From positions 1 to 64,000 of the forward strand of contig JAMASS010000018.1 in NCBI GenBank assembly GCA_024761205.1: 64,000 nucleotides of DNA, in the 5' to 3' direction. The position numbers were made by a program, and so were the translations under genes. Of this stretch, positions 1 through 64,000 are shown in pieces. Within the stretch, counting starts at the first letter, position 1; each line of letters begins with the position of its first letter. This stretch comes from Limisphaerales bacterium (GTDB taxonomy: Bacteria > Verrucomicrobiota > Verrucomicrobiia > Limisphaerales > AAA164-E04). The notes under the pieces were generated by a model. That model had not been told where the DNA came from, searched no databases, and was given only the letters and a program-made list of their open reading frames with translations.

Positions 1-609
1 GGCGGCCCATAGGTTGAAACGCCGCCGGATCGGAAGCGACATCGCCATCCACGCCATCAAGCGGGTGGCTAGGGCTCGGCTGCATGATCGGCTCGGATTG
101 AAGGAAGGGGTTGACTTCACCATTGATGGCGTGCCAAGCACGCTTGAAGGCGCCATTGATTTATGGAAGCGAGACGCATATCACTTCCAGAAATGGGTGG
201 TAGAGGAGGTGGACGGCTTCGTCACGACGAAGCGAGGCAGGGACGGCGGCATTGACGGACGCATCTACTTCGGGCGGTCAAGGAAGAAGTTGCGCTCGAT
301 GGTGTTGGAGGTGAAGGGCGGCGAGAATGTCAATATCAGCGTGGTGCGCCAGTTGCGAAGCGTCTTGGAACGTGAAGAGGCCGATATGGCCGGCCTGATC
401 CTATGCGCAATTTGAAGCCGCAGCAGAAAGCCGCCTTCAGCCGAGAGATGGCAATGGCCGGAGAGATGAAGGGCAAACACTGCCCCCGTCTGCAACTGCT
501 GTGCGTGCCGGACATTTTGGCGGGACGCCGCTTCACATTGCCGGAGGCGCCCGCCGCACGCGGGTCCAAGCAGGGGCAGCTCCCCTTCCCCACCGAAGGC
601 ACGCAATGA
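1..609 (+). pseudogene. DNA methyltransferase with C-terminal endonuclease-like domain, 3' remnant (copy 1)
   Basis: The reading frame is open at the left window edge, so only the 3' part is visible. It begins in the last methyltransferase motif (AHRLKRRRIGSDIAIHAIKR) and runs into a PD-(D/E)XK-like segment, with DGGIDG and then LEVKGG and a following helix, as in Mrr-type nucleases. The frame stops at 415. The rest of the same protein (PDILAGRRFTLPEAP) continues in another frame from 403 to 609, so one frameshift separates the two halves. The copy at 6240-7762 has the same order, including the segment reading TVAEILEGKRF, which confirms that the two halves belong to one gene. The family would methylate, and possibly cut, DNA in a restriction-modification setting. 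Here it appears inactive. Whether the 5' part exists is not visible. Confidence 0.75.
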
Positions 610-1234
610 CCCTGACTTATCATTGCGCAACTCTTTGCGGGATAGCGGGCATTGTCCACTCGGTTTCTCGCCGTCGCTTCGGGGATGGGGGGTAATCATC
701 CGACGGCAAGCGGGATCGTTCCATTAGAGCTCCGGCAAGGCCCGATCAAGCCGACGCCGGAAAGAAAGGTCCCCAATCGGATGGCTGCTCGCATCAATGC
801 CGCCGGCGGAACACCAAAATGCCCCTTCAATCTCGGGCGGCCAATCTCCGGCATGAACCATTGGTGACGCCGATGGCGGCGATAGCCGCCCGGCATCACT
901 AGGATTGCGGTGGCGCAGTTCTTCCGGCACGCCCGGGTTTAAGTGCGCACACACGGCATGATTGATGCAAGGTCCCATCACGGATGGCCGCTTTGTCTCA
1001 CGCACTCCAAACCAAGCCCCGAGCCGGCTGCCGATGAAACCCGAAGGGCAACGTCCAAGGCTGAGGCCCGGCGGCGAGGAATTTCTCAAGGATAACCGCT
1101 CTCGGGGCGTTTCTCTGAGGATGCGTTGGTGACCCCTCGCCTCATCACCAAGCGCGATGACGCTCAGAAACTTGATCGCCCGAAGCCAGGCTCGGGCCAA
1201 TGACTCGGGCGTCACGCCCTTGAAGCGTGGACTC

Positions 1235-2170
1235 CGCTCATGCCTCCGCTTCCCGAGAGGCAGTCCGTTATCAGCGATGAAAGGGCCGTGCCGACGGCCA
1301 ACAAGGCCGACGGCCAGCGCAGTCATTTGCGCCAGCGTGTCCGCTTGGCGAAGACCCGAGCTTGCCGACGAAAATTCTTGAATGCACTGATTCAGGTCCC
1401 TAGGGGAGATTTTGTGAAACGTGCCCCTATATGCCCGTTTCAGCATGGGCCAGAAGGATTCCACGCCGTTCGGGTGCATCGTGCCGCGCACGTATTTGGA
1501 GTGATTGATCTCCTTCATGGGCGAATCCCGCATAAGCCGCTGCCTCGTCCGTGCAGCCCGCCGCCCCCGGAGCCGTGTGCTCAAATGACGAATCCTTGAA
1601 GCGCTGCCGAGGTGAAGCACCCCGCCGCCTTCGTCCGGTCTTTCCCGCCGCCCTCTTGCCCACGGCGCCCGCCCTTGGCGGTTCCGGGTTCCTAACCGAG
1701 CGCAAAACTTTCATGCCGCCCCCCTCCCGCTTTTGCCCACGGTGCCCGCATCCGGTGCCTTTAAGCGGCCTTCGGCGAGCGTTGCTCATGTTGGCCCGTT
1801 TCCCGCTAAAGTAAGTTTCATCCGCCTCAGCCCGGGTCGGAGGACGGGGCGTCCTTGCCTTCGCGCAGCCCAAGCTTGACTCAGGCGGTCTTTTGGCTGA
1901 CGCCGATATTCTCGGTGCGGTTTCATGCTCACCCCGCCCTTGAGGCTCGGTCAAACACAGGTAACGGCGATTGCCCATTTGCGGCGCACTTTGGAAGGCT
2001 CCAAGGCCGTGCCGGTGCGCACGCTGAGGTCGCTTCGGCAATCTGCGGGCATTAGTAGGGCACCGGCTTGGCGATGGGAGTCTTGCGCTTCAAACACACT
2101 TGGCGGCCGCTGCCTCAAGTGGGTAGACATATTCATCAGCTCGATGACCGTGACGCTGTCGGCGGCATCC
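1235..2170 (-). pseudogene. IS1595-family transposase, decayed
   Basis: Fragments of one transposase are spread over several minus-strand frames. In gene order they are a VRTGTALEPSKV...KWAIAV segment, then YLCLT and a helix, then EADETYFSGKRANMSNAR (first catalytic Asp region), then DEAAAYAG, then YVRGTMHPNGVESFWPMLKR (third catalytic residue region) and LRQADTLAQMTALAVGLVGR at the C-terminus. The same landmarks occur in frame in the intact element at 17554-18708 (EIDETYMGGK, YVRGAAHTNSLESFW), but the two are too different to be recent copies. At least three frame changes separate the pieces. I found no inverted ends around it. The element seems dead and old. Confidence 0.8.
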
Positions 2171-2878
2171 CTTTTCCCGGTGTTCTACGCCGGTGGACTC
2201 GCCTCATTCCATGTCCGAAGTAGCAGCAAATCCAAGACGGCACGCCAAGCTATGTACGTAATTCCCTTTCCTTTGGTGGTTTAATCCTGTCTTGTGGGGT
2301 GATTGTCGGGGAGACGCTGAAAGTGAGAATTTGCCAGATGTCGCTTTGGTCGTGGCAGGCAATCCGTCATACGAGAAGGACCTACCCTGCTTGGCGAATT
2401 CGCTCAATTTGATTTCGATTGCCAGAGGAGGTTTGAGCCGATTTATCAGGCTGTGCAGAAAGGTAAAAGCGGTAAAAGATTACTGCGCTCCAAAACGGGT
2501 GCGATTGAATGTGGTGAGTTCCAACTGCAGAGAGATGGCTCGAGAAACTCTCGCCCCACCTCACCACTTTAACCATCCGGCCAAAAACTTGGCGGCGCGT
2601 GTTTGGGTAACGGTCGGTAGCGTCCTTGGGGTACGGTGATCCTTCACTGCTTTCAACCGCTGGGTGCTTTCGCTGGGGTTGTAGAGTCGTCAGGCGAGGC
2701 GTTTCGCACAGCCTGTTGCATTGACTGCTACTCGTCTTTTTTGGCGGCTTGATCGACCCGCAACGTGGGAGGAATGTCTCGTGCTTGTGTCAGAGCAGTC
2801 ACGGTTTTGTTCCAATTCTTTGCGCAAAGCTTTTGCGCTCGACGGGTGGTAGGGTCTTGAAGTAAGGAGAGAGTAATC
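2171..2878. other. Gene-poor stretch with one copy of a dispersed repeat
   Basis: No open frame here has a recognisable product. The stretch contains one copy of the GGCTCGA...TCTCGCCCCACC repeat at 2537-2565. The last bases before 2879 carry an AAGGAGA ribosome-binding site for the next gene. Confidence 0.5.
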
Positions 2879-4288
2879 ATGAGAGTTTCAAGGCGAGGCT
2901 TCATTCAGAGCGCCGGCGCGGTGGCGACCGGGTTTGTCGGCCTTCACCGTTTGCTGAGTGTGACTGTCCCGAAAGGGTCCCAGCCCTATCAGAGCGAGGT
3001 CGATGCGTACGGCAAGCTGCAGAGCGATCCCAACCGGATTCTCGATTTGCCGGAGGGATTTGAATATACGGTGTTGTGCAAGACCGGGGACCCCATGAGC
3101 GACGGCTTTCGAACTCCGGGAGCACCCGATGGGATGGCCGCTTTCATGCTCGACAAGGAGCGGGCCGTTATTGTTTGCAATCATGAGTTGACAAACGCGT
3201 ACACGTTTACCGGCCCCTTTGGCTTGATGAACGAGTTGGTGGCGAAAGTGCCGAAGGGGAAACTCTATGACAAGGGAAAAGGGGGCCGACCACCGTTAGG
3301 GGGAACGACCAACATTGTTTATCATCTCAAACGCCGCGAAGTGGAGTCCCATTTCCTGAGCTTGGCGGGGACGGTGCGGAATTGCGCCGGTGGGCCGACA
3401 CCGTGGGGAACGTGGATCACGTGTGAAGAGACCAAGATCAAAGCGGACGACGATCACGACCACAACCACGGATATAATTTTGAAGTGCCGGCCTCGGACC
3501 AGATCGGGCTGTGCGCCCCGGTGCCATTGAAGTCCATGGGGCGGTTCAATCACGAGGCGGTAGCCGTCAACCCGGCGACTGGCATCGTGTATCAGACCGA
3601 GGATGAAGCGGATGGTTTGGTTACGCGCTTCATTCCCAACGAATCGGGAAATCTGCAGGCTGGGGGGCGGCTGGAAGCGCTGGTGGTCAAGGATTTGGAA
3701 TCTTGCGATACCCGAAATTGGCCGGACACCGGGGCGGCTACTTTTCCTTCCGGCACACCAATTGAGGTGAGCTGGATGCTGATTGAGGATACGGAGAATC
3801 TGGAGGACAAGCTGCGTTCGGAATCGTTCAAAGCCGGTGCTGCGATTTTTGCGCGAGGAGAGGGGATGTGGTATGGTTCCGGGCAAATCTACTTTGCTTG
3901 CACGAGCGGCGGCATCGCCAAGTCGGGTCAGGTGTTCATTTATCAACCGAGCGTTTATGAAGGAACCGATTGGGAGTCGAAACAGCCGGGGACGCTGACG
4001 CTTTATTTGGAGCCGAACAACACGCGTCTGTTGCAGTACGGGGATAATCTAACGGTGGCGCCGTGGGGTGATGTGATTCTTTGTGAGGACGGTGCGCAGG
4101 ATCAGTATCTTCGAGGAGTGACCCCGGAAGGGAAGATCTACACGCTGGCGCGCAACAGTTATTTCGGGAAGTCGGAGCTTTGCGGAGTTTGCTTTGCGCC
4201 GGAGCAGTCGACCTTGTTTGTGAATATTCAGTTTCCCGGCATCACGCTGGCGGTGACGGGGCCTTGGGAGCGGATGGCACACGGTTGA
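2879..4288 (+). CDS. PhoX-like (DUF839) Tat-exported protein, first of a tandem pair
   Basis: The 469-residue protein has a twin-arginine leader (SRRGFIQ at residues 4-10, followed by a hydrophobic stretch to about residue 27), so it is probably exported folded by Tat. The DUF839/PhoX signature is TPWGTWITCEE at residues 174-184, and further conserved blocks are GRFNHEAVAVNPATGIVYQT and APWGDVILCEDG. In characterised PhoX this region binds iron and calcium and hydrolyses phosphomonoesters in the periplasm, so a metal-dependent phosphatase is likely; the substrate is not known. An AAGGAGA site ends eight bases before the ATG. The next gene is a close paralogue. DUF839 also includes proteins of untested function, so phosphatase activity is inferred. 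Confidence 0.88.
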   Translation: MRVSRRGFIQSAGAVATGFVGLHRLLSVTVPKGSQPYQSEVDAYGKLQSDPNRILDLPEGFEYTVLCKTGDPMSDGFRTPGAPDGMAAFMLDKERAVIVCNHELTNAYTFTGPFGLMNELVAKVPKGKLYDKGKGGRPPLGGTTNIVYHLKRREVESHFLSLAGTVRNCAGGPTPWGTWITCEETKIKADDDHDHNHGYNFEVPASDQIGLCAPVPLKSMGRFNHEAVAVNPATGIVYQTEDEADGLVTRFIPNESGNLQAGGRLEALVVKDLESCDTRNWPDTGAATFPSGTPIEVSWMLIEDTENLEDKLRSESFKAGAAIFARGEGMWYGSGQIYFACTSGGIAKSGQVFIYQPSVYEGTDWESKQPGTLTLYLEPNNTRLLQYGDNLTVAPWGDVILCEDGAQDQYLRGVTPEGKIYTLARNSYFGKSELCGVCFAPEQSTLFVNIQFPGITLAVTGPWERMAHG

Positions 4289-4440
4289 GGTGTTTTTAGA
4301 TCTCACGCAGAGGCGTTGAGATTTTTTGAGGAAAATACTTTTTGGAAGGGCTTTCTGAGAAGACGTTTTTTGCTCCCACAGTAGGCTATTTTTTGTGCTC
4401 GACTCCATCTCAGGTTTGTGCTAGCGATGGGGGGCGAGTG

Positions 4441-5865
4441 ATGAGGATTTCGAGGCGCGGTTTTTTGCGGCAGAGCGGGGGAGTGGCTGCTGGGTTTGTG
4501 GGCTTGCAGCGTTTGTTGGATGGTCCCTTGGTAGCGGCCGCCGCTCCGACCGTGCAGGCGTATCAGAGCGAGGTTGAGGCCTATGGGAAGTTGGTTCGGG
4601 ATCCAAAGCGGATTTTAGATCTACCCAAAGGCTTTGAATATACTGTGGTCTCGGTGATGGGAGATCCGATGAGTGACGGGTTTCGGACACCGGGAGCACC
4701 GGACGGGATGGCAGCATTTCCTTTGGATGATGATCGAGTGGTGGTGGTCCGCAATCACGAGCTCGAGGATGACGTGACGCTGATGGGGCCTTTTGGATTG
4801 GAGAACCAGTTGGTCTCTCGAGTGCCGGAGGACAAGTTGTACGATGCGGGCAAAGGCGTGCAGCCGCAGCTCGGCGGGACTTCAACTTTTGTCTATGACG
4901 TTCAGCGGCGGAAGGTGAAGTCCCATTTCCTGAGCTTGGCAGGAACCGTGCGGAATTGTGCGGGAGGACTGACGCCGTGGGGATCCTGGATCTCGTGCGA
5001 GGAGACGCTTCAGTTGGAGGATGAGTTCCGCGAGCGGCATCACGGTTACAACTTCGAAGTGCCGGCAAGCGATAAGATGGGATTGGTCGTCCCGGTGCCT
5101 CTTAAGGCCATGGGACGTTTTAATCATGAGGCGGTTGCGGTGGATCCGGCTACCGGGATCGTGTATCAGACTGAGGATGAGCATAACGGCCTGATCACCC
5201 GGTTTATCCCGAACGAGCCGGGCAAACTTCAGGTGGGGGGACGACTGGAAGCGTTGGTGGTAAGAGGGAACGCAGCCTGTGACACGCGCAACTGGCCGGA
5301 TGTTGGGGCGCCGGCAATTCCGATCGGGGAGATGCTGGAGGTATCCTGGATGCCGATTGAGGATACGGAGAATTTGGATGGCAAGCTGCGGCTGAATAGT
5401 TTTCGGGCCGGCGCCGCGATTTTTGCTCGGGGCGAAGGGATGTGGTATGGCTCGGGTAAGATTTATTTTGCTTGCACGAGCGGTGGGCGGGCGAAGTCGG
5501 GTCAGGTGTTCGTTTATTCGCCTAGTCCGCATGAAGGGACGGTGTTGGAGGACCGGAGTCCTGGAAGGTTGACACTATATCTTGAACCGAATAATACGAA
5601 TCTTCTGGAGTTTGGTGATAATTTAACCGTCGCTCCGTGGGGCGATGTGATTCTATGCGAGGATGGGGCCAAGGATCAGTATCTCAGAGGGATTACTTCT
5701 GCGGGAAAGATATATACTTTGGCGAGGAGTGGTTACCATGGGAATTCTGAGATGTGCGGTGTTTGTTTCGCGCCGAACCATCCGACTCTGTTTGTCAATA
5801 TCCAAGTTCCGGGAATCACGTTGGCGATCACCGGGCCATGGGGGGAAGGTTGTGGTGGTATCTGA
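4441..5865 (+). CDS. PhoX-like (DUF839) Tat-exported protein, second of a tandem pair
   Basis: The 474-residue protein aligns with its upstream neighbour along its whole length. It has the same SRRGFLR twin-arginine leader and the TPWGSWISCEE and GRFNHEAVAVDPATGIVYQT motifs. The frame is open further upstream to 4342, but the Tat leader starts exactly at the ATG at 4441, which fixes the start. The gap between the two genes is 152 bp, so they may be transcribed together. Differences cluster in the middle and near the C-terminus (for example LEDEFRERHHGYNFE against KADDDHDHNHGYNFE), where the first copy has a His/Asp-rich patch that this copy lacks. This suggests divergence of metal or substrate binding after duplication. 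Confidence 0.88.
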   Translation: MRISRRGFLRQSGGVAAGFVGLQRLLDGPLVAAAAPTVQAYQSEVEAYGKLVRDPKRILDLPKGFEYTVVSVMGDPMSDGFRTPGAPDGMAAFPLDDDRVVVVRNHELEDDVTLMGPFGLENQLVSRVPEDKLYDAGKGVQPQLGGTSTFVYDVQRRKVKSHFLSLAGTVRNCAGGLTPWGSWISCEETLQLEDEFRERHHGYNFEVPASDKMGLVVPVPLKAMGRFNHEAVAVDPATGIVYQTEDEHNGLITRFIPNEPGKLQVGGRLEALVVRGNAACDTRNWPDVGAPAIPIGEMLEVSWMPIEDTENLDGKLRLNSFRAGAAIFARGEGMWYGSGKIYFACTSGGRAKSGQVFVYSPSPHEGTVLEDRSPGRLTLYLEPNNTNLLEFGDNLTVAPWGDVILCEDGAKDQYLRGITSAGKIYTLARSGYHGNSEMCGVCFAPNHPTLFVNIQVPGITLAITGPWGEGCGGI

Positions 5866-6239
5866 TTTTTTTGAACAGGAGGAGACGGATCGAGTGGAGT
5901 TTTGTTGGGGTTTTGGAGGCCGAGTAGGCGGTATTGGATGAGGTTTAGACGGTAGTGGTGAGGGGGGGATGGTGTCGATCGAACCTGTCGTAGTGTTCGG
6001 CGGCGGATTTCGGAGAGGACGGTTCCTGTACAAGGATCACGACGGGTCGCTTGGAGGTGCGTTGAGGCAATGAGCCTTGTTATCCTCATTGTCAAGGACT
6101 AGCATTGCTCGAAAGGCTGATACCGGGCGCATTGTTCGGTGGAACAGTCATCATTGCAAATCCAGCTTTAACGTGCTTTCCGGCATCATGTTTGAAAAAA
6201 TGAGAATGACTGGGCAGCGTTTGTTTCCGGGTGTTTTGC
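5866..6239. other. Gene-poor stretch
   Basis: No recognisable gene or RNA is seen between the PhoX-like pair and the methyltransferase remnant. The open frames here have no family resemblance that I can detect. Confidence 0.4.
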
Positions 6240-7762
6240 ATGAATAAGCTCTATTATGGAGATTGTCTGATGATCATGCAGGAGATGAAACAGGACGCCC
6301 CTTGCTGGGTCAAGACGAGGCTTTCTGTGATCTTTGGAGGTTGGACGAAGAGCGCAAGCGGATAATTCGTCAAATGCCGGGGTCGACAATGAGGTTGCGG
6401 AGTTTTGGAGGATATGGACGGATGCGCTGTGTAAAACCTAACCGCAGTTGCTCGCTTATCTCAGCTACATGGTTCAACGCAGCTTCTGCCCATGCGAGGC
6501 ATTCTGAAGCCCACTGGCTCCATCTATTTGCATTGCGCCCCCACCCGAGAGCCAACTATATCAAGGTGATAATGGACGGAATATTCGGGCATGAAAATTT
6601 CAAAAACGAGATCGTATGGAAGCATAATACCAGCCACAACTCCGGATCGCAATTTGGTCGAATACACGATATTATATCCTTTTTTATTCGCGCAGCAAAA
6701 ATCGGATGTGAAATAAGACTTGCGCAGCAAGATATATTGAAGCCCAAGTTTCACGATTCAAGAAAGACGAGGAAGGATGCCTCTACAAAGGAGACAATTT
6801 GGCTGCCGCACGCCCTAATAGCGATTCCGGTAAATTCAACTGGAGAGATACCAAGCCGGGATCTTCACGCGGATGGGTTTATATAAAAGAATAATTGGAA
6901 AAGTTTTGGAACAGTGGCTGCATTTTGAAGAAAGCAGATGGACACCCCGGCTGGATGACTATAAAGTATATGGATGAGCTTCCTGGACCAAGGACTCAAT
7001 CCATATGGGATGACATTCCTAGAATTGCGAACACATACGGAGAACGTCTCGGCTATGCCACGCAGAAACTGGTGGTGTTGCTTGAGCGCATCATCAAGGT
7101 CAGCAGCAATGAAGGAGATGTTGTATTTGATCCATTTTATGGTTGCGCCACGACGTTTGAAGTCTGCGCACAAACTAAAGTGTCGCTGGATCGGGATTGA
7201 TATTGCGATTCACGCCATTAAACGTGTAGCCAAAGTAAGGCTTCAAGATCGATGGGGGCTTGTGGAAAAAAGAGATTTTGAAATTTCCGGCGTGCCAAGA
7301 ACCATTGAGGGAGCACGTGATTTGTGGAAGCGGGATAAATGCCAATTTCAAAAATGGGCGGTCGAGCAGATCAATGGATTCGTACCCGCGCGCTGAACGA
7401 ACGACGGCGGAATAGATGGTAGACTTTACTTCGGGACATCCGCTGGCAAGAACCTTGAAAGCATGGCATTGGAAGTCGAAGGGGGAAGAACGTGAACATA
7501 TCCACGGTTCGCAATCTCCGGGGTGTTCTTGAGCGCGATGACGCAGTAATGGCAGGGCTAATAATCCTGGAAGAATTGGGTGGTCTCAAATCCCAGAACT
7601 TTCATAAAGAAATGGCGTTGGCGGATGATTTTGGAGGTGACCGGAATACCTTACCCGAGAATGCGACTTCTGACAGTCGCGGAGATTTTGGAAGGAAAGC
7701 GATTCACAACAGCGGCGGCGGTCGGCCAAGGATTAGCTCCACCTGTCTTGCCCTTAGGATAA
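6240..7762 (+). pseudogene. DNA methyltransferase with C-terminal endonuclease-like domain, broken (copy 2)
   Basis: The start is clear: MNKLYYGDCLMIMQEM, typical of N4/N6 DNA methyltransferases. Immediately afterwards the catalytic DPPF region is missing and the sequence jumps to DETGRPLLGQDEAFCDLW in another frame. Later pieces in different frames are YIKVIMDGIFGHENFKNEIV, ERLGYATQKLVVLLERIIK, NEGDVVFDPFYGCATTFE (the SAM-binding motif) and WIGIDIAIHAIKRVA. A nuclease-like tail follows, with GGIDG and VEGG in place of the VKGG of copy 1. A stop also interrupts NGFVPAR at 7396. With several frameshifts and the active site deleted it cannot work. It is a paralogue of the remnant at 1-609. Confidence 0.85.
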
Positions 7763-8181
7763 GCCCGTAACTTGTCTCGTTCCGTTCTTTTTTGCCCGGC
7801 GCCCTATTGTTCGCAGATGGATCATGAGGGTCTGAGGCGCGAGCTACTCACTGGAGGCAGCCTTCGAGAAGGGGCTAGACGAGTGGTTGCCGGAGGTTTG
7901 CGAATGTCGGCGCAGCTTGAACCCTGAACGAGCTGAGGGGCTCTAGCATCAATATACTAGAAACTCAGGAATTGAGTTTTTTGTACGTTTAACTGGCAGT
8001 GGTGGGAAATCTGCAAGGAGTTTGAATTGCTCGATCGATTCCTGACCCATCAGAAAGCTCACGGACCTGGCGTGCCGCTGCCGAAGTCACTAGAGCATTT
8101 GGTGGGGACCTGCCTCGGGGGGATTGATTCGGCAGTTGCAGGGTTTGTTGTCGATGCGGGCAGACGAGAGTTTTTAGGTGA
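7763..8181. other. Gene-poor stretch with an unassigned coding-like fragment
   Basis: From about 8027 the plus strand reads LDRFLTHQKAHGPGVPLPKS and continues in frame into the start of the next remnant. It could be the tail of another broken gene, but I could not assign a family. Nothing is seen before it. Confidence 0.3.
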
Positions 8182-8672
8182 GATGAATTGTAGCGTGGAT
8201 TTCCGAATTCGTGATTATGCCTGCGGTGATGAGGCGGTGGCCTTCTATGTTTGTATGAAGACCGGAGATCACGGAGGGCGGATGGGGAGGCGTTCTTTCA
8301 AGAAGATCCGGATGCGCTGGGATGGCTCTGTGTGGGCCCTTATCTTCAATCGAAGCTGGCATTAATGTTGGAGGATACGAATGGGGTTTGCGGTTATGCT
8401 TTGGCCGTCTTGGATACTAGGCGATTCTATGATCGTTATGAAAGGAGGTGTGGCCGGGGCTGTGTGTCAGGTTTCCGTACCCGGCGGGGAGTCCGACGGA
8501 TTGGGATCGTGTTCAGGAGACGTATCATCTTTATCACAGGCGTTAGAAAAAAGGGCCGCTCTTGTGCCCTAAATTGAATGCTGTGGGAGGAGACTGTGTC
8601 ATGGCTTTGCGAAAGGCTGGCGCGCCGAACTTGAATGGGATCGTTCGGCGGTTGGAGAAAGAGCGATTATGA
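8182..8672 (+). pseudogene. GNAT-type N-acetyltransferase, broken
   Basis: One frame gives FRIRDYACGDEAVAFYVCMK and then TGDHG. The next frame continues with ADGEAFFQEDPDALGWLCVG, PYLQSKLALMLEDTNGVCGY and ALAVLDTRRFYDRYE, which fits the first half of a GNAT acetyltransferase related to those fused to or found beside hexosaminidases. Later pieces (YHLYH, then LRKAGAPNLNGIVRRLEKE) are in yet other frames. At least three frameshifts are present and the gene is surely dead. It overlaps the SIS-domain remnant that follows, so the two may once have been an amino-sugar operon. That link is inferred. Confidence 0.55.
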
Positions 8673-9382
8673 GTTTGGCACTGCGTTACTTGAGACAGGT
8701 AAGGGAACAATTGGATCAGGTTGCTGAGTCTCAAGGGGTGGCGCTCCCTGAGGCTGTCAGCCTAATCAGCCAGGTGTTGTGTGACGCCCGGTGGATATTT
8801 TGCCTTTGGCACCGGACATTCTCATATTCTCGGCGGAGGAGCTCTTCCATTGAGCTAGCGGATTGGCGCGCGTGTGGCCCATGTTGTATGAGCCGTTGAT
8901 CTGCATGTGTCGGCGAGCTAGTCTATCGATGTGGAGCGGGGTCTGGAGGTGGTGGCTACCTTGTTGGAACGCTATCCGATGACCGACGGTGATGTCTTGT
9001 TGATGGCTTCGAACTCTGGGGGGTGTAATCCGATCTCGGTTGGGTCAGTCATTCAATCGCGGGCGTGTGGTGTTTCGGTGATTGCCATCATCGGCACAGC
9101 GAGGTCTTTGAATCGCGGCATTCATCGGGGCGAAAGCTGGGAGAGTCGCCGAACTGCTGATCGATAGTTGTGGAGGACGTCTGCGTTCCGCTTGGAGAAG
9201 CGGATTGGTCGATGGGGGTGGCCTCAATGGTGAATGGTGCGGCAATTGTGCGGATGATGGTTTGTGAGGCTGTTGAACAGGCCATGGCAAAGGAAAGGGC
9301 TGGAGAACGGAGTTATTTTGTAGTAGCAATGCCAGTAGCGAGGCGCGGAACGACGTCTTGTTGCAAAAGCGCCCGTTCGTAG
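8669..9382 (+). pseudogene. SIS-domain sugar-phosphate-binding protein (UPF0309/COG4821-like), broken
   Basis: The N-terminus reads LRYLRQVREQLDQVAESQGV. A frame change then leads to FGTGHSHIL, the phosphosugar-binding loop of SIS domains, and later pieces are VVATLLERYPMTDGDVLLMA, SNSGG, RGIHRG and a C-terminal VCEAVEQAMAK segment. Several frameshifts and a point change in SNSGG(C)NP break the gene. SIS proteins of this group bind phosphorylated sugars, often amino sugars. The position directly after the acetyltransferase remnant (overlap of four bases) suggests they were co-transcribed. Confidence 0.7.
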
Positions 9383-9411
9383 GTGCGGCATCTTTGGAGT
9401 GAAGCGATCGA

Positions 9412-9933
9412 ATGAGGGACCAAGAATGGAAAGATCAGTTCGCAGATATCTATCAGCGCGTAATGGCCGCCTATGGCCAGGGCAGAATGAGCCCTGACAC
9501 CATGTTTGAGACCTCAGATCGTGAGTTTCTAGCTTCGATCGGGGCGACGGCGCAGGAGATTTTCGACTACGTGGAAGACTCGTTCTATGGGGAGGACCCA
9601 TCCTATGACGATGTATTGGAGGTCACAGCAATGCGTCGTGGCTATTTTCTCGGCGTGATGGATGGGAAGTTTCCTGAGCGACTCAAACAGGAGGGCGAGT
9701 TCCCGCGCAAGATGGACGCCGTTGATGGCATTCGTTGGTTGCCACGGATTATTGCCAAGGCACGGGCAAAACTGCGGGGAGAGTTGCCGCCAGATCTGAT
9801 GTACGGTTGTGGCGGTGACCGACTGTTCCTTCGGCGTGTGGGGGTTCGCTTGCCGGAATTCTTGAAGGTCGTCCGGGACACCGGGCCTGATGATGCGTCG
9901 ATCGTGGCCTTCTATAAGTCCAAAGCGGGTTAG
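9412..9933 (+). CDS. DUF5069 domain protein
   Basis: The 173-residue soluble protein has the C-terminal DUF5069 signature GIRWLPRIIAKARAKLRGEL followed by PPDLMYGCGGDRLFL. The family is common in Verrucomicrobiota and Planctomycetota and has no established function. The N-terminal half is acidic and also looks helical, without a recognised domain. There is no signal peptide, so it is probably cytoplasmic. Its stop codon overlaps the stop of the convergent SCO1-like gene by four bases. This is the first intact gene after 3.5 kb of broken ones. Confidence 0.85.
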   Translation: MRDQEWKDQFADIYQRVMAAYGQGRMSPDTMFETSDREFLASIGATAQEIFDYVEDSFYGEDPSYDDVLEVTAMRRGYFLGVMDGKFPERLKQEGEFPRKMDAVDGIRWLPRIIAKARAKLRGELPPDLMYGCGGDRLFLRRVGVRLPEFLKVVRDTGPDDASIVAFYKSKAG

Positions 9934-10916
9934 ATCTGAGGCAGCTTATTGGGAATCTCATCGGTTTTTTCTTCCTCATCCTTTGCATCTGACGCCTGCT
10001 GCGCCGCAATTTTTATATCCGCCACTAGTGATTCCGGTGTCCAGGTGTTGCCGATGTAGATTTTATGGATTCTACCTTGGGGATCGATGATGACCGTTCG
10101 GAGCGTGTGATCCCAATTGATGGCCGATTCCCGCGAGCGACTGAACATGAGCCCGAACTGTTCGGTGATCGCATCAATCTTAATCATTTCCCCCGTGAGG
10201 AAACTCCATTTCTCGGGATCGGAGGAGAAGGCTTTAGCGTAGTTCCGGAGGACCTCAGGGATGTCGAAGGCCGGGTCAAACGTGATCGAAAGGAGATGCC
10301 AGTTATCCGGGGCTTCGGGATCTTTCTTGAGGGTCTCGTAGGCGGTTCGGAAATGCATGGACATCCGAGGACAGAAGTCGGGCAGCGGGCAGCGCGTATA
10401 AATGAAAGTAAAGACGAGCACCTTTCCTTTGAAATCCGCCAGCCGAACGGCTTTGTTGTCTTGGTTGGTGAAGGGGTAATTCGGTAACGGATCGCCAACT
10501 TTCAAGGTTTCCACTTCCCGAACTTGACGGAAGGAGTTGATCGATGGCATTTGATCGGGGAATAAACCACTTTCCGCTGTCTTGATTTGGTCGATCCAGC
10601 TCTTGGTGCTCGTGACGTGAAGCGTAAAGGAAACGGTGTCACCGACTTGCACATCGGCGAATTCCGCTCGGTCCTTGACATTGAATGGCATGGTCATCGC
10701 CGGCATGTATTCGGGAATGGCTTCGTGCTGGATCCGGATTTTTGTCCCTGCATCCGGGATCTCTTTAATCACGCCACGAACTTGGAATTCTCGCGAGGCC
10801 TCGGAGGCGGTTTCTTCGGGTGGGACGACTGGTTGCTCGGCTACCTCGGACAGTGCGCAACCAGCGATGAGGAAGATGGTGGCCAGTGTAATGATGCTGA
10901 TCAGACCGGATTTCAT
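9930..10916 (-). CDS. SCO1/SenC-type lipoprotein with an N-terminal CusF-like copper-binding domain
   Basis: The start is placed at the ATG at 10916 because it opens a lipoprotein signal (hydrophobic stretch, LIAGC with Cys20). The mature 308-residue protein has a CusF-like segment at about residues 44-110 (MPAMTMPF at 71-78, the methionine copper site). The SCO thioredoxin fold follows, with Cys176 and Cys182 (TRCPLPDFC) and His270 (WDHTLR). Classical SCO1 uses CxxxC, whereas here the cysteines are five residues apart. SCO proteins deliver copper to the CuA site of cytochrome oxidase or act as thiol oxidoreductases. The fusion suggests that copper capture and handover occur on one membrane-anchored protein. 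No oxidase gene is in the window. Confidence 0.85.
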   Translation of the reverse strand: MKSGLISIITLATIFLIAGCALSEVAEQPVVPPEETASEASREFQVRGVIKEIPDAGTKIRIQHEAIPEYMPAMTMPFNVKDRAEFADVQVGDTVSFTLHVTSTKSWIDQIKTAESGLFPDQMPSINSFRQVREVETLKVGDPLPNYPFTNQDNKAVRLADFKGKVLVFTFIYTRCPLPDFCPRMSMHFRTAYETLKKDPEAPDNWHLLSITFDPAFDIPEVLRNYAKAFSSDPEKWSFLTGEMIKIDAITEQFGLMFSRSRESAINWDHTLRTVIIDPQGRIHKIYIGNTWTPESLVADIKIAAQQASDAKDEEEKTDEIPNKLPQI

Positions 10917-11623
10917 ATTCTGGGAAGAGCGTAACGCGTTGTGTTTTCGGATCAAGAGGGATTTGTGCGTGTTCGGTTTGCCGTGTGTGATTAAATACGG
11001 TGATTCGCGACTGAGATGAGGTGGGGCAAACCCTGAGATGATCTGTCGAGCGATCAATTTGAACGAGGCTTCATGGTGCGGCCGGGATTTTTCCAAAGGG
11101 CGCGCCGGGGCGGCTAGGGGTGCTGCATTCGCGGCCTGAACCAACGAGCAAACGGGTGGGTCCGTCCGCTAGTTTGAGCCTTGATGGCGAGGACCGAGCT
11201 AGCGGGAGCGGCGGGGTTCGCCGTTGTCGAGGAAGCGCTGTTAATTTCCATCATTAGCCCTTGGAGATTTGGAGGCGAGGGAGTCACGTTTGGGATCAGC
11301 AAGCGCGGTTCCTCGGTCAAGAGACCCTGGGGATTGGCAAGCGCAACTTAAGGAAAGGCAACGGCCGGAGCAGGCGCCCTGAATTCGTCAAGCCAAGAGG
11401 AGTCTTGAGAGACGCCGTCCCTCGCGCTGGACCGTGGAGGGAGGATGAAGAGCACAGTCGGGATGCCTCTCGCCCGAATCCGGAGGCCGCCTCGTGTTGC
11501 GAGGCGGCGGCTCAAGGGAGTCTCGCCCCACCTCACTCATTGCTTTGAATCAGGCTCTACCAGACATTAAAATTTCCGGATCGCTTGACGCCCCCCTGTC
11601 GCCCTCCTAGATTCTTCTTGTAA
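10917..11623. repeat. Gene-free stretch made of dispersed-repeat sequence
   Basis: From 11018 (GAGGTGGGGCAAACCCTGAG) to about 11245 the stretch matches 58507-58690 in blocks. At 11486-11508 there is a perfect 9-bp stem (GCCGCCTCG/CGAGGCGGC, 5-base loop). At 11509-11538 an inverted copy of the GAGGTGGGGCGAGACTCC end occurs. The two ends face each other about 520 bp apart, as in a non-coding mobile element. No gene is seen. Confidence 0.5.
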
Positions 11624-13708
<2,085 letters not shown>

Positions 13709-13732
13709 AGAAATAGGAAGGTTTTGAGATCA

Positions 13733-13770
13733 CAAGGGAAAAGCGGCGATCTCTCGCCGCTTTTCCCTTG
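13733..13770. terminator. Perfect 17-bp hairpin after thiC
   Basis: CAAGGGAAAAGCGGCGA pairs perfectly with its inverse across a TCTC loop. The A/T-rich arms make it usable in both directions, for thiC and for the convergent nrdJ tail. There is no separate T-run after the stem. Its core (AAAGCGGCGA...TCGCCGCTTT) is also a member of a small dispersed hairpin family in this window. Confidence 0.75.
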
Positions 13771-13848
13771 ACTACCGCCCTGCTCCAAAATCAAAAAGTT
13801 GAGATCAGAAATGATCCCGACTTTTCTTTCACCCGTCAACAATCCCGC

Positions 13849-14085
13849 TTAGGAACACCCTAAACTCTCACCACAATTCAGGCATTTGTGGCAAGCCCCG
13901 CTTCTCACCGTGAGCGACCCGCAATTCGGACAAGGCGGCGCATCTTGCTGAAAGTGTGCGATGACATTGCTTAACGATTCGATGGGCTCGGATCCGTGCC
14001 TATGCACTTGCGTCACCGTGACGGGGCGAGTCGCATCGCTCTTCTGAATGATCTCGGTCTCCTCAGCCAAGGGGAGATCGGTCAC
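13849..14085 (-). CDS. nrdJ: C-terminal zinc-ribbon part of the class II ribonucleotide reductase, out of frame with the main ORF
   Basis: This 78-codon frame encodes what is normally the C-terminal tail of B12-dependent ribonucleotide reductase. It has a linker and then CPNCG...CHKCLNCGESLGCS, a four-cysteine ribbon that recycles the active-site disulfide. The frame is open upstream through the A10 run at 14097-14106, where the main ORF is in another frame. One extra A (or a -1 slip) would fuse the two as ...EEEVKKKTNRTVTDLPL. Independent translation from the GTG at 14085 is possible, because the two ORFs overlap by four bases (GTGA), but there is no known precedent in this family that I can name. 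It is probably the tail of the neighbouring gene. Confidence 0.8.
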   Translation of the reverse strand: MTDLPLAEETEIIQKSDATRPVTVTQVHRHGSEPIESLSNVIAHFQQDAPPCPNCGSLTVRSGACHKCLNCGESLGCS

Positions 14086-16688
14086 CGTCCGGTTAGTTTT
14101 TTTTTTACTTCCTCCTCAAGGCCTGGCATGGTTAGTTCAGCCTGCGCCAATTTCGGATCCTCATCCTGTGCATCATCACCGAACTCATTATCCAGCCAAC
14201 GGAACACATAATCCGTGATCGACGAAGCATTACGGATAGCCGGATTCTTCGTGAATCCGGACGGCTCAAAACGCTGGTGCGCGAATTTCTTGGCCAGGAC
14301 GGGCAGAGGGACGCCATACTGGAGGGCCATACTCGTGAGAGTCCCAATAGTATCCATCAACCCCCCGATAGTTGACCCCTCCTTCGCCATCGTCACAAAC
14401 AACTCACCGGGCGAACCATCCTCGAACAACCCCACCGTCAGATACCCTTCGTGCCCGGCCACATCGAACTTGTGCGTCTTAGCCTTCCGAGTGTCCGGCA
14501 ATCTTCTGCGCTGAAGCACCGGCGCGTCATCATCCTCTGACGTGCTCAGAGGCTGCGACCGTTTCGATCCGTCGCGATAGATGGCCACGCACTTTAGCTC
14601 CTGCTCCCACGCCTTCACGTAAGCGTCCTCTATTTCCTTGACCGTGGACTCCTTCGGCATATTCACCGTCTTTGAGATTGCCCCGCTGATGAACGGCTGC
14701 ACCGCCGCCATCATATTCAGATGCCCCATATAATGAATACTGCGCTTCCCCTTTGCCGGTCTGAACGCACAATCAAAGACTGGCAAATGCTCGGATTTCA
14801 GTTCGGGACACCCTTCGATAGTGTCGTGCTCCTCGATATACCCTACGATCTTTTCAATATCCTCATGCAGGTAACCGAATCTTTTCAACGCCTTAGGCAC
14901 CGTCTGATTGACGATCTTGAGCGTCCCGCCTCCGGCCAGCAACTTATACTTCACCAGCGCAATATCCGGCTCGATCCCTGTCGTATCGCAATCCATCATG
15001 AACGCAATCGTTCCCGTGGGCGCGATCACCGTCACCTGCGAATTACGAAACCCGTGAGACTCTCCCAATGCCCTGGCATTGGTCCAGATCAAGTCTGCCC
15101 TTTCCTTGAGATTGCTGAAGCTTTTAGACTCCTTCAACCAGTTCCTGTGAGCCATGTGCAAGTCGATCACCTCCAGCATAGCCTCTCCGTTAGTCCTCAG
15201 TCCTTTATCATAGAAACCTTTGAACGCCCCTAATTTCTGTGCTAATACCGCTGACTGTTCATAAGCCGTGCCCGTCATCAGTGAGGTGATACATCCCGAG
15301 AACTCCCTTGCCTCCGGCGAATCATAAGGCAATCCGTAGTGCATCAGTAGCGCACCTAGATTAGCGTAGCCAAGACCGAGCGGCCGGAACCGGTGAGAGT
15401 TCTCGGCAATCTTCGCCGTAGGATAACTAGCGTTATCCACCAGAATATCCTGCGCCGTGATGAGAATCCGCACCGCTGCCTGAAACCTGTCCACGTCGAA
15501 GAGAGAATCTTCTTTCATGAACTTCATTAGGTTCAACGAAGCCAAGTTACAAGCCGTGTCATTCAGAAAGACGAACTCCGAACAAGGATTCGTGGAGTGA
15601 ATGTCGTCCGTGGCCTTGCATGTGTGCCATTTCTGAATGGTCTTGTCGAATTGTAACCCGGGGTCGCCGCACAACCAGGTGCCTTCGGCGATCTTGCGGA
15701 GCAGCGTTGCGGCATCCTTCTGCTCCAGACAACCCCCTGTGACTCCCCTCGTCCACCATTCCTTCTTATCTCGGGCAGCCTGCATAAACTCATCGCTCAC
15801 GCGCACCGAGAGATTCTCGTTCTGGTACATCACACTGCCATAAGCAGTCCCGTTGTAAGAACCGTCATAGCCCTTATCAATCAAAGCCCACGCCTTCTTT
15901 TCCTCCAACTGCTTAGCCTCGATAAATTCCTCAATATCCCCGTGCCAATCCCGCAGCGTATTCATCTTGGCTGCACGCCGAGTCTTCCCTCCGGACTTCA
16001 CCACATTCGCCACCTGATCGTAGACCTTCAGAAAAGATAATGGCCCTGACGGTTTTCCCCCGCCGCTCAACTTCTCCCTGCTCGACCGGATAGTCGTCAA
16101 ATCCGTCCCCGTGCCGGACCCGTGCTTGAACAACATGGCCTCACTCCGTGCCAAGTCCATGATCGACTCCATATTATCCTCCACCGACTGGATAAAACAG
16201 GCGCTGCACTGAGGACGTTCATATTGCGTGGAGCACCTCTCAGCTTTCCATGTCTCCCGATTAACCGCCCAATTACCGATCCCTGAATTCTTACCGGCAT
16301 CATAAAACTCATGCACACCCACATTGAACCACACCGGAGAATTGAACGAGGCATATTGATTCAGACACAACCACTCCAATTCATCCTGGAAAACCAAAAA
16401 ATCCTCATCTTTGAAATAACCGTCCTTGCTGCCCCAATCAGTAATCGTACGGCACACACGTTTGATCAGGTGCTGCACCGAGTTCTCACGCTCATCTGCA
16501 CCGAGTTCACCATAGAAGTACTTGGAAGCCACCACGTTCGTAGCCAGCACGGACCATGACTTGGGTGCATACACGTTATCCTGTTTGAAGATGACATTCC
16601 CCTCGGCGTCCTTGATCTCCGCCGTCCGTCTCTCCCATTTCACCTCATCAAAAGGTGATATCCCCTCCTTACTGAAAATCCGTTCCAT
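14082..16688 (-). CDS. nrdJ: Adenosylcobalamin-dependent (class II) ribonucleoside-diphosphate reductase, main part
   Basis: The 868-residue protein reduces ribonucleotides to deoxyribonucleotides with a B12-derived radical. The N-terminus is complete (FSKEGISPFDEVKW, PKSWSVLATNVV). The active site is NPCSEF, with Asn367, Cys369 and Glu371, and the redox cysteines are Cys161 or Cys164 (CSACF) and Cys380. The later TGTIAFMMDCDTTGIEPD loop is also intact. The ORF ends eleven codons after a GLEEEV segment because an A10 run (T10 on the plus strand, 14097-14106) puts the zinc-ribbon tail in another frame. The start at 16688 is forced by an in-frame stop two codons upstream. An IS element ends only 10 bp before it, and no clear ribosome-binding site is left. 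Confidence 0.95.
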   Translation of the reverse strand: MERIFSKEGISPFDEVKWERRTAEIKDAEGNVIFKQDNVYAPKSWSVLATNVVASKYFYGELGADERENSVQHLIKRVCRTITDWGSKDGYFKDEDFLVFQDELEWLCLNQYASFNSPVWFNVGVHEFYDAGKNSGIGNWAVNRETWKAERCSTQYERPQCSACFIQSVEDNMESIMDLARSEAMLFKHGSGTGTDLTTIRSSREKLSGGGKPSGPLSFLKVYDQVANVVKSGGKTRRAAKMNTLRDWHGDIEEFIEAKQLEEKKAWALIDKGYDGSYNGTAYGSVMYQNENLSVRVSDEFMQAARDKKEWWTRGVTGGCLEQKDAATLLRKIAEGTWLCGDPGLQFDKTIQKWHTCKATDDIHSTNPCSEFVFLNDTACNLASLNLMKFMKEDSLFDVDRFQAAVRILITAQDILVDNASYPTAKIAENSHRFRPLGLGYANLGALLMHYGLPYDSPEAREFSGCITSLMTGTAYEQSAVLAQKLGAFKGFYDKGLRTNGEAMLEVIDLHMAHRNWLKESKSFSNLKERADLIWTNARALGESHGFRNSQVTVIAPTGTIAFMMDCDTTGIEPDIALVKYKLLAGGGTLKIVNQTVPKALKRFGYLHEDIEKIVGYIEEHDTIEGCPELKSEHLPVFDCAFRPAKGKRSIHYMGHLNMMAAVQPFISGAISKTVNMPKESTVKEIEDAYVKAWEQELKCVAIYRDGSKRSQPLSTSEDDDAPVLQRRRLPDTRKAKTHKFDVAGHEGYLTVGLFEDGSPGELFVTMAKEGSTIGGLMDTIGTLTSMALQYGVPLPVLAKKFAHQRFEPSGFTKNPAIRNASSITDYVFRWLDNEFGDDAQDEDPKLAQAELTMPGLEEEVKKKLTGR

Positions 16689-16698
16689 AGGTTAAAAC

Positions 16699-16741
16699 AC
16701 TTGACTAGAGGGGGATGTCAAGGGTAGTTTCAGGGGCATGG
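16699..16741 (+). repeat. Inverted end of the IS1595-family element (nrdJ side)
   Basis: It pairs with 18709-18751 in inverted orientation with five mismatches. The stop codon of the small membrane-protein gene (16705-16707) lies inside it. The nrdJ start codon is 10 bp outside. Confidence 0.85.
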
Positions 16742-17010
16742 ATGGTGTCTTGTTTCACAAAGATATCTTTGGCTATCAACAGTCCTAGCCCAATAAGTCC
16801 CACAATACATAGCTTCCAGAATGTATCACTTATCCTTTTTTCAAGTTGCCCTGGCGTGGCGTAATGGTCTTTTTCTACTAGACCTTCTATTTTTGCTAGA
16901 CGGCTTGGAATATTTTCATCAATTAGCTTGCTAATCAGGAAACGTTGGTGTTCCATTAAAGCTTGGATGTGTGCAACATTCGGATTCTCCGGGGTGATGG
17001 GAGGTGTCAT
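16705..17010 (-). CDS. Small single-span membrane protein, candidate toxin or partner of the Panacea protein
   Basis: The 101-residue protein has a soluble helical N-terminal two thirds (LMEHQRFLISKLIDENIPSR and a following charged helix). One membrane segment is near residues 68-84 (FWKLCIVGLIGLGLLIAKDI), followed by a short tail. No family is recognised. Its ATG overlaps the stop of the Panacea gene by four bases (ATGA), so the two are translationally coupled. Panacea domains act as antitoxins for many unrelated toxins, some of them membrane proteins, so by context this could be the toxin. There is no direct sequence evidence for toxicity. Its C-terminus is encoded by the element's inverted end. 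Confidence 0.6.
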   Translation of the reverse strand: MTPPITPENPNVAHIQALMEHQRFLISKLIDENIPSRLAKIEGLVEKDHYATPGQLEKRISDTFWKLCIVGLIGLGLLIAKDIFVKQDTIHAPETTLDIPL

Positions 17011-17474
17011 TTTGATTTCTTGGGCCCTTCATCAGCTAATTTTTTATAGTATCGCTTAATGACATCATTGGGGATAATGCAGCCGGTTCCGAATTCTCGG
17101 CGAGCGATATCCCAGGGTGTTCCGGGCTGATGGGTAATAGCGGACAGCGTAATTGCACTATACCCTTGGTAAGCATTGACAACCTCCTGAATATGTTCGG
17201 ATTGTTCCTTTGTGAAATCCTTGGTTTGGTCAACCGGATTGCTCGTTATCTCATCTCCTCCGAATGATTTGTAGCGATGATATGTGCTCGGAATAACAGG
17301 GCCGTATGTCCATGCTTCAACATCTTCACAGATCAAAGAGCAATCATACCGCCCTAACATCCAACCATGGGCAATATAGACTAGCTTGACGAGGTGCATT
17401 GGCGTCGTGCCAACATCTTTTCGCAGCCACAAAATCTGATCTTCAATCAATTCCGCTGATTTGATGTCGCTCAT
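17007..17474 (-). CDS. Panacea-domain (DUF4065, SocA/GepA-like) protein, candidate antitoxin
   Basis: The 155-residue protein carries the Panacea/DUF4065 fold across most of its length. HLVKLVYIAHGWMLGRYDCS and the following LICEDVEAWTYGPVIPSTYH match the family hallmark (a KLLYFAQGW-like helix, then EAWxYGPVxPxxY). HQPGTPWDIAR fits the later conserved TPW region. The family includes SocA, an adaptor antitoxin, and PanA antitoxins that neutralise diverse partners. The gene sits between the transposase (79 bp away) and the small membrane protein (4-bp overlap), all on one strand. A mobile toxin-antitoxin pair is the natural reading, although an anti-competition or regulatory role cannot be excluded. 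Confidence 0.85.
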   Translation of the reverse strand: MSDIKSAELIEDQILWLRKDVGTTPMHLVKLVYIAHGWMLGRYDCSLICEDVEAWTYGPVIPSTYHRYKSFGGDEITSNPVDQTKDFTKEQSEHIQEVVNAYQGYSAITLSAITHQPGTPWDIARREFGTGCIIPNDVIKRYYKKLADEGPKKSK

Positions 17475-17553
17475 CGTTGTCTCCTTTTATTTTTAATTTA
17501 TGATAGTTCATTAGATGAAACTCGCCAGTGACTGAAAGTTCCAGGTTTTTAAT

Positions 17554-18708
17554 CTAATCCTTCAACCAGGGTGCGATGCCCTTGAGAAACACGGGTTCGT
17601 CCTGGTCAGATTTGCCCCGTTCCTTGCGAGGCATGGGCGGCGGCGGCGGGATTTTACCGGGCCATTTGTTCGTGAGGGATTTCACGACATATTGAACCTG
17701 CCATAGAGTGGGTTGTCCTGCTGTTCCTGATCTGTCTTTTGTGTAGTCTTCATGGTTGAGTTGTAAAGCCGGTTGAGTCAATTGCTTCCAAGTGAGCTGC
17801 TTTCCGATCATCCCTTGCAGCAATGTATTCGTAATAGACATGGTGTCTTCTCCCAGATTCAACCGCCCGGTAAATTCTCTCACATAACTGGCCATATGCT
17901 TCGGGCTAAACCAATGATAGGTGCCATGATATGCTCGTTTGAGCACCGCCCAGAAGGATTCAAGGGAGTTGGTATGGGCTGCTCCACGGACGTATTCACC
18001 TTGCTTGTGATTCACCGATTCATGGTTGTAACCTGCATTTGCCAATCCTTGATAGGATCGGTGTTCATCGGTGTAAATCGTGGAACCCGGACGGACGTGC
18101 TTCTTGATGAGCCGCTGCAAATACTCCTTGCTGGTGTTCGGGACGGGGAAAGCCTTGACCTTTCCTCCTCGCTCGCGCATTCCCAAGACGGCAGTTTTCC
18201 CTACCGGACCTCTGCCTTCCCTTGCTTTTTGGCGAGCGTGTTTGTTCTTTTCTTTGCCGCCCATATAGGTCTCGTCAATCTCCACCTCGGGTCCCAGCAA
18301 CATGTCTCCCACTGCAAAAGACAATCTGATCCTATGCGCTAGAAACCAAGCAGATGTTTGTGATATACCCAGACATTTTGACAACTGAATGCTTGAAATG
18401 CCTTTTCTCCAAGTTACCAGAAGATAGGATGCTGTCAACCATTTCAAAATGGGAATGTGACTCCGAGCCATGATGGTCTCTGTCCGAACGCTGAAGTATT
18501 TTTCGCATTTGCGACAACGCCACGGCATTGGCTTGCGGCTTTTCACCCTTGATGTCCGCTCAGATTCGCAATGAGGGCAAGTCACCTTCCCTTGCCACCG
18601 ATTGTTTTCCACATGAGCCTCCGCTGCCCGTTCATCCGGGAACAATCGGAAAAATTGAAACGCACTCAGCACCGTGGGCTTATCCCCAACATCAGAAATC
18701 TCTACCAT
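17554..18708 (-). CDS. IS1595-family transposase (ISXO2-like DDE)
   Basis: The 384-residue enzyme has an N-terminal zinc ribbon (Cys44, Cys47, Cys65, Cys68), then a helix-turn-helix-like segment (KGISSIQLSKCLGISQTSAW). The catalytic domain follows with Asp145 (EIDETYMGGK), Asp214 (IYTDEHRSY) and Glu250 (TNSLESFWAVLKRAYHGTYH). It is intact and longer than most members because of a C-terminal tail rich in Pro, Arg and Lys. It would cut and join the inverted ends at 16699 and 18751. Its transcription runs toward the passenger genes and then nrdJ. Confidence 0.93.
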   Translation of the reverse strand: MVEISDVGDKPTVLSAFQFFRLFPDERAAEAHVENNRWQGKVTCPHCESERTSRVKSRKPMPWRCRKCEKYFSVRTETIMARSHIPILKWLTASYLLVTWRKGISSIQLSKCLGISQTSAWFLAHRIRLSFAVGDMLLGPEVEIDETYMGGKEKNKHARQKAREGRGPVGKTAVLGMRERGGKVKAFPVPNTSKEYLQRLIKKHVRPGSTIYTDEHRSYQGLANAGYNHESVNHKQGEYVRGAAHTNSLESFWAVLKRAYHGTYHWFSPKHMASYVREFTGRLNLGEDTMSITNTLLQGMIGKQLTWKQLTQPALQLNHEDYTKDRSGTAGQPTLWQVQYVVKSLTNKWPGKIPPPPPMPRKERGKSDQDEPVFLKGIAPWLKD

Positions 18709-18751
18709 CCATGCCCCTAAATCTCCCCTTGACCCCCCCCTCTAGTCAAGT
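18709..18751 (-). repeat. Inverted end of the IS1595-family element (transposase side)
   Basis: It is the partner of 16699-16741. It lies directly upstream of the transposase start codon and probably contains its promoter. A C8 run (18733-18740) falls inside it. Confidence 0.85.
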
Positions 18752-18771
18752 TAATAGGTCCCGGAAAAAAC

Positions 18772-19794
18772 GATGGCAAGAGGCCACGTATTATTATTGA
18801 CATGTACTCTCGCTGAAGGGTTGGCGGCGCATGGGGTTTTTACTGCGGAGGATGATCCCGAGGAGAGGCGCGATTCGGAGGCCAAGGCAATGGGCGAGGC
18901 TATCAGGGCGCAAGAGCTTTGGGTTCGCTGGGGGTTGGTGTGACGGGCGATATGCTCTTTGGTGTGAACGCGAAGTTTTCGGGTCCGGGGAATCAGCCGG
19001 TGTCGCCACCTCAGCCGCGGACTCAGGATTGGGACCATCCAATACGACGTGGGAAACTGCACGCTTGCTTTGTCGGTGTCCGACAGTCTCGTCTCAATGG
19101 TCGGGTGAAGGAGTCGGACAGCTTGGCGGGAGGATTCAGTTTCTTCGGGATGTATATGATATGACGGCATCGGATTTCGAGAAATCCGTGCGATGGGGAT
19201 TGTCGGGAGGGTTTTTCCCATCACTAAATCGGCATCCGAAGCTTGGCGAGGGTCATGTCCGACATTGGGCAAAGGACGGATACGTTCGAGGAGCCCTCCT
19301 CATACGGCACCCTATGCCGGTACCGAATCTGCTCCTGTTGGCAGCTAGTCCGTTTTGCCGTTGAACGCTCCGGCCACAAGCACTCAGACCGTTTCCTCCG
19401 GGGTGACGGTAGCGGGGTGGCGCGATTTGGATACGGACCTAATGCTGTTTGCGGTGGGCTTTATCTGGAGGTGTCGCTTTCCAGGAAATTTTCGGTGCTT
19501 GCGGACGTCGGGTTGAATATTGATATTGGAAACAGTGATTACTCGTTCGATTCGACCATCACAATTTCAGGCGCGGCAAATTCTCTGGGTAACGTCACCG
19601 GCAAGGCCGAAACAGTTGTCGGCGTGAGTGTCGGGTTTGGATGGGCTTATCGTTTTTCCGAGCGATGGGGCTTGTTTTCGACGATCCGTTATCGATATTT
19701 GGACTCAATTGAGTTGAGGGCGAATGGTATGAGGGTCAAGTTGGATCTTGGCGAATCGTTTCTGTTAAATCTCGGTGCCCTTTATCGGTTTTGA
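18772..19794 (+). pseudogene. Outer-membrane beta-barrel-like protein, broken
   Basis: A short hydrophobic leader (HVLLLTCTLAEGLAAHGVFT) opens at 18772 and the frame stops near 18943. Later frames hold pieces rich in Gly and aromatic residues. The last 120 codons of the final frame alternate polar and hydrophobic residues as beta-strands (LYLEVSLSRKFSVLADVGLN, GVSVGFGWAYRFSERWGLFS) and end in a terminal Phe (LGALYRF), the usual outer-membrane insertion signal. At least two frameshifts separate the leader from this end. The IS element lies 20 bp upstream. No specific family is assigned. Confidence 0.55.
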
Positions 19795-19836
19795 TGCCCC
19801 TTGCTGCTCAAGCACAGTGATTCGTGTTTAAGCAGA

Positions 19837-19858
19837 GCTCGCGTTGCGAGCCTTTTTT
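19837..19858 (+). terminator. Rho-independent terminator
   Basis: GCTCGC pairs with GCGAGC across a 3-base GTT loop and is followed by CTTTTTT. It closes the outer-membrane remnant and separates it from larE. Confidence 0.75.
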
Positions 19859-19908
19859 GTGTCTTGACTCGGAAGATGCCGATTTTGTCATGAGACTAGA
19901 CAGGGCCC

Positions 19909-20781
19909 GTGCGCTGTGGCACGGTGGCGACGGTGACTAACGAGAAGCTGGAACGGATTAAATCACTGCTTCGTTCCCTTGAATCGTGCGTGGTTGCGTA
20001 TTCGGGTGGGGTGGATTCGGTGTTTTTGGCAGTGGTGGCGCACCAGGAATTGGGCAGACGCGCCTTGGCAGTCATCGCAGATTCGCCGAGTCTTCCGCGT
20101 CATGAATTGGCTGAGGCGCAGGCGATTGCTAAGGGGTTTGGTTTTCGGTTGGAGGTGGTGTTGACCGAAGAGTTTGAGGATGAGGAATATCTCTCCAATC
20201 CTGCAACTCGCTGCTATCACTGCAAATCAGCGTTGTTCCAGAAGCTAGTTCCGTTTGCCAAGCAGTGGGGATTTGCGACAGTTGTCTATGGTGAGAATGC
20301 CAGTGATTCGAGAGACTATCGTCCAGGGCGAGTGGCTGCTGATGAGTTTGCCATTCGGGCACCGCTGCGTGAGGCGGGATTGACCAAGGACGAAATCCGT
20401 CGTCTGAGTCGGGCGATGGGATTGCCGACGGCGGAAAAGCCTGCGCAACCGTGCTTGAGTTCCAGGGTTCCGTATGGGGAGCGGGTGACGCTGGAGAAGC
20501 TGAGGTTGATTGAGGCTGGAGAAGCTGCTGTTCGAAGGTTGGGGATTCGAGATCTTCGGGTGCGGTTGCATGAGTTAGGGCAGGGATTTCTGGCGAGAGT
20601 GGAGGTGCCTCGAGGGGAATGGTCGCAGTTCGTTGAGCGTGAGTTTGCGGAGAATGTGGGGCCCGCTTTACTGAAGATTGGTTTTCAGTATGTGACTCTG
20701 GACTTATTGGGTTACCGGAGGGGGAGCCTCAATGAAACAGTAGTCCCAAGTGCCAAGCGGAATGTGCCAAGCAGCCAATAA
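19909..20781 (+). CDS. larE: ATP-dependent sacrificial sulfur transferase LarE
   Basis: The 290-residue cytoplasmic PP-loop enzyme has SGGVDS at residues 32-37, RCYHCK with Cys102 and Cys105, and QPCLSSRVPYG with Cys182. LarE adds sulfur to the pyridinium biscarboxylic mononucleotide on the way to the nickel-pincer cofactor of lactate racemase-type enzymes. In some LarE proteins a single Cys at the Cys182 position gives up its sulfur. In others three cysteines hold an iron-sulfur cluster, and the three cysteines here would allow that. larB and larC are not in the window. A LarA-like gene is at 61010. Several GTG codons are possible starts (19909, 19924, 19933), and none has a strong ribosome-binding site. 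Confidence 0.9.
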   Translation: MRCGTVATVTNEKLERIKSLLRSLESCVVAYSGGVDSVFLAVVAHQELGRRALAVIADSPSLPRHELAEAQAIAKGFGFRLEVVLTEEFEDEEYLSNPATRCYHCKSALFQKLVPFAKQWGFATVVYGENASDSRDYRPGRVAADEFAIRAPLREAGLTKDEIRRLSRAMGLPTAEKPAQPCLSSRVPYGERVTLEKLRLIEAGEAAVRRLGIRDLRVRLHELGQGFLARVEVPRGEWSQFVEREFAENVGPALLKIGFQYVTLDLLGYRRGSLNETVVPSAKRNVPSSQ

Positions 20782-20859
20782 GTCTTTTGTTGATGCCGTT
20801 GCGGTGTGCGGGTCGAAACTTTTCTGTTATCTGGTTGTTCAATAGGTTGGTAGATAGCG

Positions 20860-22137
20860 ATGGCGCAGTTTGCTTATAAGGCCCGGCGGCGGTCGGGTGA
20901 ATTGGTTCAAGGAATGCTCGATGTGAATGATCGGGGAGCCGCTCTGATACAGATCGAACGGCTAGGGTTGTTGCCGGTCACATTGGAGGCGGTCAAGGGA
21001 GGGAAGGGCGGCAAGGGTGCCGCTGGCAAGCCGGCAGGGGGTGATCGGGCAGGTTCCTTGCCGCCGTTTTTGCGTGATTTGATGAATCGCAAGCGGAGGC
21101 CGAAGCTGCAGGAATTGGCGACCTATACCCAACAGATGGCGAATCTGTTGCGTTCGGGGATGCCGCTTGCCATGGCTCTGAATAGCATGAGCCATTTGGA
21201 GTCGAAGGGGATTTCACGGGAGGTGAGCAAGCAGCTGCGGCAGGATGTGATGGAGGGGAAGAGTCTTTCCGACTCTATGAGCAAACAGTCGCGCATTTTT
21301 TCCGACCTGTATGTCCAGATGGTTCGAGCTGGAGAGCAGAGCGGGGCTTTGGAGGAGGTCTTGCGTCGCCTGGCGGCCCACTTTGAGCGATTTGCGGAGG
21401 TGCAGCAGAAGTTTGTTTCGGCGCTGATTTACCCGGTGATCGTTGTAGGTGTTGGAGTGTCGATCATCGTGCTGTTCATGACGGTGATCTTGCCGAGGTT
21501 TACCTCCATTTTTACTGATATGAATATTCCGCTGCCGGCGTCGACCCAGATGTTGATTTCGGGCAGCAATCTTTTCGCTAGTTATTGGTGGCTGTTGCCG
21601 TTGGTGGGCGTGTTGTTAGTCGTATTCTATAAACGATTCGCAGCGACGGAATCCGGGCGGCGGAGTATCGACAAATGGAAGATTTCATTGCCAGTGTTGG
21701 GGAAGGTGATGAAGCTGAATCTCTTCGGGCAGTTCGCACGCACCTTGTCCACGTTGTTGCACAACGGGGTTCCGGTGCTGACAGCCTTGAAGATTATGGA
21801 GAAGATCATTCCGAATGTCATTTTGCGTGAAGCGATTGAGCGAACTCGGGAGGGTGTCACGGACGGCAAGACAATTGCGCAACCGTTGGCGAGGAGTCAG
21901 GTGTTTCCGCAGTTAATGATCGACCTGATTAAGATCGGTGAGGAGACGGGTGAGGTGCCGGGCTCGCTCCAGAGCGTAGCGGAAACCTATGAGAATGAGT
22001 TGACCATCGCGCTGCGTGTGATGGAGGATCTTATTGATCCGGCGATGGTGATTTTGATGGCTGTCGGTGTGGGTGGGTTGCTGTTTAGTATCTTGTCCGC
22101 AATGTTTCAAATTACTTCTTCGATCGGACGCGGATGA
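20860..22137 (+). CDS. gspF: Type II secretion inner-membrane platform protein GspF
   Basis: The 425-residue inner-membrane protein has two T2SSF domains, at about residues 80-205 (LATYTQQMANLLRSGMPLAM, RAGEQSGALEEVLRRLAAHF) and 285-410 (FARTLSTLLHNGVPVLTALK, IKIGEETGEVPGSLQSVAET). Membrane segments lie near residues 182-205, 230-248 and at the C-terminus (MAVGVGGLLFSILSAMF). A Gly/Lys-rich linker at residues 46-60 follows the N-terminal domain. GspF is the platform around which pseudopili are assembled. It opens an operon of four pseudopilin-type genes and overlaps the next by four bases. The secretion ATPase and outer-membrane secretin are not in the window. Confidence 0.95.
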   Translation: MAQFAYKARRRSGELVQGMLDVNDRGAALIQIERLGLLPVTLEAVKGGKGGKGAAGKPAGGDRAGSLPPFLRDLMNRKRRPKLQELATYTQQMANLLRSGMPLAMALNSMSHLESKGISREVSKQLRQDVMEGKSLSDSMSKQSRIFSDLYVQMVRAGEQSGALEEVLRRLAAHFERFAEVQQKFVSALIYPVIVVGVGVSIIVLFMTVILPRFTSIFTDMNIPLPASTQMLISGSNLFASYWWLLPLVGVLLVVFYKRFAATESGRRSIDKWKISLPVLGKVMKLNLFGQFARTLSTLLHNGVPVLTALKIMEKIIPNVILREAIERTREGVTDGKTIAQPLARSQVFPQLMIDLIKIGEETGEVPGSLQSVAETYENELTIALRVMEDLIDPAMVILMAVGVGGLLFSILSAMFQITSSIGRG

Positions 22138-22688
22138 GGTTCCGGGTTTTCAGAGAAGGAGGGTTTACCCTCATTGAGTTGATGCTGGTGGTGTCGATTA
22201 CTCTGTTGGTGCTCGGCTGGGGCCTGCCCAATATGCTGCAGACGATCGAGAAGCAAGGAATCAACAGAGCAGTATCGGATCTTATGGAAGGCTGCAAGCA
22301 GGCGCGAGCGTATGCGATTTTGACTGGGGGACCAGCGGAGTTTGTGATTCAAGCGGAGGACGGAATGATGACCGTTCGTAAAGCTCAGGGGCCACGGCTA
22401 TTGCGTCAATCTGGCGGGGAGACTGTTGGGGTGAATTCGTTGGGGAAGGCACCTAAAGGAAAGTTGGCAAGCTTTCGGAGGGTGCTAGAGGATGATGTGG
22501 CGGTGGAATTGCTCGACGTTAATTTTATCGATCAAATGCAGTTTCCAGAGGGCATTGTTCGGTTTTATCCCAACGGGATCAGCGATGAATTCACCATCGT
22601 GCTGCGGGTAGATGATGATTGGCGCAAGGTGTCGTTGGACCCCATCACTGCCATCGCCTCGATGGAGGATTTGGATGATTATCGATGA
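22134..22688 (+). CDS. gspH: GspH-like minor pseudopilin
   Basis: The 184-residue protein begins with a short basic leader and a type IV prepilin cleavage site, EGG|FTLIELMLVVSITLLVL, with Glu5 conserved in the mature protein. The single hydrophobic helix that follows anchors it until assembly. The globular part (RAVSDLMEGCKQARAYAILT) fits the GspH class. It would be cut by the prepilin peptidase, which is elsewhere. Four-base overlaps (ATGA) tie it to both neighbours. The GspH label rests mainly on gene order and length. Confidence 0.85.
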   Translation: MRFRVFREGGFTLIELMLVVSITLLVLGWGLPNMLQTIEKQGINRAVSDLMEGCKQARAYAILTGGPAEFVIQAEDGMMTVRKAQGPRLLRQSGGETVGVNSLGKAPKGKLASFRRVLEDDVAVELLDVNFIDQMQFPEGIVRFYPNGISDEFTIVLRVDDDWRKVSLDPITAIASMEDLDDYR

Positions 22689-23110
22689 AGATTTCATGTC
22701 CGATTCTATCCAAGGTGCCGGAGCGTGCGTTTAGCATGCTGGAGGTCATGATAGCGATTGGGATCTTCTTCACATTTATCATTGTCATTCTTCAGCTGAC
22801 AGCACAACAGCTACGGACGGCGCGAACGTTACAGACGTTGGATGTGGATACAGGGACATTGCCGTCGTTGATTGCGATGACGAATATGCTGGAGGAAGGC
22901 CCGTTGCCGATTGAGATCAAGACCGTCTTTGAAGAATCGAATCCTGGTTTTACTTGCGATGGGATGATTACGGAATATGCAACCAACGGACTGTTTCAGG
23001 TGGATTATGTGATCTATTGGCGGCACGAAGGGCGGCTCAAGGAAGCCCGAAACAGTATGCTCATGTGGCGGCCGGCGGGAAATGCGCGAGCACGTCGATT
23101 GCGACGATGA
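22685..23110 (+). CDS. gspI: GspI-like minor pseudopilin
   Basis: The 141-residue protein has a prepilin site at ERA|FSMLEVMIAIGIFFTFI. Ala replaces the usual Gly at the cleavage point, which the peptidase tolerates in some pseudopilins. The small globular domain (LFQVDYVIYWRHEGRLKEAR) fits GspI. The ATGA overlap continues on both sides. GspI, J and K form the tip complex of the pseudopilus, consistent with the order here. Confidence 0.8.
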   Translation: MKISCPILSKVPERAFSMLEVMIAIGIFFTFIIVILQLTAQQLRTARTLQTLDVDTGTLPSLIAMTNMLEEGPLPIEIKTVFEESNPGFTCDGMITEYATNGLFQVDYVIYWRHEGRLKEARNSMLMWRPAGNARARRLRR

Positions 23111-23841
23111 GAATTCGGGCTTCAGTTCAGACGCACGCCTTCACGCTCTTGGAGATCATGTTGGCCATTGGGATTCTCTCGGGGTTGATTGCGGCTATTT
23201 ATGCGAGTTGGAGTGCCATTCTGCGGAGTTCTCAGGTGGGCTTGGACGCGGCGATCGAGGCGCATCGACTCAGAGTGACGACGCGGTCGATTGAGGAATC
23301 GATTAAGTCGGCTGTCATCTTCGAGTTGAATCTTCCCTACTATTCGTTTTTGACTGACACCGAGTCGGAATTTGCGGCCTTCAGTTTGGTCAGTCGGTTG
23401 TCGGATTCGTTTCTGGGTAGTGGTTTGTTTTATGATCAACCGCTGCGCCGTGTGACCTTTACCGTGGAGCATTCCAATCAAGTGAACCAGCTCATGATGC
23501 GGCAACATCCGTTGCTTGCGCCATTGGAGGAGGGGCAGGAGCCGTATCCGTTAGTCCTCGCTGAAAATATCGGGATCTTTGCATTGGAATTTTGGGATGT
23601 TCAGTTGAACGATTGGGCTCCGGAGTGGAGTTACACCAACCAATTTCCCTCGATGATTCGCTATTCCCTGGGGATTCTGGCTCCGGGTCAACAAGCGGTA
23701 CCCGAGGATGAGGTTATTCGAAGAATCGTGCATGTTCCAGCGGCAACCGTGCGGGAAAGGTGGCAACGGCCTGCCGTTGATGGGGCGCCGTTGGCGCAAG
23801 GAGAGTCGGCGGCCAATACGCGGCGGTTGCAAAGCCGTTAG
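23107..23841 (+). CDS. gspJ: GspJ-like minor pseudopilin
   Basis: The start at 23107 opens a basic leader and the prepilin site THA|FTLLEIMLAIGILSGLI; the frame is open upstream but that part is antisense to nothing useful and lacks a leader. The protein has 244 residues. The globular part has the long strands expected for GspJ (LAENIGIFALEFWDVQLNDW) and an MIRYSLGI segment. It ends 12 bp before gspK. As in gspI, Ala precedes the cleavage point. Confidence 0.85.
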   Translation: MRIRASVQTHAFTLLEIMLAIGILSGLIAAIYASWSAILRSSQVGLDAAIEAHRLRVTTRSIEESIKSAVIFELNLPYYSFLTDTESEFAAFSLVSRLSDSFLGSGLFYDQPLRRVTFTVEHSNQVNQLMMRQHPLLAPLEEGQEPYPLVLAENIGIFALEFWDVQLNDWAPEWSYTNQFPSMIRYSLGILAPGQQAVPEDEVIRRIVHVPAATVRERWQRPAVDGAPLAQGESAANTRRLQSR

Positions 23842-23853
23842 GAAAGTGATCAA

Positions 23854-24939
23854 ATGAGAATCCGAGCAGGCAAGAATCATCAACGACGAGCCATCGCCTT
23901 GGTGATGGTGATGGTGGTGATTTTGGCCTTTGGTGTGCTGGCAGCCAGCTTTGCGTTCTCGATGAAAGTGGAGATGTGTTTGGCGGGCAACACAACCAGA
24001 GATCCGGATATGGAGTGGCTCGGTCGTTCAGGGATCGAGCTCGCGAGTTTTGTTTTGGTGGAAAAGATGCAGATTCCGGTGGAGGGACAGTTTGATGCGT
24101 TGAGTCAGATGTGGGCCGGAGGGCCTTTGGGTACCAACGAGGTGTTGATGGCGATTTCACTCACTGACGTGCCACTTGGTGAGGGAATGATTAACGTTCG
24201 GATCCGTGACCTCGAACGGAAGATCAATATCAATATTGCCGATGAGCCGTTGCTGCAGCATACCATGCAAGTGATGGGGGTCGATCCCTTTGCGGCGGAT
24301 GTCATCGTCGATTCGATTTTGGACTGGATGGATCCGGATCCTAATCCTAGGCTCAATGGTGCGGATGGCGAGGCGTATTTGGCGGAACCAAACCCGCCGT
24401 TCCCACCCTATCGGGCAAAGAGTGGGCCTATTGATCACATCTCGGAACTGCTGTTGATCCGGGGCATTGAGCCTAGTCTGTATTATGGACTAGGCGCTGG
24501 ACCTGGACCCGGTGATGGTGCGCCTCCGGATATTTCAGGTGTGGGGATCGGCGAATTGGGAAACATGGGGTTGCGAGATTTGTTCACTCCTATTGGGGGG
24601 CCTCGAGTCAATGTCAACACAGCGTCCGTCGCTGTGTTGAGTCTGATCCCTGGCTTGGGTTTGAATCTTGCCCGGGATATTGTTCAAACGCGAAGGGGAT
24701 TTGATGGATTGGACAGTACGGAAGATGATCTGCCGTTCATTCGTATCCAAGATCTTGGCGTCGTCCCAGGAATGGTGCCGGAGCTGATTACGATTCTGAA
24801 TCGATTCTGCACGGTGCGAAGCAGCATGTTTGAAGTTGAGATCGAAACCCGGTTAGGCGACCACACTAAGACCTACTTGGCGACCTTGGTGCGGCGGGGT
24901 TCTAGGGATGTTTTGGTGATCAATTTTTATCCAATATAA
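23854..24939 (+). CDS. gspK: GspK-like pseudopilin
   Basis: The 361-residue protein has an N-terminal hydrophobic helix (IALVMVMVVILAFGVLAASF) without the usual Glu5, as is normal for GspK, which caps the pseudopilus. Two helical insertions follow (INIADEPLLQHTMQVMGVDP, with ILDWMDPDP), and the helix-hairpin-helix-like VNVNTASVAVLSLIPGLGLN is typical of the T2SSK family. It closes the pseudopilus gene set. bioD begins 37 bp later on the same strand and may be read from the same transcript. Confidence 0.92.
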   Translation: MRIRAGKNHQRRAIALVMVMVVILAFGVLAASFAFSMKVEMCLAGNTTRDPDMEWLGRSGIELASFVLVEKMQIPVEGQFDALSQMWAGGPLGTNEVLMAISLTDVPLGEGMINVRIRDLERKININIADEPLLQHTMQVMGVDPFAADVIVDSILDWMDPDPNPRLNGADGEAYLAEPNPPFPPYRAKSGPIDHISELLLIRGIEPSLYYGLGAGPGPGDGAPPDISGVGIGELGNMGLRDLFTPIGGPRVNVNTASVAVLSLIPGLGLNLARDIVQTRRGFDGLDSTEDDLPFIRIQDLGVVPGMVPELITILNRFCTVRSSMFEVEIETRLGDHTKTYLATLVRRGSRDVLVINFYPI

Positions 24940-24976
24940 GATTTGGATTTCTTGCTGAACCACGTTTGGACGTATC

Positions 24977-25678
24977 GTGACCCGAGTTCCTCTATTCATT
25001 ACGGGCACTGGCACCGGCGTGGGGAAAACCACGCTGGCAGCCTTAATAACTCTTCATTTGCGCCGCAGGGGTATTCGGGCGTTGGCGATCAAACCGTATT
25101 GTTCTGGTAGCCGGCACGACACAGAACTGCTCGCGGCGGTTAACGATCATGAATTGAGCGTGGAAGTCGTGACGCCGGTATTCTGTCACGAACCGCTGGC
25201 GCCGTTGGCTGCATTGGATGCCGAGGCATCGGCACTTGGATTCAAGAAAGCTGTCGAAGCGATTGAGACAATTTCGAAAGATGCGGAGATACTCCTGGTT
25301 GAGGGGATTGGAGGCCTTGAAGTGCCGTTGGCAACGGGATTTGCGGTCAGCAATCTGATTACAGAAACAAATAGTCGAGCAGTGGTTGTCGGGCAGAATC
25401 GACTAGGGATGATCAACGAGGTCGCCTTGACGCAGTATCGTCTGCGGGAGGTGACGGGATCGATTGGGCAGTTGGTTCTGATGGGGGTTGGGACGCCAGA
25501 TGCTTCAGCGAGTCGTAACGTCGAACTGGTGTCGTCAATGTTTGTTGATTGTGAACCGGTGGAGCTTCCATACTTGGGCCCGGATGCCGATCAGATTGGC
25601 TGTTTGAGGGTCATGGAAAAAAAGTTAGAAAAACCCCTTGCACAGATTCTGGAATCAATTATTGTTTCGTCCAGCTGA
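24977..25678 (+). CDS. bioD: Dethiobiotin synthetase BioD
   Basis: The 233-residue cytoplasmic enzyme closes the ureido ring of dethiobiotin from diaminopelargonate, CO2 and ATP. The P-loop is GTGTGVGKTT (residues 8-17). The following KPYCSG and the EGIGGLEVPL segment, which in BioD binds substrate, are present. The start is GTG. No other biotin genes are nearby, so its place after the pseudopilus genes may simply be shared transcription. Confidence 0.93.
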   Translation: MTRVPLFITGTGTGVGKTTLAALITLHLRRRGIRALAIKPYCSGSRHDTELLAAVNDHELSVEVVTPVFCHEPLAPLAALDAEASALGFKKAVEAIETISKDAEILLVEGIGGLEVPLATGFAVSNLITETNSRAVVVGQNRLGMINEVALTQYRLREVTGSIGQLVLMGVGTPDASASRNVELVSSMFVDCEPVELPYLGPDADQIGCLRVMEKKLEKPLAQILESIIVSSS

Positions 25679-25712
25679 TTGAGGTTGTGAATAAAACTTC
25701 TGAGATTAAGCT

Positions 25713-25741
25713 TTGACATACAACGGGTCGCGAAATTAATT
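25713..25741 (+). promoter_or_regulatory. Likely rrn operon promoter
   Basis: A perfect TTGACA at 25713-25718 is followed by a 17-bp spacer and TTAATT at 25736-25741. It lies 244 bp before the mature 16S. This is inferred from consensus only. Confidence 0.55.
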
Positions 25742-25860
25742 TGGGTCTGTTACGGAGGCTAGTAAATTGCCATTTCATTTAGGATGAAACGGACCTTTGG
25801 GGTTTTTAGCCTTTAATATAAAAGAGTTTGGCGTGGAAAAACGCGGGGTTCTTTGAAATT

Positions 25861-25877
25861 TGAATTGTGCGATAAGT
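25861..25877 (+). other. 16S precursor processing stem, 5' arm
   Basis: TGAATTGTGCGATAAGT is exactly complementary to 27619-27635 after the 16S gene. The two arms would pair in the precursor to form the RNase III stem. The stem extends further with mismatches. Confidence 0.8.
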
Positions 25878-25984
25878 TAGAGCCTCTTTCGATGTGCCCT
25901 GAGTTAGTTGGGGTGCTAAGGAAGTTTTAATTAGATACCGTTTGGGTCGCGAGGTCCAAACAGAATTCAAACTAACGTAAAGAT

Positions 25985-27568
<1,584 letters not shown>

Positions 27569-27618
27569 CTAAGGAGATAAACAGGAGCTTGCCTACGGGC
27601 AGTATCCATTAAGGTTTC

Positions 27619-27635
27619 ACTTATCGCACAATTCA
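27619..27635 (+). other. 16S precursor processing stem, 3' arm
   Basis: ACTTATCGCACAATTCA pairs perfectly with 25861-25877. It lies 51 bp after the 16S 3' end and 66 bp before tRNA-Ala. Confidence 0.8.
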
Positions 27636-27700
27636 GCTTTCAAGAGCCTGAAATTGACATTGGCTTTGCATTACTCACTACCGGGTTTTGAATTTAGAGT

Positions 27701-27776
27701 GGGGCTGTAGCTCAGTTGGAAGAGCATCTGCTTTGCAAGTAGAATGTCAGGAGTTCGAATCTCCTCAGCTCCACCA
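27701..27776 (+). tRNA. tRNA-Ala (TGC)
   Basis: The 76-base cloverleaf has GGGGCTG/CAGCTCC acceptor arms, the anticodon loop CTTTGCAAG with TGC, the T-loop GTTCGAATC, and CCA encoded at the 3' end. It lies in the 16S-23S spacer. Confidence 0.97.
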
Positions 27777-27820
27777 AGCTAGGGTACTGAGATAATCTTG
27801 ACTTAGAGCCGGGTGTTGTT

Positions 27821-27897
<77 letters not shown>

Positions 27898-28023
27898 TGA
27901 TTTTGCTAGGTGAGAACTTAGCTTGTTCTTTGAAAACTACACATAGGGTAAATTAAACCAAATTGGCGACTATAATTCGCTGAGTTCTACGATCGTTCGC
28001 AAGGGCGTGAGTAGGTAACTTTG

Positions 28024-30888
<2,865 letters not shown>

Positions 30889-30971
30889 CTTTTTTTAAAG
30901 CGATTTTACTTGGCGAATTGGTTGCCGAGCCCTGTGTGTAGTTTTCAGAGAACGCGCGTTCTCAATGATTT

Positions 30972-31085
30972 TTGGTGGCCATAAAGCTGTGGTCCGACCC
31001 GATCCCATTCCGAACTCGGCCGTCAAACGCAGCATTGCCGATGGTAGTGCGGGTATAGCCCGTGTGAGAGTAGGTAGCCGCCAAT
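30972..31085 (+). rRNA. rrf: 5S ribosomal RNA
   Basis: The closing helix TTGGTGGCC/GGTAGCCGCCAA surrounds CCCGATCCCATTCCGAACTC and a GGGTATAGCCCGTGTGAGAG arm, the standard 5S pattern. It begins 84 bp after the 23S gene. Confidence 0.96.
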
Positions 31086-31093
31086 TTTTTTTT
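31085..31093 (+). terminator. T-run after 5S
   Basis: A run of nine T residues directly follows the 5S closing helix and can act as the operon terminator. Confidence 0.6.
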
Positions 31094-31118
31094 GATTAAC
31101 GGAATTGTTAATTTATTT

Positions 31119-31475
31119 ATGAAAATCCCACAAATGAGTGCCCTCGTTGTGTTGGCATTTTTTTTCACAAGTTGTGCGGCTTTAGACAAAGCCTTGAAAA
31201 TGACTTCCCCGAAAAAAATGAATCACTTAAACATTGGCATGACCAAGCAAGAGGTTATCTCAGTTTTAGGATCACCCGACAGCACGGCTGCCCCTGGTAA
31301 TGGAGTGGAATTTCTTCGCTATACTTTGGACCCTTGGAATGGATTTTGGGATCCGTCGGCAACGGAGGCTTATTTTGTTCGATTAGTGGATGGAAGAGTG
31401 GATAGCTATGGAAGAGTGGGGGACTTTGATTCAACAAAAGACCCTACTTTGAACTTAAACATCAAGAACAGGTAA
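31119..31475 (+). CDS. BamE/SmpA-like small lipoprotein
   Basis: The 118-residue protein starts at the ATG at 31119, which opens a lipoprotein signal (SALVVLAFFFTSCAALDKAL, lipid-bearing Cys). The BamE-like core is LNIGMTKQEVISVLGSPDST followed by VEFLRYTLD and YFVRLVDGRVDSYGR. Such small folds occur in the outer-membrane assembly lipoprotein BamE and in many unrelated lipoproteins. The stretch is visibly richer in A and T than the neighbouring core genes. It ends 11 bp before the TIR gene, so the two may be co-transcribed. Confidence 0.75.
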   Translation: MKIPQMSALVVLAFFFTSCAALDKALKMTSPKKMNHLNIGMTKQEVISVLGSPDSTAAPGNGVEFLRYTLDPWNGFWDPSATEAYFVRLVDGRVDSYGRVGDFDSTKDPTLNLNIKNR

Positions 31476-31486
31476 AGGATAGCAAG

Positions 31487-31897
31487 GTGAAAACCTACAA
31501 CTTATTTATCAGCCATTCTTGGTCCTATTTCGACGAATACGACAGGTTAATAGATTTATTGGAAAAGAGGAGTTACTTTAAGTTTAAGGATTATTCCGTG
31601 CCGAAAGATGATCCAATACATACGAATGGAACCGACAAGGACTTGTATGCTGCTATTTTTCAGCAAATGCAGCCTTGTAGTGTGGTTCTCATATTGGCGG
31701 GTGTCTACGCAACTTACAGCAAGTGGATTGAAAAAGAAATCGGAATTGCAAAGAGAGAATTTGATACACCAAAACCAATTATCGCCATAGAACCTTGGGG
31801 TAGCGAGAAAACATCCTCAGTTGTCAAAGACAATGCCGACCAGATTGTTAAGTGGAATACGGAGAGCGTTGTTTCAGCCATCAGAAAGTTGGCGTGA
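31487..31897 (+). CDS. TIR-like (DUF1863/ThsB-like) domain protein
   Basis: The 136-residue protein is almost entirely a TIR-like domain: a YNLFISHSWSYFDEYDRLID first strand and helix, DYSVPKDDPIH, then SVVLILAGVYATYSKWIEKE with Glu84 at the usual catalytic position, and PIIAIEPWGSE. It resembles the MTH538/DUF1863 group, which includes the Thoeris sensor ThsB, more than Toll adaptors. Those enzymes make NAD-derived signals during phage infection. No signal peptide is present. The stop overlaps the start of the next gene by one base (TGATG), so a two-gene unit is clear. Substrate and activation are not known. Confidence 0.85.
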   Translation: MKTYNLFISHSWSYFDEYDRLIDLLEKRSYFKFKDYSVPKDDPIHTNGTDKDLYAAIFQQMQPCSVVLILAGVYATYSKWIEKEIGIAKREFDTPKPIIAIEPWGSEKTSSVVKDNADQIVKWNTESVVSAIRKLA

Positions 31898-32376
31898 TGG
31901 AAACCAAGCAGGAGCTATTGGAAATCTACAAGCTCCACGCTGAGCTTGCCGACAGGGTGAGCCAGAGGAGGGAAGGAGCCAATAGGCTTTATGTCAGCCT
32001 GTTATCAGTAATGGTTGTTTTTCTTGCCGCTTTTCTTAGGTATAGAACGGGGACGATTTCTGTTCAGGGCATTTTGATAGCGGCAGGCGTTTTAGGAATG
32101 GTGTTGAGTGCTTCGTGGTTTTTCATTATTCGGTCCTACTGTCAGCTAAATGCGGGAAAATTTAAAGCTCTGCAGAAGTTGGAGGAAATGCTTGTTTTTG
32201 CGTTTTTCAAGTGCGAGTGGGAAATATTGGAAAGAGGCAAAAACAAAAATCGCTATTGGAGACTCACGGGTGTGGAAAAAATACTTCCCATCGGTTTCTT
32301 TGTCGCATCCCTTCTTTTAATCCTACTTGCTATTGTCAATGGGCAGTTGTCGGGTTTGGCATTGTCGGCGGCATGA
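31897..32376 (+). CDS. RipA-like three-span membrane protein, putative effector of the TIR protein
   Basis: The 159-residue protein starts at the ATG overlapping the TIR stop. A charged N-terminal helix (QELLEIYKLHAELADRVSQR, then REGANRLY) leads into membrane spans at about residues 31-48 and 57-79, then a soluble helix with ERGKNKNRYWRLTGVEK, and a third span at 128-148. The EIYKLHAELADRVSxRRxxAN helix is typical of proteins named RipA-family octameric membrane proteins. In defence systems small membrane proteins often act as effectors that damage the membrane when a signalling enzyme fires. That role is inferred from coupling to the TIR gene. Confidence 0.75.
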   Translation: METKQELLEIYKLHAELADRVSQRREGANRLYVSLLSVMVVFLAAFLRYRTGTISVQGILIAAGVLGMVLSASWFFIIRSYCQLNAGKFKALQKLEEMLVFAFFKCEWEILERGKNKNRYWRLTGVEKILPIGFFVASLLLILLAIVNGQLSGLALSAA

Positions 32377-32426
32377 TTAAGGATTCCGGTGCGAAGTAGA
32401 GTTTTAGCAGTAATAAATTGAAAGTT

Positions 32427-32582
32427 ATGTCGCAGCATCAAAGTTTGAGAGGGCCGAGCGGTTTGGGGACAAAGCGGAGTGTGTTGAAGCGTTTTGAGCG
32501 GGTTGAGCTGCTTAAGAAGCGTGGCTTGTGGAAGCCGGGTGATAGTGTGTTCGGTTTGCGGAAAACCAAGCCTGAGGTTTGA
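32427..32582 (+). CDS. Small basic protein of Chlamydiae/Verrucomicrobia type (TIGR04137-like)
   Basis: The 51-residue protein contains LRGPSGLGTKRSVLKRFERV, then ELLKKRGLWKPGDSVFGLRK, close to the conserved family pattern (SLRGPSxxGxKRNVLKRFER...W..GD...GLPKTK). About a third of its residues are charged, with excess Arg and Lys, which suggests RNA or ribosome binding. It lies 38 bp before a 23S/16S pseudouridine synthase and not far from the rrn operon. It was found by reading the frame at 32427, because it is too short for routine ORF calling. Confidence 0.85.
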   Translation: MSQHQSLRGPSGLGTKRSVLKRFERVELLKKRGLWKPGDSVFGLRKTKPEV

Positions 32583-32620
32583 TCTTGGGATGAGGCTGTG
32601 TTCTTCTCTCTGGTGCTTAG

Positions 32621-33364
32621 TTGGCTGTGAGCGAGGAGGAGGCAATTCGGCTGCAGAAGTTCATTGCTCAATCAGGATTTGCGTCGCGTCGTCGTGCTGA
32701 GCGCCTGATTACTTCCGGGCTTGTTAGGGTGAACGGTGCGGTTACTTCAAAACTTGGCGTCAAGGTGCTGCCGTGTGATCGGGTGGAGGTTGGAGGCAGA
32801 TTTCTTAAGCCGTGTGTCAGAAAGCTTTATCTGGCTTTGCATAAGCCCAGGGGTTTTGTGTGTTCTCGCGTTTCTTCCGAGAAATTTCCTTCATATTTGT
32901 CGCTTCTTCCGGACGAGCTGAGAGAGGTCCACAATGTCGGACGTCTTGATGTGGCTAGTGAGGGTTTGTTGTTGGCAACCAACGATGGTGAATTTACTCA
33001 CTTCATCACTCATCCGAGGTTCGAGGTGCGGAAGGAATATGAGGTGGATACTCGTGGTCGTTTCTCCCCGCTGTTTTTGAAACGATTATGTGAGGGTGTC
33101 TCGGTGGATGGCGAGTTGCTTAGGTTTGTTGACTTACGGGTTGTCCGGGATGATCCTGCTCAAGGTCGTCTTTCTGTTCAGTTGATTGGCGGAAAGAATC
33201 GGGAGATACGCCGTTTGTTGGATTATTTCGATCTCCAAGTTGTCCGGCTGAGACGGGTTCGAATTGGAGAGGTGCGGTTGGGTGGCTTAGGGGCCGGAGC
33301 GTGGAGGCATTTGCGAGCGGATGAAGTTAAAGGCTTTGCGTTTAGATATGGTGAGTCTCGATAG
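32621..33364 (+). CDS. RsuA/RluB-family 16S/23S pseudouridine synthase
   Basis: The 247-residue enzyme has an N-terminal S4 RNA-binding domain (IRLQKFIAQSGFASRRRAER) and the catalytic signature GRLDVASEGLLLATNDGEF with its Asp, followed by the EYEVDT strand and a GGKNREIRRL RNA contact. It converts one uridine of rRNA into pseudouridine. The start is uncertain: TTG at 32621 or GTG at 32627, with no strong ribosome-binding site. It could be RsuA, RluB or RluE; the exact site cannot be told from the sequence. Confidence 0.92.
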   Translation: MAVSEEEAIRLQKFIAQSGFASRRRAERLITSGLVRVNGAVTSKLGVKVLPCDRVEVGGRFLKPCVRKLYLALHKPRGFVCSRVSSEKFPSYLSLLPDELREVHNVGRLDVASEGLLLATNDGEFTHFITHPRFEVRKEYEVDTRGRFSPLFLKRLCEGVSVDGELLRFVDLRVVRDDPAQGRLSVQLIGGKNREIRRLLDYFDLQVVRLRRVRIGEVRLGGLGAGAWRHLRADEVKGFAFRYGESR

Positions 33365-33778
33365 CAAAGAAAACTTCGGTGGGGCGAGATTCCGTCAAGC
33401 TGTTATGTGGTTACGCACTTAATTGAGATCGTAGAAAGGGCCGAATTAGGGTCGTATGAAACGAGGCGTTTGGCCGAAGTTAGGCTGTGATGGTCGTTTT
33501 CTATTAGCCACGCGCAAGGCAAAGGTTGCTAGTTCGCCGCAAGGAGACCTTCTCTGGATCGGATGATGAGGCCAAGGACTCGTCGGTGAAGGTGCTGTTT
33601 CGTTTGGGGAAAAGCGGTGAAGAATCGTCGCACTCTCATCTTTCGCCAGGGCTTGCGAATGACGAGTAGGACGCTATGTAGTGGAGGGCATTTGTGAAAG
33701 GCTGCTAGGTTTTGGAGTGAGGGATCATTCGCCGTTACGGTGCTTCCTTAGCCTCCCGCTACCTGATGGTGAGCTGTT
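33365..33778. other. Gene-free stretch with two dispersed repeats
   Basis: It holds a copy of the GGTGGGGCGAGA...TC repeat at 33378-33402 and a copy of the AAAGCGG...CGC hairpin repeat at 33611-33634. No gene is seen. It separates convergent genes, and no clear terminator was identified. Confidence 0.5.
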
Positions 33779-34993
33779 TCACCCAATAAACGCATCGTGT
33801 GCGGCTTTGAGGGCACGTTCGCCTTGGGCGAGAGAGACCACCACGGAGAGTTTGATTTCGCTGGTGGAGATCATGTCGATGTTGATTTCTTCTTCAGCCA
33901 AGACTTCAAAGAGTTTGGCAGCGATGCCGGAGTGACTCTTCATGCCGACGCCGACGACGGAGAGTTTGCCCATTTCTTCTTGGGTCACGATGTCGGTGAA
34001 TCCGACTTCGGTGGCAAGCGCGTCAATCACTTCGCGGGATTTAGGTAGGTCGGTGCGCTCCACTGTGAAGGAGAGATCGGTCGTTGGGTTCGTGCCGTGG
34101 CCGACGTTTTGGACGATCATGTCGACGTTTACGGCGGCTTCGTTGAGTGCTTTGAAGATTTGCGAGGCGACGCCCGGTCGATCAGGCACACCGATCAGGG
34201 TGGCTTTGGCTTGGTGCTTGTCGAGGGAGACGCCACGGACGACGATGTGTTCCATGTTGGCGGTTTCTTCTTTCACAATGGTTCCCGGATTTTGATTCAG
34301 GCTCGAGCGCACTTCAAAGGTGACCCTAAACTTTTTCGCAAATTCGACGGATCGACTTTGCATGACTTTGGCTCCGGAGCTAGCGAGTTCAAGCATCTCA
34401 TCATAGGAAATTTCATCAAGTTTCTTGGCATGTGGCACAATCCGCGGGTCGGTAGTGTAGACGCCATCGACGTCGGTATAAATCTGGCAAAGGTCGGCTT
34501 TGACGGCGGCAGCGATAGCGATGGCGGTCAGGTCGGACCCACCTCGTCCCAAGGTGGTGATGTGGCCTTCCCGTGTCTGTCCTTGAAATCCGGCGACGAT
34601 CACAACGTGGCCCTGATCCAGGATTTGGTGCACTTGTTTTGGGGTGATGTTTTTGATTTTGGCCTTGGTGTGCATGCCATCGGTTTCAATCCCGGCTTGT
34701 GCGCCTGTGAGTGAGATCGCAGAGATGTTGAGGGCGTGGAGGGCCATGGCTGTGAGGGCGATGGTAGTCTGTTCGCCGGTCGCGAGCAGCATGTCCATCT
34801 CACGTTCCGTGGGCACGGGCATGATATCGTGTGCCAGACTGATGAGGCGATCGGTAACGCCTCCCATGGCCGAGACGACGACGATCACCTGATCGCCGCG
34901 ACGGCGGTATTCGGCGACTCGTTGAGCAACGTTTTTGATGCGGTCGGTATTAACGACGGAACTGCCACCATATTTTTGGACGATGAGCGCCAT
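33779..34993 (-). CDS. lysC: Aspartate kinase
   Basis: The 404-residue enzyme phosphorylates aspartate, the first step toward lysine, threonine and methionine. The kinase domain has KYGGSSVVN, VVVSAMGGVTDRLISL, ATGEQTTIALTAMAL and GRGGSDLTAIAIAAAV. Two ACT domains follow (from about residue 263: ATLIGVPDRPGVASQIFKAL, and LSVVGVGMKSHSGIAAKLFE), so feedback inhibition by a pathway product is likely. It is the last gene of the hom-thrC-lysC unit, 28 bp after thrC. Confidence 0.97.
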   Translation of the reverse strand: MALIVQKYGGSSVVNTDRIKNVAQRVAEYRRRGDQVIVVVSAMGGVTDRLISLAHDIMPVPTEREMDMLLATGEQTTIALTAMALHALNISAISLTGAQAGIETDGMHTKAKIKNITPKQVHQILDQGHVVIVAGFQGQTREGHITTLGRGGSDLTAIAIAAAVKADLCQIYTDVDGVYTTDPRIVPHAKKLDEISYDEMLELASSGAKVMQSRSVEFAKKFRVTFEVRSSLNQNPGTIVKEETANMEHIVVRGVSLDKHQAKATLIGVPDRPGVASQIFKALNEAAVNVDMIVQNVGHGTNPTTDLSFTVERTDLPKSREVIDALATEVGFTDIVTQEEMGKLSVVGVGMKSHSGIAAKLFEVLAEEEINIDMISTSEIKLSVVVSLAQGERALKAAHDAFIG

Positions 34994-35021
34994 GCTGAGG
35001 GAAGGCGACGGGCTGGGTGGA

Positions 35022-36104
35022 TTAGATGCCGATTGCTTTGATAACCGAAGCAGTATCCGGATCGACGAGGGTGGGTTCTTTACCGGCGGTCAAGAGTGCT
35101 CGGTCGGGATCCTTAAGTCCATGCCCGGTCATGGTGGCCGTGATCACACTCCCCTCCGGGATGAGGCGGGTGTGGATGTTTTTGATGAGACCGGCCAACG
35201 GTGCCGCACTAGCTGGTTCAGCGAAAATTCCATCGGTTTGAGCAATCGTCTTGTAAGCGTGGAGGATCTCCTCGTCGGTAACTTTGCCGATCAGTCCTTT
35301 GGATTCTCTGGCGGCCTGGATCGCTCCACTCCAGCTGGCGGGGTTGCCGATCCGTATTGCAGTGGCGGCAGTTTTGGGGTTTTCCACTGGATGGCCATCT
35401 ACGAGCGGGGCGGCCCCGGCGGCTTGAAAGCCGCACATGCGTGGTTTTCGATCTGTGCGTTGGCGATCGAAGAATTCCTTGAAGCCCCGCCAGTAGGCCG
35501 TGATGTTACCAGCGTTGCCGACCGGTAGGAAATGAAAGTCTGGCGCTTGGCCCAGCTGGTCGCAGATTTCAAAGGCGGCTGTTTTTTGCCCTTCGATACG
35601 AACTAGGTTGATGCTATTAACGACCTCCACGCGGACGGTGGCACCGAGTTCACGGACGATGCGCAGCGCGTCATCGAAATTGCCGTTGATGGCGATGGTC
35701 TCGGCACCGTAGATGAGAGATTGGGAGAGTTTGCCCATAGCAATGTTCCCGTGGGGTAGGATCACGATACATTTGAGATTGGCCTTGGCGGCATAGGCAG
35801 CTGCGGAGGCGGAGGTGTTTCCCGTGCTGGCACAGGCCACGACCTCGGCGCCTTTCTCGCAGGCCTTGCTGATCGCCAGGGTCATCCCGCGGTCCTTGAA
35901 TGACGCGGTTGGGTTGAGTCCTTCGTATTTTAGGTAAAGCTTGAACTTGCCACCAATGGCTTCCACGAAATTCTGAGCTGGCACCAACGGCGTGTTGCCT
36001 TCGCACAACGAGACAATGGGTGTCGCATCCGTTACCGGCAAATAATCCGCGTAGTGTCGAATCACGCCTTGCCAGTGGGCTGAAGTCTCGGTTGAAGCTG
36101 ACAT
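35022..36104 (-). CDS. thrC: Threonine synthase
   Basis: The 360-residue PLP enzyme converts O-phosphohomoserine to threonine. PLP-binding Lys is in NPTASFKDRGM, and the phosphate loop is TGNTSASAAAYAAKA. It is the short type, as in Bacillus, rather than the long plant-like type. The start codon lies two bases after the hom stop, so the pair is tightly coupled. Confidence 0.96.
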   Translation of the reverse strand: MSASTETSAHWQGVIRHYADYLPVTDATPIVSLCEGNTPLVPAQNFVEAIGGKFKLYLKYEGLNPTASFKDRGMTLAISKACEKGAEVVACASTGNTSASAAAYAAKANLKCIVILPHGNIAMGKLSQSLIYGAETIAINGNFDDALRIVRELGATVRVEVVNSINLVRIEGQKTAAFEICDQLGQAPDFHFLPVGNAGNITAYWRGFKEFFDRQRTDRKPRMCGFQAAGAAPLVDGHPVENPKTAATAIRIGNPASWSGAIQAARESKGLIGKVTDEEILHAYKTIAQTDGIFAEPASAAPLAGLIKNIHTRLIPEGSVITATMTGHGLKDPDRALLTAGKEPTLVDPDTASVIKAIGI

Positions 36105-36106
36105 CG

Positions 36107-37435
36107 TTAATGGAAGTGTTCGACGCGGATCATCTTCGAGGGAGATTTGACGACATTTAAGCGACTGATTTGATTCAATGCCTTCTGCATCGCACTGGTG
36201 GCGGCGTCGTGGATCATTAGGATCAGCGGCACTGAGGCGCCTTTGTGTCCTTCCGGTTGAACGATGGACGAGATTCCGATGCCGCTTTCGGCGAGCACTT
36301 TGGTGATCTTGGCCATGGTGCCGGGTTTATCCGCGACTGTCAGGCGCATATAGTATTCGCTGATGATATCTTCCCAGGGAATCACCTGGCCTTCTGAGGT
36401 GTGGCGCGTGAATGGCCGAACGCGAACGGTTTGATGATTGATGTGATCGAGAGCGGCGTCGGCAATGTCACTCAGCACTGCGCTGGCGGTGGCGCCATGT
36501 CCGGCGCCATGTCCGTAGTAAAGGGTTTCGCCCACGACATCGCCATTGATGTAGATTGCATTGAAAACGCCGCTGACACTGGCGAGGATATGCGATTGTG
36601 GAATGAGTGTCGGGCAGACAGACACCTGAATCTGATGCTCTTTGGCCGAATGTCGCGATCCTGTCGTGGAGAGACGGCAGATGGACGCGAGGAGTTTGAT
36701 TTTGTATCCTAGCTTACCGGCGAACTCGATGTCCATCTGAGAAATCTGCCGAATCCCGTCCACGTGAATTTGGTCCGGTGAGACCCAGAAGCCATGGGCG
36801 AGGGAAGCTAGCAGACCCGTTTTGTGCATCGCATCCAATCCATCCACATCAAGCGATGCTTTGGCTTCGGCATAGCCTTTTTTCTGAGCGTCCGCCAGGA
36901 CATCGGCGAAATCGCCACCTTCGGCTTCCATCCGGGTCAGGATGTAGTTACAGGTTCCGTTGAGAATGCCGTAGATGTAATTGAGCCGATTGCCGACCAG
37001 ACCTTCCCGAAGCACCTTGATGATCGGAATGCCCCCGGCGACGCTGGCTTCGTAATAGAGACCGGCTCCGTTTTCGGCAGCCAGGGCGAAGAGCGATTCG
37101 CCATGCTCGGACAGGAGGGCCTTGTTGGCGGTGACGACGGGTTTGCCAAGCTTAAGGGCGGTTTCTACGATGGTTTTTGCCGTTGTCGTTCCGCCGATCA
37201 ATTCGCCGACGATGTCGGTCTTGGGATCGCGGATTGCCGCCTTCCAATCGGTGCTGACCAGACGCTCGGAGAATCGAACCGGCCTTTGTTTGCGCCGGTT
37301 ACGGACGACGACATGATTGATTTGGAGATGGGTACCAGTCCGTGCGACGAGCAGTCCGCTATTGCGGCGGAGTGCTTGGTACACACCACAGCCTACCGTT
37401 CCGCCGCCGATAATTGCCACGTTCAGTCGCCGCAT
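36107..37435 (-). CDS. hom: Homoserine dehydrogenase
   Basis: The 442-residue enzyme reduces aspartate semialdehyde to homoserine. The dinucleotide fold is NVAIIGGGTVGCGVYQAL, the conserved VTANKALL and GILNGTCNYILTRM are present, and an ACT domain with RLTVADKPGTMAKITKVLAE closes the protein. The frame is open to 37474 with a TTG, but the ATG at 37435 starts directly at the Rossmann strand and is preferred. It heads the unit hom-thrC-lysC, which covers three steps of threonine synthesis. Aspartate semialdehyde dehydrogenase and homoserine kinase genes are elsewhere. Confidence 0.95.
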   Translation of the reverse strand: MRRLNVAIIGGGTVGCGVYQALRRNSGLLVARTGTHLQINHVVVRNRRKQRPVRFSERLVSTDWKAAIRDPKTDIVGELIGGTTTAKTIVETALKLGKPVVTANKALLSEHGESLFALAAENGAGLYYEASVAGGIPIIKVLREGLVGNRLNYIYGILNGTCNYILTRMEAEGGDFADVLADAQKKGYAEAKASLDVDGLDAMHKTGLLASLAHGFWVSPDQIHVDGIRQISQMDIEFAGKLGYKIKLLASICRLSTTGSRHSAKEHQIQVSVCPTLIPQSHILASVSGVFNAIYINGDVVGETLYYGHGAGHGATASAVLSDIADAALDHINHQTVRVRPFTRHTSEGQVIPWEDIISEYYMRLTVADKPGTMAKITKVLAESGIGISSIVQPEGHKGASVPLILMIHDAATSAMQKALNQISRLNVVKSPSKMIRVEHFH

Positions 37436-37759
37436 AAAGGGAGAGAGGATGCCTGGATTGGCAAGTGTCGACAAATCAAAAGTGTGTCGCGATTTATAGG
37501 ATCAGCGACGCTGTGAAACGGCGACTCTGAATGGTCTCCGATCGACATTTGCTGATCTCTGGCGGGGATATCAGCAGGGTGGTTGATTGAACCGTCGATG
37601 CTACTGGATTTTGAGATAGACCTTTCATTCACATTGCCACTTAGAGGCTGGACTGGCTAATAATCGAAAACTCGGTTTTCTCCGGAAAAATCACCGAAAA
37701 CAGCAAAGTTCAGGGATTAAATCAGAGTTTTCCTAGACTTTATCGATGAAGGTTAGTCA
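37436..37759. other. Intergenic, promoter region for hom
   Basis: No gene is seen. It must contain the promoter for the minus-strand hom operon. No riboswitch was recognised. Confidence 0.4.
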
Positions 37760-38953
37760 CTACAGCCTTTCCGGTTGTCCCATGAGTTCCCCGATTCGCG
37801 AGAGCAAACGACTGGCCGGACCGCCATCGATGGCTCGGTGATCGAAACTGAGCGTGAGAAAGGCTTCGGTTTGGGGCACGAATGTTTGGGCGGCCTCGTC
37901 CCAAACGGGCTGCTTGCGTCCGGCCCCCATGCCTAAGACTAGGGTTTGTTCGGGGAGAGGAATCGGAGTCGCCCAGGTCAGCCCAAAGGTGCCGTAATTG
38001 GTGACCGTTGCGATTGATTTGCCCGTGGCGTCTGCTGGGAGGCGTCGTTCTCGTGCTTGAGTGACCATCTCTTGATAACGCGGGATCATCTCCGCTAGGG
38101 ACTGTTTATCCGCCTCTCGCAATACCGGAACTAAAACACCGTCTTCGGCCTCGACAGCGAAACCCACATCAATCGAGGCGGGATGGGCGATATTGCGTCC
38201 GATAAGGCGACCGGCCGGCGTGCTGTCTTCGCTCAGGGCGAGGGCGAGCGCCCGAATGACGTAGAGAGCCGGGCCCGGTGTGAGTTCAAGCGTCTTGCGG
38301 TGCCGAAGCAGCGGATCCAGAATCACCGGGAGCCCCGCAGTTGCAAGTGGTCGGGTCCAGCTGCGGCACATCGCGTCGGCGACGGTAACACGCATGGAGG
38401 ACGCTTGGCTGAGTTTGGTTTGGTTGAGTTCGGCGATGAAGGATTCAAAGTCCTGAATCGTGATGCGACCACCGGCCCCGGAACCGGCGATTCCAGCTAG
38501 ATCAGCGCTACGAAGCCCGAGCTCATGCATCCGTGCTTTGAGGCGCGGTGACAAGTACGAGACACCTAGTCCATCGGCGGGAATGGGAAGGTTTTCCACG
38601 ATCGGTTTGACTGCCGGGGTGCTTGACGTTGAGGACCGCTTGATTTTCGCTTCTAGCGTGCGGGATTGGTCAGGGGAGCGCGATTTGTTGTCGTTGTGCT
38701 GGATGGCGGTTTCGTTTGTTTCGATGTAACCCAAAACAGCTCCCACGAGGTAGCTTTCGTCAATGACGCTGGTAAACTCCTTGATGGTCCCGGCCGCGGG
38801 TGCGGTGACGTTCATCGCTGCTTTGTTAGTCTCGACTTCGATGATGTCCTGGTCGATGGTAACAGGGTCTCCCTCTTGCACGAGAAAGTCGATGATGGTC
38901 GCCTCGGAGATCGACTCACCAAGTTGCGGCATGATGATGGGGATGTCTGGCAT
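37760..38953 (-). CDS. 2-oxoacid dehydrogenase E2, dihydrolipoyl acyltransferase
   Basis: The 397-residue protein has an N-terminal lipoyl domain (IIMPQLGESISEATI, lipoyl Lys in VETNKAAMNV), a peripheral-subunit-binding domain (SYLSPRLKARMHELGL, then GSGAGGRITIQDFESF) and a catalytic core ending in the LSFDHRAIDGGPASRL motif with His and Asp. The acceptor could be acetyl-CoA or branched-chain acyl-CoA; the sequence alone does not decide between pyruvate and branched-chain substrates. It is the third gene of the alpha-beta-E2 unit, 22 bp after E1beta. No E3 gene is in the window. Confidence 0.93.
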   Translation of the reverse strand: MPDIPIIMPQLGESISEATIIDFLVQEGDPVTIDQDIIEVETNKAAMNVTAPAAGTIKEFTSVIDESYLVGAVLGYIETNETAIQHNDNKSRSPDQSRTLEAKIKRSSTSSTPAVKPIVENLPIPADGLGVSYLSPRLKARMHELGLRSADLAGIAGSGAGGRITIQDFESFIAELNQTKLSQASSMRVTVADAMCRSWTRPLATAGLPVILDPLLRHRKTLELTPGPALYVIRALALALSEDSTPAGRLIGRNIAHPASIDVGFAVEAEDGVLVPVLREADKQSLAEMIPRYQEMVTQARERRLPADATGKSIATVTNYGTFGLTWATPIPLPEQTLVLGMGAGRKQPVWDEAAQTFVPQTEAFLTLSFDHRAIDGGPASRLLSRIGELMGQPERL

Positions 38954-38975
38954 ACAGTAGGCGATGGTTGGCAGG

Positions 38976-39941
38976 CTAGATTCGCATCAGGTCCCGGACG
39001 GCAACGAGAATACTTTGAGCTGTGGGGCGATGAACGGACCAAAGATCAGGGTGGTAAGGAATCGGCGTATCTTTGGCGTTCACCCGCCTCGGTGGAGCGT
39101 CGAGGAGATGAAATCCCTCAGCGGTGACCCGGGCGATGACTTCAGCTGAGACACCCCCCCAAGGCCAGGCCTCAGCCACGCAAAGCAGACGTCCGGTTCG
39201 GGCGATGGATGCCATAATGGTGTTCGTATCGATGGGTTTTACTGTGCGAAGGTCAACGATTTCGAGTTCGATATTCTCGGTGGCGAGTTCATCCGCTGCC
39301 TTGAGTACTTCGTGGAGCATGGCACTGTAGGTCGCGATGGTCATGTCTCGTCCGACGCGTGCGATCCGAGCCTTTTCGGGGGGCAGGGCCTCGGTGGGAA
39401 GCGCCTCAGCTTTGAGATGATAATAAAGATACTTGTGTTCACAAAAGACTACCGGATCATCAATATTCACGGCGTCCACCAGCATGGTGTAGGCGTCTTC
39501 GACTGTGGCCGGAGTCATGACGATGAGTCCTGGGTAATGGGCGTAGAGGGCCTCAAGGCTTTGGGAATGAAAAGGACCGCCACCCGAGGTGCCGCCGCTT
39601 GGTAGGCGGACGGTGATTGGGATCGGCACTGAGGTTCGCCAAGAGAAAGCGCCAGCATGGTTAACGATTTGATTGAAACCAACCGTTGAGAAATCTGCAA
39701 ACTGCATCTCCACGATGGGACGCAGGCCTTCGATCGCTGCGCCGATGGCCGTTCCAACTATGGCGTCCTCACTGATCGGCGCATCAAGAACCCGGTCCGG
39801 AAATAAGTTGGCCAGTCCCTTGGTCGCTTTGAAGGCGCCGCCGAATTTGCCGACGTCCTGACCGTAAACAAGGACGCGGGGATCCGTCTCCAGCAGATGG
39901 TGTTGGGCCTCGCGAATGGCGTTGAGATAGGTAATCGACAT
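38976..39941 (-). CDS. 2-oxoacid dehydrogenase E1 beta subunit
   Basis: The 321-residue protein starts at the ATG at 39941 (MSITYLNAIREAQHHLL), where the family begins; the longer frame upstream overlaps the E1alpha end. Conserved blocks are VLVYGQDVGKFGGAFKATKG, DAPISEDAIVGTAIGAAIEG and the PHxxx region FHSQSLEALYAHYPGLIVMT. With E1alpha it decarboxylates the 2-oxoacid on thiamine pyrophosphate. It follows E1alpha by 37 bp. Confidence 0.94.
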   Translation of the reverse strand: MSITYLNAIREAQHHLLETDPRVLVYGQDVGKFGGAFKATKGLANLFPDRVLDAPISEDAIVGTAIGAAIEGLRPIVEMQFADFSTVGFNQIVNHAGAFSWRTSVPIPITVRLPSGGTSGGGPFHSQSLEALYAHYPGLIVMTPATVEDAYTMLVDAVNIDDPVVFCEHKYLYYHLKAEALPTEALPPEKARIARVGRDMTIATYSAMLHEVLKAADELATENIELEIVDLRTVKPIDTNTIMASIARTGRLLCVAEAWPWGGVSAEVIARVTAEGFHLLDAPPRRVNAKDTPIPYHPDLWSVHRPTAQSILVAVRDLMRI

Positions 39942-39978
39942 GTCAATCTGGCGATCGCTAAGGTCCTCTCTTGAAAAC

Positions 39979-41010
39979 TCACAGGGGAGGGTCTGCCAGG
40001 CGTCGGGTCGCCAGGGCCTGCCAATCGTGGGTAAACGGGTCTGGTTCGCCTTCGCTAGCGACGGCCTGAACCGCGGCTTCAATTTTCTGGAAAATGGTGC
40101 CCTTCAGCTCCCGAACACTTGACCGTTTAATAAGGTTCATTTTCACGAGCTGTTCTTCGGCGACGGCGAGGCAGTCTCGCCCAACCGGTGAGGTCTTCAA
40201 TCGCTCCTCGATATAGTGGGCATCGTCATGTTCCCCGTGGCCGCAGAGCCTTAGAAGCTCCGCCACCACGAGCTGAGGTCCGTTTCCTCCACGAGCGCGT
40301 TCAATTGCTTCGCCGATGACTTTGTGGCAGGCAATGAGATCGGTACCGTCGACGGTATGGCCGTCAATGCCGTAACCGATAGCTCTGTCGACCAGAGATT
40401 TACAGGCGAATTGCTTCTCGGCGGGTGTTGAGTAGGCGTAGTGGTTATTCGCGATGACAATGACCAAGGGCAAGCGTTCGACGGCCGCTAGGTTCACGGC
40501 TTCGTGAAAGGCGCCGGTTGAGGTGCCGCCATCGCCGATGCACGTTCCGCCTACGACCTCTCTCTGTCCCTGGATTCGTTTGGCCAAGAGAATACCGCCA
40601 ACTACGGAAATCATCGCCCCAAGATGGCTAATCATCGGAAGGTAGCCATCTCGTGGGCGGCCGCGGTGAACGTTCCCGTCTCGGGCTTGCATGGGGCCGC
40701 TTGGGGAACCGAGCCAGGCTCTCAGGGCTTCTGTGATCGTTTCGCCGAAGGCGAGCCGCCCGGCACTGTCGCGGATAAGCGGTGCATAGATATCGGTGGA
40801 GCGGAGGGCTTGTCCAAGAGCGACGCTCAGTGCCTCCTGACCCTTGCCGAGAAAGACACTGCCGTGGATTTTGCCGGCACGGTACATGGCCGCAAGTTTA
40901 TCATCGAGCATGCGGGCCGTGAGCATCCATCGAAACGCGTTGAGCAGCGGATGCGAGGCTTCGGACGACGATGCCATTGTCTCGGTGTGCACTGCCTCTT
41001 GCCGAACCAT
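39979..41010 (-). CDS. 2-oxoacid dehydrogenase E1 alpha subunit
   Basis: The 343-residue TPP-binding subunit has GDGGTSTGAFHEAVNLAAVE and IANNHYAYST, the GDG...N thiamine-pyrophosphate motif, with the GNVHRGRPRDGYLPM active-site loop. It begins the operon that also encodes E1beta and E2. The N-terminal dozen residues before ASHPLLNAFRWM are not conserved, so the start could be the internal ATG at about 40977. Confidence 0.93.
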   Translation of the reverse strand: MVRQEAVHTETMASSSEASHPLLNAFRWMLTARMLDDKLAAMYRAGKIHGSVFLGKGQEALSVALGQALRSTDIYAPLIRDSAGRLAFGETITEALRAWLGSPSGPMQARDGNVHRGRPRDGYLPMISHLGAMISVVGGILLAKRIQGQREVVGGTCIGDGGTSTGAFHEAVNLAAVERLPLVIVIANNHYAYSTPAEKQFACKSLVDRAIGYGIDGHTVDGTDLIACHKVIGEAIERARGGNGPQLVVAELLRLCGHGEHDDAHYIEERLKTSPVGRDCLAVAEEQLVKMNLIKRSSVRELKGTIFQKIEAAVQAVASEGEPDPFTHDWQALATRRLADPPL

Positions 41011-41622
41011 TTGCCTACTCTAGGGCGGGGTTGAGAATGGGCGCAAACGTTTCTTGTCTGGCGGCCGTTTGTGTTTCAAGGTTTGCTGGAAAAAGGTGGT
41101 GAAAATCATTCACCTTTTGCTGATAGAACCGCATTTTAACTAGTTTGACTGAATCATTGACCCTGGCAACTCCAATCGACCCCAGAAATTCCCCAGCAGT
41201 CTCCCATCATTCAGCAAATGGAACTAGGCACCTATTTATCGGTGCGCCTGAAACATTCCGGCAACGCGCCCTTCTGCGATGGGCCGCACAGCCGCCTCGC
41301 CCTTACGCGCCTGCCGCACGGAAACGATCCCCTTCCTCACTGAAATAATCGCCTCCTTCGGCGGAACGATCCCGCTCCCGAGTGAAAACTTTCTGTTCCT
41401 GAAAAAATCTTGCTCACCCTCGGTGACACTGCCCTGAATCCCAGGCAAGCCACTCCTTTTCAAGGAGTTAACCATTTCAGGGCGATAATGAAGCCTTTCC
41501 CGTCCGCCTCGACGGATGCTGTCGAAGTCGACTCCATTGACACTTGGGCTGAAGTCTCTATGCTTCCGAGACTTCATTGAGCAAACCCTAGTAATCAATC
41601 AACTCTGGAAGGGCATGACGAA
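41011..41622. other. Gene-free stretch
   Basis: No recognisable gene. The divergent 2-oxoacid dehydrogenase promoter should lie here. A small ACTCCTTTTCAAGGAGT hairpin is at about 41451. Confidence 0.4.
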
Positions 41623-42450
41623 ATGAATCCTCTCACGAAATCGGAAAAACTGGCTACGAATCATCATCGCCTTCACCTTATTGGCAGCGTTTTCCGTTCG
41701 CGTGGGTGCGGCGGAAGACGGCGTCGGCCCGTCGCTTCCCAAACCCGGCGCAAATCATCGCCGATGAAATCAAGCAAGGACTCATCGCCAAGGCCAAGCG
41801 CATGCTCTTCGGCGACCGCTCCGGCGTCTCGACTGCGCAGCAATCTGGCATCTCCAATCACGAAAACCGCGTCCGCCTGGGAATCTTCGTGATGGTGCAC
41901 GGCTTTCTCAAGGGGTTCTACGAGAATCCGGCCCGATTCAGCCGGCAATTCGAGCGGATGTAGCGCACCCTGGAGGAATACGACCGTCACGATAACCCCT
42001 ACGTGTTGGGAGGGATCTTTCGGAACCTCCGGGATTACCACGAGGAATCGTGTTACGATCCTGATTCTCTATACCAGGGTGGGGCCGCGTCCCGAGACCG
42101 GCGAAGTCTATCCGCCCGAACCCGTGCCCGTGGACGGCAAAACCACTTGGGGGCTGGAAACCCTTCGTTCCTACGAAAGCATTGCCTATAATCTCCAAGC
42201 GCCTCGAAAGTGGCCGGGCAAGGAAGAGTTGCCGAACGAGGAGGTGGAGGCGATTCGGGATCGGCTGGTCGCTGAGATCGACGGGATGGCCGACCGGGAT
42301 TATCCCCCCTTCGCCTACATGTACGACTACGAAATAGCTATGCAGGCTGGTGATCGGATGCTGATTCCTCGGGAAGGTTGGCTGGAGGATTACCGCGCCT
42401 GGCAGAAAGCTACCTTCGGCTACGAACCGCCCAAAGGCGAGGGGCCTTAG
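41623..42450 (+). pseudogene. Secreted protein of unknown family, broken
   Basis: The start MNPLTKSEKL and a hydrophobic leader (LRIIIAFTLLAAFSVRVGAA) lie in different frames, so a frameshift occurs within the first dozen codons. The second third (LIAKAKRMLFGDRSGVSTAQ, then VRLGIFVMVHGFLKGFYENP) is in a third frame and has a stop at about 41960. The last third is a long clean frame (WGLETLRSYESIAYNLQAPR to the stop at 42450). The protein would be about 270 residues and exported. I do not recognise it. Confidence 0.5.
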
Positions 42451-42490
42451 CAGGCTTGCCCTGGTGCCTTTTCCGGAGTGTGCAACAGGA

Positions 42491-42632
42491 CCCAAATGGT
42501 GCCGTGGCAGTTGGCGTCTTTAACGCTGTTTTTGGTGAGGCCGAAAGTTGACTAACTTTGGTCCACTCTCTTGGTTGAAAAGAATGCTGCCTTGTTTGAT
42601 GTCTCGGTGGGGGAGGTTTTTCGGCAAGGCCT
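42491..42632 (-). pseudogene. Decayed duplicate of part of the nearby protein-kinase gene
   Basis: About 140 bp match 45516-45657 at many positions, for example CAAATGGTGCCGTGG against CAAATGGTTCCGTGG and GACTAACTTTGGT in both. The matching part of the kinase encodes the catalytic loop, DFG and activation segment. The copy has small indels and no open frame. It sits at the 3' end of the sulfatase gene and touches its stop codon. Confidence 0.75.
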
Positions 42633-44484
42633 AGTCGAGATTGTCGACGATCTTTTTGATAAGGTTGGGAACGTAGGAGCGATAACGTTGTGGCACGGAA
42701 GGATCCTTTGTCGGCAGGGCGCGGATTTGGGGGAGCAATGAGATCGCCTTTTGATCCATTTCGTCGATGGCGTTGAGCGAAAGCATGGCGACCCAGACGT
42801 TGTTATGCTTCAGATTTGCGGCATCGATCAGGACTTTCAGGGTCGCTGGCCGATCCGCTCGGTTCCCGAATTTCCCGAGTGCTTCGGCGGCGAGAACACG
42901 GACGCTGGCGGAATTATCCGTGAGGGATTCACGCAGGATTGTCGCGTCCTCACGAACGGCTTGTTTGCCCCGATTGATGTAGCCCATCACACCCCAGTAT
43001 CGGATTGCGCTGTCCGGGTGTTTCAGGGCTTTACGCAACTTTGGAAGATCTTTCTTGCCACGCTTGGAAGCGATCATAGCGACTCGGCGAATGGCTTTGA
43101 GCGGATATCGATTGGGATCGTGGCCGACTTCGTAGGGAGAGGATTCTGCGGCCCGGGAATGGATTTCCTCTTCGGGAAGAAACCCCACATCACGAATTTC
43201 CAGCTGGAACTTTCTGAGCGCTTTCCGAAACCGTTGGACGACTTGCTTGTGCTCGTCTGACTTGGCAAGGTTGTCCACCTCATCCCGGTCCGTTCTGAGG
43301 TCGTAAAGTTCCTCGACGGGTTTCCGTCGCCAGAAATGTGCCTGGGCGGGGGACAATTGGTTCGCCTGAAAAAGTTCGTGCCATTTCGTCGTGGTGGGGG
43401 TTTTGAACATGTAGTCAATGTACTGGCCGTAGATCTTGTGCGGCATGAAATGGCGGATGTAGACAAAATTCTCATCGCGCACGGTGCGGACCAGATCATA
43501 ACGCTCGTCCATTCGACCGCGGAATCCAAAGGCGTATTCGGGTGCTGGGGTTTCAAATGTGCCCATGAAGGCATGACCTTGGAAGGCATCCGGTGGTTGC
43601 TGGCCAATCAGGCTGAGAAGCGTTGGTGCCAAATCAATGAATCCAACCAAGCGATTGCTTTCGCCTCCGATTCTGTAGTCACTGGGGGCTAAGTGCTCGA
43701 ACTTTTCGGGTACTGAGACAATCAGTGGAATGTTGAGTCCAGAATTGTAAGGCCAACGTTTGCTCCGCGGCATGCCAGAACCATGATCACCGTAGTAAAA
43801 AATGATCGTGTCATCGGCGAGCCCCACTTCGTTCAGTTCCTTTAGAACTTTCCCAGACATCGTGTCCATCTCCGTCAGTTTGTCATAGTACTGTGCCCAG
43901 TCTTGTCGAACCTCCGGGGTATCCGGGTGATAAGCCGGAACGCGGACCTTGGCCGGATCATGGACAGGTTCGTGAGGTCGCCTTCGAATTTGGCTTTCGT
44001 GGGAGACCGTGAAATTGAAGATCGCGAAGAACGGCTGTCCGGGTTTCCGATTCTTCCAATGGGCCTTGCGCGAAGACTCATCCCACACTTGCCCGGGTTC
44101 CTTCAGGTTGTAGTCCTTCTTGCTGTTGTTGGTGCAGTAGTAGCCTGCGTCCCGAAGGTGCTGGGGATACATCTTCATCCCAGTGGGCAGATTGGTTTCG
44201 CTCCGCATGTGTTCCGAACCCGTTGCCGGTGGGTAGAGGCCCGATATAATGGTCGTTCTGGCTGGAGCGCAGACGGGGGCGGTGGACCACGCATTACGAT
44301 AGATCATCCCACGTTTCGCGAGGCCATCGAGATGGGGCGTGGTTGCGTAGTCGTCCCCGTAACAGCCTAAGTGGGGGCCGTTGTCTTCGCTGGTGATCCA
44401 AAGGATATTGGGGCGATCGCCTGCTGCGGCAAATGATGTGGCGTAAATGCAGGCAATGAACGTGGCGATTCGAAATCGACTCAT
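42631..44484 (-). CDS. Sulfatase with C-terminal HEAT repeats
   Basis: The 617-residue protein has a signal peptide (FIACIYATSFAAAG), so it is exported. The sulfatase core has NILWITSEDNGPHLGCYGDD and the formylglycine motif Cys72-Ala-Pro-Ala-Arg76, with the later YYGDHGSGMPR metal site. From about residue 475 there are repeated helices (LRKALKHPDSAIRYWGVMGY, LRESLTDNSASVRVLAAEAL), a HEAT-like extension seen in PVC sulfatases. The formylglycine-generating enzyme is elsewhere. The substrate is probably a sulfated polysaccharide or ester, which cannot be told. The internal ATG at 44484 is used because it opens the signal peptide. Confidence 0.92.
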   Translation of the reverse strand: MSRFRIATFIACIYATSFAAAGDRPNILWITSEDNGPHLGCYGDDYATTPHLDGLAKRGMIYRNAWSTAPVCAPARTTIISGLYPPATGSEHMRSETNLPTGMKMYPQHLRDAGYYCTNNSKKDYNLKEPGQVWDESSRKAHWKNRKPGQPFFAIFNFTVSHESQIRRRPHEPVHDPAKVRVPAYHPDTPEVRQDWAQYYDKLTEMDTMSGKVLKELNEVGLADDTIIFYYGDHGSGMPRSKRWPYNSGLNIPLIVSVPEKFEHLAPSDYRIGGESNRLVGFIDLAPTLLSLIGQQPPDAFQGHAFMGTFETPAPEYAFGFRGRMDERYDLVRTVRDENFVYIRHFMPHKIYGQYIDYMFKTPTTTKWHELFQANQLSPAQAHFWRRKPVEELYDLRTDRDEVDNLAKSDEHKQVVQRFRKALRKFQLEIRDVGFLPEEEIHSRAAESSPYEVGHDPNRYPLKAIRRVAMIASKRGKKDLPKLRKALKHPDSAIRYWGVMGYINRGKQAVREDATILRESLTDNSASVRVLAAEALGKFGNRADRPATLKVLIDAANLKHNNVWVAMLSLNAIDEMDQKAISLLPQIRALPTKDPSVPQRYRSYVPNLIKKIVDNLD

Positions 44485-44607
44485 GACGAAACCGAATATG
44501 AGCTGTGACTCTGCACTATGCAAGTTTTACCAAGGTAATGTGAGGGTGAAGCGTTTGAGCCAAGACGGGCGCTCTCGAGAGGGAAGTCAGCCATCATGAC
44601 GAGATCA

Positions 44608-44632
44608 GAGCGGCAAAAAATCGCCGCTTTCC
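44608..44632. repeat. Hairpin repeat, copy
   Basis: GAGCGGC and GCCGCTTTC arms flank an A-rich loop. The same module recurs, degenerate, at 44685-44707, 52291-52313 and 33611-33634, and in the stem after thiC. Confidence 0.5.
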
Positions 44633-44684
44633 AGAACCTAGCGGCGGTGGGTAAGATGACTTTTAGCGCGATAGGCGTCTTGAA

Positions 44685-44707
44685 GTGCGATGATTCTTCA
44701 CCGCTTT
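44685..44707. repeat. Hairpin repeat, copy
   Basis: GTGCGATGATTCTTCACCGC is followed by TTT. It is nearly identical to 52291-52313 and, inverted, to 33611-33634. Confidence 0.5.
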
Positions 44708-44748
44708 CTCCCGAGGCTGGTTCTCTGGACGTAAGCGGTGCTGGTTGG

Positions 44749-45106
44749 TCACTTTTGCCGCCAGTCACACCAGGCCTTAAACACGGATTCGAGTGCGGTC
44801 TTTTGTTCGCGACTTCATCCATGTCCGTGAACTTTATTATCGTTCGGACCAGCTTGGCATCCTCTTCGACTGAAGGATGTCTGCCGGGGATCTCGGCATC
44901 ACGGGGGAACGTAAGGTTGGCGAATTTTTTTGTGTTGGGCTGAATGCTAACTAGATCACCCTTCGTAGGTGAAGGCAGGTGTTTTCCATTTTGAGGTATT
45001 CGGACATGAGGGAGTCTGCCTTGCGTATCACACTTCGGATGGTGAGCATGGTTTCTTTTTGTGGGTGGCTTAAGTTTGAAAACCATTCATCGACTTCGTT
45101 GCTCAT
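44749..45106 (-). pseudogene. DUF1801-family protein, broken
   Basis: The first frame from the ATG at 45106 reads WFSNLSHPQKETMLTIRSVI and DSLMSEYLK. One frameshift at an AAAA run (about 45000) gives WKTPAFTYEGDLVSIQPNTK, IPGRHPSVEEDAKLVRTIIK and FTDMDEVANK. A second frameshift gives ALESVFKAWCDWRQK and a stop at 44749. The order matches a short DUF1801 protein, and only two base-level indels separate it from an intact gene. The function of DUF1801 is not settled. Confidence 0.75.
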
Positions 45107-45183
45107 TTCAGCACCGACGCATGGGGGGAGGTCAGAGCTGGTTCACATAGGCTGCGACATCTTTTGGAGCGTGTTCCTAACGT

Positions 45184-46155
45184 CTAGGTGTTGTACATCG
45201 AGATCAGGAGTTGGCTTCGAGCGCTTTCGAGGGCCATGATGAATTCGCTGTAATTTTGATAGCGATGGGCAGGATCTTTGGCCATGGCGCGATAGATGGC
45301 GTCACTCGTGTTTTGAGTGGTGGATGGGACTACGTGGTTGGGTGGTGTCAACGGAGTATGGATTTGTGCGGCAACCACTTCTTCAATGGTAGGGGCTTCG
45401 AACGGTACATGCCCGGTGAGTCCGTGATAAAGAGTTCCAGCGAGGCTATACATGTCGGAGAGAAATGTCTCGGCCTCTCGATTCACTTTTTCCGGAGCGA
45501 TGTAGTAGGGCGTGCCCCAAATGGTTCCGTGGTAATTGGTATCTTCGAGGGAATTCGTGGCGAGACCGAAGTCGACTAACTTTGGTTCGCCTTCTTGGTT
45601 GAAGAGAATGTTGCTGGGTTTGATATCTCGGTGGAGGAGGCCCTTCTGCAGGGCCGAGTCGAGGGCGGCGGCGACTTTGATGCCCATATCTAGGATGTCG
45701 AGTTCCGTGACCATGCCTTCCTTTTCGATGAGGCTGTCGAGACAGCCGTTGTCGGCGATCTCCATGACCAGATACCGTTTGCCTTGATGTTCGTCGAAGG
45801 TATAGATGTGAATGATATTGGTGTGGCTGAGCGAGGCGCAGGCGCGGGCTTCGACGGAGAAGCTTTCGACCGCTTCCTCGTCGTTCAGCAGCTCATCCTT
45901 CATTAATTTGACCGCCACTTCCCGATTGAGGCTAGTGTCCAGCGCTCGGTAAACCGTACCCATGCCACCGGAAGCGATGGGGCGGATCAGTTTAAATTGC
46001 CGGAGCATCATGGGCATCATGATGTCGGCTTCGCACTTTGTGCACGGTGTGAACTCGAGTGGCGCGAGATCTGACGGAATGAATGCCTTCGACCCACAGG
46101 TGCCACAGTCCACCATGGTGAGCGATTTTTTGGGCACTGGCTGTTCCGCCGTCAT
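45184..46155 (-). CDS. Serine/threonine protein kinase with N-terminal zinc ribbon
   Basis: The 323-residue soluble kinase starts with a four-cysteine ribbon (Cys17, Cys20, Cys38, Cys41). The kinase domain runs from about residue 53 to the end: glycine loop ASGGMGTVY (61-69), Lys83, catalytic loop HRDIKPSN (175-182), DFG (195-197), and WGTPYYIAPE at the activation segment. It has no membrane segment or sensor domain at the C-terminus, unlike many PknB-like kinases. A decayed fragment of the same gene lies 3 kb away at 42491-42632. Partners are unknown. Confidence 0.93.
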   Translation of the reverse strand: MTAEQPVPKKSLTMVDCGTCGSKAFIPSDLAPLEFTPCTKCEADIMMPMMLRQFKLIRPIASGGMGTVYRALDTSLNREVAVKLMKDELLNDEEAVESFSVEARACASLSHTNIIHIYTFDEHQGKRYLVMEIADNGCLDSLIEKEGMVTELDILDMGIKVAAALDSALQKGLLHRDIKPSNILFNQEGEPKLVDFGLATNSLEDTNYHGTIWGTPYYIAPEKVNREAETFLSDMYSLAGTLYHGLTGHVPFEAPTIEEVVAAQIHTPLTPPNHVVPSTTQNTSDAIYRAMAKDPAHRYQNYSEFIMALESARSQLLISMYNT

Positions 46156-46340
46156 TACTGATAAATCAGCATATTCTGTTCCTTGAACCTGGGTAGAAAT
46201 AGGTTTTCCGGTTTTGGCTTTCGATTGTCAAATCTTTGTTGCAGGTTGGGCGCAAAGTCCAAATTGGTAGCTGCAATTGTAGAGCTTTTAACGGTTTGTA
46301 TTTGACCTGTTTTCGATTGAGGCTTTAGTTATTCGGTGCT

Positions 46341-47762
46341 ATGGTTGGTGTGGCGGTCGATCCTAATCCATTGATGATCATCCCCTTTGGGTTGCTTTTG
46401 GCGACGATTGCCTTGGCTCCGCTATTTTTTCTTCATTGGTGGGAGAAGCATTACCCGAAAGTGACTTTTGCTTTGGGTGGTATTACGTTGGCGTATTATC
46501 TTTTTGGTATTCACGACTACCACACGGTGCAGCACACTGCTGAGGAGTATGTGAGTTTCATTTGCTTGATGGGATCGCTCTTTGTGGTTTCAGGCGGCAT
46601 CCATATCAAGGTTAAGGGTGAGGCGACGCCATTGGCGAATGTGATGCTTTTGTTGTTTGGCGCCGTGATCGCCAATGTATTGGGCACGACCGGGGCGTCG
46701 ATGTTGTTGATTCGACCTTGGATCCGAATGAACAAATATCGCATTACCGCCCACCATATCGTCTTCTTTATTTTCATTGTTTCCAATGTGGGCGGCTGTT
46801 TGACGCCGATCGGTGATCCGCCGCTGTTCTTGGGCTATTTGAAAGGGATTCCCTTTTGGTGGGTTTTGGAGAATTGTTGGCCCATGTGGCTGTCGGGCAT
46901 CGGTCTCTTGCTTGGCATCTTCTACGTGGTGGACGTGATTAACTATCGCAAAGCACCTAAGGAAGTTCGCGAGGAGTTAGCTGAACCGCCGGGTGAGTGG
47001 CACTTTGAGGGAGCGGTGAATTTGTTCTTCTTGGGAATGATTCTGGTGTCGGTTTTCATCACCTCGCCCAAGTTTCTTCGTGAAGCCTTGATGGCGACGG
47101 CGGCCGTGGGGTCTTATTTTTCGACGAAGGGTCATATTCACGAAGCCAACCATTTCAACTTTGAACCCATCAGGGAAGTGGCCATCTTGTTTATTGGAAT
47201 CTTTGCCACGATGATGCCGGCGCTTGCGTGGTTGCAGTCCAGTGCCGGGGCGATGGACGGTGTGACTCCGGGCTTCTTCTATTGGGGCACGGGCTTGCTG
47301 TCCGGGGTCTTGGACAACGCACCGACCTATCTGAGTTTTCTCAGTGCCAGTGTTGGTGTGTTTGTCACGCCGGAGGTCATGGAAGGCGTCCGGGCACTCG
47401 TTGCCGATAACGGCGCCAGTTTGGTCACCGTGACGGGACCCAATGCTGAAGTGATTAAGAATGCCTATGCCGGGCTCGGCCAGATTCTAAAAGTCACAGG
47501 CAGCGAGGTCACGGACTCGCAGATCGAATTGGCGGTACTCCTGGGCAACTCAGATTTCAACAAATACATCATCGCCATCAGTGTTGCCGCGGTTTTCTTT
47601 GGAGCGAACACTTACATCGGTAATGGGCCCAATTTCATGGTCAAGTCCATCGCGGATCAACAGAAGGTTCACGCGCCTACGTTTCTTGGCTATGTCTTTA
47701 AGTTCACGATTCCGGTGATGATTCCGGTGGTGGCCGTGATTTGGTTGATCTTCTTTCGTTGA
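46341..47762 (+). CDS. NhaD-like sodium/proton antiporter (ion-transporter superfamily)
   Basis: The 473-residue membrane protein has about twelve hydrophobic spans. Conserved parts are NVLGTTGASMLLIRPWI, NVGGCLTPIGDPPLFLGYLK (the GDPP turn of the family) and LLSGVLDNAPTYLSFLSASV with the DNAPT motif. The C-terminal half repeats the fold, with NTYIGNGPNFMVKSIAD. Such proteins exchange Na+ or Li+ for H+, but the superfamily also holds arsenite and citrate transporters, so the ion is inferred. It is followed 42 bp later by waaA. Confidence 0.88.
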   Translation: MVGVAVDPNPLMIIPFGLLLATIALAPLFFLHWWEKHYPKVTFALGGITLAYYLFGIHDYHTVQHTAEEYVSFICLMGSLFVVSGGIHIKVKGEATPLANVMLLLFGAVIANVLGTTGASMLLIRPWIRMNKYRITAHHIVFFIFIVSNVGGCLTPIGDPPLFLGYLKGIPFWWVLENCWPMWLSGIGLLLGIFYVVDVINYRKAPKEVREELAEPPGEWHFEGAVNLFFLGMILVSVFITSPKFLREALMATAAVGSYFSTKGHIHEANHFNFEPIREVAILFIGIFATMMPALAWLQSSAGAMDGVTPGFFYWGTGLLSGVLDNAPTYLSFLSASVGVFVTPEVMEGVRALVADNGASLVTVTGPNAEVIKNAYAGLGQILKVTGSEVTDSQIELAVLLGNSDFNKYIIAISVAAVFFGANTYIGNGPNFMVKSIADQQKVHAPTFLGYVFKFTIPVMIPVVAVIWLIFFR

Positions 47763-47804
47763 TTTACACAGAATCGATTTGTGCGGAGTTTCGGTAGAGA
47801 CGGA

Positions 47805-49112
47805 ATGCGCTTTCTATACAATACTGTCTTCACTGTCTTTTTCCTTCTCTTGTTGCCTTACTATGGACTGAGGCTTTGGCGTCGGAGCAACTGGAAGTCA
47901 GGTTTCGGCCAGCGTTTCGGGTTTTACTCTAAAACGGTGGTCGAGCACCTTCGCGGGAATCGGGTGATTTGGTTCCATGCGGTCAGTGTGGGAGAGGTCA
48001 ATCTCTGCGCTCTGTTGGTTAAAAGGTTGGGTGAACGATTCGGCGGTTGGGCCATTGTTGTTTCGACCACTACAACGACCGGGATGGGCGAACTGCAGCG
48101 CAAACTGCCGGAAGAAATCGTCAAGGTCTATTATCCCATCGATTTTTCCTTATCCGTTAACCGAGCCTTGAGGGTGATTCACCCCGAGATTGTTGTGCTT
48201 GTCGAGGCGGAAATTTGGCCCAATTTGCTCTGGCGATTGGCGGACCAGAAGATTCCTTGTTTTTTGATCAATGCGCGACTGTCTGATCGGTCAGCAAAAC
48301 GATACCAAGAGTTTAGCGCCCTCTTTCAATCGGTGTTCTCGACGTTCGCGGGTGTTGGTGTTCAGGATGAACAAGATGCCAAGACGTTGGAGTTAGTCGG
48401 ATGTCGTCCGGATTCCGTTCGGGTAACGGGAAATCTAAAGTTTGATGCGGTGGACCTGCCGACTGCTCACGCGATCGATTCGCGGGCGCTGGTTCGGTGG
48501 GCGGGTGCCAAGGAAAATGCTATCATTCTATTGGGGAGTAGCACTCATGCGGGGGAGGAGCGCTGGTTTGGGGAAATCTTTTTGCGCCTTCGCCATCGTT
48601 TTGAAGACCTGTTTCTCGTGATGGTGCCGCGCCACTTTGAGCGAGCTGCTGCGGTGGCGCGAGAGCTTGGGGCTCTGAGGATCAAAACTCGGTTGCGATC
48701 CCGGTTCGGGGCGGAACCGGCGGCGGCATTCGGAGCCGGCGATTGTCTTATCGTCGACTCGACAGGTGAGTTGTGCTTCTTCTATAATCTGGCGTCCGTC
48801 GTAGTCATTGGAAAGAGTTTTCTGGCCCATGGAGGGCAGAACCCCATCGAAGCCGCCTCAGTCGGTTGTCCGATTGTCACGGGTCCTTTCATGGAGAATT
48901 TCCGCGTGATCATGAAGATGTTTTTGGACAAGGACGGGCTGGTTCAGGTTGAGAATGTCGATGATCTGGAATCGACCTTGGCTGAGTTGTTGTCAGACCG
49001 GGGGCGACGGTCGGATTTGGGGCGACGCGCCCAAGCGGTGGTGGATGAAAACCGCGGCGGCATTGAGCGAAGTATCGCAATGATTGAGCCGTATTTGAGA
49101 GATGCTTCTTGA
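47805..49112 (+). CDS. waaA: 3-deoxy-D-manno-octulosonate (Kdo) transferase
   Basis: The 435-residue GT-B enzyme joins Kdo to lipid A, so the cell makes lipopolysaccharide. The N-terminal membrane anchor (FTVFFLLLLPYYGL) is followed by WFHAVSVGEVN, VEAEIWPNLLWRL, and the C-terminal GKSFLAHGGQNPIEAASVGC with its nucleotide-binding glutamate. A GTG 24 bp upstream is possible, but the family starts at MRFLYN. Confidence 0.94.
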   Translation: MRFLYNTVFTVFFLLLLPYYGLRLWRRSNWKSGFGQRFGFYSKTVVEHLRGNRVIWFHAVSVGEVNLCALLVKRLGERFGGWAIVVSTTTTTGMGELQRKLPEEIVKVYYPIDFSLSVNRALRVIHPEIVVLVEAEIWPNLLWRLADQKIPCFLINARLSDRSAKRYQEFSALFQSVFSTFAGVGVQDEQDAKTLELVGCRPDSVRVTGNLKFDAVDLPTAHAIDSRALVRWAGAKENAIILLGSSTHAGEERWFGEIFLRLRHRFEDLFLVMVPRHFERAAAVARELGALRIKTRLRSRFGAEPAAAFGAGDCLIVDSTGELCFFYNLASVVVIGKSFLAHGGQNPIEAASVGCPIVTGPFMENFRVIMKMFLDKDGLVQVENVDDLESTLAELLSDRGRRSDLGRRAQAVVDENRGGIERSIAMIEPYLRDAS

Positions 49113-49233
49113 GGTGGGGTAAGGCCCCGTCGAGCTGGTGTCCGAGCGTTTGACGTATGCGGTTGTAAGTTTGGAGTTCCGTCCTTCTTCGTGCGGCTAC
49201 GGAGGATGTGGTTTGATGGAGTCTCTCCCCGCC
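49111..49233. repeat. Possible inverted-repeat element (dispersed-repeat family)
   Basis: GAGGTGGGGTAAGGCCCCGT at its left end and GGAGTCTCTCCCCGCC at its right end are partial inverse copies of each other and members of the dispersed repeat seen at 2537, 11018, 33378, 58507 and 62386. The left end starts within the last codon of waaA. Confidence 0.4.
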
Positions 49234-49298
49234 TTTTCGGTTCTGTTTGTGAGTTGATTTGGCGCATGTTGCGTTTTAGCCTGCCTGCGTTCACAAGC

Positions 49299-50447
49299 AT
49301 GTCTGACGTGGAACTATTTCGAAAGGCGATCGAGCTTACGGAGACTGGGCAAGCGTTTGCCTTTGCGTCGGTGATTCGTGCCTTTGGCTCCACCCCGCAA
49401 AAAGCGGGTGCCAATGCCATTTTCGCAGCCGACGGAAGAATGTGGGGTACGTTGGGCGGCGGCTGTTTGGAGGCGGAATGCCGACAGCGGGCCTTGCAAT
49501 CGCTTGATGTCGGTGCAGCTGAAGTATTTGACCTCAGGCTCGATGATATTCAGGGTTGGGATGATGGTCTCATCTGCGGGGGGAGGGTGAGGGTCATGGT
49601 GGATCCGAAGGCGGCTTCCCAATGTTCGGCTTATCGACGTCTGGTCGCTGCTGCGGAAAGTGGCGAGCCGGGATCGCTGGTGATGACCATCGCACATCCG
49701 GAATCTCCCGCCGGGAAATGTGAGTTTCGATTGTCGACAAGCGTAGATGCGTTTCCGGAAATTGGGAATTTTCCTCGGTTGGCAGAGTTGATTGAAAATG
49801 GCCAAGCGGGAAGTGTTGATGGCGAGGTGGGCGGGGAGAAAGCAGAGCTTTATTACGAGCCCTGTTTTTGCAAACCCATGCTAGTAATCGCTGGTGCCGG
49901 ACATGTTGGCAAGGCGACCGCGCACTTAGGTAATCTAATGGGATTTGAGGTAGCAGTTGTCGATGATCGCCCGTCATTGGCGAATGCGGAGAATATTCCC
50001 GATGCCCATCAGACGATCTGCGGTGATATCCCGAAGGAAGTGGCGGCGTTGAAAACAAACATGAATACTTATGTCGTGATTGTCACTCGTGGACACCGTC
50101 ATGATGGTAAGGTGCTGGCTGCGACGGTGAAGAAACCGGCAGCATTTATCGGCATGATCGGCAGTCGACGTAAGGGGCTGATGATTCGACGCGGCTTGGT
50201 AGAGGAAGGATTGGCAACGGAGGCGGAGTTGGAGCGAGTTTGTTCGCCCATCGGTGTGGATATCGGGGCGATTACAGTGCAGGAGATTGCCTTGAGCATT
50301 ATCACTCAGATTGTGGCTGTGAGACGTAAAAGGACCTGGGGTGCGCTCGCGATGAACTATGGACTTGAAGATCACGGCAATCGTCCTTGCGGCGGGGCGG
50401 TCGACCCGGATGGGGCGGCAGAAATTGTTGCTCCCGTGGGGCGGTAA
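49299..50447 (+). CDS. XdhC/CoxI-family molybdenum-hydroxylase maturation factor
   Basis: The 382-residue protein starts at the ATG at 49299. The N-terminal XdhC/CoxI domain has GGGCLEAECRQRAL, and the C-terminal Rossmann part has MLVIAGAGHVGKATAHLGNL, YVVIVTRGHRHDGKVL and FIGMIGSRRKG. Such factors bind and sulfurate the molybdenum cofactor before insertion into xanthine dehydrogenase-type enzymes. The next gene, mocA, starts 89 bp before its stop. The C-terminal 30 residues (from GLEDHGNRPCGG) lie in that overlap and look non-conserved. Confidence 0.9.
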   Translation: MSDVELFRKAIELTETGQAFAFASVIRAFGSTPQKAGANAIFAADGRMWGTLGGGCLEAECRQRALQSLDVGAAEVFDLRLDDIQGWDDGLICGGRVRVMVDPKAASQCSAYRRLVAAAESGEPGSLVMTIAHPESPAGKCEFRLSTSVDAFPEIGNFPRLAELIENGQAGSVDGEVGGEKAELYYEPCFCKPMLVIAGAGHVGKATAHLGNLMGFEVAVVDDRPSLANAENIPDAHQTICGDIPKEVAALKTNMNTYVVIVTRGHRHDGKVLAATVKKPAAFIGMIGSRRKGLMIRRGLVEEGLATEAELERVCSPIGVDIGAITVQEIALSIITQIVAVRRKRTWGALAMNYGLEDHGNRPCGGAVDPDGAAEIVAPVGR

Positions 50448-50970
50448 GCCAGTGATTCGTCATATCGTTGACGAGCTTTTGGCCAGTATCGTGGATCAGG
50501 TCGACGTCGTCAGCGGTGAGGATTACGAGCAGGTCGGTGATTGTTTGATCGATTGCTCGGTGCGGCTCGTACAGAATCCGATCTCTCATGCGGGGATGTT
50601 GACGTCAGTACGGGCCGGGCTAAACGCCGCGGACCGAAGGGCCGATGGATTCATGATCGTCCTCGGAGATCAGCCGAGTTTGAACGCAGCGTTGATTGAT
50701 TCTCTGGTCGCGTTCTGGCGTTCCGCTCCCTCTAGTCTGGTGCGACCTGTTTTCGGCGACCGGCATGGCCATCCATTGATTGTTCCCGCGGAATTTCGTC
50801 GAGTCGTCCTGGAATGCTTTGATGAGGTGGGTTTGAAGGGGTTGTTGCGTGAGTATCCTGAGCGGATTCGTGAGTGGTCGACAGAAGATGTTGGTGTGAT
50901 CACGGATATTGACACACCGGAGGACTATGAGCGGGAACTCAGGCGCTTGATGATCTCGAGTAGAGTTTGA
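50359..50970 (+). CDS. MobA/MocA-like cytidylyl/nucleotidyltransferase
   Basis: The 203-residue enzyme has an N-terminal LAAGRSTRMGRQKLLLPWGG pyrophosphorylase loop, VLGDQPSLN and an RHGHPLIVP site. Members add a cytidylate or guanylate to molybdopterin or another metabolite; beside xdhC the cytidylyltransferase MocA is the likely one. It overlaps xdhC by 89 bp in another frame, an unusually long overlap. Its 3' end overlaps the convergent cysteine desulfurase by 46 bp. Confidence 0.88.
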   Translation: MDLKITAIVLAAGRSTRMGRQKLLLPWGGKPVIRHIVDELLASIVDQVDVVSGEDYEQVGDCLIDCSVRLVQNPISHAGMLTSVRAGLNAADRRADGFMIVLGDQPSLNAALIDSLVAFWRSAPSSLVRPVFGDRHGHPLIVPAEFRRVVLECFDEVGLKGLLREYPERIREWSTEDVGVITDIDTPEDYERELRRLMISSRV

Positions 50971-52076
50971 ACGAGCGTGTCGATGTCACGCTGGGTGGTT
51001 GAGGAACCTAGGCTGATTCGGATCGCGGCTTGAGCTTCTTCGTGAGACTGGCCCATTGCCAAAAGAACGTGTGAAGTATCCGGCGACCCTGAACTGCAAG
51101 CCGAGCCGGTGCCAATGGCGATGCCTTCGGCGTCGAGAGCCATCATGATGGCTTCCCCTTCGAGTCCTTGGAATCCTAGGTTGGAGATGTGGGGTAGTCG
51201 CGGTGCATTGCCGCCATTGATCCATGCCCCAGAAATTCGCTGGAGGATTTCCTGCTCCAAGTGATCTCTCAAGGCGACTGTCTGAAGGACGAAGTCCCCT
51301 AAATTCCTCGCTGCCAGTTCACAGGCCATACCAAAGCCAACAATACCGGCGACGTTTTCCGTTCCCGCTCGGCGCCTTCTTTCTTGGGCGCCGCCGACGA
51401 GAAGGGGATCCACCCGAGCCTGACTGCGTAGATATAGGGCGCCGATTCCTTTGGGGCCCTGCAGTTTGTGGGCGGAAAGGGTGAGTGCATCGATTGGAAG
51501 CGACTTGACATTGAGGGGAATCCTTCCTGCAGACTGCACTGCGTCAGAGTGGAGGTGGACACCGCGATCTCGGCAGATGGGCACGATTTCCTCTATGGGT
51601 TGCTCAACTCCCGTTTCGTTGTTCGCGTGCATGATGGAGACGAGGCGGATGTTCGGGGTCAGCATGGATGCAGCAACCTCGGCCGAGATCTGTCCGTCGC
51701 TAGCGGTTGGAATGAGCGCCAAACCGTTGTTTCCGGGGGCTCGCTGTGCCTTGACGACATCGAGGACTGAGTGGTGTTCAATGGCCGAGCACAAGATGGC
51801 GCCCTCAGGTTCTTGCGCTTTGTGATGCAATCCGCGGATGATCATGTTGTTGGCTTCGGTGCCGCCGGAGGTGAAGATGATCTCGTTGGGATCGGCGTGG
51901 ATGAGCTGCGCGACCTGTTCGCGTGCATGATCGATGGCACGGCGGGCTGTTCGACCAAACCGATGCAGCGAGCCCGCGTTGCCATGATCTTTCGTAAAGT
52001 AAGGCAACATTGCTTCAACGACCTCCGGATGGACTGGAGTGGTGGCACTGTGGTCTAGGTAAATGGGGGTGTTCAC
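50925..52076 (-). CDS. Cysteine desulfurase (NifS/IscS-like)
   Basis: The 383-residue PLP enzyme moves sulfur from cysteine. LDHSATTPVHPEVVEAMLPY opens it, the PLP Lys is in LSAHKLQGPKGIGAL, and the active Cys is in GTGSACSSGSPDTSHV. It lies convergent with xdhC/mocA. Sulfur for iron-sulfur clusters, molybdenum hydroxylase maturation or thiamine is possible. Confidence 0.94.
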   Translation of the reverse strand: MNTPIYLDHSATTPVHPEVVEAMLPYFTKDHGNAGSLHRFGRTARRAIDHAREQVAQLIHADPNEIIFTSGGTEANNMIIRGLHHKAQEPEGAILCSAIEHHSVLDVVKAQRAPGNNGLALIPTASDGQISAEVAASMLTPNIRLVSIMHANNETGVEQPIEEIVPICRDRGVHLHSDAVQSAGRIPLNVKSLPIDALTLSAHKLQGPKGIGALYLRSQARVDPLLVGGAQERRRRAGTENVAGIVGFGMACELAARNLGDFVLQTVALRDHLEQEILQRISGAWINGGNAPRLPHISNLGFQGLEGEAIMMALDAEGIAIGTGSACSSGSPDTSHVLLAMGQSHEEAQAAIRISLGSSTTQRDIDTLVQTLLEIIKRLSSRS

Positions 52077-52290
52077 GTTGATCGTGGTGTTTGGGAAATT
52101 ATTGACTGGAACAGTGGTTGGCCAGCTTGGAATGGGACGTATTTATTGCCTTGACGGAAATCAGGCTAGCTTCAGGGGGGGCTCAACGATGTGGAGCGTC
52201 TACCGCCGATGTCTTGCCAGCCCCGACCAACACGACAGCTTGACGGTGTCGTGCGGGGTGGAACCTCGGGGATTGCCCCCAGATTCTGGA

Positions 52291-52313
52291 GAGCGATGAT
52301 TCTTCGCTGCTTT
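52291..52313. repeat. Hairpin repeat, copy
   Basis: GAGCGATGATTCTTCGCTGC is followed by TTT, the same module as 44685-44707. Confidence 0.5.
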
Positions 52314-52424
52314 GGACCGGTAGGTTCGATGAAATACCATTGGGACGGTTGAAAAGTTTTGATTTCCGGAAGGCAGCATCAGCTGGATGGAAAAATTTCT
52401 TAAGAACCGCTATGGACCAGCACT

Positions 52425-53219
52425 ATGAGACTGGCACTGCTTTTTGCGATCATCATCCATCTAACCAGCCCTCAACCACTCGCGGCCGAACGCTTTGCGG
52501 AAGTGCAATGGTTCCGTTCCACTGATGCCTACCAAGGAATCGCTGTCGGTTCAAAGTTTGTCTATGTCATCGGTTCCCGAACCGTCTCAGTGCATGACAA
52601 ATTGACCGGAACACTCATCAATCAGTGGCTGCCGGAGCAACCGGGCGAGATCATTCATCTCGATAGCAGAGTGGTCAAAGACGGCAAGTTGTACTCTGGA
52701 CACTCGAACTACCCGATGCTGCCGATGAGGGGTTCGGTAGAGATTTTTGATGCGCACGTCTTCACATGGTTGGAGCGTCATGCGTTTGATTCGCCACCAG
52801 GTTCCTGCATCTGGGTGGATTGGCATCAAGGCAGTTGGTGGGCTTGTTTTGCTCACTACAATGGGTTTGGCGACTATCCGAATAAGGATAATTCGTGGAC
52901 AACCTTGGTCAACTGGCAAGAACAACAACGATGGCGCTTTCCAAAAGCCGTCTTGGAACGATTTGGAAGGTATAGCTGTTCGGGAGGCAGCCGGGGTTGC
53001 GACGGATTTCCTCTATTGCACGGGGCATGATTTGAGCGAGGTGTATCAAATGAAAGTCCCCGAATCCGGGGATGAGCTTGGCCTCGGCAACGTCTTGCCT
53101 CTTAACTGTCTTGGGCAAGGTATTGCCTAAGATCGAAATCCCGGGCACCAAATGTTCATCTACTCGATCAAGCGGCGCTCGAGAGAAGTGATTGTCAGTG
53201 AGTGGCTCTCTGACTGAAT
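52425..53219 (+). pseudogene. Exported beta-propeller-like protein, broken
   Basis: A clean signal peptide (LALLFAIIIHLTSPQPLAAE) and about 180 residues (YQGIAVGSKFVYVIGSRTVS, WLPEQPGEIIHLDSRVVKDG) are followed by a frame change near 52920. Another frame then reads GVATDFLYCTGHDLSEVYQM and the C-terminus is in a third frame (FIYSIKRRSREVIVSEWLSD). Repeated short strands ending in a VYVIG-like pattern suggest a propeller. At least two frameshifts make it non-functional. The specific family is not recognised. Confidence 0.55.
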
Positions 53220-53869
53220 AGTCAATGCAAGGCAACGCTTGGCGTTGCCCAGTGTCGGTGCGGCGACCACTCGAAAAACAAAACGTCCAGCGATGTTGTT
53301 GCGAGAGGCAGCCCCAAACATCGTCCCTGCCAAAGCGAGTTGCCACCGTGTTCCAACGTTCCGAATCAAGGTGATTTCTTTGTTGGATTTTGTAGCTCGC
53401 TCCAAAGAACGTCGCGATTTCAGGCGGACTTCGCCCGATGCGCTTCTTCCGATTGAGATCGTGGGGATTTGAACTGGCGCCGTCAGTGTCCATTCCGCGA
53501 TTGGCTGGTAAAATCTGTCGATTGCCCGACTGTTTGGCTCCCAGCAGGATCGGGGCAAAACCTGTCAGATTGAGTTTCTCGCCCTCAATCTCGGCAGGGC
53601 CGGAGAGCACCGAATGAGTCACTGGCAAACCTTGATCGCTGGTGGCTCGTAGATTCACGAGGAAATCGGCGAACTTTGCCGAATGAATCTGATCGCCGAA
53701 TAGGGTTTGAACATGACGATGATCGAGGTGGAGGATATCTAAATCACCCAGGGGGCTGATTGGGGTGTTTCCACTCGCACCGTTTCTACAGGTAAGCGAA
53801 ATCGTCGACGATTTTGGATGCTTAAATTCCATTTGCTGGACTCATAGATGGTTACCTGCGCCGGATTCC
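53220..53869. other. Gene-poor stretch
   Basis: Open frames exist on both strands, the longest being 307 codons on the minus strand at 52909-53832, but none has a family pattern, and that frame lies partly over the upstream remnant in antisense. I assign no gene. Confidence 0.35.
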
Positions 53870-54110
53870 ACGGGTCGGTCCGATCCCTCATACTCCATCA
53901 TAGAAGTGGACGGCCATCTCCGCTTACCCAGTAATTTAGTCGCTCTCGATATCATCGATGTCAGCAATCCGCAGATTCAGACTTCGTAGGTGGCATTACC
54001 TCCAACGAGATCATTGCTGGCGTGGAAGTGGTGGAACATCTTGCCTATATCGTCACAAAGGAAAGGGGTGTTTGGATAATCGCGACATCACCGATCCGAT
54101 TTGTAGGTGC
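53870..54110 (+). pseudogene. LVIVD-type repeat protein, fragment
   Basis: The plus strand reads LVALDIIDVSNPQIQ, then after a stop and shift VGGITSNEIIAGVEVVEHLA and YIVTKERGVWII. This is the period of LVIVD beta-propeller repeats (V..IDVS.P....VGG...........YAYV). Only one to two repeats remain, with stops. Confidence 0.45.
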
Positions 54111-54791
54111 CCACTCTCATAAAGTTGGCTGAATCCTAATATCGAAAATTCCCAGTTCATTGAGTCCGTAGCCGAGTTAAGCAAACGAGTCTGTGGCGTG
54201 CGCACTTGGACGGAGATATTATCTCCGTAGGTGCTCAATCGTGTCACCGCTGCATTGCTTTGATTCAATAATTTTGTGGATGGCACGGGTTCGTAGCTGA
54301 CGCCACCCTGCTGTATGGCCCTCAATACAACTGTGCTGAGATTTGTTACCGCAATAAAAGATCCGCATCACTGCGGGACCGTTTTCCACCATGAAAGTTA
54401 CAGGTTGTCCGCTGCTCGCACGCGCATCCGGCTGGCTGGTCAAGCAACAGGAGCAGATCCGTCTCTGGCGAATTCCAGATCAGTGTTTGGGGTGGACGGG
54501 CGTAGACCTCGCCCACCATCGTCAGACAGATCGCAAGGAGGGTCGAAAGTGGCGAGAATGAATTGTGGAGTTCTCCCTCGCCCCCGGTAGATAATCTAAG
54601 TTTGTGGCCTCATTTTCTATGTATGCGATTTGCTATCTCCTCGGTTCAAAGTTTGCGTTCGACGGAATTCCTAACGGATAGGGCGCCCCTTCTGAACGTT
54701 GGCTTCATATCAACTCCTTACGGCGATCTCCCCTCGCGACGTTACATAAAAATGTCGTGAACGAGCACTTTGATCGGTGTTTGCCGCCCTT
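54111..54791. other. Gene-poor stretch
   Basis: Short frames on either strand have no recognisable product. Confidence 0.4.
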
Positions 54792-57700
54792 CTATTCGCT
54801 GTCACTTAGGGCTTCGTAGTAGCGCCGAACGAGCTCAGAGTATTTTTGGGGCACCGGATCTCGATCGATGGGGACAACCGCTTCTTGCGACAATCGGCGG
54901 GCGAGTTCTTCACCTACTTGTTGCCTGATTTCAGCAAGCGGTTTTTCGATCTTCATTTGAACCAAATCCCATTGGGGTTCTTTCCCGTGGCGTTTGTAGT
55001 CGATGCGCATGGCGCGAGCGCGATCACGAACCACGGCAACCTCGTTTTGCAAATCTGGGACGTCGATCATTTCTTCAACTTCTCTCAAGCGATCGGAGAA
55101 TTCGGAGAAGTCTCGTCCTGTAAGCGGGCCATCCCCACTGCTGCCTCCGGTAAGATTGCTTTCGCTGACGCCAATGTTCCAGGCCGTGCGCAGACTTTGT
55201 CGTTGCCCTCCCCCGCCGCCTTGACGTTGCTGCGGGTTACCGGATTGTTCACCGGATCCCCGTTGTGCTAGGTGAGGGCTTTCTTCCTGTTCGACGTTCT
55301 CGGTCGAGCGTCCCTTACCTTGGCTTGTAGGGCTTTCGGATTGTGACTCACCGGGCTGGTGATCGTTTTCTGCTTGTCCCGGCTGCTGGCCATCCGACTG
55401 ATTGGAAGCCATTTGGCGTTCTTGCTTGGTTGGGGATCCTTGGCCCGGGTGTGTCTCATTCTCGGAAGGCTCTCCGTAACCCTGCGGGGACGTTTGTTCG
55501 TCGGAAGGGAGGTGGCTTGCGATTTCGTTTTCAACATCCTCTAACAACTCGTCCAATGCCAGTCGGGCGCGGCGAAGAGATTCCACGCCATCGCCTAGGA
55601 CGCTCTCGGCGGCTCGGTCGATTCGATCTTTCAGTTCATCGATTGACTCATGAGTTTGCGCTTCGAATTCTTGGGCCTTGTCGATCAAGTTGAGCCGCGC
55701 GAGCTGTGAGGTGTAGTCTAGTTGTTCACTGATCTTGGTGGGATCGGTGGCACGGTAGGTTTCATAGAGCTGCCGAGACAGGAGAGGTTCGGCGGTTTCG
55801 GAGTCTTCACTGATGGATCGCACGTCGTCGAGGAGCGACTGCAGTTCCTCCTTTTGCTGTTCGACGTTTTCCATGACCCGTGATGCCTCTTCGGATTCGG
55901 CCAAAGATTTTTGGTCGTTCTGTGTGGCGGCGCTGAGGTCGTCCCGAATTTCATCCTGGCGCTCCGTCAACTGATGGGCACGGGTTCGGAGGTCTTGCAT
56001 CGCTTGCGAGAACTGGCCGGAGTTTTCACGGCGATAATCGTCGCGCAATTCCTCCAAGTCTTGTTGCGTGCGAGTTCCGGAAGCGAGCGCCTGAGAGACT
56101 TGTCGGTCTTCGAGAGACTCGGCGGCTTCCTGAGCCTGATTGCGGATTTGATCTAGTTGGGAGAGAGACTCGGCGGTCTCGGGTGTGTTTTGGTTGGCAA
56201 CGCGTTGGCGGAGTTCGTCCATGTCTTCCAACATCTCCCGCTGTTGGTCGCGGAGTCGTTTGAGTTGTTGCTCGATGTCTTCCTTTTCCTCCTCTGTTTC
56301 GGTTTCGTTGAGTGCGGTCTGAAGCTCCTGCAGGCGACGGTTCAGATCTTGTTGCCGGCGAGCGAGTTCCTTGAGGCGATTGAGGATTTGAAGTTGTTCA
56401 TTCTGTTGCTGGTCCTGTTGTGATGCGGCTTCGCTCTGAGTTTCATAGCGATCGGCGTCATTGGTCATTTCCAACTGGTTGAGCTGTTGTTGCGAGCGGC
56501 CGCCGCCGCCGCTGCTGCCTTGGCTCTGGGATAGTTGGAACTCTTCGGGTTGAACTTGAAGGAGGTAATGATAGGCGGATCTCGCCGTGGCGATCGACAG
56601 CGGAAGGCGCTGCGGTGATTTTGCTTCCATCGCGTCGCTGAGGTTGTTCAGCGTCTGTTCCATGGCGGCTTTGGCCTGTTGCAATATCGCCTGTTCCCTT
56701 TCTCCGGGAATTTCTTGGGCGACTTGCTCGAGTTGGGTGATATTGGCGCTTTGGGATTTGAGAACGACGTGGACATCGTCCACAAACTGGGTGGAAGGCT
56801 TGCGACCGGATTCTCGTCTCTGAATATTCCAGGTCGCGTTGATAATCTCTTTCTGAAGCTCGGCTAACTCCATGGCCGGTGAATTGCCCTGGATGCCACT
56901 CTGTTGGTTCTGTTGCTGCCCGCTTTGGTTTTCGCGGAAGATTTCCTCGAAGGGCCGGATTTCAGCGAAAAACATGTCACTGTAGTTGCGGCGAACTTCG
57001 CCATCCGGTCCGATATCGTCCGCCCAGAGGTAGTAGGTGATGAGCGACTTGGGGGCGATGTCGAAGTCCTCAATTTCGAGGAGGTGCGTGAGATGGTGTT
57101 TCTCTTTCGCAGCGGACGCTTGTCCGTGCTCGATCAAAACGGGCTCTTCGGCGCCGATGGCATAGGCAAATCCGTAAGCACCCATTCCATAGTCATCCCA
57201 GACCTCACCCTCGAATTCGACTTCCTCCACGGCTGAGAAACGCTGGTCCCCAACCGGAGACTTGAGCTTGAGATTCGCCATCTGGTTTTGCTTCACCCGG
57301 ATCACGAAATCGGCCGACAGTTTGTTGGTGCGGCTGTCGGCGTCCTTAAGACTGAGCTCGTAGGTGTTGCTCTTCTCCAGAGAGAACTTGGCCAGGTAGG
57401 TATTTGTTCGTGTGGTGTCCGGTTTCAGGTCCACGACGGCTCCGTCTCGACCGACTAGGCTTCCGGCGGTGATGGGTTTGTTGAGAAACATCGTGTAAGT
57501 CAGTTTGGTGCCTTCGACGGCCGTGACGCGATGGGTGTCTTTGATCACTCGATTCGGCAGCTTGGTGTAGGCCGGGTAATCGAGTTCCGCATCCGACTTC
57601 ATGAGTGCCGGATAGTCGAATACTTGAAGGCGATAATCTTTGGTGCGATCGTCGCCATACTCGATGTAGTAGAGAGTATCGGTGTCGACCGACATCAGGC

Positions 57701-58412
57701 TGGTGCCGAAGACGGGATCCTGCAGGTTTCGCTTCAGTGGCAGTCGGCGGGTGCCGCCGTTGGACGGGAGGAGAACGAGGGTGGCCTCATTAGGGACGCG
57801 GTTGCCGAAGGTGGCGGTGACGACGACGCTGCTGCCGCGTTCCAAGGTCGTATCGCCAGGCTTAACATCAATCTCTCCGGCGAACAGTTTACGAGTCGGC
57901 TGGCCAGGAATCGGTTTGATGCTTCCCAAGGCCAAGGCCACGATGATGAACGCGACGACAGACAATAGGTGGAAGGCTTGGGTGAAGAAAAGGCGTTCGT
58001 TGCCGCGTTGGTCCCAAGGATCGCGAAGGTTTTTGGAAAGCGCTTCGCGAATCACTCGCTTCTGCAGGTAGCTGAAATCCTTGGTTTCCGCGTCCGGTTC
58101 GGCATCCATCGCTGTGAGCAGGAGGGCGTGGAGGTCGGGATGTTCGTGCTCGATATTGCGGGCGAGCGTGTGCAGGTCTGTGCGTTGGCCGCGGGCTCGA
58201 ATACGAAGGAATAGCCCATAGCCAAACGCTGCGACAATCAGGAGCGGCAGTTGCCAGGGGATTGAAATATTGAATTGGCGGTTGACTAGCAGGAGCAGAA
58301 CGCCGACAACAGTTGCACAGAGCCAACCAAATGCCTGGGACCGGCGGAGTTGATATCGGTCGTGCGCATATGCAATCGGCGCTAGTTTGGCGGTGAGGAT
58401 AGGGTTAGCCAT
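54792..58412 (-). CDS. DUF4175-like large membrane-anchored coiled-coil protein
   Basis: The 1206-residue protein has two N-terminal membrane spans (SQAFGWLCATVVGVLLLLVN; LPLLIVAAFGYGLFLRI) and a third near residue 150 (LLSVVAFIIVALALGSI). Several beta-rich segments follow (residues 165-460). From about 560 to 1010 it is almost entirely charged helical repeats rich in Glu, Gln and Arg (LNRLKELARRQQDLNRRLQE), and then a low-complexity Gly/Gln/Ser stretch. It is probably cell-envelope. The family has no settled function; in relatives it often lies near MoxR/von Willebrand-type genes, but none is here. The ATG at 58412 with an AAAGAG site is preferred to the upstream start. Confidence 0.75.
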   Translation of the reverse strand: MANPILTAKLAPIAYAHDRYQLRRSQAFGWLCATVVGVLLLLVNRQFNISIPWQLPLLIVAAFGYGLFLRIRARGQRTDLHTLARNIEHEHPDLHALLLTAMDAEPDAETKDFSYLQKRVIREALSKNLRDPWDQRGNERLFFTQAFHLLSVVAFIIVALALGSIKPIPGQPTRKLFAGEIDVKPGDTTLERGSSVVVTATFGNRVPNEATLVLLPSNGGTRRLPLKRNLQDPVFGTSLMSVDTDTLYYIEYGDDRTKDYRLQVFDYPALMKSDAELDYPAYTKLPNRVIKDTHRVTAVEGTKLTYTMFLNKPITAGSLVGRDGAVVDLKPDTTRTNTYLAKFSLEKSNTYELSLKDADSRTNKLSADFVIRVKQNQMANLKLKSPVGDQRFSAVEEVEFEGEVWDDYGMGAYGFAYAIGAEEPVLIEHGQASAAKEKHHLTHLLEIEDFDIAPKSLITYYLWADDIGPDGEVRRNYSDMFFAEIRPFEEIFRENQSGQQQNQQSGIQGNSPAMELAELQKEIINATWNIQRRESGRKPSTQFVDDVHVVLKSQSANITQLEQVAQEIPGEREQAILQQAKAAMEQTLNNLSDAMEAKSPQRLPLSIATARSAYHYLLQVQPEEFQLSQSQGSSGGGGRSQQQLNQLEMTNDADRYETQSEAASQQDQQQNEQLQILNRLKELARRQQDLNRRLQELQTALNETETEEEKEDIEQQLKRLRDQQREMLEDMDELRQRVANQNTPETAESLSQLDQIRNQAQEAAESLEDRQVSQALASGTRTQQDLEELRDDYRRENSGQFSQAMQDLRTRAHQLTERQDEIRDDLSAATQNDQKSLAESEEASRVMENVEQQKEELQSLLDDVRSISEDSETAEPLLSRQLYETYRATDPTKISEQLDYTSQLARLNLIDKAQEFEAQTHESIDELKDRIDRAAESVLGDGVESLRRARLALDELLEDVENEIASHLPSDEQTSPQGYGEPSENETHPGQGSPTKQERQMASNQSDGQQPGQAENDHQPGESQSESPTSQGKGRSTENVEQEESPHLAQRGSGEQSGNPQQRQGGGGGQRQSLRTAWNIGVSESNLTGGSSGDGPLTGRDFSEFSDRLREVEEMIDVPDLQNEVAVVRDRARAMRIDYKRHGKEPQWDLVQMKIEKPLAEIRQQVGEELARRLSQEAVVPIDRDPVPQKYSELVRRYYEALSDSE

Positions 58413-58506
58413 GTTGATACTCTTTTTAACTTTCCTATGGCATACCTGTTTCATCGCAAGTTGCAAAGTGTTTACGACAAGCGCTCGGACGGGATTCAAG
58501 GTTTAT

Positions 58507-58690
58507 GAGGTGGGGCAAACCCTGAGCCGGTTTGTCGAGCGATCAATTTGAACGAGGCTTCATGGCGCAGCCGGGGTTGAGCGCGGCTGATGGAGAAGCT
58601 GGGACCTCGGAATCATTGCATGGCGCAGGCCGCCAGCGAGAGCACCGGAGTCTGCTATTGTCGAGAAAGCGCTGCTAATGTTAAAGAGAA
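58507..58690. repeat. Dispersed repeat, second copy of the 11 kb repeat
   Basis: GAGGTGGGGCAAACCCTGAG, GTCGAGCGATCAATTTGAAC and then GAGGCTTCATGG match 11018-11080 with few differences. After an unmatched part, TTGTCGAG(A/G)AAGCGCTG matches again. No coding sense. Confidence 0.75.
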
Positions 58691-58749
58691 AACGTGATGT
58701 CGAGGCTTATGATTCAAAGGCTTATCAGTCCGCTTATCGGAATTTCCGC

Positions 58750-59575
58750 TGGTGATGTGGGTGTTCATCGCTGCCACTGGCGCCCCTTCTCTCTCCCACG
58801 ATCTCGCCGCCATCGACGCCGAAGGACTAAGTGCGGTCGGACGACGAAGTAACCGTGGTCAACTTCATCGACATTGGGCAGGCCACAGAAGCCGATGGAG
58901 AGGAGACCCATCCGACAATCGTGGTCTCCAGCTCCCAAGCCCAAGAGCAATTCAGAAACATGCGTTCACGATTTCAGTGAGGAGAACAAGGTTCCCGTCC
59001 GAGAACTGAGCCAGCCCGTCAATCAATTCCCCAAGGCAAGAAATGGCAGGCGCGGACTGATCGTCCCGACCGCTATCAAGAGCTGATCACCTCCTCTAAA
59101 GTCTCCATCGCTTTGCCCTCGTCCTCCTAACGGACTCGATTGCCGCCGTCCCAACCCAAGTCCGTGGATATGCATCGCGATCAGCACACTGGCACTCCTC
59201 ACCCTCGGGGGCGTGGCTTTCGCCTGGCAGAGCGCTGGCCGTTCTTCGCGACTCCAACTCCATTTGGTTCGGGCTAATGAGATGAATGCGTATCTCCAGG
59301 AAATGAATCTGGCTGCCACAGGACGGCCCATGAAACGCGGAACCCGCTCAATCTGATTCGTGGCATAGCTCAAATGATCTCGAAAAACGTCAATGCCTAC
59401 GCCGATATTCGCGAACGCGCCCAGCAAATCACTCAGAGAGCCGACCGCTTTACAAATTAACTCAACGACTTCATCAATTATTCCAAAACACGGGAAACCA
59501 AAATCACTCCTGTAGCCCTGAAAGAATCTGTCACGACGTCATGCGAACCCTCTCGCTTATCTTTCAATGAACTTA
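58750..59575 (+). pseudogene. Sensor histidine kinase, broken
   Basis: Pieces read in order: a sensor-like segment (VNFIDIGQATEADGEETHPT, then IVVSSSQAQEQFRNM), a membrane span (CIAISTLALLTLGGVAFAWQ), a dimerisation helix (LVRANEMNAYLQEMNLAATG), then after a frameshift the H-box AHETRNPLNLIRGIAQMISK with the phosphorylated His at 59329-59331, and NAYADIRERAQQITQ. At least three stops or shifts interrupt it, and the ATP-binding domain is missing after 59575. Confidence 0.7.
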
Positions 59576-59829
59576 TCTAGCCATGCCTCAGTCTGCCGCT
59601 TGGGCACGATACCAAGAATCTCGACAAAATTTTCGCGAATATCGTCCACCCTGAGGCGATATTCTGGGTGATCGATTCCGCGCAGCTTTTTGATTCGGTT
59701 CTTGCTGACACGGGTCAGGCTCGAGGCGCAGGTGCGTTTCCAAAGCCGATCACAGCGGAATTGCCACCGAGCGTCGAGTTTCTTGAAATCAGCAAGTGCA
59801 CTTTCGAAGAATTCGATTTCGAACGGCAC
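59557..59829 (-). pseudogene. RelE/ParE-type toxin, degenerate
   Basis: The 90-codon frame (GTG start) contains FFESALADFKKLDARWQFRC, RGIDHPEYRLRVDDIRENFV and EILGIVPKRQTEAWLDKFIE, close to RelE/ParE toxins. A segment of about seven residues between DIR and VEILG, which normally holds an F-Y strand with a conserved Arg, is missing. The partner antitoxin upstream is not recognisable. It may still be translated, but I think it is inactive. Confidence 0.6.
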
Positions 59830-59899
59830 ACCTTACACTAGCCACCGTTCTGGCCAGAACCAGCCCGCTAGTCGATCCCAGAAATCCGCGAACTCAACT

Positions 59900-60280
59900 T
59901 GGTGCCGCTCATCAATCTACCTCCATATATCCTGCCTCCCCGGGCGGTTGGGAACTCAAGCAATATCCTTAAGGAGTGGACTAGCACATTATGCGGTGTG
60001 AATTGAAATGTTCGATCACCTCCACCTCCTTTTTTCAAAAGAACCAACTGAAGTTCACTAACCTTCAATTCCCGAGCAGTGGCCAACCCCTCGCCGCGTT
60101 TCCCGGCAGACAGCCATCACTTGGCTCTCCCCACTTCAATGTCTCAGTCACAGGCTCAATGCCCCGGATTTCATGAGTGACCTTGAAAATCAGCTCCCTG
60201 AGCTCCATAGGCCTTTTTCTGACCTCACCCAGGATAGCGGCGAAACGTCGCCTTGCCGTTCGTTTCGAAGAATTAGTCAT
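59900..60280 (-). pseudogene. DUF1801-family protein, second broken copy
   Basis: The N-terminus reads LRELIFKVTHEIRGIEPVTE and TLKWGEP, the conserved start of DUF1801. It then runs into LPG and other frames. A different lineage from the remnant at 44749-45106, as the residues differ widely. Confidence 0.55.
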
Positions 60281-60589
60281 GCATCAAAGCCAATTGTCGA
60301 GGTCACATAATCGTCAATTACCCCAAAAGGCATGTCCAATGCTATCGACAATATCAATCTGCCACGCCCTCGGAACCGTGCAGCATGCCGTGAGACTCGT
60401 CGATTTACCCGGCGATTGAACCACTTTGACACACTCCTTCGCATTCGTGAGGCTTCAAGCCGTCTGACGCGTTTGGCGCAGATGCTTTTCACAAGCGGCA
60501 ATCGTTAGCTTGGAGCGGACGCAACATTCATCAAGACTGCGCGCCCCCCCAGTGCATCGGCACCAAAAGCATCAAAGCGATATGCACAC
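60281..60589. other. Gene-free stretch
   Basis: No recognisable gene; basic short frames only. Confidence 0.35.
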
Positions 60590-60717
60590 ACTTACACACT
60601 TCTTCAAACCGTCGATCGCAAGCACAGCGTTGAATGCCGCAAACCAATCACGAAACGCGGGACCTCATCCATCGACAGTTTGCTCACTGCCGATTCGATC
60701 TGGTCAACCGAGCTCAT
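60590..60717 (-). pseudogene. Small antitoxin-like protein, broken
   Basis: From the ATG at 60717 it reads SSVDQIESAVSKLSMDEVPR, then a one-base shift gives RDWFAAFNA. This is the pattern of short antitoxins (EIxxAVxxLSxxELxxFRxWFAEFDA) that pair with RelE/ParE toxins. It could be the partner of the toxin remnant 0.8 kb away. Confidence 0.55.
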
Positions 60718-61009
60718 GAAAAAACAGTAATGCACCCGTTCAGTCGGGCAAGCAAGGAAGTCTGCGAACATCCCACGACACCCGTGAATACAGCGAACGT
60801 GGTTTCCGTTGAGCTCAGGCACTCGCACTAGAGGTTCCTTCGTTACCCCCCCGACATCTTAACACGCTTCTCCAGCGTATTCCGAGTATTCAGCAGTTCT
60901 ATAGAAGTCTCTCAAGAGTTTGAGAACTCACGGGAGTATTGCGCCAGCCATATTGATCTGCTATACCCTCGACACTCAGAATTCAAAGCCTCCGCCCAAC
61001 CCTGCAACG

Positions 61010-62326
61010 ATGCCCATGCCTCCGCTAATGCTCACCAAAGTCCACATTGACCTCCCACGCCCCCGCCTGAAGGAAATCGCCTCTACCGTTCGCTCTCAAC
61101 TCGAATCAATCGATCTTGCTCTGAGCACCTCACCCAAAATCGCCGTCGCCGTCGGCAGCCGAGGCATCGCCAATCTGTCGACCATCGTTCGGGCAACCAT
61201 CGAACAACTCAAGGCTCAAGGCGCTCAACCGTTCATCGTCCCCGCGATGGGGAGCCACGGTGGCGCCACCGCAGAAGGACAACGTGAAGTCCTCGATAGC
61301 TACAGTATCAACCAGACAACGATGCGCTGCCCCGTCCTATCCTCCATGGAAGTGATTGAACTGGACCTCACAGGACTTCCCAATCCAGCGTTCATGGATC
61401 GCCATGCCTACGCCGCCGATGGGATAATCCTCATCAACCGCATCAAACCTCATACCGACTTTCACGGACCCTACGAAAGCGGTCTCATTAAAATGGCGGT
61501 CATCGGACTGGGTAAAGAGAAGCAGGCCTTCGAAATGCACCGTCACGGTGTCTACGGACTCAAAGAACTCATTCCAAAAACCGCCGAACGCATCTTCAAC
61601 ATTGGCAAGATCAAAGCCGGCATCGGCATCATCGAAAACGCCTACGACGAAACGGCCAAGATCGAAGTCCTTCCAGGCAGTGAAATCATGCAGCGTGAAC
61701 CGGAACTCCTCAAAGAAGCCTACGCCAATATGCCGCGCCTTCCGGTCGATGACATCGATATCCTGAGCGTCGACCTTCTCGGTAAAGACATTAGCGGTAC
61801 AGGACTCGATACCAATGTCATCGGCCGCATTCGCATTCCCACAGAGCCTGAACCCTCATGCCCTCGAATCAAAGCGATCTGGGTCAGCGATCTGACGTCG
61901 GATTCCCACGGAAACGCCACAGGCATGGGATTGGCGGACGTAGTCACGGAGTTGTTTCGCTCCCGCGTCGATTTCGACGCAACCTACACCAACATTGTAA
62001 CAAGCGGGTTTCTAGAACGCGCCAAATTTCCGATCGTCGCCCCCAGCGATCGGGCAGCCTTTGAATTGTGTCATCGCTCGGCCGGCTCCATCCCCATGGA
62101 CGAACTTCGAGTCATCCGAATCCGCGACACACTCCATGTCAACGAGCCGTACGTTTCGGATGCGATCCTGAAGGAGATTAAGCCCCAACCCAACGTTTCC
62201 ATTCTTGGTCCAGCGCAAGAAGCCTTCGACCAAGACGGACGCTCGACACCCTTTGAAGCGGTAGAGCGAGACTCCGTCGAGCCGCTTTTGTCGAAATCGA
62301 AGGCAGGGAATCATCAGAGGCATTAA
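61010..62326 (+). CDS. LarA-like nickel-pincer-dependent racemase/epimerase family protein
   Basis: The 438-residue protein (start possibly at 61010; the frame is open to 60920) resembles the LarA/DUF2088 superfamily. Landmarks are AVAVGSRGIANLSTIVRATI, FIVPAMGSHGGATAEGQREV, then INRIKPHTDFHGPYESGLIK and MAVIGLGKEKQAF with a Lys and His pattern that may hold the Ni-pincer cofactor. Such enzymes racemise or epimerise 2-hydroxy acids. The substrate is unknown and it is not necessarily lactate racemase. larE, which would help make the cofactor, is 41 kb away in the same window. It has no intact close neighbours. Confidence 0.82.
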   Translation: MPMPPLMLTKVHIDLPRPRLKEIASTVRSQLESIDLALSTSPKIAVAVGSRGIANLSTIVRATIEQLKAQGAQPFIVPAMGSHGGATAEGQREVLDSYSINQTTMRCPVLSSMEVIELDLTGLPNPAFMDRHAYAADGIILINRIKPHTDFHGPYESGLIKMAVIGLGKEKQAFEMHRHGVYGLKELIPKTAERIFNIGKIKAGIGIIENAYDETAKIEVLPGSEIMQREPELLKEAYANMPRLPVDDIDILSVDLLGKDISGTGLDTNVIGRIRIPTEPEPSCPRIKAIWVSDLTSDSHGNATGMGLADVVTELFRSRVDFDATYTNIVTSGFLERAKFPIVAPSDRAAFELCHRSAGSIPMDELRVIRIRDTLHVNEPYVSDAILKEIKPQPNVSILGPAQEAFDQDGRSTPFEAVERDSVEPLLSKSKAGNHQRH

Positions 62327-62411
62327 GTCAGGGCTGCCGCAACGCGTGGGGTTTCGTCCCCCTTCGCAGAGCTACGGAGGGCAGCGGCTCGACGGAGTCT
62401 CGCCCCACCGC
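62327..62411. repeat. Dispersed repeat, copy
   Basis: GGCTCGACGGAGTCTCGCCC at 62386 is followed by CACC, the clearest copy of the family. It sits in the 85-bp gap between the LarA-like gene and the convergent penicillin-binding-protein gene. A partly matching GTGGGGTTTCGTCCCCC lies 40 bp before it. Confidence 0.6.
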
Positions 62412-64000
62412 CTAATTGCCAACCAGCGCTTGAATCAGCCCGAGTCGACCTGCCTCACGCACCAAACCCATCGCCACGGGCAACGCCGCGGTGGACCCGT
62501 AACCTCCATTCTCCACCATCACACAAACCACGAACTGTGGCAGCTCAAAGGGTACGTAGCCGACAAACCACGAATGCGATAGCCCTCGGCTATTTTCCGC
62601 GGTCCCAGTCTTTCCTGCCAGCGCCCACGGAAGCCCCTTGGCCTTGGAGGCCGTCCCATCCGTGACCACCCGGCGAAGCATGACCCCAAGTTTGTTCGCC
62701 GTGGCGCTCGACACAAATCGTCCCATCGCTGTCGCCGACTGTTCGGATAGCAGCCGAGGCGAAGGAGCGACGCCATCATTAGCGACCGCAGCGGTCAGCA
62801 AAGCCATTTGCAACGGAGTCACCACCAATTTTCCCTGTCCGATTCCCATCTGCGCCAACCCATACTGGTCACCCGAACGCAACTCCGGAATCTGGCTTGC
62901 CGCCGCCTTCATCGGGCCATCCGCGCCACCGACCAAGGTGATCGGCACATTAAAAGCCATCTGTTTGGCGATCCAACGAAACCCTTGGTGTCCCGCCTGC
63001 ACACCGAGCTTGGCAAAGTAAACATTCGACGAATCCGCAATCGCCTTGCTCAAACCGATCTTCCCGTAACCACCCCAGCGGCGGCCGCGGCGCTGTCGAT
63101 CATAGTAAACGTGATCTCGAATCGGCTTGACTCCGCTCGAAGTCGCAAAGCCACTCCCGCACTCGATCAGATCCGGCATGCCTCTCTCCAAAGCGAGCGC
63201 TGCCAACGCGATCTTAAACGTCGAACCCGGCGGATAGAGCCCATGAATCGCCCGATTCAGTAAAGGGGCCTCCAATCCGGAACCCAGAAATGTCTTCGCA
63301 TTCAAACGATTCGGATCAATTGCGGGACGACTACACACCACATACAAAGCGCCGGATCGAATCCCCATGACGATCACCGCTCCCTGACGCGGTCCCAACA
63401 AATCATAAGCGGCCGATTGCAATCGAGCATCCAAGGTCAAGCGGAGGTCCTTGCCGGCGGGCGACTTCTCCTGTGTCAGTATGTTCTTCCCCAGCTGCTC
63501 CCAGTCCTCCAGTGATTCGGCTCGCGTCCCCGCAAGAGTTCCATCAGCCGTGCGCTCCAAGCCGCTTAGACCATACACTGGATGAAAATACCCAACAATA
63601 TGCGCCGCTCGAGGTCCGAGGGGATACGTCCTGCCGACCGCCTCCTTGGTTTGCTTGTTCTCTGCCAAAACCACCTGATTCCGGTCCAGAATCTTTCCTC
63701 GATTGAGCTGGCGGGCCGGGTTGAAGAGGCGACGATCATAACGCTGCATGAAGGTGACAAACTCCGGACGCAGCAGCCCCATCAAATGCCACGTGGCCTG
63801 GTAGGCAAGCACACTGACAAAAAGGAAGCAAACAGCCGTGTAAAGAAGGCCAACATAGTGGAGAGTCGCCTTCAGTTTCTTTTTCGGCGCGAAACGAATG
63901 CGTCCCGTCAGGAACTGCAACCAAAGAACACGGACAGCCGCAATAAAGAATAACACCTGCAAGCCCAACAGCAGATATGATTGCGTTTTCGGGTCCAGAC
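62412..64000 (-). CDS. Penicillin-binding protein (transpeptidase), 3' part; gene runs off the window
   Basis: The frame is open to the right edge (LDPKTQSYLLLGLQVLFFIA and so on), so the N-terminus is missing and no start can be set. Hydrophobic segments (QVLFFIAAVRVLWLQFL; LLYTAVCFLFVSVLAYQ) precede NRGKILDRNQVVLAENK. The transpeptidase has the active Ser in PPGSTFKIALAALALERG (SxxK), SSN in AIADSSNVYFAKL, and KTG in ALAGKTGTAENS. It cross-links peptidoglycan in the periplasm and is sensitive to beta-lactams as a family. The extra membrane segments before the transpeptidase hint at a fusion to an elongation or division protein. Confidence 0.9.
   Translation of the reverse strand, partial: LDPKTQSYLLLGLQVLFFIAAVRVLWLQFLTGRIRFAPKKKLKATLHYVGLLYTAVCFLFVSVLAYQATWHLMGLLRPEFVTFMQRYDRRLFNPARQLNRGKILDRNQVVLAENKQTKEAVGRTYPLGPRAAHIVGYFHPVYGLSGLERTADGTLAGTRAESLEDWEQLGKNILTQEKSPAGKDLRLTLDARLQSAAYDLLGPRQGAVIVMGIRSGALYVVCSRPAIDPNRLNAKTFLGSGLEAPLLNRAIHGLYPPGSTFKIALAALALERGMPDLIECGSGFATSSGVKPIRDHVYYDRQRRGRRWGGYGKIGLSKAIADSSNVYFAKLGVQAGHQGFRWIAKQMAFNVPITLVGGADGPMKAAASQIPELRSGDQYGLAQMGIGQGKLVVTPLQMALLTAAVANDGVAPSPRLLSEQSATAMGRFVSSATANKLGVMLRRVVTDGTASKAKGLPWALAGKTGTAENSRGLSHSWFVGYVPFELPQFVVCVMVENGGYGSTAALPVAMGLVREAGRLGLIQALVGN

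Follow-up and report, generated by a model that had tools for sequence, protein, structure and literature searches.

An IS1595-family element carrying a Panacea gene and a small membrane-protein gene as a putative toxin-antitoxin pair in a Limisphaerales bacterium, and apparent cargo exchange among its relatives

The window, by which we mean the whole stretch of 64,000 nucleotides of Limisphaerales DNA under study, contains an insertion sequence (IS) of the IS1595 family in which the transposase gene is followed by a Panacea gene and an overlapping gene for a 101-aa membrane protein (Table 1). This composition had been proposed by a sequence-only reading of the window and is borne out. The transposase matches DDE_Tnp_IS1595 in Pfam (PF12762, E=1.2e-45) and NF033547 in NCBIfam (E=1.1e-54, 185.6 bits, cut-off 75), and its N terminus matches the zinc ribbon Zn_ribbon_IS1595 (PF12760, E=4.2e-9, 36.7 bits, cut-off 25.4). 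The inverted ends, earlier described as 38 identities in 43 positions, are the same feature as the two 48-nt arms found here, which are 90% complementary. On the transposase side, the end common to the sister copies of the element lies 11 nt outward of the arm, as GGGACCTATTAACTTGACTAG at 18742-18762 of the minus strand matches the sister-copy end with 2 mismatches to the pattern given below. The outer 11 nt at 16699 do not match the sister ends, and no recognisable 8-bp target duplication surrounds this copy, which is designated C10. As the sequence-only reading had stated, the two passenger genes overlap by ATGA (17007-17010) and the last stop codon, a TAG at 16705-16707, lies within the right arm. 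Its assignment of the passengers to the element stands as well, the pair being located between the transposase gene and the right end in C10 and in the sister copies C41 and C21.

Table 1. Features of the element C10, in positions of the window
Feature	Position	Strand	Length	Remarks
Element C10	16699 to about 18762			all three genes on the minus strand
Right terminal inverted repeat	16699..16746			outer 11 nt of the sister copies not conserved in C10
Single-span membrane protein, putative membrane-acting toxin (PanT-like)	16705..17010	-	101 aa	
Panacea-domain protein, putative antitoxin (PanA)	17007..17474	-	155 aa	
Spacer 5′ of the Panacea gene	17475..17553	-		ribosome-binding-like stretch AAAAGGAG just before the Panacea ATG
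IS1595-family transposase	17554..18708	-	384 aa	no internal stop
Left terminal inverted repeat (transposase side)	18704..18762			arm 18704-18751 plus 11 nt further to the common end GGGACCTATTA

The first passenger is a clear member of the Panacea family (PF13274, E=2.8e-20, 73.7 bits, cut-off 25.7). Its motif G58-P59-V60 is invariant in all seven Panacea copies of the genome, and the importance of this GPV motif has been described (PMC8832971). A structure predicted from the seven-row Panacea alignment reached a mean pLDDT of only 41.0, and no solved structure matched the alignment in sequence at E<=0.1. The 101-aa product of the second passenger matches no Pfam family at E<=1 and none in NCBIfam or PADLOC, and its matches in PHROGs are at chance level. 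Its best 19-aa hydrophobic stretch comprises residues 67-85 with a mean Kyte-Doolittle value of 2.31. A ribosome-binding-like stretch precedes the Panacea start in all five copies compared, and a search for a sigma-70-like promoter gave no match on the gene strand of C10.

The pair is a repeated feature of this genome. A Panacea search of its 4,941,577 bases in 92 contigs recovered seven copies (C10, C40, C35, C55, C3, C21 and C41), and the sister proteins are 61-76% identical to that of C10 in the alignment. In six of the seven, a small gene with an open frame follows directly 3′ of Panacea and encodes 87-103 aa, with a hydrophobic stretch in the C-terminal part. It lies within the 100 nt allowed for a partner gene, overlapping Panacea by 4 nt in C10 and likewise overlapping it in the remaining five. 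The seventh copy, C21, has a frameshift in the small gene, the putative toxin, and Panacea is still open there. The start of the small gene in C10 is shifted relative to the sibling copies, and its expression may differ.

The ends of the sister copies follow the pattern GGGA-N-TTA-N-TTACTTGACTAG, which at up to 3 mismatches matches the genome 21 times as compared with 4 matches for a control in which the pattern was reversed. The two 21-nt ends of C41 are identical, and a perfect 8-bp duplication, AAAAATAT, borders the element on both sides. A copy with different cargo, C18, is likewise flanked on both sides by a perfect 8-bp duplication, TAATTTTT. C3 spans 0.9 kb (L021, 6298-7199) and is made up of the pair and both ends without a transposase gene; its target duplication, AGAACTTA/AAAACTTA, agrees in 7 of 8 positions, and its homology to C10 starts about 40 nt before the Panacea start. 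Both ends are present in C21 with no duplication, C40 is interrupted by a contig end, and C35 and C55 contain the pair with no recognised ends. The full 384-aa transposase frame is found in C10 only; a 337-aa frame persists in C41, and the gene is broken or partial in C18, C40, C92 and C21. Because the arrangement recurs in the genome, its ends are common to the sister copies and C41 and C18 have perfect 8-bp duplications, it is more than a chance association. A search for the pre-insertion site of C10 gave no anchor for the region upstream of the reductase gene in three genomes of the same genus.

Outside this genome the picture is different. A search of 96 other relatives at E<=1e-20 found no Panacea of this group in 95 of them, and the single match is distant (1.2e-26). 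A profile of the small protein, built from six copies that match it by construction, found nothing at E<=1e-5 in the 292 other genomes of the order (293 with this one); within this genome all its matches adjoin Panacea, and there is no seventh or orphan place. The sequence-only reading had proposed recurrence of the pair between the same ends as a check and had counted occurrence only here against itself. This objection applies by half: the pair does recur within this genome, and it was not found at these thresholds in the other genomes searched.

Other members of the element group in the same genome carry different genes in the slot occupied by the pair. The 3,016-base contig C92 is occupied over its whole length by a single element. 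Its transposase gene is frameshifted, and of its two cargo genes one encodes a C5-cytosine methyltransferase (PF00145, E=2.8e-74) and the other a 250-aa protein that belongs to no known family. Further copies of the left end of C92 lie close to the ends of four other contigs (C6, C11, C89, C87), and copies of its right end close to the ends of three (C30, C60, C67), at distances of 104-128 bases. A collapsed repeat would produce this pattern, and we infer that C92 represents at least four copies. Single-sequence structure prediction of the 250-aa partner gave a mean pLDDT of only 33.4, and no solved structure matched it in sequence at E<=0.1. In C18 the cargo is a gene for an 86-aa protein of no known family together with a frame resembling aspartyl proteases (PF13650, E=1.7e-7), and is not obviously an addiction module. 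Two further places were left out of the count of complete elements, as they lack a duplication or have one end only. One of them, C21b, is 1.5 kb long and bounded by inverted ends; a type I restriction fragment was recognised in it (HSDR_N_2, E=1.6e-5, 25.4 bits, cut-off 25), and it has neither transposase nor duplication. The other, C3b, has kept a single end next to a pair of genes resembling a restriction-modification (R-M) system; Pfam names neither gene, and the pair was recognised by eye from its likeness to the genes of genome G001 described below. A second subgroup of ends in the genome (L036, L037, L044) is associated with a transposase and no obvious cargo.

Comparison of these copies shows that the pair is not a fixed cargo of the IS lineage. 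A tree computed from the DNA of six transposase genes places the R-M copy C92 together with two Panacea copies, C41 and C21 (support 100/100). C18, the copy with the protease-like frame, is joined to the Panacea copy C40 (100/99). The transposase gene of C41 is 82.1% identical to that of C92 as against 74.0% to that of C10. Homology between C41 and C92 breaks off in the interval that separates the transposase frame from the cargo. For C10 and C18 the breakpoint is no more than about 5 nt away from the cargo starts, and for C18 and C40 no more than about 45 nt. From the tree and the positions of these breakpoints, the cargo appears to have been replaced while the transposase stayed.

The same IS lineage is present in other genomes. 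At E<=1e-45 the transposase was found in 14 of 387 genomes of the phylum, this one included, with 16 places outside this genome; together with a locus on a viral contig, L174 (48%), these form a set of 17 external loci, all from beyond the genus of this genome. A further viral-contig locus, L175 (30%), was left out. In 12 of the 17, ends with at least 18 of 26 matches and an 8/8 duplication emerged as the best-scoring solution. When left ends were paired with the right sides of other loci as a control, none of the 17 reached 8/8, the best value being 7. The remaining five (L179, L180, L184, L185, L189) showed no credible ends, and L182 and L183 are one element in two genomes.

The cargo of these elements is diverse. 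An IS1595 element in G001, a genome of the same genus, has a transposase 45% identical and a perfect duplication, ATCTCTAT, and carries genes for a methyltransferase (PADLOC MTase_II, 8.8e-31) and an endonuclease (REase_II, 2e-12); scans of viral contigs gave no relative of this endonuclease or of the 250-aa partner in C92. On the viral contig, L174 combines an N6_N4 methylase (2e-37) with an MvaI/BcnI endonuclease (7.2e-27). EcoRI-type methylases occur in L177 (1.5e-39), next to an unnamed 101-aa gene, and without its start in L178 (1.6e-85), next to a GmrSD_N/HNH endonuclease (REase_II, 7.2e-137). L186 contains a HicA-like gene (9.7e-7) and a RelA_SpoT gene (1.8e-17), and L188 a HicB-like antitoxin gene (3.7e-7), an 82-aa gene that is HicA-like by eye only and a 342-aa gene whose product is 25% identical to the cargo of L187. 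In L176, L181, L182/L183, L187 and L191, the libraries do not clearly tie the cargo to R-M or toxin-antitoxin (TA) systems; it includes a DUF2335 membrane protein, HTH proteins, an outer-membrane barrel and a sub-threshold UPF0150 match. L190 has no clear cargo. Altogether, R-M or TA-like cargo is recognisable in five of the 12 elements, or six of 13 when G001 is included, and in roughly half of the complete elements related to C10 the cargo is named by no library. PADLOC matches below 1e-10 were obtained for seven of ten chosen cargo proteins and for none of ten flanking proteins (best 2.3e-5), a comparison to be taken as an illustration and not as a measured enrichment, the cargo having been picked for its defensive look rather than blind and the flanking proteins being 10 of 21.

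The R-M genes in related elements, together with the match of the RelA/SpoT-domain cargo of L186 to the phage-defence candidate family PDC-S33 (E=4.7e-111), are what would be expected if the cargo were kept mainly as anti-phage defence, acting by abortive infection or restriction, and not through addiction, with the IS spreading defence genes. However, neither the Panacea protein nor the small protein of C10 has a PADLOC match, and the HicA/HicB-like cargo suits addiction equally. We regard defence as a rather unlikely main reason for the maintenance of the cargo, and note that defence and addiction roles are not mutually exclusive.

A second question concerns the role of the small gene. The Panacea gene is under purifying selection, with dN/dS values of 0.19-0.44 in 20 of 21 pairs of copies. 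The exception is the low-divergence mosaic pair C35-C55 (dN/dS 0.94, dS 0.05), in which C55 seems to combine sequence of C35 with that of a C40-like copy. For the small gene, the 11 pairs whose dS is below 2 give dN/dS values of 0.43-0.84; two more pairs are saturated, and two with dS above 3 are unreliable. The gene evolves fast and its constraint is weak. The chance that one small ORF stays open, with substitutions alone at 0.5 per site, is 0.9-5.2%. Thus, the antitoxin-like gene is well conserved, and the toxin-like gene is fast-changing but kept open.

Panacea genes elsewhere provide a second line of comparison. A survey of 2,281 Panacea proteins reported nine newly validated pairs, three of them with membrane-acting toxins, one of which has a coiled-coil-like N terminus and C-terminal transmembrane helices; many of the PanAT loci lie near transposases (PMC8832971). 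In the same survey only five taxa had more than five Panacea genes, so that the seven found here are a high number. Among 44 external Panacea loci related to the group, a 3′ ORF with a predicted membrane span adjoins Panacea at 11 of the 15 loci in named genomes and at 18 of the 29 on viral contigs, a set that includes near-duplicates. One locus, L056, comes from Bartonella strain BBC0122, and one of the validated Panacea pairs with a membrane-acting toxin belongs to that strain (PMC8832971). In two of the 44 loci (L052, L122) an IS1595-type transposase lies directly 5′ of Panacea; no fitting inverted ends were found there, and these loci were rejected as elements of the same kind. A horizontal prophage origin of the pair was also rejected, the viral relatives being 33-50% identical in Panacea and having different partners.

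The sequence-only reading had presented the membrane protein as a new type of toxin. As a kind it has precedents, a third of the newly validated Panacea toxins acting on the membrane (PMC8832971). As a family it may be new: the profile of the small protein compared with ten membrane partners of related Panacea proteins (Bartonella-like group) gave an hhalign probability of about 0%, in a weak test with a thin alignment (Neff 2.2) and ten of the sixteen intended partner sequences. The small protein seems to resemble the membrane-acting partners in architecture and position, with no detectable sequence similarity. Its dN/dS near 0.4-0.8 and the lack of a known family would also suit a functional Panacea protein whose neighbouring ORF is not its toxin, being either a fast-evolving by-product or an accessory membrane anchor. 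Against this stand the open frame in six of seven copies, the overlap with Panacea, the hydrophobic stretch that is always C-terminal, and a position and architecture matching those of membrane-acting Panacea partners (PMC8832971), and we consider such a role unlikely. It is very improbable that the two genes encode no toxin and regulate the element itself by transposition control, since the pair, although co-oriented with the transposase gene and ending in the right inverted repeat, persists in the absence of a transposase in C3 and also in C35 and C55, where no ends were recognised, and sister elements without the pair carry unrelated cargo. A plain IS with chance ORFs was rejected in view of recurrence and selection.

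Taken together, C10 is likely to be a transporter-type IS of the IS1595 family with a PanAT-type toxin-antitoxin module, in which the small protein would be toxic and Panacea would neutralise it. In such an element, which may still transpose today, the transposase would act on ends of about 48-60 nt, and the slot between its gene and the right end would accommodate the two-gene module. Panacea would be the antitoxin that binds and silences the small membrane protein. The latter, a predicted coiled-coil/single-span protein, would act as the toxin, probably by depolarising the membrane when free of its partner. Addiction by TA and R-M systems is usually explained in this way, by a longer-lived toxin that acts after its genes have been lost. 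Were the element lost or disrupted, a toxin outliving its antitoxin would no longer be met by fresh antitoxin, and retention of the element would be favoured. That the IS keeps the pair as an addiction module, as the sequence-only reading had suggested, is supported only indirectly, by Panacea family membership, by selection and by the R-M and TA-like genes in the slot of related elements, which point in the same direction as the addiction logic. As C3 suggests, the pair might be kept or moved without a transposase of its own, movement then occurring in trans, and it would be one of several interchangeable, mostly self-stabilising or defensive cargos of related elements.

More tentatively, we think it quite possible that the IS1595 lineage is a platform that swaps whole two-gene modules between the transposase gene and the right end, with a preference for small self-stabilising ones such as R-M systems, Panacea pairs, HicA/HicB-like and RelA/SpoT-type genes. 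The modules would then keep otherwise expendable IS copies in place, module-only copies would use a borrowed transposase, and the small protein would be a new family of Panacea-controlled toxins.

The individual ingredients of this arrangement have precedents. With PanAT systems the pair shares the Panacea domain with GPV, the antitoxin-first order of two genes and a partner with a predicted membrane span (PMC8832971); it differs in its location between the inverted ends of an IS and in its presence as seven diverged copies, one of them without a transposase. IS with passenger genes, IS1595 members included, are a known kind (PMC3129680; PMC5704250), and tISCpe8 and MTnSag1 are named among them (PMC5704250). 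Like transporter IS of this family such as tISCpe8, the element combines a zinc-ribbon transposase, inverted ends, passenger genes and, in sister copies, 8-bp duplications. Unlike in the known examples, the cargo is a PanAT-type pair, with R-M or TA-like genes in several relatives, and closely related copies in one genome differ in cargo. Transposons of the Tn3 family carry TA genes as part of the transposon unit (PMC7157771), as is the case here for the putative pair; the element described here has a transposase of another family, is much smaller and has relatives with R-M genes in the same slot. R-M systems linked to IS have been viewed as selfish, addiction-type cargo (PMC3031569; PMC4176335). 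In those cases IS copies flank the R-M genes, whereas here the R-M genes lie within one IS, between the transposase gene and the right end. Mobile insertion cassettes consist of ends and cargo without transposase (PMC3129680; PMC7157771). C3 corresponds to this type in having both ends, the pair only and a near-perfect duplication, and is set apart by its PanAT-type cargo; its movement would have taken place in trans. In the open-licence literature, searched by title and the start of the abstract and with few subscription journals, we found no Panacea pairs in IS and no exchange of addiction modules in IS1595.

If correct, the proposal would show how TA and R-M modules are carried and recombined by mobile DNA of the smallest class, and would explain the persistence of IS copies with dead transposases. 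What drives the swapping of Panacea partners is an open question in PMC8832971. With seven diverged pairs, at least one of them a mosaic, next to cargo-swapped relatives, this genome would then offer a natural experiment on such swapping. It is the wider pattern of cargo swapping that specialists should examine, and the elements would make it directly testable whether a TA pair or an R-M module stabilises the IS that carries it.

The small membrane-protein gene of the window copy begins at the ATGA motif (region 16980-17015), and in the sister copies on contigs C40, C35 and C3 the start lies about 22 nt earlier, within the Panacea gene. The N-terminal frame of the window copy's small gene appears shifted relative to these three. 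The C3 copy (L021, 4600-6900 region), which has no transposase, is flanked on both sides by genes with many leucine-rich segments repeated at regular intervals. Both Panacea pairs without recognised ends lie in partly duplicated surroundings, flanked by pieces of what by eye is an apparent site-specific DNA methyltransferase gene; the C55 copy seems to be a mosaic, made up of C35 and of a copy resembling C40.

At two external Panacea loci the neighbouring transposase belongs to another IS1595 subgroup (Table), and inverted ends sought in these stretches were not found.

Coordinates of Panacea loci and of other IS1595 cargo
Locus	Positions	Feature
L020	5328-6069	Panacea pair without recognised ends
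L022	6100-6838	Panacea pair without recognised ends
L052	1414-3264	IS1595-type transposase (another subgroup) directly 5′ of Panacea gene
L122	3544-5076	IS1595-type transposase (another subgroup) directly 5′ of Panacea gene
L019	7004-7704	Cargo of IS copy on contig C18: 86-aa gene without family, aspartyl-protease-like frame
L187	4223-5257	Cargo protein, 345 aa
L188	3623-4648	Cargo protein, 342 aa

Other cargo also occurs. The C18 copy has a perfect duplication, and its cargo does not look like known addiction modules. The L187 and L188 cargo proteins, from two IS1595 elements, are related (25% identical), with neither a clear Pfam family nor a PADLOC match. A restriction-modification-carrying version of the window copy's IS (L018, contig C92), involving also the contig ends C6, C11, C89, C87, C30, C60 and C67, appears to be present at least four times in the genome. 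Its transposase is frameshifted, and the copy may be mobilised by the transposase of another.

Downstream of the window element lies a gene in the same orientation (14082-16699) that codes for 868 aa; by eye the product resembles a B12-type ribonucleotide reductase, and the gene's ATG is about 10 bp past the element end. Since the passenger operon is directed straight into this gene, the IS may affect its expression.
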